32,413 nt of DNA from Dehalococcoidia bacterium (GTDB lineage: Bacteria > Chloroflexota > Dehalococcoidia > SM23-28-2), in assembly GCA_020356025.1 (NCBI GenBank), contig CP070630.1, positions 1,899,868 to 1,932,280 of the forward strand, in the 5' to 3' direction. A program made the position numbers and the translations under genes. The notes beneath the pieces are model-generated. The model saw only the letters and a program-made list of their open reading frames with translations. It did not search any database and was not told where the DNA came from. Below, piece after piece: positions 1 to 32,413 of this stretch; the first letter of the stretch is position 1; every line of letters starts with the position of its first letter.

Positions 1-233
1 GAAGTTCTGCTCGCTCCCATTTCCCAAGGGGCGTTCCTCACTCCTGTGGCGGAGGAGATGGAGATCAGGCGCTGCACGACGTGGATGCGGAAGTGGCTGC
101 CGTCTTGTTCCACAAAGGCAGAATCGAAGGCTCGATCACCTTCTGGACCCTTGCTCAAGGGACATCGGTCGATACAGCGGTTGAGTTCGCCACAAAGCAA
201 CTCGCCCGCATCGATGCCGCTTCAGAGGAGTAA
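1..233 (+). CDS. C-terminal end of a small lipoprotein-like protein (5' partial)
   Basis: The reading frame starting at base 3 is open to a TAA at 231-233 and continues off the left edge. Its last ~50 residues (EVAAVLFHKGRIEG, then TAVEFATKQLARIDAASEE at the end) align well with the C-terminus of the next gene (EVVSVTFRRDRLLADV, then EAIELARRLLARIEAGLDEQ). It is therefore the tail of a tandem paralogue, not untranslated leader. The Shine-Dalgarno sequence of the next gene lies inside its last codons and only 4 bases separate the two genes, so they are probably co-transcribed. The signal peptide and N-terminus are outside the window. Function unknown. Confidence 0.7.
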   Translation, partial: SSARSHFPRGVPHSCGGGDGDQALHDVDAEVAAVLFHKGRIEGSITFWTLAQGTSVDTAVEFATKQLARIDAASEE

Positions 234-237
234 CGCC

Positions 238-924
238 ATGATGCGTAGCGCTGTCAACGGTTTCCGATCGCTGTGGCTGGTCGTGGCCATCGCCGCCGTG
301 CTCTCTCTAGCCGCCTGCGGTGGGGGAGGTGAGACCGACGAGCAGTCGCCCACGCCAGCGGACGAGACGGCGACTGTCGAGTCGGAAGAACTGGACGCAC
401 TGATGCTCCAGCCGGAAGATCTACCCCAGGGCTTCTCCTACAACCTCATCAGCGAGGTGGCCCCTCTGGCAGCGGATCTGGGCGACCCTGAGGAGCGAAC
501 GACGGGACGTAAGCTGCGGTCGCTACTGGAGGAGAGTCTGCAGGGGGAGGGCAAGACTGTCTGCATTGTTAGCGACCTCGAGCTCTACGAGAGCGCGGAG
601 GCTGCCGCCGCCAGATTGACAGAGGAGCAGCAGACAATAGAGGCGATGGCCGCCGGCCTTCCGGCGGAGGAGGGCATACCGGAGAAGCTTGATCTGCCCG
701 CCATCGGCGACGAGGCCAGCGGCTTCTTCCTCTCGGCTCCTCGGGTAAGCTTCTGTGGATGGGAGGCTGTCCAGGCAGAGGTGGTCTCTGTGACGTTTCG
801 AAGGGATAGATTGCTGGCCGATGTCAGGACCTACACCCTCGGCGAGGGCGCGTCAACTGACGAAGCCATCGAGTTGGCCAGAAGGCTCCTGGCTCGCATC
901 GAGGCGGGCCTGGACGAGCAATAG
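238..924 (+). CDS. Predicted secreted lipoprotein, function unknown
   Basis: A 228-residue protein. A hydrophobic signal segment (residues 11-25) ends in a lipobox LAAC with the lipidated Cys at 27, followed by a Gly/Thr/Pro/Glu-rich linker, so the protein should be anchored outside the membrane. The mature part (about 45-228) is acidic and helical, with two cysteines (KTVCIV and VSFCGW) that could form a disulfide. I chose the ATG at 238 because AGAGGAG at 224-230 sits 7 bases upstream and because it places the signal peptide at the very N-terminus. The same frame is open back to 46, but that extension would overlap the real upstream gene and bury the signal peptide. The C-terminus is paralogous to the preceding gene. 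I recognise no named family. Confidence 0.8.
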   Translation: MMRSAVNGFRSLWLVVAIAAVLSLAACGGGGETDEQSPTPADETATVESEELDALMLQPEDLPQGFSYNLISEVAPLAADLGDPEERTTGRKLRSLLEESLQGEGKTVCIVSDLELYESAEAAAARLTEEQQTIEAMAAGLPAEEGIPEKLDLPAIGDEASGFFLSAPRVSFCGWEAVQAEVVSVTFRRDRLLADVRTYTLGEGASTDEAIELARRLLARIEAGLDEQ

Positions 925-938
925 ACTGGGAGGTCATC

Positions 939-2126
939 ATGAGCAATCGCAATATCTCCGACCTGCATCCTCCTTCTCGCATCCTTCTGGGCGCTGGGCC
1001 GTCCAACGTTCATCCCCGGGTCTATCAGGCCATGATGGCGCCGATTCTGGGCCATCTCGATCCTGACTTTCTCCACATCATGGACGAGACCAAAGACCTC
1101 CTGCGGGCGGTTTTCCGCACCCAGAACGAGGAGACCATCGCTGTCTCTGGCACCGGCAGCGCTGGCATGGAGGCGGCGGTCGCCAATCTTATCGAGCCGG
1201 GCGAGCGGGCGGTGGTCTGTGTCGCCGGTTTCTTCGGCGACCGCATCGCCGAGATGGCCTCCCGCTATGGCGCGGAGGTGACGCGGGTGGAGGCCGAGTG
1301 GGGCCGCATCATCGAGCCGGAGGCAGTGGAGGCCGCGCTCAAGGCCGCTAGCCGCACCAAGCTGGTGGCTATCGTCCACGCCGAGACCAGCACTGGCATT
1401 CATCAACCTCTGGACGATATCGTCCGCCTGACCCACGAGCACGGCGCTCTACTCTTGGTGGACGCCGTCACCTCTCTGGCGGGATGCGAGCTGGCGGTGG
1501 ACGATTGGGGCATCGATGCCTGTCACAGCGCCTCCCAGAAGTGCCTCTCCTGCCCGCCGGGAACGGCTCCCCTCACGTTCAGTACCCGCGCTGTCGATGC
1601 TCTCCGCAGCCGCGAGACCAAGGTGCGCAGCTGGTACCTGGATATGACTCTCTTGGACAACTACTGGGGCGGCAAGCGTGCCTATCACCACACGGCGCCT
1701 ATGAGCATGGTCTACGCTCTGCGCGAGGGCCTTCGCCTGGTGCTGGAAGAGGGGCTGGAGGCTCGACTGGGCCGTCATCAGCGCAACGGTCAGGCTCTCC
1801 GGGCCGGGCTGGAGGCTATGGGCCTGACCTTGCACGCGCAGGAGGCCTATCGCCTGCCTGTAATCACCACAGTGCGCGTCCCCGATGGAATAGACGATTT
1901 GAAGTTGCGCCGCGCCCTCCTGTACGAGCACAATATCGAGATCGCCGGTGGGTTGGGGCCCCTGGCGGGCAAGGTATGGCGCATCGGCCTCATGGGCGTC
2001 GCTTCTTCGGCAGAGAACGTGCTGGCGGTGCTGGCCGCTCTGGAGCAGGAGCTATCGGCTCAGGGGTTCCGTCTGGAGAAGGGCGCGGGGGTGGCTGCGG
2101 CCGATCGGGCGCTGGGGGAGGGCTAG
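939..2126 (+). CDS. Class V PLP-dependent aminotransferase (alanine-glyoxylate / serine-pyruvate type)
   Basis: A 395-residue fold-type I aminotransferase. It has the family's N-terminal LLGAGPSNVHPRV motif (16-28), the cofactor-contacting SGTGSAGMEA region (70-79), Asp175 in LLLVDAVTS (pyridine-nitrogen partner) and the Schiff-base Lys201 in SASQKCLSCPPG. Length is normal for alanine-glyoxylate, serine-glyoxylate or purine-catabolic (PucG-like) enzymes. It probably transfers an amino group from alanine or serine to glyoxylate in the cytoplasm, but the donor cannot be read from sequence and no purine or serine-cycle genes are nearby. A strong Shine-Dalgarno GGGAGGT (928-934) precedes the ATG. 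It starts 14 bases after the lipoprotein gene, so co-transcription is possible although the functions look unrelated. Confidence 0.9.
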   Translation: MSNRNISDLHPPSRILLGAGPSNVHPRVYQAMMAPILGHLDPDFLHIMDETKDLLRAVFRTQNEETIAVSGTGSAGMEAAVANLIEPGERAVVCVAGFFGDRIAEMASRYGAEVTRVEAEWGRIIEPEAVEAALKAASRTKLVAIVHAETSTGIHQPLDDIVRLTHEHGALLLVDAVTSLAGCELAVDDWGIDACHSASQKCLSCPPGTAPLTFSTRAVDALRSRETKVRSWYLDMTLLDNYWGGKRAYHHTAPMSMVYALREGLRLVLEEGLEARLGRHQRNGQALRAGLEAMGLTLHAQEAYRLPVITTVRVPDGIDDLKLRRALLYEHNIEIAGGLGPLAGKVWRIGLMGVASSAENVLAVLAALEQELSAQGFRLEKGAGVAAADRALGEG

Positions 2127-2141
2127 ACCGCCACTGTCACC

Positions 2142-2194
2142 CTGAGCGAAGCGAAGGGTCTCCACGTTTCGTCGGGATGTTTCGCTGCGCTCAG
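2142..2194. repeat. Dispersed 'HPERSEGS'-type hairpin repeat between convergent genes
   Basis: CTGAGCGAAGCGAA (2142-2155) pairs with TTCGCTGCGCTCAG (2181-2194), giving a 14-bp stem with one mismatch around a 25-base loop. Read on the + strand, the first arm and its flank translate as HPERSEGS, the signature of a dispersed repeat I recall from many Chloroflexota and other environmental genomes. It lies between the convergent aminotransferase and ABM genes, where it could also act as a bidirectional transcription barrier, although no T-tract follows. Only one copy is seen in this window. Confidence 0.7.
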
Positions 2195-2215
2195 CCTACC
2201 TGCGGCCGGTAGCAC

Positions 2216-2545
2216 CTAGTGCGATGTCCCGCTCAGCAGGTCCGTCCTGACCTCGTAGTGCTGCGAGCGCTCGTCGAAGCGTGAAAGCAGCGTCCGTGCC
2301 TCCGACGGCACGACCGCGGCCTCGTAGTCCTCGCTGGCGAACTCCCGCACGGCTTCCAGCGAATCGAACCACATCACGGTGACGAACTCGACCTCCTCGC
2401 CCAGGTTGCGGCGGAAGAGTTGGATTCCCTTGTAGCCGGCGATGCCCCTGCTCGCGATGCCGGTGAAGATCTCGCTCTTGAGCAACGCTTCGTAAGAGTC
2501 GGCGTTGCCGGGCGAAGTATAGCCATGCCAAACGCGGCTGATCAT
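2216..2545 (-). CDS. ABM-fold (antibiotic biosynthesis monooxygenase-like) small protein
   Basis: A 109-residue protein resembling dimeric alpha-beta barrel proteins of the antibiotic biosynthesis monooxygenase family. It begins with ISRVWHGYTSPGNADSYEALL and continues with LFRRNLGEEVEFVTVMWFDSLEAVREFA, the typical strand-helix-strand pattern in which a hydrophobic strand is followed by a W/F-D-S-x-E-A-V turn. Such proteins range from heme-degrading enzymes to quinol monooxygenases, and many have no known activity. The catalytic residues of a specific subfamily are not evident. The ATG lies 26 bases downstream of the LarA-family gene on the same strand, so it is probably its operon partner. 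The end faces the aminotransferase gene across the hairpin repeat. Confidence 0.7.
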   Translation of the reverse strand: MISRVWHGYTSPGNADSYEALLKSEIFTGIASRGIAGYKGIQLFRRNLGEEVEFVTVMWFDSLEAVREFASEDYEAAVVPSEARTLLSRFDERSQHYEVRTDLLSGTSH

Positions 2546-2571
2546 GCTTCCGTCTCTGTGACAGCTGTAGC

Positions 2572-3852
2572 TTACGCCTCCACCCGCGGCACGGCAAGCT
2601 GGCCGAAGGGCAGCACCAGAATGCTGGGCTCGTTGCCGTCATTTTTTCGCCGGCAATCCTCCAACAGGGCAGCCACCGTTTCGTTGATGTCTCGGCAGTG
2701 CTTCAGGTGAGTTCTCCTCGTCTGTTCGGGGCCCAGGGACGAATAGAGGTAGACATCGGCTCTGACCTGCACCATGGTTTGGCACTGGATCGCCCACTGC
2801 TCTAGCTCAGCGAACCCCGGCTCCAGCACCATGTCCAGCAGCTCCCGCGGCGTCTTTCGCCAGGCAAGCATTTCCGCGTAGTGAGCCTGGCCCAGGCCAT
2901 CGGCACACTCGGCAGCCAGAACGATCGCCCCGCCTTCCTTCACTGCCTGGGCGGCTACTGACATCCCTTTGACCGACTGGTAGAGATTGATGTCGGCTGG
3001 GTAGCCCATGTTGGTGGACACCACTATGTCGTATCGCTGATGCAGGGGCTGTACGTGGGCTCTCTCGGCGAAGGCGATGCCGGCATCGTGGGCCTGGACC
3101 ATCTCCCCGGCGAACACGCCTGTGACCTCCTTGCGCTCGTTCAGGGTGACGTTGACGATGAAGGCTGGTTGCGTGGCCAGAGCCACCCGTCGCGCCTCTT
3201 CGAAGACCGGGTTTCCTTCCGCGTGGCACCAAGTAGCTCTGGGGTGGGCAAGCATGGAGCCCCCGTGGTTGCTCATGATGATCTCGGCGTCGGCGATGCC
3301 CGGCAGGACGGCCTTGCCGCCGCCGGAATAGCCGGCGAACATGTGGGGTTCCACGAAGCCGGTGAGGATCCTGACATCGGCTCGCATGTAGTCGCCGTTG
3401 ATCCAGATCTCTGCCCCGCGCTCGTTCTTGGAGAGGAAGGTCTGCTGCTCCCTGTCTCTGGCGTCGTGCTGGACGATGCGATAGCTGTCGACGACGTCCT
3501 GGCCCAGCATCGCTATCAGCTCCTCGCGGGTGTTGGGGCGATGCATGCCGGTGGCGTTGACGAGGGCGACGTTCTCCTTGGGCACTCCCCTGGCAGCCAG
3601 TTCGGCCAGGATGGCGGGGAGGAGGATGTGGTTGGGCGTCGGGCGGGTGATATCGCTGAAGACGATGGCCACTCTATCGGTGGGTCGCACCAGCTCGGCC
3701 AGCGGCGGCGATCCGATGGGCTGGCGCAGGGCCTGGCGCACGGCCTCCTCCGGCCGGACTAGAGCGGGCACGCGCTCGGGCAGGAGCACCTGGGCCTGCG
3801 TTGGCAGTTCCACCTCCAGGCCCTGGCGTCCGTAGGGAAGGTGAACCTTCAT
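2572..3852 (-). CDS. LarA-family nickel-pincer-dependent racemase/epimerase (DUF2088)
   Basis: A 426-residue LarA homologue. LarA interconverts D- and L-lactate with a nickel-pincer nucleotide; other family members act on other 2-hydroxyacids. The key residues of the Lactobacillus plantarum enzyme are all found at a constant offset of four: His104 (TGMHRP), His170 (VEPHMF, Ni-facing base), Lys180 (GGGKAVLPG, covalent cofactor anchor) and His196 (SNHGG, Ni ligand). A DxTRPTP motif lies at 67-73. The enzyme is thus predicted to be active, but the substrate is open. The cofactor-making genes larB, larC and larE are not in the window. It starts with ATG after a GGGAAG Shine-Dalgarno. The ABM-like gene follows 26 bases later; the MarR regulator gene lies 163 bases upstream. 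Confidence 0.85.
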   Translation of the reverse strand: MKVHLPYGRQGLEVELPTQAQVLLPERVPALVRPEEAVRQALRQPIGSPPLAELVRPTDRVAIVFSDITRPTPNHILLPAILAELAARGVPKENVALVNATGMHRPNTREELIAMLGQDVVDSYRIVQHDARDREQQTFLSKNERGAEIWINGDYMRADVRILTGFVEPHMFAGYSGGGKAVLPGIADAEIIMSNHGGSMLAHPRATWCHAEGNPVFEEARRVALATQPAFIVNVTLNERKEVTGVFAGEMVQAHDAGIAFAERAHVQPLHQRYDIVVSTNMGYPADINLYQSVKGMSVAAQAVKEGGAIVLAAECADGLGQAHYAEMLAWRKTPRELLDMVLEPGFAELEQWAIQCQTMVQVRADVYLYSSLGPEQTRRTHLKHCRDINETVAALLEDCRRKNDGNEPSILVLPFGQLAVPRVEA

Positions 3853-4015
3853 GGCGCTTCCCAGTCTAGACGGCCAGCGGGAGGTGTGTCTAGAACGAGC
3901 GCAGACAGAGGAAGGCCGGGCTCCCCGCCGGCGGTGTGCACTTCATGAGGCTTAGCGCCGCCAAGCTACGACGGGCCGTGGGGGGAGGCGGTGGAGGGTG
4001 TATCCTCCTCTACGA

Positions 4016-5077
4016 TTAACCTGCTTCGCCAAGAGATGGTCTCGGCGCCTCGGAGTCGGTGTCGCGTGCCCGGGCGTCGGCCGCCCGCTCCGCCGCGGCG
4101 CACAACTTGGGCAGCAAAGACAGCACACGCTCCACCTCATCGTCGCTCAATCCCTGGTATAGCTCGTTGGCAAAACTGTTGGCTGCTCCTAAGCTCTCCA
4201 GCACCTTGTGGTTGCCTTGCTCTGTTATCTCTGCCAGCATAGTGCTGCTAGCCCGGCTCCCGCCCCACCTCCTGACGAAACCGGCCCGCTCCACTGCGCA
4301 CAGGACTGACCCCACCCTTTCCTGATGCAAGCCGGTGATGCGGGCGATATCGTCTTCTGCCACGCTGTCGCCTGCCTCTGCCAGGATGGCCAGGACGTGC
4401 AGTTGCGGTACCGTAAGACTCAGGCTGTGAGACTTCCTTCTCCATATTCTGTCGGCGTGATTGGACCACTCGGCGGCTCGCAACCACGCCGCCAGCCCCC
4501 AGGTGCGCGGGCGGCTATGCGACCCGGACACCAGTGTGCCAGTGAGAGTCTGTACTGTCCCTGCACCCTTACGCGTGCCGTATCGGCGGTCTTGAGATAC
4601 TTCCCTTTCATCCGTTCCGGCGTATGCTACCACCTTCCGCACCTTGGCCCGCATGAATTCTGTGCCTTCTCTCCCTCCCGGTTCCATGACCTCGCGTATG
4701 AACTCGAACATCGCAGGCGCAACGCTATCCAGCAGCCGCTGGCCGCCCTCTTCCATCCGTACGAGAACCTTGCGGCGGTCTTTCTGCTGATGCGAGCGCG
4801 TCACCAGCCCCCGCTCCTCGAGCTTGTCCACGGCTCGTCTCAGGCGATCCGTCTCGAAGAGGGTCGCGCGCGTGATCTGTCCAACGGGGAGGGCATCACC
4901 TGCGTTGGCGAGGCAGATCAGCACGACTAGCTCCTCGTTCGACAGCTCGAACGGTTGCAGGATTGCGTCTACAGCCTGGGAGAGCAAATTGAAGAGGCGA
5001 CGGACGGTGGTCCAGGCGTCCACTCCACTCCGCCCGCGAAATCTGCCCTGCTGGCTCGGCAAACCGCGGTCGTGCAT
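4016..5077 (-). CDS. Tandem MarR-like winged-helix regulator (two HTH domains in one chain)
   Basis: A 353-residue protein with two MarR-like modules. The first (about 21-150) has LSNEELVVLICLANAGDALP, then a recognition-helix region ATLFETDRLRRAVDKLEERG and a wing with SHQQKDRRKVLVRM. The second (about 190-335) has LTVPQLHVLAILAEAGDSV, then HQERVGSVLCAVERAGFVRR. MarR proteins normally carry one domain in ~150 residues and dimerise, so this looks like a fused pseudo-dimer. The second wing lacks the usual DxR motif (it reads WGGSRASSTML). I chose the ATG at 5077 because GGGAGGTGG (5084-5092) stands 6 bases upstream. The frame is open to 5227, but that ATG overlaps the -10 box of a good promoter. 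Targets may be the larA-ABM genes downstream or its own promoter. Ligand unknown. Confidence 0.8.
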   Translation of the reverse strand: MHDRGLPSQQGRFRGRSGVDAWTTVRRLFNLLSQAVDAILQPFELSNEELVVLICLANAGDALPVGQITRATLFETDRLRRAVDKLEERGLVTRSHQQKDRRKVLVRMEEGGQRLLDSVAPAMFEFIREVMEPGGREGTEFMRAKVRKVVAYAGTDEREVSQDRRYGTRKGAGTVQTLTGTLVSGSHSRPRTWGLAAWLRAAEWSNHADRIWRRKSHSLSLTVPQLHVLAILAEAGDSVAEDDIARITGLHQERVGSVLCAVERAGFVRRWGGSRASSTMLAEITEQGNHKVLESLGAANSFANELYQGLSDDEVERVLSLLPKLCAAAERAADARARDTDSEAPRPSLGEAG

Positions 5078-5218
5078 CTGGCTCCACCTCCCCGGCTGTG
5101 GAGCACGCATGAGTAAGCACTGCGCTGACGCCGCTAGGCCTGCACCCACCAGAGGCCGGACTGTGGGGGTCAGGGCGCCATGCGACACGCCCACTGGTGC
5201 AGGCGGATCGCTGGTGAC

Positions 5219-5249
5219 ATTGTACATAATGCGTAGATAGTTGGCAACT
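5219..5249 (-). promoter_or_regulatory. Promoter of the tandem MarR gene with an overlapping palindrome
   Basis: On the minus strand, a -35 box TTGCCA (5247-5242) and a -10 box TACAAT (5224-5219) are separated by exactly 17 bases. The palindrome AGTTGGCAACT (5239-5249) overlaps the -35 box and is a plausible operator for autorepression. The predicted transcript would begin near 5212, leaving a leader of roughly 135 bases before the ATG at 5077. I see no structured regulatory RNA in that leader. Confidence 0.65.
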
Positions 5250-5277
5250 GCGGGGGTCTGCCGGCTCTACTGCGCTC

Positions 5278-6036
5278 TCAGATATTCGACCGGCTCTGGC
5301 CGCCGTCCACGTTGACGCAGGCGCCGGTCACCCAGCTAGCCCGGTCCGAGGCCAGGAAGACCACCACGTTGGCCACCTCCTCGGCGGTGCCGAAGCGACC
5401 CGCGGGGATGTTCTGCCGCACGAACTGGGCCATGCCCTCCGGGTCCTCTTGCTGTCGGCGCCACCAGGAGCCGCCGGGGTGGCTGACGCTGCCGGGAGCC
5501 ACCGAGTTCACCCGAATATTCTGGTGCGCAAGCTCCAGGGCCATCATCTTGGCGTGGCTGATCATCGCTGCCTTCAACGCATTGTAGGTGGGAATGCCGC
5601 CTGACTCGCGGCCCCAGATGGAGGCGATGTGCACTATTGCCCCGCTGCCCGCCCGCTGCATATGGGGGACGACGAGGCGGGTGGCGCGGACGGCCGTCAG
5701 AAGGATCGTCTGGAAAGTGGCCTGCCAGGCCTCGTCCGAATCGGCGGCCACCGAGCCGTCCACGTTGTTCACCAGGATATCGATGCGTCCGAAGGCGTCG
5801 GCGGCGGCCTGCACCAGCCGCTCCGCATCCTCGGCTTTGGTGACGTCGGCCTCCACCGCCAGGGCCCGAACTCCCCTGGCCTCGACCTCCTTTGCTGCCT
5901 CGACCAGCCTCTCCGAGCCGCGGGCGCAGAGGGCGATGTCGCAGCCCTCCTCAGCCAGGCCCAGGGCGATGGCTCGGCCGATGCCGCGGCTGGCGCCGGT
6001 GACGATCGCTGCTTTGCCCTTCAGTCCTAGATCCAC
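5278..6036 (-). CDS. Classical short-chain dehydrogenase/reductase (SDR)
   Basis: A 252-residue NAD(P)-dependent oxidoreductase. It has the cofactor motif TGASRGIG (13-20), Asn90-Asn91 in a NNVDG variant of the NNAG motif, Ser139 in IVHIASI, and the catalytic Tyr151-x3-Lys155 (YNALK). The C-terminal SDR motif reads ASWVTGACVNVDGG. Such enzymes reduce 3-oxoacyl thioesters or oxidise assorted alcohols; the substrate is not determinable. A 3-hydroxyacyl-CoA dehydrogenase role would suit the divergent hydratase genes, but that is inference. The start is GTG: the frame has a stop 19 bases upstream and no ATG nearby. An AAGGAAGGG stretch sits somewhat far upstream as ribosome-binding site. It has its own divergent promoter. 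Confidence 0.9.
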   Translation of the reverse strand: MDLGLKGKAAIVTGASRGIGRAIALGLAEEGCDIALCARGSERLVEAAKEVEARGVRALAVEADVTKAEDAERLVQAAADAFGRIDILVNNVDGSVAADSDEAWQATFQTILLTAVRATRLVVPHMQRAGSGAIVHIASIWGRESGGIPTYNALKAAMISHAKMMALELAHQNIRVNSVAPGSVSHPGGSWWRRQQEDPEGMAQFVRQNIPAGRFGTAEEVANVVVFLASDRASWVTGACVNVDGGQSRSNI

Positions 6037-6105
6037 GACGATCTCTGCCCTTCCTTAAGCTCTGGGCGCTCCAAATGGCAAAAGGCGCAGGCGCATCCGG
6101 CGCGG

Positions 6106-6139
6106 ATAATACAACGCCCGTTGCCCTGATTGCAACGGG
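6106..6139 (-). promoter_or_regulatory. SDR promoter with an 8-bp inverted-repeat operator candidate
   Basis: On the minus strand, a -35 box TTGCAA (6135-6130) and a -10 box TATTAT (6111-6106) are 18 bases apart. A perfect inverted repeat, CCCGTTGC (6117-6124) and GCAACGGG (6132-6139) with a 7-base spacer, covers the -35 box. Its 23-bp span is typical of operators for dimeric HTH regulators. The divergent hydratase promoter starts only 12 bases away, so one bound regulator could affect both genes. Confidence 0.6.
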
Positions 6140-6150
6140 GCCTGGCTTCA

Positions 6151-6179
6151 TTGACACCATTTGTGGGCCTTGCTACGAT
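6151..6179 (+). promoter_or_regulatory. Promoter of the beta-oxidation gene cluster
   Basis: A perfect -35 box TTGACA (6151-6156) lies 17 bases from a -10 box TACGAT (6174-6179). Transcription would start near 6186, leaving a very short leader of about 14 bases before the ATG at 6200. This rules out the in-frame TTG at 6161, which lies inside the promoter. Confidence 0.75.
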
Positions 6180-6199
6180 ACCTGACGCTGGAAGCGGCG

Positions 6200-6976
6200 A
6201 TGCCCTATCAGATCATCAGGCTCTCGAAGCGCGACGCTATCGCCTACCTCGACTTGCAGCGTCCCGAGCAGGGAAACTGTATCGACGGCCAGTTGCTGCA
6301 AGGGCTGGCGGACGCCTGCGCCGAGATAAACGACGACCCCCAGGTGCGGGTGGCCATCCTCAGCGGGGGCGACGCCCCTGTCTTTTCCCTGGGCTGGGAC
6401 ACGTCACTGCTGGTCGCAGAAGAGGAGCCCACTCGCCGCCTGGAGTTCCTGGGCTGTGCTTTCGATTGCCTGCCCCAGCTCTCGCGACCGGTCATCTGCG
6501 CCATCAACGGCGATGCCATCAGTGCCGGCCTGGAGCTGGCTCTGGCCTGCGACGTTCGTCTGGCCTGCGCTGAGGCCCGCTTCGCCCTGCCCGAGACCTC
6601 CTGGGGCTTGATACCCATGGGCGGGGGCAGTCAGCGCCTGGGCCGCATCGTTGGGCGGGGCAAAGCCCTGGAGCTGATCCTCACCGCGGAGGCCATCGAC
6701 GCCCAGGAGGCCCATCGCATCGGCCTGGTGAGGCGGGTGGTGCCGCGCGATAGGCTGATGGCCGAAGCCACGGCCTTGGCCGAGCGCATCGCCGCGCGCG
6801 GGCCGATTGCTGTGCGTTACGCCAAGGAGGCGGTGAGCAAGGGCCTGGACATGACCCTGGAGCAGGCTCTACGCTTCGAGACAGACTTGACGATAATCCT
6901 TCAGACCACCGAGGATCGAGCGGAGGGCGTGCGTGCCTTTCTGGACAAGCGGCCGCCGCAGTTCCACGGACGATAG
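6200..6976 (+). CDS. Enoyl-CoA hydratase/isomerase family protein (crotonase fold), copy 1
   Basis: A 258-residue crotonase-fold protein. The two acidic residues used for water addition in enoyl-CoA hydratases are kept as Glu112 (SAGLELALACD) and Glu132 (ALPETSWGLIP). The oxyanion-hole segments are VFSLGWD (61-67) and INGDAISAG (102-110). The first of these is divergent from the usual AGAD, so the substrate or reaction may differ from plain hydration. The ATG at 6200 is chosen because a near-consensus promoter ends at 6179 and GGAAG lies just upstream. It is paralogous to the hydratase at 8450-9235, most clearly at the C-terminus, where both share RYAKEAV and GLDM and end with PPQF or APQF. 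It is the first gene of the fatty-acid cluster. Confidence 0.88.
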   Translation: MPYQIIRLSKRDAIAYLDLQRPEQGNCIDGQLLQGLADACAEINDDPQVRVAILSGGDAPVFSLGWDTSLLVAEEEPTRRLEFLGCAFDCLPQLSRPVICAINGDAISAGLELALACDVRLACAEARFALPETSWGLIPMGGGSQRLGRIVGRGKALELILTAEAIDAQEAHRIGLVRRVVPRDRLMAEATALAERIAARGPIAVRYAKEAVSKGLDMTLEQALRFETDLTIILQTTEDRAEGVRAFLDKRPPQFHGR

Positions 6977-6991
6977 GAGCGCGAAGGGAGT

Positions 6992-7102
6992 ATGCAGGTC
7001 ATCCTGAAGACAGGCGAGACCATGCGTGCCCTCATGTCCCTCATCGTCTCACAGGTTAGGGAGGAAGCCTCTCGCGGGTCTAGAAGAGGCCGCCGATGTT
7101 GA
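6992..7102 (+). CDS. Candidate small ORF (36 residues) upstream of the nuclease-like gene
   Basis: An ATG at 6992 opens a 36-codon frame ending in TGA at 7100-7102. A purine-rich GAAGGGAG run precedes it, but the spacing to the ATG is short. The peptide starts MQVILKTGETMRALMSL and ends in a basic tail, SRGSRRGRRC. The frame overlaps the start of the nuclease-like gene, including a TGATG junction with that gene's third codon. It could be a leader peptide, a small partner protein, or the remnant of a longer gene broken when the module arrived. I do not recognise it and it may not be translated. Confidence 0.3.
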   Translation: MQVILKTGETMRALMSLIVSQVREEASRGSRRGRRC

Positions 7103-7845
7103 TGGCACAGCTTCGCGGCAAGCTGCCGACGGACGTTTGGCTGGGATCCGAAGACCTGCTCACCAGTGCGGTTTTCGGTACTCTTAAGAACCTACCAGCT
7201 TCGGCAACTGCCGAACTCCTGTCCAGGGCTCAGCCCCTAGAGGGTTCAACACCGCTACTGCTGTCCGCCCCACTGCACTGGCACTTCTGGCCATGGTGGG
7301 ACGTGTGCGAGCCTGACGTGGTGGTCGAAGACGAGGAAAACCTGTGCATCATCGAGGCCAAACTCTACTCTGACTTTGGGGAGGACGCAACGGCGGGCAG
7401 TCAACTTCGACGAGAGTGGAACGACGGTTTCCGGCGGGCCCAGCAGGTGGGAAAGCGGCTTTGGCTAGTGACCTTGACCAATCATGCAAGTTTTCCCGAG
7501 GAAGCAATCCGGCGCCAGCTGGCGCGTGCTGGTTCTGAGTCGTCGCGCGTCTGTTGGCTCAGTTGGTCTGAAATCGGCCGCTTTCTGGATGGTTTGGGAG
7601 ACGAGCTGGCGGGTGGATGGAGAGAGGATCTGCTTGAGCTGCTCTCACGAATGGGGCTGGCTCCATTTGACGGCTTCGGCGAAATCCTCAGCTACTCAGC
7701 TTTGATACCAACTAGTTTGCCTTGGACCGAGCGGCTCCCCCTGGGTGAGGAGAAACTCCAAGCCGTCGGCTTTGGTCCGGCGCTCTTGGCAGCCCGCGAG
7801 TGTAGCCAGAGAGGAGGTGCTCCGTGGCGGCTCAAACTGACGTAG
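7096..7845 (+). CDS. PD-(D/E)XK nuclease-superfamily-like protein
   Basis: A 249-residue protein of no family I can name. It carries a clear PD-(D/E)XK signature: Pro73-Asp74 in CEPDVVVEDEE, then Glu87-x-Lys89 in LCIIEAKL at the end of the next strand, with Gln103 in QLRREW as the usual downstream helix residue and Glu19-Asp20 (GSEDLLTSAVFG) as a possible first acidic motif. This metal-binding core is shared by restriction, repair and phage-defence nucleases. The ATG at 7096 follows AGAGG (7085-7089) by 6 bases. Among its first 60 codons 23 end in A or T, against 8-9 of 60 in the flanking hydratase genes, which suggests lateral acquisition. The next gene overlaps it by 22 bases behind a strong Shine-Dalgarno, so the two are probably made together. 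Confidence 0.6.
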   Translation: MLMAQLRGKLPTDVWLGSEDLLTSAVFGTLKNLPASATAELLSRAQPLEGSTPLLLSAPLHWHFWPWWDVCEPDVVVEDEENLCIIEAKLYSDFGEDATAGSQLRREWNDGFRRAQQVGKRLWLVTLTNHASFPEEAIRRQLARAGSESSRVCWLSWSEIGRFLDGLGDELAGGWREDLLELLSRMGLAPFDGFGEILSYSALIPTSLPWTERLPLGEEKLQAVGFGPALLAARECSQRGGAPWRLKLT

Positions 7846-8453
7846 CTGAGGAGAGTCCAGGCGCGATGCTCGCCCGGCTACTAGTTGGGCAGCGCACGTT
7901 CTTGGAAAACGTCTACTCCCTGGTGCGCTTCTTGGAAGCCGAAGTCACCAAACGTGGATGGGACCTCATAAAGAATGGAGGCTATGGTGTAACGCGGAAC
8001 GGGATGGGACGTAGGCTTACGAGTTTCGTAGACTGGGCCGTCAGCCAGGTCGGAATCGCCTTTGTCCGTCCGGGCCAGGCGCAGCTTGTCCAGGGTGTCA
8101 CTAACACCCAGATTCCCCCCGAGGGGCTTGAAGTCCTAGTGTTTCAAGTCAGATGCCTGGACAAAGCTCCGGCGGAGCCGGTCATGTGGCATGCCAAGCT
8201 CCTGGTGGAGCCCAAAGGATCAACCAAGCCCAAGAAATGGGAGGACTATCAGTCGACCGTATTCAATAGGTTAGAACCGGTACCGCGGCCGGATGAAGCA
8301 ACATCGGGCGACATTAAGCCAGGCGAAGTGCCGCTTTCCGGCACCGCTATCATCTTCACAGGCCGTTATGGAGAAGTCCCAATAGCCGGGCTTCTGACCC
8401 AGGAAGACGTCATTTCCCAACTAGTTGAGCCAGCTTTAGGGGAATACGCATGA
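7824..8453 (+). CDS. Unrecognised protein, partner of the nuclease-like gene
   Basis: A 209-residue soluble protein with no signal peptide, membrane segment or family I recognise. It starts with GTG at 7824, inside the end of the nuclease-like gene, after a strong AGGAGG Shine-Dalgarno (7812-7817). The N-terminal third looks helical (LLVGQRTFLENVYSLVRFLE). The rest alternates hydrophobic strands (GLEVLVFQVRCLD; PLSGTAIIFTGRYGEVPIAGL) with a basic, proline-containing stretch (KGSTKPKKWEDY). Of its first 60 codons 22 end in A or T, matching the nuclease gene and unlike the neighbours. Its stop overlaps the next hydratase start as ATGA. The coupling to a nuclease-like gene suggests an accessory, sensor or inhibitor role, but that is only context. 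Confidence 0.6.
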   Translation: MAAQTDVAEESPGAMLARLLVGQRTFLENVYSLVRFLEAEVTKRGWDLIKNGGYGVTRNGMGRRLTSFVDWAVSQVGIAFVRPGQAQLVQGVTNTQIPPEGLEVLVFQVRCLDKAPAEPVMWHAKLLVEPKGSTKPKKWEDYQSTVFNRLEPVPRPDEATSGDIKPGEVPLSGTAIIFTGRYGEVPIAGLLTQEDVISQLVEPALGEYA

Positions 8454-9235
8454 CCGCCTCTGAGCCCGTTCTCTACGAGAAGGACGGTGGCATCGCCCGG
8501 GTCACCCTGAACCGGCCCGAGGTCCTCAACGCTATGGACATGGAGATGCGGGACGAGTTGTGGCAGGTTCTCCACGCCTTGCAGGATGACCCCGATGTGG
8601 CGGTGGCCATCTTCAAAGGGGCGGGAGAGCGGGCCTTCTCCGCCGGCGCCGATATCAGCGAGTTCGGCACAGCCCCTTCGGTGGTCGAAGCACGGCGGGC
8701 GCGGCGAGAGCGCGACCTCTGGGGCTACATGCTGGCCATCGAGAAGCCCCTCATCGCTGCCATCCACGGCTTCGCCCTGGGGGCCGGCCTCGAGCTGAGC
8801 ATGTGCTGCGACCTGCGCATCGCCGCCGAGGGCGCTCGCCTGGGCCTGCCGGAGGTCAGCCTGGCCTACATCCCCTCCGCTGGAGGGACCCAGCTCCTTC
8901 CCCGCACCGTCAGCCCAGGCCTGGCCATGGGCCTCATACTATCGGGCGATGACATCGGTGCCGAGGAGGCCTTACGTATCGGGCTGGTGCAGCGAGTGGT
9001 GCCCCGCCAGCGCCTCTACGCCGAGGCCGAGGCCCTGGCCCGCCAGCTAATGACGCGCGGCCCGCTGGCTCTGCGATACGCCAAGGAGGCAGTGACCCAG
9101 GGCCTGGACATGCCCCTGGCCGAGGGTCTGGCCCTGGAGGCCCGCCTCGCCCGCTTGGTCATGGCCACCGGCGACGCCCGCGAGGGGCTGAGGGCACAGC
9201 GAGAGGGCAGAGCGCCCCAATTCCTGGGGGTGTAG
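8450..9235 (+). CDS. Enoyl-CoA hydratase/isomerase family protein (crotonase fold), copy 2
   Basis: A 261-residue crotonase with more canonical motifs than its upstream paralogue. The oxyanion-hole segment is FSAGADISEF (63-72), followed by HGFALGAGLELSMCCD with Glu115, and LPEVSLAYIPSAGGTQ with Glu135. Both catalytic glutamates are present, so 2-enoyl-CoA hydration is the expected reaction in cytoplasmic beta-oxidation. The ATG overlaps the stop of the unrecognised partner gene (ATGA), implying translational coupling across the boundary of the foreign module. Its own codon use is typical of the chromosome (GC-ending in about 51 of the first 60 codons). An acyl-CoA synthetase follows after 24 bases. 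Confidence 0.92.
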   Translation: MTASEPVLYEKDGGIARVTLNRPEVLNAMDMEMRDELWQVLHALQDDPDVAVAIFKGAGERAFSAGADISEFGTAPSVVEARRARRERDLWGYMLAIEKPLIAAIHGFALGAGLELSMCCDLRIAAEGARLGLPEVSLAYIPSAGGTQLLPRTVSPGLAMGLILSGDDIGAEEALRIGLVQRVVPRQRLYAEAEALARQLMTRGPLALRYAKEAVTQGLDMPLAEGLALEARLARLVMATGDAREGLRAQREGRAPQFLGV

Positions 9236-9259
9236 GAGCCAACAGTCAAAGGGGGGAAG

Positions 9260-10816
9260 ATGAATACTGCTGAATTCCTGACCATCAGCGCCTCCATCGT
9301 GCCTGAGCGCGAAGCGCTGGTCTGCAACGGTACCCGTCTTACCTACCTGGAGGTGCAGGAGCGGGTCAATCGCCTGGTCAACGCCCTCATGGATCTGGGG
9401 GTCGAGCGTGGTCACAAGGTGGCTGTCATGGCCCTCAACTCGCACCACTACATCGAGACCTACTACGCCTGTGCCAAGCTCGGGGCAGTGTTGGTTCCCC
9501 TCAACTATCGGGCCAAGCGGGAAGAGTTGACCTACATGGTGAACAATTCCGAGGCCTCGATCCTCTTCGTGGGAGAGCGCTATCTGGAACTTATCGCCTC
9601 CATACGGCCGGAACTGAGAGGCATCCGCCACTTCATCTGCTACGATGCCCGTCCCCAGGGGATGCAGAACTACGAGGACGTCATCGCCAGATGCGAACTG
9701 GAGGAGGTCTTCGTCGAGGTCGATGACAACGACCCCACCGTCCTCCTGTATACCAGCGGCACCACTGCCCTGCCCAAGGGCGTCGTCCTCACCTACCTCA
9801 GCCTCTCGGTATACGTCACCAATACTGTCGAGCCCGCCAACCCAGAGACGCACGATGTCATGATGCTGTCGGTGCCTGTCTACCACGTGGCAGGAGCCAC
9901 CGCCATCATGTCGTCCATCTGGGGAGGCCGTACCTTGGTGGTGCTGCCGCAGTTCGAACCCCACGCCTGGCTTGAGGCAGTGCACCAGGAGAAGGTCACC
10001 CACAGCTTCGTGGTGCCCACCATGCTCAAGCGAATCATGGACGAGCCCGACTTCGGCAAGTACGACCTCAGTTCCCTCAAGCTTCTGGCCTACGGGGCCG
10101 CCCCCATGCCATACGAAGTGATCCGCAAGGCCGTGGATGTGTTCAAGTGCGGCCTGATGAACGCCTACGGCCAGACCGAGAGCACCTCCACCATCACCTA
10201 CCTTGGCCCCGAGGATCACGTCATTGAGGGCACAGAGGAGGAGAAGCAGACAAAGCTGGAGCGCCTGAAGTCGGTGGGGCGGTCGATGGAGGATGTGGAC
10301 ATTGGCATCATGGATCCCGAGGGCAACATCCTGCCAGCCGGTCAGGAGGGTGAGATCGTGGCCAGGGGAGCCCGCCTGATGACCGGCTACTGGAAGCGCG
10401 ACGAGGAGACGGCCAACACCCTGGTCGATGGCTGGCTCCATACCGGTGATGTCGGCTGGATGGACGAGGGCGGCTATCTGTTCATCACCGGTCGCACAAA
10501 GGACCTGATCATACGGGGAGGCGAGAACATCTCGCCCGGCGAGATCGAGGCTGTCCTGCAACAGCACCCCAAGATCGAAGATGCGGCCGTCATCGGCGTG
10601 CCCGATGTTGAGTGGGGCGAGGAGGTGAAGGCCATCGTCCAGCTCAAGCCGGGGGAGACAGCCACCGCCGGGGAGATTATTCATTACACCAGGAACTGCC
10701 TGGCCAGCTTCAAGGCGCCGAGATACGTGGCGTTTGTGGATGAACTGCCCCGCAACTATCTGGGCAAGGTGCTGAAGACGGACCTGCGTAAGCAGCACGG
10801 CACGCCCACGCCCTAG
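9260..10816 (+). CDS. AMP-forming acyl-CoA synthetase (fatty-acid--CoA ligase)
   Basis: A 518-residue class I adenylate-forming enzyme that activates a carboxylic acid to its acyl-adenylate and then to acyl-CoA. All core motifs are present: the phosphate-binding loop YTSGTTALPKGV (164-175), NAYGQTES in the active site, GWLHTGDVGWMDEGGYLFI, the hinge region GRTKDLIIRGGENISPGEIE, and the C-terminal catalytic lysine in NYLGKVLKTDLR (Lys503). Chain-length preference cannot be read. The ATG follows a purine-rich GGGGGGAAG. It sits last in the run with the two hydratases, so it probably supplies their acyl-CoA substrate. The cluster ends before a new promoter at 10825. Confidence 0.93.
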   Translation: MNTAEFLTISASIVPEREALVCNGTRLTYLEVQERVNRLVNALMDLGVERGHKVAVMALNSHHYIETYYACAKLGAVLVPLNYRAKREELTYMVNNSEASILFVGERYLELIASIRPELRGIRHFICYDARPQGMQNYEDVIARCELEEVFVEVDDNDPTVLLYTSGTTALPKGVVLTYLSLSVYVTNTVEPANPETHDVMMLSVPVYHVAGATAIMSSIWGGRTLVVLPQFEPHAWLEAVHQEKVTHSFVVPTMLKRIMDEPDFGKYDLSSLKLLAYGAAPMPYEVIRKAVDVFKCGLMNAYGQTESTSTITYLGPEDHVIEGTEEEKQTKLERLKSVGRSMEDVDIGIMDPEGNILPAGQEGEIVARGARLMTGYWKRDEETANTLVDGWLHTGDVGWMDEGGYLFITGRTKDLIIRGGENISPGEIEAVLQQHPKIEDAAVIGVPDVEWGEEVKAIVQLKPGETATAGEIIHYTRNCLASFKAPRYVAFVDELPRNYLGKVLKTDLRKQHGTPTP

Positions 10817-10824
10817 GCTCACGG

Positions 10825-10853
10825 TTGATCCTTAGTTGGGCGGACGCTATCAT
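10825..10853 (+). promoter_or_regulatory. Promoter of the ETF:quinone oxidoreductase operon
   Basis: TTGATC (10825-10830) and TATCAT (10848-10853) are separated by 17 bases, a good -35/-10 pair. Transcription would begin near 10860 and leave a leader of about 70 bases before the ATG at 10931. Confidence 0.6.
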
Positions 10854-10930
10854 TGTCAACGGTTTCGCCCTGATGGACCGACCTCTGGTATCCACTATGG
10901 TGACGCTCTTGGCATTGGAAGGAGTAGCGG

Positions 10931-13006
10931 ATGGCGCCCTCTGTTCAATTCCCCGGTAACATATTCTTCTACCTGATACTTGTCTCTGGCCTCGTCTTCT
11001 TTGCCTATACTTTCTACGTTCGCGTCATCCTGCTCTTAGTGGGCAAACCCGACTGGCGCTTCGACCGCCTGTGGGAGCGGACAGTCTCCTTCGTTCCGCT
11101 GGTGCTGGCTATCTGGCGCGTGATTCGCCCCCGATACTGGTACTCGGGCATTCTTCACCTGGCCATCTTCTGGGGCTTCCTCACCTTCCAGGTGAACACC
11201 ATCAACTTCTTCCTGGAGGGCTTTCACGAGAATGCCGCCATTCTCTCCTGGGCCGAGGGCGTGTACACGGCCTACTTCCCACTCATGCAGCTCTTCGAGG
11301 TCTTGGTGCTGGTCGGCGTTGTTATGGCGGTGGCCAGACGTCAGATCGTCAAGCCGCCCCGCCTTAGCCTCAACTGGGACGCCTACCTCATCCTGGGCTT
11401 CATCGCTCTGCTCATGGTGACCGATCTGTTTGCCACCGGCTTCAGCATCGCCATCCACCCCTTCCCCGACCACGGTCGCGCCTTCATCTCGAACGCCATC
11501 GCGGAGGGTGTCGAGGGAACGGACATAGAGGTTCTCAAAGCCTGGCACACCACCTTCTGGTATCTTCACTTGCTGACCTTCATGGGCTTCCTGATCTGGG
11601 TCCCTTACTCCAAGCACCTGCACGTATTCACCGCCGCCCCCAACGTGTTCCTCCGTCGCCTTCAGCCCACGGGTGTCCTCCAGCCCATCCCCGACCTGGA
11701 GACGCAGGAGGTGTTCGGTGTGGGGCGTATCCAGGACTTCACCTGGAGGCAGCTCCTGGACGGCTACACCTGCACCGAGTGCGGCCGCTGCCAGGAGGCC
11801 TGTCCCGCCTATAACACCGAGAAGGAGCTATCGCCGAAGGAGATAGCTCACCAAATGCGCCAGCAGTTGCTGGTCAACGCATCGGATCTCCTGCCGATAC
11901 CGGTACTGAACATCAATGTCACAGGCGAGCGCGGCGTACCACTGACGGAGGCCATGGGCTTCGATCCCATATGGGACTGCCTGACCTGCGGTGCCTGCCA
12001 GTACGAGTGCCCGGTGTTCGTCGAGCATATTCAGGAGATCATAGACGTCCGCCGCTACTTCGTGATGGACGAGGCCCGCATGCCGGAGACGGCTCAGGCC
12101 ACCCTCATGCAATTGGAGCAGCGCGGCCACCCCTGGCGAGGCACCCCCCTTGGGCGCACTTCCTGGATCGAGGAAATGGGCGACGTGCCCATGTTCGACG
12201 GCAGCCAGGAGTATCTGTTCTGGGTGGGCTGTACCGGCGCCCTGTCGGAGCGGAATGTCTTGACCACCAAGGCGATCGCCAGGCTGCTTAACCAGGCCGG
12301 GGTGAGCTACGGCGTGCTGGGAGCGGAGGAGACCTGCTGTGGCGATCCCGCTCGCCGCCTGGGCAACGAGTACCTCTTCATGCTCCAGGCTCAGCAGAAC
12401 ATCGAGCTGTTCAACACTAAGGGCGTCAAGAAGATCATCACTAGCTGCCCCCACGGCTTCAATGCCTTCAAGAACGAGTACCCCCAGTTCGACGGTCACT
12501 TCGAGGTGATCCATCACGCCGACCTCTTCGCTCGGCTCGTCAAGGAGGGTAGACTGAAGCCGCAGGAGACCCTGGCTCAGAAGATCACCTACCACGATTC
12601 CTGCTACTTGGGCCGCCACAACAACCTGTACGAGGCGCCTCGCCACATCCTCGCTAGCCTACCCGGCACCCACCCTGTCGAGATGCCTCGGTCACGGGCG
12701 CAGAGCTTCTGCTGCGGCGCTGGTGGCGGCCACATGTGGATGGAGGAAAGCAAGGGCAAGCGGGTGAACAACGAGCGCACCGAAGAGGCGACAGCCACGG
12801 GTGCCGAGATCGTCGCCACTGCCTGTCCCCTCTGCTTGCAGATGTTCGAGGACGGCATCGGTGCCGTGCCTGAAGCGGCCGAGCGAGAGATGAAGGTCTA
12901 CGACGTGGCGGAGTTGCTGGATATGGCGGTGTCGCCTGCGCCTGCCGTCGCTGAGGAAGCCAAGGCCGACGCGTCGCAGGATCAGGCCGCGGAGTCATCG
13001 GAGTGA
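10931..13006 (+). CDS. Membrane FeS oxidoreductase, probable ETF:menaquinone oxidoreductase
   Basis: A 691-residue membrane protein built like the heterodisulfide-reductase-related electron carriers that sit beside etfBA in acyl-CoA-oxidising bacteria. A NarI-like membrane domain with about six helices fills residues 10-235, with several helix histidines suited to heme b. Two [4Fe-4S] ferredoxin motifs follow: Cys281/284/287/291 (CTECGRCQEACP) and Cys350/353/356/360 (CLTCGACQYECP). Two CCG domains come next: Cys433, Cys469-470 and Cys506, then Cys558, Cys594-595 and Cys632/635. It likely takes electrons from reduced ETF at the cytoplasmic side and passes them to menaquinone. The last ~25 residues are an Ala/Glu-rich tail. 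ATG follows AAGGAG. It is the first gene of the operon with etfB and etfA. Confidence 0.88.
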   Translation: MAPSVQFPGNIFFYLILVSGLVFFAYTFYVRVILLLVGKPDWRFDRLWERTVSFVPLVLAIWRVIRPRYWYSGILHLAIFWGFLTFQVNTINFFLEGFHENAAILSWAEGVYTAYFPLMQLFEVLVLVGVVMAVARRQIVKPPRLSLNWDAYLILGFIALLMVTDLFATGFSIAIHPFPDHGRAFISNAIAEGVEGTDIEVLKAWHTTFWYLHLLTFMGFLIWVPYSKHLHVFTAAPNVFLRRLQPTGVLQPIPDLETQEVFGVGRIQDFTWRQLLDGYTCTECGRCQEACPAYNTEKELSPKEIAHQMRQQLLVNASDLLPIPVLNINVTGERGVPLTEAMGFDPIWDCLTCGACQYECPVFVEHIQEIIDVRRYFVMDEARMPETAQATLMQLEQRGHPWRGTPLGRTSWIEEMGDVPMFDGSQEYLFWVGCTGALSERNVLTTKAIARLLNQAGVSYGVLGAEETCCGDPARRLGNEYLFMLQAQQNIELFNTKGVKKIITSCPHGFNAFKNEYPQFDGHFEVIHHADLFARLVKEGRLKPQETLAQKITYHDSCYLGRHNNLYEAPRHILASLPGTHPVEMPRSRAQSFCCGAGGGHMWMEESKGKRVNNERTEEATATGAEIVATACPLCLQMFEDGIGAVPEAAEREMKVYDVAELLDMAVSPAPAVAEEAKADASQDQAAESSE

Positions 13007-13034
13007 AGGGGGCAAATGGCTACACGCGCAACTC

Positions 13035-13063
13035 TTGCCCGACGGGCTCAGCAATCTTAAAAG
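13035..13063 (+). promoter_or_regulatory. Weak internal promoter candidate before etfB
   Basis: TTGCCC (13035-13040) and TAAAAG (13058-13063) are 17 bases apart. Each matches consensus at four of six positions, so this is a weak call. It could allow separate expression of etfBA from the upstream membrane protein gene. Confidence 0.3.
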
Positions 13064-13081
13064 TTTGGGCAACAAAACCGT

Positions 13082-13106
13082 GCCCCGCTTCAAGGGCAGG
13101 CGGGGC
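13082..13106. repeat. GC-rich hairpin before etfB
   Basis: GCCCCGC (13082-13088) and GCGGGGC (13100-13106) form a 7-bp stem with an 11-base loop just upstream of the etfB Shine-Dalgarno. There is no T-tract, so it is more likely an mRNA-stabilising or attenuating structure than a terminator. Confidence 0.4.
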
Positions 13107-13124
13107 TAAGGGAGGAGGTACAGC

Positions 13125-13928
13125 ATGCACATAATCTGCTGCGTCAAGCAGGTGCCCGACCCGGAGACGCCAGCTTCTCAGTTTAAGGTGGATGAGGCGA
13201 CCAAGAAAGTGTTGCCGGTGCCGGGCATCGATCCGGTGGCGGACGAGTACGCTATCCTGGGCGTCGAGGCCGCTCTGCGCATCCGCGAGGCCTTGGGCGA
13301 GGCCAAGATCACTGTTCTCTGCCTGGGCCCCGAGGCCGCCCGCGATGCCGTCAAGAAGGCCCTGGCCATGGGTGCCGATGAGGGCATACAGCTCACGGAT
13401 GGCGCTTTCGAAGGTGGCGACAGCTACGCCACTGCTCGCGCTCTAGCAGCGGCCATCAAGAAGCTGGAGCCCTTCGATCTCGTCCTTTGCGGTCGCCAGG
13501 CGCCAGACTGGGACGTAGGCGTGACCCCTTCGATCATCGCCGACGTGCTGGGTCTGCCCTGCGTGACCCGTGCCAGCGAGGTAAAAGTCAGCGATGGCAC
13601 CCTACAGGTGGAGCGGGTGCTCCTAGACGGCTTCGAGACGGTGGAGACCAGTCTTCCCGCCGTGGTTAGCGTCAGCAACGAGTTGGGTGAGCCACGCTAT
13701 CCCCAGCTGCGAGAGATCATGGCGGCTGCCAAGAAGCCGGTAGCTGTCTGGTCAGCGGCCGATCTGGGCGTGGACGCGTCGCAGGTGGGCGCCGCCGGCT
13801 CTCTCCTCTCCTTGGATCGCCTCTACGTGCCCGTGCACGAGGCCAAGTGCGAGTTCATCGAGGCAGAGACCCCGGAGGAGGCAGCCGAGACGCTGGCCAC
13901 TACGCTTCGGGAGGCGAAGCTCATCTAA
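13125..13928 (+). CDS. etfB: Electron transfer flavoprotein, beta subunit
   Basis: A 267-residue ETF beta subunit. It has the opening IICCVKQVPDPETP, the conserved NPxD-equivalent IDPVADEYA (35-43), and the family signature region CGRQAPDWDVGVTPSIIADVLGLP with CGRQAPDWD at 122-130. Paired with EtfA it forms the FAD-binding heterodimer that takes electrons from acyl-CoA dehydrogenases in the cytoplasm. The neighbouring membrane FeS protein is the expected acceptor. Whether this ETF is a simple carrier or an electron-bifurcating type cannot be decided by eye; the context favours simple delivery to the quinone pool. The Shine-Dalgarno GGAGGAGG lies upstream of the ATG. Confidence 0.93.
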   Translation: MHIICCVKQVPDPETPASQFKVDEATKKVLPVPGIDPVADEYAILGVEAALRIREALGEAKITVLCLGPEAARDAVKKALAMGADEGIQLTDGAFEGGDSYATARALAAAIKKLEPFDLVLCGRQAPDWDVGVTPSIIADVLGLPCVTRASEVKVSDGTLQVERVLLDGFETVETSLPAVVSVSNELGEPRYPQLREIMAAAKKPVAVWSAADLGVDASQVGAAGSLLSLDRLYVPVHEAKCEFIEAETPEEAAETLATTLREAKLI

Positions 13929-13929
13929 G

Positions 13930-13953
13930 GGCCTGCCTGCCGGCAGACAGGCC
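13930..13953. repeat. 24-bp near-perfect palindrome between etfB and etfA
   Basis: GGCCTGCCTGCC (13930-13941) is followed directly by its inverted copy with one mismatch (13942-13953). It would form a stable hairpin in the mRNA between the two ETF genes and resembles the short GC-rich palindromes dispersed in some bacterial genomes. A half copy, CGGCAGGCAGG, occurs just upstream of the AAA+ ATPase gene near 15757. It may set the relative levels of the two subunits or protect the mRNA. Confidence 0.55.
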
Positions 13954-13973
13954 AGAGCAAGGAGAAATGAACG

Positions 13974-14966
13974 ATGGCTAACGAAAGCGGAATACTGGTT
14001 GTTGCCGAAGTGGCCGAGGGTGCCCTGGCCTCCATCAGCGCGGAGGTGTTGGCCGCCGCTCGGCGGCTGGCCGACGAGCTCGGCCAGCCCGTCCAGGCAG
14101 CCCTCCTGGGGCAGGGAGTAGAGCCCCTGGCCCAGGAGTTGATCGCTGCGGGGGCGGATAAGGTCTACGTGGTGGACGACGCCGCCCTGGCGGAGTACCA
14201 GAGCGATGCCTTTGTCCCGGCGATCGAGAAGATCTGCGGCGAGGCCAATCCGTCCGTTGTCCTTATGGGCCAGACCGATATCGGACGTGACTTGGCCCCG
14301 CGCCTGGCCTTTCGTCTGGAGACAGCGGTGGCCATGGACTGCATGGATCTGGCCATCAGCGACGGCCGTCTCGTGATGACTCGCCCCTGCTATGGGGGCA
14401 ACGCTAATGCCCAGCATACCTGCAAGACCATGCCCCAAATGGCGACCGTCAGGATCAAGTCGCAGGAGCCTCTCGCACCGGACGCCTCTCGCCAAGGGGA
14501 GGTGGTCAAGGTAGCTGCCGGCATCGATCCCTCCGCCGTCCGCACCAAGATCACCGGCAGGCGCAAGGAGGAGACAGAGGGCATCCGTTTGGAGGACGCC
14601 GAGGTGATCGTGGGCGGAGGCCGTGGCATGGGCAGCGTCGAGGCATTCCAGACACTGGAGGAACTGGCCGACCTGATGAAGGGCGCGGTAGGCGCCACTC
14701 GCGCCGCCTGTGACATGGGCTGGTATCCCATACCGAAGCAAATAGGACTCACCGGCAAGGTGGTAAGTCCCGCCCTGTACATAGCGGTAGCTATTTCCGG
14801 CGCCAGCCAGCACATGGCTGGTCTCAGTGGGGCCAAGAACATCGTCGCCGTCAACAAGGACCCCGAGGCCAGCATCTTCCGCTACTGTCGCTATGGCATT
14901 GTCGGCGACTGGAAGGCAGTCATCCCGCCCTTCCTGAACAAGGTTCGCCAGCTGAAAGCACAATAG
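13974..14966 (+). CDS. etfA: Electron transfer flavoprotein, alpha subunit
   Basis: A 330-residue ETF alpha subunit. The C-terminal FAD-binding domain carries VGGGRGMGS (213-221), GATRAACDMGW with Arg243, the adjacent PKQIGLTGKVVSPALYIAVA stretch, SGASQHMAG with His280, and VAVNKDPEASIF, all diagnostic of the family. The N-terminal half is the Rossmann-like domain that pairs with EtfB. It completes the heterodimer passing electrons from acyl-CoA oxidation to the membrane FeS protein at 10931-13006. The start ATG is preceded by AAGGAG and separated from etfB by a palindrome. A terminator follows 20 bases after the stop. Confidence 0.95.
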   Translation: MANESGILVVAEVAEGALASISAEVLAAARRLADELGQPVQAALLGQGVEPLAQELIAAGADKVYVVDDAALAEYQSDAFVPAIEKICGEANPSVVLMGQTDIGRDLAPRLAFRLETAVAMDCMDLAISDGRLVMTRPCYGGNANAQHTCKTMPQMATVRIKSQEPLAPDASRQGEVVKVAAGIDPSAVRTKITGRRKEETEGIRLEDAEVIVGGGRGMGSVEAFQTLEELADLMKGAVGATRAACDMGWYPIPKQIGLTGKVVSPALYIAVAISGASQHMAGLSGAKNIVAVNKDPEASIFRYCRYGIVGDWKAVIPPFLNKVRQLKAQ

Positions 14967-14985
14967 GCTTTTCCGCCGCAAGCAG

Positions 14986-15033
14986 AAGGGGTATGAGCCC
15001 GTTGAGGCCCGGGCCCATGCCCCTTTTGGTTTG
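14986..15033 (+). terminator. Rho-independent terminator after etfA
   Basis: AAGGGGTATGAGCCCG (14986-15001) pairs with CGGGCCCATGCCCCTT (15010-15025). This gives a 16-bp stem with one G-T wobble and one mismatch around an 8-base loop, and the T-rich stretch TTTTGGTTT follows. It closes the ETF operon. Confidence 0.8.
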
Positions 15034-15060
15034 ATCCTTGGAGGAGCCGTCGCTGCGGCG

Positions 15061-15090
15061 GACAGGCGCCTAACTGGAGGTAGGCGTGTC
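15061..15090. repeat. Hairpin upstream of coaE
   Basis: CGCCTA and TAGGCG, extended by GACA and TGTC with a two-base bulge, form an imperfect stem (15061-15090) around an 8-base loop ending 29 bases before coaE. No T-tract follows. It could be a small dispersed repeat or a leader structure; I see no further evidence of function. Confidence 0.35.
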
Positions 15091-15119
15091 GGTTCCCCTT
15101 ATAGCCAGTTTACTGTAAC

Positions 15120-15746
15120 ATGGATATGCATATGTTTGTAATAGGCCTTACGGGAGGCATTGGCAGCGGCAAGTCCACCGTTTCAGACATGCTGCGCGCC
15201 AAGGGTGCAGCTACCGTCTACGCTGACCAGATAGGCCACGAGGTCTATCGGCCGGGCACGCCAGCGTGGGATCAGGTGGTAGCCGCCTTCGGCCGCCAGG
15301 TGGTGGGCGACGACGGCCAGATCGACCGTCGCAAGCTGGGGCAGATAGTGTTCAGCGATCCCGAGGCTCGCCAGCGCCTGGACGCCATCACTCACCCGCC
15401 CATGGAGCAGATGATGGCGGAGAGGCTGGAGGAATTGCGGCGGCAGGGCACCAGAGTGGCCGTGCTTGAGGCTGCTATCCTCATCGAGGCTGGCTGGGAT
15501 CACCTGGCGGACGAGGTCTGGGTGACCGTGGTTTCGCCCGAGGTGGCCGCTCAGCGGTCGATGGAGCGCAGCGGCCTCAGTCGAGAGCGGGCAGAGGCTC
15601 GCATCGCCGCCCAGCTCTCCAACGAAGAGCGGCTGAAGCACGCCCAAGTGGTCATCGATACCAATTGCTCCCTGGCGGAGGTCGCTCAGCGGGTTGATGA
15701 GCTTTGGGATGACCTGATTGGCCGATTGGCTGCCAAGGCGACATAA
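15120..15746 (+). CDS. coaE: Dephospho-CoA kinase
   Basis: A 208-residue P-loop kinase catalysing the last step of coenzyme A synthesis, ATP-dependent phosphorylation of the 3'-hydroxyl of dephospho-CoA. It has the Walker A loop TGGIGSGKST (11-20), then the family motifs YADQIGHEVYRPG, RRKLGQIVFSDPEARQRLD-type spacing, ITHPPMEQMM, and the helix VLEAAILIEAGW that frames the CoA site. Length is normal. Three in-frame ATGs lie within the first 15 bases (15120, 15126, 15132) with no clear Shine-Dalgarno, so the exact start is uncertain. CoA supply fits the acyl-CoA genes upstream, although coaE is housekeeping. Confidence 0.93.
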   Translation: MDMHMFVIGLTGGIGSGKSTVSDMLRAKGAATVYADQIGHEVYRPGTPAWDQVVAAFGRQVVGDDGQIDRRKLGQIVFSDPEARQRLDAITHPPMEQMMAERLEELRRQGTRVAVLEAAILIEAGWDHLADEVWVTVVSPEVAAQRSMERSGLSRERAEARIAAQLSNEERLKHAQVVIDTNCSLAEVAQRVDELWDDLIGRLAAKAT

Positions 15747-15783
15747 CATCGCTCCTCGGCAGGCAGGAAAGTAGCGAAGAGAT

Positions 15784-16680
15784 ATGGAAGTTCAGTCCGA
15801 GCGCACAGAGTACAGACAGTACGCCATCGAAGAGTATGTCCTCAGCGAGGAGCCCTTCTACCTGCCGCTGAAGGATGAAGTGGAGCTGTTCACTGCTGCC
15901 TTCCATCAGAACATACCGGTACTTCTTAAGGGCCCCACCGGCTGTGGCAAGACTCGTTTCATCGAGTACATGGCCTACCGGCTCGATCGGCCGCTGACCA
16001 TCGTCAAGGACGTCACCGGGCAATCCGAAGGGTCTGCCAACCACGGCTTGCCCCTGGTGACCGTGGCCTGCCATGAGGACCTGACGGCCAGCGACTTGGT
16101 GGGGCGCTATCTCCTGGAGGGAGAGTCCACCCGCTGGATTGATGGGCCCCTGACCCGCGCCGTCAAGGCCGGTGCCATCTGCTACCTGGACGAGATCGTC
16201 GAGGCGCGCAAGGATACCACTGTTCTCATCCATCCCCTCACCGACCACCGCCGTATCCTGCCCGTCGAGAAGCTCGGGCAGATAGTAGAGGCCCGCGACG
16301 GCTTCCTGCTGGTCATCTCCTACAACCCCGGCTATCAAAGCGCTCTCAAAGACCTGAAGCACAGCACTCGCCAGCGGTTCATGGCCATCGAGTTCGGCTA
16401 CCCATCACGAGAGCTGGAGGCTCGCATCATCCAGCATGAAGCCGATGTCCCTGACTCCCTGGCCACAGATCTGGCCAAGCTGGGCGAGAAGGTGCGCCAC
16501 CTCAAGGAGCACGGCCTGGCCGAGGGAGTGAGCACCCGTCTGCTCATCTATGCGGGCAGACTCGTACAGAAGGGCATACCCCCTCGCCGCGCTTGTCAGG
16601 TGGCGGTGGTTTGGGCCCTCACCGATGATCACGAGGTGCAACGCAGCATAGAAGAGGTGGTGTCCTCTATCTTTGAGTAG
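15784..16680 (+). CDS. MoxR-class AAA+ ATPase of the CbbQ/NorQ type
   Basis: A 298-residue AAA+ ATPase with Walker A GPTGCGKT (50-57), Walker B ICYLDE (132-137), a sensor-1-like ISYNPGYQ, and a C-terminal lid domain typical of CbbQ, NorQ and NirQ. These ring ATPases work with a VWA protein (CbbO or NorD) to remodel or activate a metalloenzyme such as Rubisco or nitric oxide reductase. The partner gene overlaps its 3' end by 8 bases, as expected. No Rubisco, nitric oxide reductase or gas-vesicle genes are nearby, so the client is unknown. A segment between Walker A and B ([16 protein letters not shown], 78-93) looks longer than in the simplest family members. The upstream spacer holds a TCGCT/AGCGA inverted repeat. 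Confidence 0.88.
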
Positions 16681-19600
16681 GTCTTCTATACGTCGTCTGG
16701 TAGGCCGGTTCGAAAAGGAACTGGCTCCCTTCTCCACCGCTCTGGCAGCAGAGTTCCGTTCCAGTGCCGAGGTGGCCTGCGATCTGCTGGAGCCGGAGGA
16801 GGTGGCCTTGTGGGCCGAGGACGGCCTGGAACTGGCCCGCCGTTCCTGGCGCTCCTGGGAGGCGGCCAGCGAGTACTTCCGAGCCACTCCCCAGGTGCTC
16901 CCCCTCATCGGATTCGTCACCATGCGGCAGTGGGTTCAGCGGGGACACGACCTGGTCGAGCAGTCGTCGTCCCTGGCCGCAGCCTACTTCCGCGCCAGCC
17001 CGGATACGCTGCCTCATCTCTCGCTGTCCCAGATAGACGATTGGGTCATCCTGGGGCAGCACCTCTACAAGGGCACCTGGCGCTCCGCCTCCCTGGCGGT
17101 GCAGTTCTTCGACATGAGCCCAGCCCTCTTGTCCCAGCTCTCTCTGGACGAGGTCAGGGCCCTGGTGCGATTCGTGGATGTCCTGGCCGAGCGCTCTTAC
17201 GACCTGGCCGCCCACTGCCTGTCGGCGACGCCCACGTCCCTGGCGCCTCTGCCCCCGCAGGACCGTGAGGCCTTCATACGTTTCGCTGAGATTCTGGCCT
17301 ACACTGGCTGGGCTGATGCCCGCTCCTATCTGGAGAAGGGCCCCGGTCTCCTCAGCCAGATCCAGGCCTCCCAGCGGCCGCGCTTCCTCAACCTAACCCG
17401 CGAGGTCGCTCGCCAGGAGGGACGGCAGGCTTTTACCTTCTTCACCGAAGGGGCACGCGCCCTCGGTCAGCTCGAAGGGGATGACCACCCCTACCTGCTT
17501 TCGTTGGCCGAAGACCTGGCCTCCCGCTCGCCGGTGGCCGCCATGGAGTTCCTCAAGAGCCTGCCCCAGGTGCTGGTTCGCATCAGCGTGGACGATCTGC
17601 ACCACTTGCACGCCTTCGGCCTGGCCTTGTTGGAGGCCAGCATCGAGGGTGGCAAGGCCTTCTTCCGTCTGCAGTCCAGCAAGAGTGACGAGGTTCTGGA
17701 GTCCCTCTCCTCGCGCGTGGAACTGAGCAGGGTGGCGGAAATCCTGCGAATGTACTGCAAGGCCCTGACCGGCAGCAATGTGGCTATTCACTCCGCTGAC
17801 GCCCTTGCCGAGAAGAATATCGGCTGGGTGGCCAGCGAGCGTCCCTCCACCGAGGGCACCGCCATTTATCTGCCGCCAGCGGTGGACGAGTATCAAGACA
17901 AGGCGCAGAGCTTCGGCGTCTACAAGGTGTACTCCACCCACCAGGCAGGCCACCTGGAGTTCGGCAGCTTTGACTTCCTCTTCGAGAGGCCAGGGCACAT
18001 TTTCCCCGACGAGCGCCACCAACTGGAGGAGAAGCGAGGCGGCCCCAAGAAGGCCCTGACCGACATCGAGCGCTTCTTCGACCTGTTCGACGACCGCCGC
18101 CTGGCATCCGACCTGTTCGCCGTCGTGGAAGATGCCCGTGTCGACCGTCTGGTAGCTCAGGAGTACTGTGGCATTCGTTCCATCTATCGGCGCATTCAGG
18201 ACAGGGAACTGGAGAAGCGACCGCAGCCCGAAGACCTGCCCTTACGTCAGGCCTTCCTGGAGAACCTGATCCTGGCCAGCCTGGAGGGCTTCCAACGCAT
18301 GCGCTGGCCCGTGACCATGCTCGGCCTCATGCGCAACGCCCTCGGCCTCCTGCGAGGCGTCCAGCAGCCTCAGGCCACCGTGGAGGACTCTGCCGAAGCG
18401 ACTGTCCGCCTCTACAGCCTGGCCCAGAAGGTCCCCAACATCGTCAGCGACCTGGAGAGGGAGTGGCAACGCTTGGAGGAGGAAGGGGCCGAGCTGCCTC
18501 AGGATATGGACTCGTTGAGCCAGGCCCTGACCCAGCTCATGCAGAGCGGCCAGGAGCAGTCCTACGAGAGCCCTCAGCCGGTAGAGTTCCGGGGTGAATT
18601 CAAGCCGGAGCTGGTGCAGCTACTCATGCGCCTGCGCCAGGAAAAAGAAACCAGGCAGACCCAGGCATCGCCTCCGGCGCTGTCGCCGGAGCAGTTGCAG
18701 CAGCTCATGGACAAGAGCGTCGAGATAACCCTCAATGAGATGGCCGAGGGTGACCTCGCCGAAAGCTCCGCTCTCTTCCTGGCCAACCTCTTGAAGGAGA
18801 CCACGCCCCAGCGGCCCGAGAAGCGCTTGCCCTATCACGATGGGCAGCCTCCACTGGGAATGCCCAGGGAGGGCGAAGAGGGAGAGCTGACCTGCGAGCC
18901 CAACTACTCCTACTACGACGAGTGGGACTTCCGGGCCAGCGACTACAAGCCCCGCTGGTGCCGGGTGGCCGAGTACTCACTGTCCGAGGGTGAGGCTCAG
19001 TTCTTCGAGCAGACCCTCACGAAGCACTCCAGCCTGGTGTCCCAGACCCGCCGTCAGTTCGAGCTCCTGCGGCCCGAGATGTTCCGCAAGATCAAGCGTC
19101 TGCTGGACGGCGAGGAGTTCGACCTGGATAGCGTGGTGGATTTCCTAGTAGAGCGTCACAGCGGCCACCAGCCCCCGGGCAAAGTCTACTGGCGGCGCAA
19201 CAAGGTGGAGCGGGACGTGGCCGTGGCCTTCCTCCTGGACATGAGCGCCTCCACCGATGAGGAGATCATGAAGCACGAGCGCCGCTACGGTCAGGACGAT
19301 TTCGACGATGACCCCCGCCGCTACTTCTCCTGGTGGATGTCGCGGCGCGCCCAGGACATGCTGACCCCGCCCAAGCGGATCATCGACCTGGAGAAGGAGA
19401 GCACCGTCCTCCTCATCAAGGCCCTGGAGACCATCGGCGATAGCTACGGCATCTACGGCTTCTCCGGATACGGACGGGAGAACGTGGAGTTCTATGTCAT
19501 CAAGGACCTAGAGGAGCCGTTCGGCCAGCGGATCAAGCAGCGCATCGACAAGATCGCCCCCGTGCGCTCCACCCGCATGGGGCCGGCCATCCGTCACGCC

Positions 19601-19900
19601 ACCGCCAAGCTGGACGCCCACGACGCCAAGGTGCGTATCCTCTTCCTGGTCTCCGACGGCCGTCCCCAGGACCACGGCTACGGCCGCGACCGCACCGAGA
19701 AGGAGTACGCCATCCACGACACCCACGTGGCCCTGCTGGAGGCCAAGCGCAAGGGGATCGTGCCCTTCTGCCTCACGGTCGACCGCTACGGCCACGACTA
19801 CCTGAAGCAGATGTGTGACGACATCGGCTACGCCGTGGTGGCCGACATCGAGGCCCTCCCCTCCCGCATCACCACCCTCTACAGACGGCTCACCGAGTAG
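16673..19900 (+). CDS. CbbO/NorD-like VWA-domain protein with N-terminal 37-residue repeats
   Basis: A 1075-residue soluble protein paired with the AAA+ ATPase. The C-terminal VWA domain has an intact metal site: Asp856-x-Ser858-x-Ser860 ([10 protein letters not shown]), the Thr of [10 protein letters not shown], and Asp995 in VSDGRPQD. Residues ~50-340 form eight tandem helical repeats anchored by [27 protein letters not shown] and similar blocks at 68, 105, 145, 182, 219, 256, 293 and 330, a spacing of 37 with one of 40. The middle has an acidic, Gln-rich segment. In the CbbQ/CbbO system the VWA protein is the adaptor that finds the client; here the repeats may do that. It starts with TTG at 16673, overlapping the ATPase stop, because no better in-frame start exists before the conserved region. 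The exact start is moderately uncertain. Confidence 0.85.
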
Positions 19901-19911
19901 GCCGCCTGCCC

Positions 19912-21186
19912 TTACACGCAGCTGGTGATGATCGTATCCACGAAGGCGATGTAGCGCCCGTCGGGAGACCACTCAACCCCCCAGCCAATCGCTGTGCTGG
20001 GTCTCGCCAGATTCTGAAGGCCCGTTCCATCGCTGTTCACCACGAAGAGGGCATCATAGCCGCCTTCCCCGGGTTCTGAGCCGTTGAAGATGAGGCGTCG
20101 GCCGTCCGGCGAAAAGGACAGGCTGGACCCGGGTACAACGTCACTGGCCAGGTCCACGGTTTCATGCGTCGCCACGTCCAGCAGCTTAAGCGACGACCCC
20201 CAGTCTCCCGCGTGCGACACCGCGATGGCGTCCGCCCTTGGCGACCACCTGAACACGTCCCCGGGTGCCAGGCGCAGGTACTCCTGGCCGCCATCACCAG
20301 GAGCTACTGCTATCGAGGCGCCTGGTCCCCTTCCCAACGAGAACGCGAGGTACTTCCCGTCGGGCGACCAGGCTGGCAAAGAGCCCTCCCCCGCGATGAC
20401 TCTACGATTCCCGCCGTCGCGGCCTATCACTACGAGCTGTTCGGGGCCCGCATCTGTCGAGTACAGGCTGTAGGCCATCCGCTCGCTGTCGGGCGACCAG
20501 TCGAAATAGCCAAAGCTCCTGCCTTTATCGATGACCGTAGCCGTATCGGTGATCATATCGAATATGCTGAGCGTCGCGCCTGATTCTGAGTGTGTGGAGA
20601 AGGCCAGGCTCTCGCCATCCGGCGACCAGTCGAGGACAAAGCCCTCGAAGGCCTCAACCGGCTCGCCGCTGCCGTCGGCGTTGACCAGGAAAGTGTGGTA
20701 TGGTTCGCTCTCTTCGTACCGCCGTGCTGGCACCGCCAGCTGTCGGCCGTCTGGCGACCACTCCAGTCCCCAGACGATCCACTCCTGCCCTCCGGCGCTG
20801 CCGTCGAATGCTGCCACTTCTACGGCGCCCCCGCCGTCCACATCGATCACCGAGACGCGCGGCGAGGAGCAGGCGCTGGTGACGACGGCGATACGAGATC
20901 CGTCTGGGGACCAGCGAAAGCCGTAGAGGCCTCCCTCTCCTCGTGTCATGTGGCGCAGGTCTGTGCCGTCCGGGCGGATCAGATAGACCCCTCGCTCCGT
21001 CAGCGAGACCTTGGGCGGGTACTCCGCCGCCGTGGGCGTCACTGTGGCCTCGGGCGTGGCGGTAGCGCTGGGGGACGCCTCGGGAGTAGCCGTGCGTAGC
21101 GCCTCTCCGCCGCCGTTGCAGGCGACGGTCAGCATCGCCAGGGCCACGCTGAGCCGCATGGCCAAGGCAATGAAGCCCCGAGTCAC
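19912..21186 (-). CDS. Secreted lipoprotein with a TolB-like beta-propeller
   Basis: A 424-residue lipoprotein. A short signal peptide ends in the lipobox TVAC (Cys23), followed by a Thr/Pro/Ala-rich tether (30-55). The rest is a beta-propeller of the WD40-like PD40/TolB type with eight repeated W/F-S-P motifs (RWSPDGSR, EWSPDGRQ, DWSPDGES, DWSPDSER, AWSPDGKY, RWSPRADA, SFSPDGRR, EWSPDGRY). Such propellers bind proteins or ligands; no catalytic residues are seen. The GTG start at 21186 follows TAGGAGGTGA at good spacing. It lies 13 bases after the SH3-domain lipoprotein gene and shares its leader sequence, so they form an operon and probably act at the cell surface together. Confidence 0.85.
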   Translation of the reverse strand: MTRGFIALAMRLSVALAMLTVACNGGGEALRTATPEASPSATATPEATVTPTAAEYPPKVSLTERGVYLIRPDGTDLRHMTRGEGGLYGFRWSPDGSRIAVVTSACSSPRVSVIDVDGGGAVEVAAFDGSAGGQEWIVWGLEWSPDGRQLAVPARRYEESEPYHTFLVNADGSGEPVEAFEGFVLDWSPDGESLAFSTHSESGATLSIFDMITDTATVIDKGRSFGYFDWSPDSERMAYSLYSTDAGPEQLVVIGRDGGNRRVIAGEGSLPAWSPDGKYLAFSLGRGPGASIAVAPGDGGQEYLRLAPGDVFRWSPRADAIAVSHAGDWGSSLKLLDVATHETVDLASDVVPGSSLSFSPDGRRLIFNGSEPGEGGYDALFVVNSDGTGLQNLARPSTAIGWGVEWSPDGRYIAFVDTIITSCV

Positions 21187-21199
21187 TGCCCGTCACCTC

Positions 21200-22624
21200 C
21201 TACTGTTCCTGCAAGTACTGTCTGCTCACCCAGCCCTCCACGCCGGCCGGCGTCACTACCCGCAGCCAGGTCATGCCATCGGTCTCCTGCGTTTCGCCCA
21301 TGTCCCTGAGCAACACGCCGTCCGCCGCGCAGGCGAGAACCTCGGCGGCACTGCCTGGCTCCGCCCGGACGTTCAGGCAACTGCCCGTATCCACAACGCG
21401 AGCGAAAGGACCGAGGAAAACAGCCCGCACAAGGCTGCGACCCCCTTTCCAGTCGGACCCGAGGAATGGGTCGGTGATCGGGTGGATGAGGCCTGCGTCA
21501 AGATCGATGAGGGTGGGGAGGGTACCGGCGAAAGACTGAGGTATGGGGGTCGTCAGTTGGCTGGCAGAGATGGCGATGTTGCCGAGGAGGTCCGGGCCCG
21601 ACCAAGGGCCGACGAAGAGCAACTCCGACAGGGAGAAGGCTTGCTCAAGGCGGCTGTCGGTCCGGAAGATGCCAATGTAGTGGCGAACCTGATAACTTGG
21701 CGACCCTGCATTGTCTAGGACCCACTCGAGGGTGAAACGGGTGCCTGTCGGGTCGTGATTGATGCGCGGCACCCAACTCAGCCGCCACGGGTCCGTGGGG
21801 ACGACGGCGAAAACACTGCCGTCGCTGTGAAGAAGGCGGCCGTCGTCAGCGGGCCATAGGAGATCGCCGCCCGGGAGGGGAAAAGCCCACCAAGACGTAA
21901 CGCCTGAGGGCGTCTGCACGGTCTCGCCGCTGGGAAAGAGGCTGAAATAAGCCGGTGCCATCTCCGCCTGCCACGATGACACTAAGACTACGCCCTCACG
22001 GACAAATCCGATGACACTGCTTCCGACGTCCAGTTCTCCGAATTCCTGCCAGGTGACTCCGCCGTCCGTGGAGCGAAAGAAGGCCGTCTTGGAGTTCGGG
22101 CTCCAAGCATCGAGCCCACCGCTTCCACAGAACTCGCGTACGCACACGCTGACAACCATCTCGGAGCCATCGGGCCGCGTGGCGAAGCCGGTGATAGAGG
22201 GTGGCTCCTCCTGCATCCCCTCGGCCGTCGTCACAAGGCGGGGCGGCAGGCCCAGGTCGTCAATGGTGAGGAGCGTATCGGTCCTGATATGGCCGGAAGG
22301 GTCGCGGTAGACTCGAAGGAAGCTTTCAGCCGGGCCGTCACAGCCCCAGCAGCCGGTTTCAATCACGAGGGCCGCGTTGTCCGGCAACTCCGTCTCCTCG
22401 CCGACCCGCAGACCCACGACATCCACCCCATCAATGACCCCGGGGAAGCGGCCAGCGGCAGGAGTTGGCGTAGTGAGCGGTGTCTGTGTCGCCGGCCCGG
22501 CGGTGGGAGTAGCGATCGCGGTCAGCGCCGGCGACGGCTTGGGAGTGGCCGTGCGCAGCGCCTCCCCGCCGCCGTTGCACGCGACGGCCAGCAGGACGAT
22601 GCCCACGAAGATGAGCCCTCTCAT
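21200..22624 (-). CDS. Secreted lipoprotein with BNR-like region and C-terminal SH3b domain
   Basis: A 474-residue lipoprotein. The signal peptide ends in AVAC (Cys16) and is followed by a long Thr/Pro-rich tether. The centre contains an Asp-box-like STDGGVTWQE, found in BNR/sialidase-type propellers, within a strand-rich region that gives no clear family. The last 60 residues (415-474) are a bacterial SH3 domain: CLNVRAEPGS at its start and WLRVVTPAGVEGWVSRQYL at its end. SH3b domains usually bind peptidoglycan or peptides. It may therefore be an envelope sensor or adhesin, but no enzyme activity is shown. ATG start with GAGGG upstream. It is the first gene of a two-lipoprotein operon, 75 bases after cinA. 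Confidence 0.8.
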   Translation of the reverse strand: MRGLIFVGIVLLAVACNGGGEALRTATPKPSPALTAIATPTAGPATQTPLTTPTPAAGRFPGVIDGVDVVGLRVGEETELPDNAALVIETGCWGCDGPAESFLRVYRDPSGHIRTDTLLTIDDLGLPPRLVTTAEGMQEEPPSITGFATRPDGSEMVVSVCVREFCGSGGLDAWSPNSKTAFFRSTDGGVTWQEFGELDVGSSVIGFVREGVVLVSSWQAEMAPAYFSLFPSGETVQTPSGVTSWWAFPLPGGDLLWPADDGRLLHSDGSVFAVVPTDPWRLSWVPRINHDPTGTRFTLEWVLDNAGSPSYQVRHYIGIFRTDSRLEQAFSLSELLFVGPWSGPDLLGNIAISASQLTTPIPQSFAGTLPTLIDLDAGLIHPITDPFLGSDWKGGRSLVRAVFLGPFARVVDTGSCLNVRAEPGSAAEVLACAADGVLLRDMGETQETDGMTWLRVVTPAGVEGWVSRQYLQEQ

Positions 22625-22673
22625 GGTGCCCTCAGCGAAAGCTAAGCTCGGAGAGTGTCTGCTCGTAGAGGCT

Positions 22674-22702
22674 ATTTTACACCGATTGCGGCTTCCTGCC
22701 TA
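22674..22702 (-). promoter_or_regulatory. Promoter candidate for the two-lipoprotein operon
   Basis: On the minus strand, TAGGCA (22702-22697) and TAAAAT (22679-22674) are 17 bases apart, in the short gap after cinA and overlapping its stop codon. The -10 box is good and the -35 box weak. It would let the lipoproteins be expressed independently of cinA. Confidence 0.4.
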
Positions 22703-23929
22703 TCGCGCTAGCAGCGCCCGCCGCAGCACGAACAGCGCCGTCGTGACCGCCCGCCGCTTGATCGCCGCCCGGCTCTGGGCGAAGGTGTAGCTGATCGCCT
22801 GCGACCCCCGCCCGTCGTCCAGGGCGATGTGGATCGTGCCCACCGGCTTGTCCTCCAGCGGCTCGGGGCCGGCCACCCCCGTGATGCCTATGCCATAGTC
22901 GACGCCCAGCCGCTCGCGCACCGCGCGGGCCATGTCTCGCGCCACCTCCTGGCTCACCACCCCGTGCCGGCGGACAAGCTCCTCGTCCACCCCCAGCGCT
23001 ATCTTCATCTCGGCTGTGTAGGCCACGAAGCCGCCCTTGAAGTAGCTCGAGCTGCCCGCCACGTCGGTGATCGTGCTGGCCAGCAGGCCGCCCGTGCACG
23101 ACTCCATCGTCGCCACGCTCAGCCCCCGCTCGCGCAGCATCGACCCCACGGTCGCTTCCAGCGTCTCGTCGTCGGCGCCCCAGATGGTCTTGCCCAGGAT
23201 GCCTCGCGCCTCCTCCTCCATCGGCGCGATGAGACGCTGGGCCTCCTCGCGGCTGGCGGCCTTGGCGGTGATGCGCACGTGCACGCCGTCCGCCTTGGCG
23301 TACACAGCCAGGCGGGGGTTGGCGGAAGCGAGCAGGGGGCTGACCATCTCGTCCACAGTGCCTTCGCCGATGCCCACGGTCTTCAGGGTGCGCGAGACGA
23401 TAACGCCGCCGGCGGCCATCTCGGTCAACCTAGGGGCTACCTCCTTCTCCCACATGCGCTCCATCTCCACCGGCGGGCCGGGCATGGCCACGAGAATGCG
23501 TCCGTCGCGCTCCACCCACCAGCCGGGAGCGGTGCCACGCGGGTTGGGAATAGGACGGCAGGATGGGATGAGGTTGGCCTGCTTAACGTTGCGCTCCGGC
23601 ATGGCAATGCCGCGGCTGGCGAAGAAGGCGCGAAGCTTGGCCTCCATCTCGCCGTCCACCGACAGGGGCTCGTCCAGGACGGCAGCGATGGCCTCGCGGG
23701 TCAGGTCGTCCTCGGTCGGGCCGAGCCCGCCCGTGGCGAGGATGAGGTCGGAGCGCTCCCAGGCGCGGCGGAGGGCTTCGCTGAGGCGATCCAGGTTGTC
23801 GCCCACCTGGGTCATCCAGTGAAGGTCGATGCCCAGGGCGGGCAGGCGCGAGGCGATGTACTGGGCGTTGGTGTCCAGGATCTCGCCCAGCAGGATCTCG
23901 GTTCCAATGGAGATGATCTCGGCTCTCAT
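22700..23929 (-). CDS. cinA: CinA-family protein (nicotinamide-nucleotide amidase)
   Basis: A 409-residue CinA. The N-terminal MoaB-like domain begins MRAEIISIGTEILLGEILD and has GGLGPTEDDLTREA. The C-terminal PncC-type amidase domain has MESCTGGLLAS, GVVSQEVARDMA and GITGVAGP. CinA deamidates NMN, recycling the pyridine nucleotide released by DNA ligase, and in some bacteria is linked to competence or DNA damage. I chose the ATG at 23929 because it gives the canonical N-terminus. The frame is open to a TTG at 24016, but those residues do not belong to the family and cover the promoter. The ATG has no Shine-Dalgarno and lies only 12 bases from a -10 box, so translation appears leaderless or nearly so. 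Confidence 0.92.
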   Translation of the reverse strand: MRAEIISIGTEILLGEILDTNAQYIASRLPALGIDLHWMTQVGDNLDRLSEALRRAWERSDLILATGGLGPTEDDLTREAIAAVLDEPLSVDGEMEAKLRAFFASRGIAMPERNVKQANLIPSCRPIPNPRGTAPGWWVERDGRILVAMPGPPVEMERMWEKEVAPRLTEMAAGGVIVSRTLKTVGIGEGTVDEMVSPLLASANPRLAVYAKADGVHVRITAKAASREEAQRLIAPMEEEARGILGKTIWGADDETLEATVGSMLRERGLSVATMESCTGGLLASTITDVAGSSSYFKGGFVAYTAEMKIALGVDEELVRRHGVVSQEVARDMARAVRERLGVDYGIGITGVAGPEPLEDKPVGTIHIALDDGRGSQAISYTFAQSRAAIKRRAVTTALFVLRRALLAR

Positions 23930-23941
23930 GGAGGCAGCGCC

Positions 23942-23970
23942 AGGATAGTCCAGGGCGATCGCCTCGTCAA
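23942..23970 (-). promoter_or_regulatory. cinA promoter giving a nearly leaderless mRNA
   Basis: On the minus strand, TTGACG (23970-23965) and TATCCT (23947-23942) are 17 bases apart. The -10 box ends 12 bases before the cinA ATG, so transcription would start about 4-6 bases before it, leaving no room for a Shine-Dalgarno. Confidence 0.6.
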
Positions 23971-24009
23971 GGCGGCGAGCACATGGTAGCATGGAGCAGA
24001 GGTGATACA

Positions 24010-24414
24010 GTGACAAAACGAACTGGCAACCGCCGATCGGCGTTATTCCTCTTAGCGACCAGTGCAGTGGGCCTGGGCGCCTTCGGCCTGCCTCTTTTTC
24101 TGGCTCCTCTGAAGTGGGCGAAGAGAGTTCGCTGGCAGGTGCCGGAGGACGCGGACCTGACAGTCTACCTGGGCCGCTCGCTGGGGGCGGTGGCCGTGGC
24201 CCTGAGCCTCAGCGGCCTCTGGGCCGCCCGCGACCCGTGGCGGCATCGCATCGTCTTCAAGATAACTGCGGCGATGGCTGCCTTGCTGGCGGGCGTGCAC
24301 GTCCGCGGGGCGATAGAGGGGAAGCAGCCCTGGACCGAGACGGCGGAGATCCCCCTCTGGGCTGCCACGGCCATAGGTGCTGTCGTCTGCTACCCGGAGG
24401 AGCCTGAGGAGTAG
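24010..24414 (+). CDS. Small integral membrane protein, function unknown
   Basis: A 134-residue protein with about four hydrophobic segments: ALFLLATSAVGLGAFGLPLFLA (about 11-32), LGRSLGAVAVALSLSGLWAA, ITAAMAALLAGVHV and EIPLWAATAIGAVVCY. It begins with a basic N-terminus (TKRTGNRR), which predicts a cytoplasmic start. I chose GTG at 24010 because AGAGGTG (23998-24004) lies 5 bases upstream; an in-frame ATG at 23983 has no comparable site. It is divergent from cinA, and its 3' end overlaps the 3' end of comB by 25 bases. I do not recognise a family. Confidence 0.7.
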   Translation: MTKRTGNRRSALFLLATSAVGLGAFGLPLFLAPLKWAKRVRWQVPEDADLTVYLGRSLGAVAVALSLSGLWAARDPWRHRIVFKITAAMAALLAGVHVRGAIEGKQPWTETAEIPLWAATAIGAVVCYPEEPEE

Positions 24415-25160
24415 GCCCGCAGCACCAGCCGGCCCTTCTCGCCTCGCTGCAGGCGGGGCACCGCCGCCAGTTCGTCCCGCTGGGCGCATAAGGCTAGGTC
24501 CTGGCCGAAGCCCAGAGCGAGCAGGTCGCGGCCGTGGGTCGTCTCCTGCAGGGCTGTCGCCTCCCGCCCCCGCTGCGCGCGATAGTACTCGAGCGCGGCC
24601 CCAGTCTCATCCGTTAGTTGCAGGGCGGTCGGCCAGTGTCGACTTGGGTCGACGATAGCGTCCACGATGGCCCCGGCGCCCAGGGCGTCCTCCGCAGCGA
24701 ATGCGCTGCCGCCTTCCTCGCCGGCGCAGACGATGGCGATATCCAGCGCCCGTGTAGTCGCCTCATCTAGGGCCGCCGAGGCCACGGCGGTGGCGTTCAG
24801 CAGACAGCCGACCAGCACCAGCGGCGCGTCCGCGGCTGCCAGGATGGCCCTGGTGCCGTTGCTGGTGCAGAGTATGACCCGCTGGCCCTTCAGGTCGAGG
24901 GCACCGAACTCAGACGGCGAGTTGCCGTAGTCGAACCCTGGCGGTGGCACGCCGCCCTTTTCGCCGCACAGCAGGTAGCGCGGCAGCTCCTGGTGCAGCC
25001 GGCGTGCCTCCTCGATGGCAGGGGCCAGCAGCACCTCCTGGGCTCCTCGCTCCAGCATGGTGACGATGGTGGAGGAGGCCCGCAGGACGTCCACCACAAT
25101 ACAGACCCGGCCGGAGAAGTCGGCCAGAAGGGTCGGAGTTAGGGCTACATCCAGCCTCAC
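24390..25160 (-). CDS. comB: ComB-family 2-phosphosulfolactate phosphatase
   Basis: A 256-residue ComB homologue. The diagnostic segments are VVDVLRASSTIVTMLERGA, CGEKGGVPPPGFDYGNSP and LCTSNGTRAI, with a C-terminal CAGEEGGSAFAAEDALGAG. ComB is a Mg-dependent phosphatase making sulfolactate in methanogen coenzyme M synthesis. Homologues are common in bacteria without coenzyme M, where the true substrate is often unproven. No comA, comC or other sulfonate genes are in the window. I chose GTG at 25160 because AAAGGAG lies 6 bases upstream and the protein then starts MRLDVALTP, normal for the family. The longer frame to 25229 crosses the divergent pyrF promoter. Confidence 0.87.
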   Translation of the reverse strand: MRLDVALTPTLLADFSGRVCIVVDVLRASSTIVTMLERGAQEVLLAPAIEEARRLHQELPRYLLCGEKGGVPPPGFDYGNSPSEFGALDLKGQRVILCTSNGTRAILAAADAPLVLVGCLLNATAVASAALDEATTRALDIAIVCAGEEGGSAFAAEDALGAGAIVDAIVDPSRHWPTALQLTDETGAALEYYRAQRGREATALQETTHGRDLLALGFGQDLALCAQRDELAAVPRLQRGEKGRLVLRAYSSGSSG

Positions 25161-25177
25161 CAGCGGCTCCTTTCGCC

Positions 25178-25229
25178 TTGACGCTGCCCGTCGCCACTTA
25201 TAATATGCGGCGGAAAGGGGGGACGCCAA
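25178..25229. promoter_or_regulatory. Overlapping divergent promoters of comB and pyrF
   Basis: On the + strand, TTGACG (25178-25183) precedes a perfect TATAAT (25199-25204) at a short 15-base spacing, directed to pyrF. On the minus strand, TTGGCG (25229-25224) precedes TATTAT (25205-25200) at 18 bases, directed to comB. The two -10 boxes share the same bases, so RNA polymerase could bind in only one direction at a time. Confidence 0.6.
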
Positions 25230-25261
25230 CCGGGCCGTCTCCTGTCTGGAGAGATGGAGCC

Positions 25262-26104
25262 ATGTTCTTTGCCAAACTGCGAGATGCTGTCCAGCGCAAT
25301 GATAGCTTCCTCTGCGTTGGCCTCGACCCCGATCCCGCCCGCCTGCCCGAGAGGGACGTGGCCGCTTTCAACCGCGCCATTGTCGAGGCCACCGCCGACC
25401 TGGTCTGCGTCTATAAGCCCAACCTGGCCTTCTACGAGGCCCTCGGCCCTCGAGGGATGGACGTGCTGCACCAGACGGTCGAGGCCATTCCCGAAGGCAT
25501 CCCCGTCATCGGTGATGCCAAGCGCGGCGACATTGGCTCGACCGCTCAAGCATACGCCCGCGCCCTCTTCGATGCCTACGGCTTCGACGCAGTCACCGTG
25601 AACCCCTATCTGGGCGGCGACTCTCTATCGCCCTTCCTGGAGCGGGCCGACAAGGGTGTGTTCGTGCTCTGCCGCACCTCCAACCCCGGCGGCGCCGACC
25701 TTCAGGACCGCCTGATAGCGTCTGATGGCGATGCTCGTCCCCTGTACGAGGTCGTGGCCGAGCTAGCTCGCGATAAGTGGAACGTCCATGGCAATGTGGG
25801 GCTGGTAGTGGGAGCTACCTACCCCGAGGAACTGGGGCGAATCCGCCAGCTATGCTCCGACATGACTCTCCTTCTGCCGGGCGTGGGCGCCCAGGGCGCC
25901 GACGTGGCGGCAGCCGTTCGCAACGCCTTGGATGAGAGTGGCGGCGGGTTTATCATAGTCTCGTCCCGCCAGATCCTGTACGCATCGTCGGGCAGGGACT
26001 ACGCTCAGGCCGCTCGGCGGGCGGCCCAGGCCCTCCGCGATGAGATCAACCGCCAGCGGGAGGTCGCTCTGGCATCCCGCCCACGGCGGCGAGGCCAGAC
26101 GTGA
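25262..26104 (+). CDS. pyrF: Orotidine 5'-phosphate decarboxylase (type 2)
   Basis: A 280-residue OMP decarboxylase forming UMP in pyrimidine synthesis. The active-site motif GDAKRGDIGSTAQAYA (from residue 84) carries the Asp-Lys-Asp catalytic triad, with Lys52 in VYKPN. FVLCRTSNPGG, VGLVVGATYPEEL and LLLPGVGAQGAD complete the TIM barrel and match the longer type 2 subfamily. I chose the ATG at 25262 because GGAGAG (25248-25253) precedes it by 8 bases and the family N-terminus (FFAKLRDAVQRNDSFLCVGLDPDP-like) begins there. The frame is open back to 25178, but that lies in the promoter. It heads an operon with DUF951 and two transporters. Confidence 0.94.
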   Translation: MFFAKLRDAVQRNDSFLCVGLDPDPARLPERDVAAFNRAIVEATADLVCVYKPNLAFYEALGPRGMDVLHQTVEAIPEGIPVIGDAKRGDIGSTAQAYARALFDAYGFDAVTVNPYLGGDSLSPFLERADKGVFVLCRTSNPGGADLQDRLIASDGDARPLYEVVAELARDKWNVHGNVGLVVGATYPEELGRIRQLCSDMTLLLPGVGAQGADVAAAVRNALDESGGGFIIVSSRQILYASSGRDYAQAARRAAQALRDEINRQREVALASRPRRRGQT

Positions 26105-26115
26105 GGTGAGCGCCT

Positions 26116-26352
26116 GTGGTGCTGGAGATACGTCTGGGCGATGTTGTTCGCCTGCGCAAGATGCACCCTTGTGGCAGCTTCGAGTGGGAGGTAGTACGCC
26201 TGGGAGCTGACATTGGCATACGCTGTCTGAAGTGTAACCGGCGGGTGCTTCTGGAGCGCAGCGTCTTTCGCAAACGCCTCAAGGCCTTCGTCGTGCGCGG
26301 GGAGGAGGAGACACCTGCAGGTCCGCCCGCCTCTACGCCTGAAGGACACTGA
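26116..26352 (+). CDS. DUF951 family small protein
   Basis: A 78-residue protein matching the DUF951 family of Firmicutes and Chloroflexota: [34 protein letters not shown], given here in pieces as [15 protein letters not shown] (7-21), [14 protein letters not shown] (24-37) and a CxxC at Cys37/Cys40, then [17 protein letters not shown] basic, nucleic-acid-binding fold is likely, but no function is established. The last ~20 residues are a Pro/Glu-rich tail beyond the family core. GTG start 11 bases after pyrF, with AGGTGAG upstream. Its stop overlaps the next start (TGATG). Confidence 0.9.
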
Positions 26353-27689
26353 TGCAGGAAGAGCAGCTTTTGCGGCCGCGCTCGGACCTCGTGCAGGCGG
26401 GCTCTCTTCTAGAGAACCCTCGCTTTGTCTCCCTCTGCCTTGCTCGTTTCCTCTCCTCGACAGCCCAGCATGCCATCTACTTCGGTCTCCTCATCATAGT
26501 CGTGGAGCGCACCGGCTCCAGCATCCACAGCAGCCTTCTCATCTTCTCCTTCCTGCTGCCCGGCGTCCTGACCGGGCTCTACGCAGGGGTGGTGGCCGAC
26601 CGCTCGCCCAAGCGCTTGGTGATGTTCCTTAGCCAGGGCCTGCGGGCGGCGGCCTGTGTGGCCTTCTTCCTCTGGGGCGATAGCGTCTGGCGGCTGTATG
26701 CCGTGACCCTTGGCTTCGCCACGGCGGCCCAGTTCAACTCTCCTGCCGAGTCGGCGTCCGTCCCGGCCATAGTCCCCTACGATCGGCTGGCCTCTGCCAA
26801 CGCCCTCTTGAACCTGACATCGATACTGGCTCAGGGCGTGGGCATGCTGGCTCTGGCGCCTCTGTTCATGAAGACAGTTGGCGAGGAGCCTCTGTTCATC
26901 GTGGCGGCCCTCCTCTTTGCTGGCGCCGCGTTCGTCGTCACCTCCTTATCGGGTTTGGAGGCAGGGGCAGAGCGTCGAGAGCGGCCGGTGGTGCTCGGTG
27001 GCGGCCTGACTGAGGAGTTCAAGAAAGTCTGGCGAACCATCCTCTACGATGGCAAGGTCTGGTCCGCCGTGGTCCAGCTCACCTTGGTCACTACGGCCAT
27101 CCTGGTGCTGGTTACTCTCCTGCCGCACTACCTAAGCGAGGTGCTGGATACGCGGGTGGACAATGCTGCCTTCGTCTTCGCCCCCGCCGCCATCGGCCTC
27201 TTTGCCGGGCTGCGGCTGGCGCCCTGGCTTGGTCAGCGAATTGGCAACGCTCAGGTAGTGACGACGGGCTTCCTTCTCTTCCTGGTCTGCCTGGCAAGCA
27301 TGGGCTTCATCGAGGAGTATGCCGACCTGATGAGGGACCAGGCCAGCACGTTTACCGACGCCATAGAGTGGACGGGCCTCTCTCTGGACGCGACTGTGGC
27401 CATGGGCCTGTCGATACCCCTGGGCTTCGCCTTCTCACTGGTTGGCGTGGCGGCGCGGGCGGTGCTCCATGAACGGGCGCCCGCCAATATGCTGGGTCGC
27501 ATCTTCGCCATGCAAATGGTCTTGGGGAGCCTGGCCTCCATCATTCCCCTGTTCATCGTGGGTGGTCTAGCCGAGCTTGTGAGCGCCAGGATCGTCATCA
27601 GCCTGGTCACGGCGGCGGTGCTGGCGTTGGCCATCTACAGCCACCTGTGGGTTCGTCGCCAGGTGGAGGCTCTGCCGAGGGCGGTGTGA
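26352..27689 (+). CDS. MFS transporter, copy 1
   Basis: A 445-residue polytopic membrane protein of the major facilitator superfamily, resembling EntS-type exporters, with about 12 hydrophobic segments. The first helix follows NPRFVSLCLARFLSSTAQHA. The loop between helices 2 and 3 carries VVADRSPKR, the family's D-R-x-x-(K/R) motif. The centre (about 195-225) is a hydrophilic inter-domain loop. A small-molecule exporter is likely; the substrate is unknown. The ATG overlaps the DUF951 stop and its own stop overlaps the next transporter's start, both as TGATG, so the products are translationally coupled. Paralogous to the next gene along its whole length. Confidence 0.88.
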   Translation: MQEEQLLRPRSDLVQAGSLLENPRFVSLCLARFLSSTAQHAIYFGLLIIVVERTGSSIHSSLLIFSFLLPGVLTGLYAGVVADRSPKRLVMFLSQGLRAAACVAFFLWGDSVWRLYAVTLGFATAAQFNSPAESASVPAIVPYDRLASANALLNLTSILAQGVGMLALAPLFMKTVGEEPLFIVAALLFAGAAFVVTSLSGLEAGAERRERPVVLGGGLTEEFKKVWRTILYDGKVWSAVVQLTLVTTAILVLVTLLPHYLSEVLDTRVDNAAFVFAPAAIGLFAGLRLAPWLGQRIGNAQVVTTGFLLFLVCLASMGFIEEYADLMRDQASTFTDAIEWTGLSLDATVAMGLSIPLGFAFSLVGVAARAVLHERAPANMLGRIFAMQMVLGSLASIIPLFIVGGLAELVSARIVISLVTAAVLALAIYSHLWVRRQVEALPRAV

Positions 27690-29104
27690 TGCATAGGGCA
27701 CGAGAGGAAGCCGAGCTCCTGCCGACTCCCGCAACGGGTGCCCTCCTGGCCGATCGGCGGTTCGCCGCCCTGTGGCTAAACCAGGCGCTGGGGCAGACCG
27801 CCCAATACGCCCTCCTGTTTACTCTCCTTCTTGTCGTCCTCGATCTCACAGGGTCTTCCATCCATACGACCCTGCTGGTTCTTTCTTTTATTCTGCCCTC
27901 CGTGCTCTTGGGTATGCCGGTGGCGGTATTGCTCGACCGCTGGCGCAAGGAGAGTGTGCTGCTGGTCACCAACCTGGTGCGCGCCATGGCCTGCCTATTC
28001 TTCCTGTTCTTCCACAGCGATGTCTGGATCATCTACGGGGTGAACCTCGTGTTTGCCGCGGCCAGTCAGTTCTTCAACCCAGCGGTGGTCTCCCTTATTC
28101 CAGCGCTGGTGCCCAAGGGCCGACTGATCAACGCCAACACCCTGTACAACTTCACCCTCATGAGCGCTCAGTTCGCAGGGATCGTCTTCCTGACGCCGCT
28201 GATGCTCAAGTCGGCGGGTCAGGACGGGATGTTCATCCTGGGCGCCGCCTTCTTTGCCGTGGCTGCCGGCCTGACCTTCTTCCTCCACCCCGGCGACCAG
28301 GCCCACAGGGAGACCCGCTGGGAGGGCCCGTTGTTCGGCGGCATCCCCGAGGATTTCCGCGCCAGTTGGCGCGCCCTGCGGGGTGACCTGGCTTCGGTGA
28401 TGGCCATGGTTCAGCTTACCCTGAGCAGCGCCCTGGTTCTCCTGTTCGCCATTCTTATCCCCCGCTACATGAAGGACACCCTGGACGTGGCCGCCGATAA
28501 CGCCGCCTTCGTCTTTGCCCCCACCGGCGTGGGAGCTATCCTGGGCCTGCGCCTTCTCCCCTGGTTTGCCCAGCGCATCAGCAAGGAGCGGGTGGTAACT
28601 GCTGGTCTGGGGGGTATTGGCGTCTGCCTGGTGGCCCTGGCCCTGGTGGAGCCCCTGGCTGCTCTTCTGGAGGGCACCGGAGCCCTGGATCCGGAGGGCA
28701 TAGGCGGCCTGGGCCTGCTGGTGACCCTCACCATGTTCTTCGCCTTCCCCTTGGGGTTGAGCTACGCTCTCATCAACGCACCCGCCCAGACGGTGCTCCA
28801 CGAGCGCGCCCCTGCCGAGATGCGCGGGCGCATCTTCACCACCCAGGTCGTCTCGGCCAACTTCTTCTCCCTCCTGCCCCTTCTCCTCGTTGGTGCCATC
28901 ACCGACCTCCTGGGCATAAGCCTTGTACTCATATTCATCGCCCTGGGGGTGTCCGTGGCCGGCGTGCTGAACGTCCGGGTGGTTCGCCGCGGCAGCCGGC
29001 TGGCGGCATCAGATGCCTCTGCCCCGACGATATCGGCTCAGCCTCACGGTCAGGTGGTGCCTCCAGTCGACATTGACACTGAAGAAAGCGCTAAGCTAGA
29101 ATGA
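27689..29104 (+). CDS. MFS transporter, copy 2
   Basis: A 471-residue major facilitator protein closely resembling the preceding one. Both have AxxTAQxA in helix 1, TGSSIH(S/T)(S/T)LL in the first loop, (V)DNAAFVFAP in the second half, and HERAPA(N/E)MxGRIF near the last helices. In this copy the loop 2-3 motif reads LLDRWRKES. The ATG at 27689 overlaps the previous stop as TGATG; an in-frame ATG at 27647 would overlap the first transporter by 43 bases and is less likely. Coupled paralogues suggest a heterodimer or a pair with related substrates. No substrate is evident. The C-terminal ~35 residues are hydrophilic. Confidence 0.88.
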   Translation: MHRAREEAELLPTPATGALLADRRFAALWLNQALGQTAQYALLFTLLLVVLDLTGSSIHTTLLVLSFILPSVLLGMPVAVLLDRWRKESVLLVTNLVRAMACLFFLFFHSDVWIIYGVNLVFAAASQFFNPAVVSLIPALVPKGRLINANTLYNFTLMSAQFAGIVFLTPLMLKSAGQDGMFILGAAFFAVAAGLTFFLHPGDQAHRETRWEGPLFGGIPEDFRASWRALRGDLASVMAMVQLTLSSALVLLFAILIPRYMKDTLDVAADNAAFVFAPTGVGAILGLRLLPWFAQRISKERVVTAGLGGIGVCLVALALVEPLAALLEGTGALDPEGIGGLGLLVTLTMFFAFPLGLSYALINAPAQTVLHERAPAEMRGRIFTTQVVSANFFSLLPLLLVGAITDLLGISLVLIFIALGVSVAGVLNVRVVRRGSRLAASDASAPTISAQPHGQVVPPVDIDTEESAKLE

Positions 29105-29137
29105 GGAAGCGTTGGCTTGGAGAGGGGAGGTGGTAGC

Positions 29138-29674
29138 ATGATCGAGATGGTCATTGAGAGCATTCGCGTGAGCCTCATGAACTATCAGCGCGTGGTCATT
29201 CTCAAGGAGAAGGAGTCCGATCGCTACCTGCCCATCTGGATTGGCCCGGCCGAGGCCGACGCTATCGCTGTGCGCCTGCAGGAGGTGGCCGTATCGCGGC
29301 CCCTCACCCACGACCTCCTCCGCTCGATCATCGATACCCTGGGTGCCAGCATTCAGTACATCGTAGTTAACGACCTGGCCAACGATACTTTCTATGCTCG
29401 CATCATCATGGAGGTGGACGGGCGTAGTATGGAGATCGACTCGCGGCCCAGCGATGCCATTGCTTTGGCCGTGCGGGTGCAGGTGCCGATCTTCGCTGAG
29501 GAAACGGTGCTGGATAAGGCCGGCGTTCGCCTGGATCAGGAGAGCGTTGAGGAGAGGGTAGGAGAGACGGAGCCCCATACTGAGGCGAAGCCAGAGGAAC
29601 TGGAGAAGCTTTCCCCCTTTCGCGACTTCATCGACAGCCTGGACATGGACGACTTCGATAAGCGCACCTCCTGA
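29138..29674 (+). CDS. Bifunctional nuclease family protein (DUF151)
   Basis: A 178-residue protein of the bifunctional nuclease/DUF151 family: MIEMVIESIRVSLMNYQRVV at the start, LPIWIGPAEADAIAVRLQ in the core, then RPLTHDLLRSII and IDSRPSDAIALAVR. Plant and bacterial members have been reported to act on RNA and DNA, but most bacterial copies are untested. The last ~45 residues are acidic and probably disordered. I chose the ATG at 29138 because GGGAGGTGG precedes it by 4 bases; the upstream TTG at 29117 would include that ribosome-binding site in the protein. It is the last gene before a terminator. Confidence 0.9.
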   Translation: MIEMVIESIRVSLMNYQRVVILKEKESDRYLPIWIGPAEADAIAVRLQEVAVSRPLTHDLLRSIIDTLGASIQYIVVNDLANDTFYARIIMEVDGRSMEIDSRPSDAIALAVRVQVPIFAEETVLDKAGVRLDQESVEERVGETEPHTEAKPEELEKLSPFRDFIDSLDMDDFDKRTS

Positions 29675-29682
29675 GGGGCAGC

Positions 29683-29694
29683 GCTCTCGAGAGC
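29683..29694. repeat. 12-bp perfect palindrome
   Basis: GCTCTCGAGAGC, a perfect palindrome 8 bases after the DUF151 stop. It may bind a dimeric protein or simply form a small hairpin ahead of the terminator. Length alone makes chance plausible. Confidence 0.3.
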
Positions 29695-29702
29695 CCACAC
29701 AG

Positions 29703-29733
29703 GCCCCAGGCAACCGATGGCTTGGGGCTTTTT
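29703..29733 (+). terminator. Rho-independent terminator upstream of the ATP synthase operon
   Basis: GCCCCAGGC (29703-29711) pairs with GCTTGGGGC (29720-29728) as a 9-bp stem with one G-T wobble and an 8-base loop, followed by TTTTT. It separates the pyrF-to-DUF151 operon from the atp genes. Confidence 0.85.
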
Positions 29734-29838
29734 GTCGGAGTGGGCCAATCGAGACAAGGGTATGATAGCGGCGGCAATAGGTGATATTCACAGCACAGCG
29801 GCCGAAGCCCGTTTCAGCGATTGCGCTAAGGAGTCAAG

Positions 29839-30069
29839 ATGGGCAGGCTGCCACCAGTCGTCAGGCTACTGGGCATCGGCTGGTATTTTGCGTTTTGCAT
29901 AATTGTTGGCATCGTCGGCGGCGTGCTGCTTGACCGACAGGTGGAGAAAGACCATATCTTCACCTTCGTGGGCCTTTTCCTGGGCCTGATCTTGGCTTTC
30001 TTCGGGGGCTACATCATGCTGCTTGAGGAGCTGGGTTTGCGCCGGCCACGACAAGGAGACGACAAGTGA
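29839..30069 (+). CDS. AtpZ/AtpI-family accessory protein
   Basis: A 76-residue protein with two membrane helices (about 10-31 and 40-61), joined by the short loop LLDRQVEKDHIFT. This hairpin is typical of the AtpZ/AtpI accessory proteins encoded at the head of atp operons and implicated in c-ring assembly or Mg/Ca transport. It has only two helices, so it is closer to AtpZ than to four-helix AtpI. The ATG follows AAGGAG (29828-29833) by 5 bases. The next gene starts inside its stop codon (GTGA), indicating coupling to atpB. No convincing -35/-10 promoter was found in the 105 bases upstream. Confidence 0.8.
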   Translation: MGRLPPVVRLLGIGWYFAFCIIVGIVGGVLLDRQVEKDHIFTFVGLFLGLILAFFGGYIMLLEELGLRRPRQGDDK

Positions 30070-31163
30070 GGGGCAACAGGCTCCGACTGGCCGTCGTTGG
30101 CCTGCTCGTCCTCGTGCTTGCGGGCTTCGTCTTCCTGCGGGGCCCTACCCCCCATATCCAGATCAAGCCGGAGACCCTTTACTCCATCGGGATCATCAAC
30201 ATCACCAACACTATGGTCACCTCCTGGCTGGTCGTGGCTCTGATGGTCGGTCTGGTGTACCTGGCCAGCCGACGTCGGGAGCTCGTTCCCCGCGGCGTCC
30301 AGAACCTGCTGGAGGCCATCGTCGAAGGCTTCTACAATCTGGTGGTGAGCATTGCTGGCGAGAAGAACGGTCGTCGCTTCTTCCCCGTGGTGGCTACCAT
30401 ATTCTTCTTCGTCCTGTTCGCCAACTGGTTCTCCCTCTTCCCCATCTTCAACGCCATCGGCCTGGGGCAGGAGGAAGAGCACGGCTTCGTCATGGAGAAA
30501 GTTGACCTCGGGCCGCTGCCCGCAACCTACGTTGGCCTGTCCAGCCTGGACCAGCTGCAAGGGCGAACAATAGATGAGGAGGACCCCGAGGCGGCCCATA
30601 AGGTGGAACAGGAAAAGGACAAAGGAAACTTCGTGGGCGAGATCCGCCCCTTCCTGCGCGGGGTCAACACAGACCTTAATACGCCTTTGGCTCTGGCCAT
30701 CATGTCGGCCATTTTCGTGGAGTTCTGGGGCATAAGCACGCTGGGCTTTTTCACCTACGGCCGCAAGTTCTTCAACTTCGGAGGCTTGCTGCGGGGCATC
30801 CGAAGACTCTCCCTTGACGATGTGTTTCGGGGTGTCATAGATGCCTTCGTGGGATTTCTGGAACTTGTCTCGGAGATGGTGCGCCTAATCAGCTTCACTT
30901 TCCGACTTTTCGGCAACATGTTCGCCGGAGAAGTGGTGATCCTGATGTTCACCTTCCTCGTTCCTTTGGTTTTCACCCTGCCCTTCTACGGCCTTGAGAT
31001 CTTCGTGGGTCTCATCCAGGCGTTCATCTTTGCCGCGCTGACGTTGGTGTTCGGCATGATCGCCGTGGCTCACGGCGGGCCTCCTGATGCTGAGGAGGCA
31101 CAGGCCGAGATTCACGAAACGGAGACGGCAGAAGGCCAACTGGTAGTGAATTCTGAACAGTAG
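30066..31163 (+). CDS. atpB: ATP synthase Fo subunit a
   Basis: A 365-residue subunit a, the stator channel that delivers protons to the c-ring. The essential arginine is Arg280 in FRLFGNMFAGE (279-289), equivalent to Arg210 of E. coli. TDLNTPLALA (202-211) and GLIQAFIFAALTLVFGMIAV (315-334) are the other core signatures. It is longer than usual (about 240-290 residues), mainly because of a charged insertion between helices at ~134-198 and a hydrophilic C-terminal tail. The GTG start overlaps the previous stop as GTGA and follows AAGGAG. Confidence 0.94.
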   Translation: MRGNRLRLAVVGLLVLVLAGFVFLRGPTPHIQIKPETLYSIGIINITNTMVTSWLVVALMVGLVYLASRRRELVPRGVQNLLEAIVEGFYNLVVSIAGEKNGRRFFPVVATIFFFVLFANWFSLFPIFNAIGLGQEEEHGFVMEKVDLGPLPATYVGLSSLDQLQGRTIDEEDPEAAHKVEQEKDKGNFVGEIRPFLRGVNTDLNTPLALAIMSAIFVEFWGISTLGFFTYGRKFFNFGGLLRGIRRLSLDDVFRGVIDAFVGFLELVSEMVRLISFTFRLFGNMFAGEVVILMFTFLVPLVFTLPFYGLEIFVGLIQAFIFAALTLVFGMIAVAHGGPPDAEEAQAEIHETETAEGQLVVNSEQ

Positions 31164-31183
31164 CAGAAAAAGGAGGTAAATAG

Positions 31184-31489
31184 ATGGAGCTGCTGCTAGC
31201 GATTATCCCACCTGTAGAAGCCGCTGCTCAGTACGTGGCCCAGGGCACGGACTTCAACATAAGCGATGACGGCATGAAATACTTAGCGGCTGGTTTGGCC
31301 ATGGCGTTTGGGGCCATCGGGCCGGCTTTGGCCATCGGCAACTTGGTGGGCCGGGCCATGGACGCCCTGGGCCGCAATCCAGAGGCCCTGCCGGCGATCC
31401 AGGTGAACATGATCCTGGGTCTCGCCTTTGCCGAAGCCATCGGCATCTACGCGCTGGTGGTGGCGGTCATGATCGGCTTTGTCTTTTAG
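31184..31489 (+). CDS. atpE: ATP synthase Fo subunit c
   Basis: A 101-residue two-helix hairpin that forms the rotating c-ring. Helix 1 is YLAAGLAMAFGAIGPALAIG (33-52), the polar loop is GRNPEALP (63-70), and helix 2 contains the ion-binding Glu84 in LAFAEAIGIYALV. The sodium-binding pattern (Gln in helix 1 and Ser/Thr after the Glu) is absent: the residues are Ile51 and Ala85, so protons are the likely coupling ion. The N-terminus carries about 30 extra residues compared with the shortest family members. The AGGAGG Shine-Dalgarno is the strongest in the operon, fitting the high copy number of c. Confidence 0.95.
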   Translation: MELLLAIIPPVEAAAQYVAQGTDFNISDDGMKYLAAGLAMAFGAIGPALAIGNLVGRAMDALGRNPEALPAIQVNMILGLAFAEAIGIYALVVAVMIGFVF

Positions 31490-31521
31490 GCCAGCATGGG
31501 AACTAGGTTGGGAGTAAGGCG

Positions 31522-32091
31522 ATGGAGCTAGTCTTCCTCGCAGGGTTGGTTGACGGACTGAAGACCTTGGGGATTAATCTTCCCAGCCTGTTGGCCCAGC
31601 TTATCAACTTCACTCTCCTTCTGATCTTGCTGAGCGTCTTTGCCTACAAGCCGGTGATCCGCTTGCTGGACGAGCGACGGCGGCGCATCCAGGAGGGGCT
31701 GGAGGCCGCGGAGCAAGCCAAGCAGCAGGCGGCCCAGGCCGAGCAGGAGGTACAGGCTCAGCTGGAGCGAGCGCGCCAGGAGGGACAGGCCGTCATCGGC
31801 CAGGCCCAGCAGATAGCGGCTCGCATTCAGGAGGAGGCCCGCCAGCAGGCGCGCGAAGACGCTGAGGCGTTGCTGGAGCGCGCCCGCAGCGAGATCCAGC
31901 TCGAGCGTGACAGTGCCATAGCTGAGCTGCGGCGGGAATTCGGCGGCCTTACCATAGAGGCCGCTGAGAAGGTCATCGGCCAGTCGCTCGACCCTCAGGC
32001 CCACCGGCGCCTCATCGAGGAGGTGCTGGCCGAGTCGACCCTGGGCGGTAATGGCGACCAGCAGGCTTCCGGGTCAGAACCCAGTCCATGA
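31522..32091 (+). CDS. atpF: ATP synthase Fo subunit b
   Basis: A 189-residue subunit b, the peripheral stalk. A single N-terminal membrane helix (about 22-41, LLAQLINFTLLLILLSVFAY) is followed by KPVIRLLDERRRRIQEGLEAAEQAK and a long charged, Gln/Ala-rich coiled coil to about residue 150. The C-terminal region ITIEAAEKVIGQSLD-like (here LTIEAAEKVIGQSLD) binds subunit delta. The last ~17 residues are a Gly/Ser/Gln tail. The stop overlaps the atpH start as ATGA. Confidence 0.94.
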   Translation: MELVFLAGLVDGLKTLGINLPSLLAQLINFTLLLILLSVFAYKPVIRLLDERRRRIQEGLEAAEQAKQQAAQAEQEVQAQLERARQEGQAVIGQAQQIAARIQEEARQQAREDAEALLERARSEIQLERDSAIAELRREFGGLTIEAAEKVIGQSLDPQAHRRLIEEVLAESTLGGNGDQQASGSEPSP

Positions 32092-32413
32092 TTCGAGATA
32101 GCGTAGCCAAGCGATACGCCCAGGCGGCCTTCGAGATCGCTCGCGGGCGCGATAACCTGGAGGAGTGGGCCACCGACCTGGCTCTGGTGGCCCAGGTAAT
32201 GGCCGACCCTCAGGCTGTGGCCATCCTCAGCAGCACCAAGCAGGCCCTGGCCGACAGGTATCGCCTGTTGGAGGCGATTCTGGAAGGGATCGACCCGCTG
32301 GTTATGAACCTGGCCAAGTTGCTGGTGGCCAAAGGGCGAGTCGGCATCGCCCCCCAGGTTGCCGAGGCCTATCGCGATCTGGTGGACGAGCACAGCGGCG
32401 TCGCCCACGCCAG
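32088..32413 (+). CDS. atpH: ATP synthase F1 subunit delta (3' partial)
   Basis: The ATG at 32088 overlaps the atpF stop and the frame stays open to the window edge, giving the first 108 residues. IRDSVAKRYAQAAFEIARG is the family N-terminus, and the helices LEEWATDLALVAQVMAD, LLEAILEGIDPLVMNLAKLL and GRVGIAPQVAEAYRDLVDEH match the N-terminal domain that caps the F1 head. The protein is normally ~180 residues, so the C-terminal part and the remaining atp genes lie beyond the window. Confidence 0.9.
   Translation, partial: MIRDSVAKRYAQAAFEIARGRDNLEEWATDLALVAQVMADPQAVAILSSTKQALADRYRLLEAILEGIDPLVMNLAKLLVAKGRVGIAPQVAEAYRDLVDEHSGVAHA

Follow-up and report, generated by a model that had tools for sequence, protein, structure and literature searches.

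The window, a 32,413-nucleotide stretch of contig CP070630.1 from a Dehalococcoidia bacterium, contains a beta-oxidation operon in which two overlapping genes, encoding a predicted nuclease and a partner protein, are found between two paralogous enoyl-CoA hydratases, ECH1 and ECH2, that are 44% identical. The features of this region are listed below.

6200–6976, forward strand: ECH1 (enoyl-CoA hydratase 1), left flank (Pfam ECH_1, E 9e-59)
6990–8449, forward strand: block missing from both congeners, delimited by the end and resumption of homology to genomes G001 and G002
6992–7102, forward strand: 36-codon ORF, truncated N-terminal remnant of small gene A (match to the gene-A profile)
7096–7845, forward strand: nuclease of 249 residues, ATG start, assigned to the PD-(D/E)XK proteins and the PDC-M15A family (PADLOC, alignment, AlphaFold2 and Foldseek)
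7824–8453, forward strand: putative partner subunit of 209 residues, beginning at a GTG within the nuclease gene, without a family match (alignment and model)
8450–9235, forward strand: ECH2 (enoyl-CoA hydratase 2), right flank (Pfam ECH_1, E 3e-63)
9260–10816, forward strand: acyl-CoA/fatty-acid ligase (AMP-binding enzyme) of the host operon (Pfam AMP-binding, E 4e-88)

The ORFs at 7096–7845 and 7824–8453 confirm the arrangement described in a previous, sequence-only reading of this DNA, namely two overlapping genes between paralogous hydratases, the last stop of which overlaps the next hydratase start. The nuclease and partner genes overlap by 22 nt, and the TGA of the partner gene overlaps the ATG of ECH2 as ATGA (8450–8453). 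The same reading had placed the start of the module at 6992; this position is instead the start of a different ORF, of 36 codons and in another frame, and the nuclease gene begins at 7096. The longest ORF for ECH1 begins with a TTG at 6161, which lies inside a promoter-like site (6151–6179), and the ATG at 6200 is more likely to be the start. This site, ahead of ECH1, is the only promoter-like site found on the sense strand, and none was found inside the module; therefore, read-through transcription of the module is likely. The immediate neighbors of the module in the window, the two hydratases and the ligase, are all metabolic. Elsewhere in the window, a 403-residue protein encoded on the reverse strand (4016–5227) appears by eye to combine two MarR-like regulator domains in a single chain.

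The codon usage of the pair was compared with that of its surroundings. Among the first 60 codons, 23 end in A or T in the nuclease gene and 22 in the partner gene, compared with 9 in ECH2 and 7–10 in ECH1, depending on the start chosen (Fisher p = 6e-5), which reproduces counts previously made by hand. When 204 genes of 150–400 residues sampled across the same genome were used as a reference, the GC3 values of the pair (0.64 and 0.615) corresponded to the 12.7th and 9.3rd percentiles, and the codon-usage deviations ranked within the top 5.4% and top 2.5%, respectively. The flanking hydratases have GC3 values of 0.83 and 0.86 and, together with the ligase, display codon use typical for the genome. 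The codon use of the pair is atypical for this genome, without being extreme.

Both available congeners lack the block. Their hydratase genes are adjacent and nearly touching, separated by unrelated stretches of only about 17 and 45 bp, so that the pair does not show the presence at the same place in all close relatives that simple vertical descent would predict. Homology to G001 stops at position 6989 and restarts by 8474, and homology to G002 stops at 6984 and restarts at 8458. The flanks themselves are well conserved, with 93% and 88% identity to the congeners over the last 300 bases of ECH1, and 88–91% identity for the ECH2 protein. No target-site duplication was found, as judged by the lack of shared words of at least 8 bp at the two junctions.

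Most other genomes of the order contain one or two small genes between the same hydratase pair. Small gene A encodes about 86 residues, beginning MQVVLETDEAWSLMS..., and small gene B about 79 residues, beginning MKLELDQEE...; neither has a match in Pfam. These two genes, which resemble each other, are located between ECH1 and ECH2 in loci L094, L096–L106, L108 and L109; they are conserved across the order, and are missing or truncated in the genus of the window. A profile constructed from 12 gene-A proteins ranked the peptide encoded at 6992 first of 796 window peptides, with an E-value of 0.002 and a next best value of 2.4, and the offset of this ORF behind ECH1 is similar to that of gene A in other members of the order. 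The profile match identifies the 36-codon ORF as the truncated, N-terminal beginning of gene A. A search for small gene B in genomes G000–G003, which had no positive control, gave no match. This arrangement is most simply explained by replacement of the remainder of gene A and the whole of gene B by the module on the lineage leading to this genome.

The nuclease matches five PADLOC models, all of which are PDC-M15A (best E 2.8e-14), and four other members of the class also match PDC-M15A. No match was obtained in Pfam, NCBIfam or PHROG, and a sequence search of the PDB gave no meaningful match to any solved structure. An alignment of 41 nuclease homologues, which are about 30% identical, contains eleven invariant positions (E19, D20, T23, S24, W65, D74, E87, K89, Q103, T128 and W157). 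The catalytic D + E-x-K motif (D74 and E87-x-K89), plus E19 and Q103, is kept in 41 of 41 sequences; D74, E87-x-K89 and Q103 had already been assigned correctly in the sequence-only reading. In three loci (L026:8001-8840, L057:7962-8756 and L056:1100-2010), the nuclease gene is seemingly split by a frame change, attributable to either assembly error or decay.

The AlphaFold2 model of the nuclease has a pLDDT of 84. The best Foldseek matches to this model are endonucleases, in agreement with the presence of a PD-(D/E)XK core, and include R2 REL endonuclease, the BspD6I small subunit, EcoO109I and McrC, with E-values from 1.6e-4 to 1e-2 and probabilities up to 1.0. The TM-scores are modest, about 0.3, and the fold match is therefore limited to the core. 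On the basis of its conserved motif and modeled fold, the nuclease is assigned to the PD-(D/E)XK superfamily with a restriction-endonuclease-like core, and it is a putative metal-dependent endonuclease with a presumed cutting activity and target. It shares the core fold and the active-site pattern with the four proteins named above; in contrast to them, it has a different partner, and no NTPase, reverse transcriptase or recognition domain was seen here.

The partner has no family match in Pfam, NCBIfam, PHROG or PADLOC. A single-sequence search of the genome contigs with the partner also gave no match, and its relatives were reached only through the nuclease profile. The partner model (pLDDT 84.5, pTM 0.83) consists of a 32-residue N-terminal helix, a beta domain and a C-terminal helix. 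A fold search with this model against the PDB and viral libraries gave no match, and the fold may be new. Sequence matches in the PDB to designed coiled coils were discarded as irrelevant, since they reflect the N-terminal helix only. The best conserved positions in a 37-row alignment of partners (W71, P119, a leucine at 187, and P203) are hydrophobic or structural, and the same alignment contains no conserved polar catalytic set. No recognized DNA-binding domain was found in the partner, which is predicted to be a non-catalytic subunit.

A search of genome contigs with the nuclease profile identified 50 loci distributed over about a dozen phyla, including two archaeal lineages. The pairing of the two genes put forward earlier holds in this set: a partner homologue adjoins the nuclease in nearly all of the 50 loci, often with an overlap of 4–50 nt. 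In three loci (L041:245-1618, L054:8001-9362 and L046:8001-9512), a single fused protein of 453–503 residues comprises both nuclease and partner. The nuclease and partner distances are correlated, with a Mantel r of 0.86 (p < 2.1e-4, 34 loci), which arises mostly through close relatives, as r is only 0.23 among distant pairs. Insertion between paralogous genes was rejected as a general rule for the module, as L004–L006 and most other loci have other contexts. In L002 (78-3439), the module is also found between two similar genes, which are EthD-like. In L004, an ORF encoding a GIY-YIG protein (116-697) overlaps the end of the partner gene.

The closest relative of the nuclease (56% identical, L008) belongs to another class, being encoded in an Anaerolinea genome. 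The nuclease gave no match in both congeners, in the other family member, or in 21 of 21 other order members searched, and is present in about 2% of the class. The nuclease tree mixes phyla, including archaea, and requires several changes of phylum label. The phylum-mixing tree and the empty site in the congeners indicate horizontal spread. Thus, the description of the block as foreign is supported by its absence from the congeners, by a nearest relative in another class, and by a patchy tree over phyla. At the sensitivity of the searches made, plasmids and viral contigs yielded no nuclease relatives.

The neighborhoods of the related loci are varied, and many module neighbors are metabolic. 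In L008, an OLD nuclease gene (PADLOC Old, 6e-100) immediately precedes the module. In L056, it is located just upstream of a BREX locus, where a small ORF, which we take to be BrxF-like, is followed by BrxC at full score. OLD and BREX are occasional neighbors of relatives; they have no gene in common with the module, which is not part of them. A pooled PADLOC scan found 155 families in 101 neighboring genes versus 95 in a control of 101 genes, matched for length and drawn from some of these genomes, with both sets dominated by a few proteins. L008 and L056 are thus clear individual cases, whereas the pooled counts of neighbors and control are not distinguishable.

The candidate system PDC-M15 of PADLOC-DB 2 consists of PDC-M15A and PDC-M15B, the latter represented by a 211-position model. 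PDCs are candidates found by guilt-by-embedding, and validation is pending for most of them (PMC12988326). A literature search found no paper naming PDC-M15. The nuclease is a clear member of PDC-M15A, and the PDC-M15 layout, two adjacent co-directional genes with the nuclease first, is present here, with a second gene of about 200 residues that follows and overlaps the nuclease gene, as in L059, L060 and L061. The earlier description of the module as a candidate undescribed system is not supported in that form, since its nuclease is already the PADLOC-DB candidate PDC-M15A and is already paired with a PDC-M15B of similar size. In contrast, none of the 37 partners is matched by the PDC-M15B model in a PADLOC scan, and the true PDC-M15 nucleases are located on their own long branch of the tree. 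The model of the PDC-M15B second gene, PDLC04460, gave no match in 5 and 11 carrier genomes.

Comparison of the partner with PDC-M15B profiles gave a collinear alignment that spans 143 columns and scores 27.2, for which the HHsearch probability is only 17%. In 150 column shuffles, the score was 11.8 ± 2.2 and never exceeded 25.1, and the reversed control scored 17.6. The PDC-M15B profile was built from three sequences only, and an earlier profile comparison using two sequences was not significant. From these profile scores, the partner is probably a very remote homologue of PDC-M15B. Since the nuclease is PDC-M15A and the partner is caught by no PADLOC model, the arrangement corresponds to a diverged variant, and a diverged variant of PDC-M15 is the best reading of the module. 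It is rather doubtful that the partner instead represents an independent family with a fold absent from the PDB, in which case the pair and its fusions would constitute a distinct anti-phage nuclease system that is present in many phyla, including archaea, and overlooked by current detection tools.

The most likely function of the module is defence, which can be considered fairly probable. The intact active site, the predicted non-catalytic partner that is fused to the nuclease in some lineages, the patchy horizontal distribution and the occasional OLD and BREX neighbors all fit an anti-phage module. The explanation that we favor, with moderate confidence, is a mobile, horizontally acquired two-subunit nuclease module of PDC-M15 type, whose partner recognizes or gates the nuclease against invading DNA. 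According to this model, the module would have been acquired horizontally and landed in the beta-oxidation operon in place of the small-gene pair, where transcription together with its neighbors and translational coupling to them are probable. The partner would bind the nuclease and recognize its target or gate its activity, and the nuclease would cut invading DNA, most likely that of phage, or, once triggered, nucleic acid generally. Both the physical complex of nuclease and partner and the anti-phage role are presumed here.

The main rival to this explanation, which partly overlaps the defence reading and is judged unlikely, is a toxin-antitoxin pair in which the nuclease is the toxin and the overlapping partner the antitoxin, acting in stabilization or abortive defence. 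Two small overlapping genes with coupled translation and a patchy distribution would be expected of such a pair, and the partner lacks catalytic residues; however, the natural fusions are more easily reconciled with a stable enzyme than with an antitoxin that can separate, and the partner, which is close to the nuclease in size, has no recognized DNA-binding domain. The fold similarity to the BspD6I small subunit, EcoO109I, McrC and R2 REL endonuclease would also agree with a restriction-like or mobile-element endonuclease, with the partner as a DNA-binding specificity subunit, that acts on any DNA that is foreign or unmodified, or aids its own spread. This is improbable, as no methyltransferase, recombinase or transposase was identified directly beside the module in the window, the two junctions share no words of 8 bp or more, and the insertion contexts in relatives are unrelated; neither restriction-modification nor homing is therefore supported. 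A housekeeping enzyme of DNA repair or processing, or a gene pair adapted to the host metabolic operon, would account for the location of the module inside a metabolic operon with which it is coupled, and for the metabolic neighbors of several relatives. Such a role is very improbable for a module whose nuclease is unmatched in the closest genomes searched, from the congeners through the family to the order, rare in the class, and scattered over many phyla.

The mobile nuclease module favored here belongs to a coherent nuclease-plus-partner family, the second gene of which is invisible to the libraries scanned. The fusions and the invariant active site provide direct handles for biochemistry. 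Moreover, this candidate defence module is located inside a metabolic operon rather than in a defence island, and island-based searches would overlook such modules.
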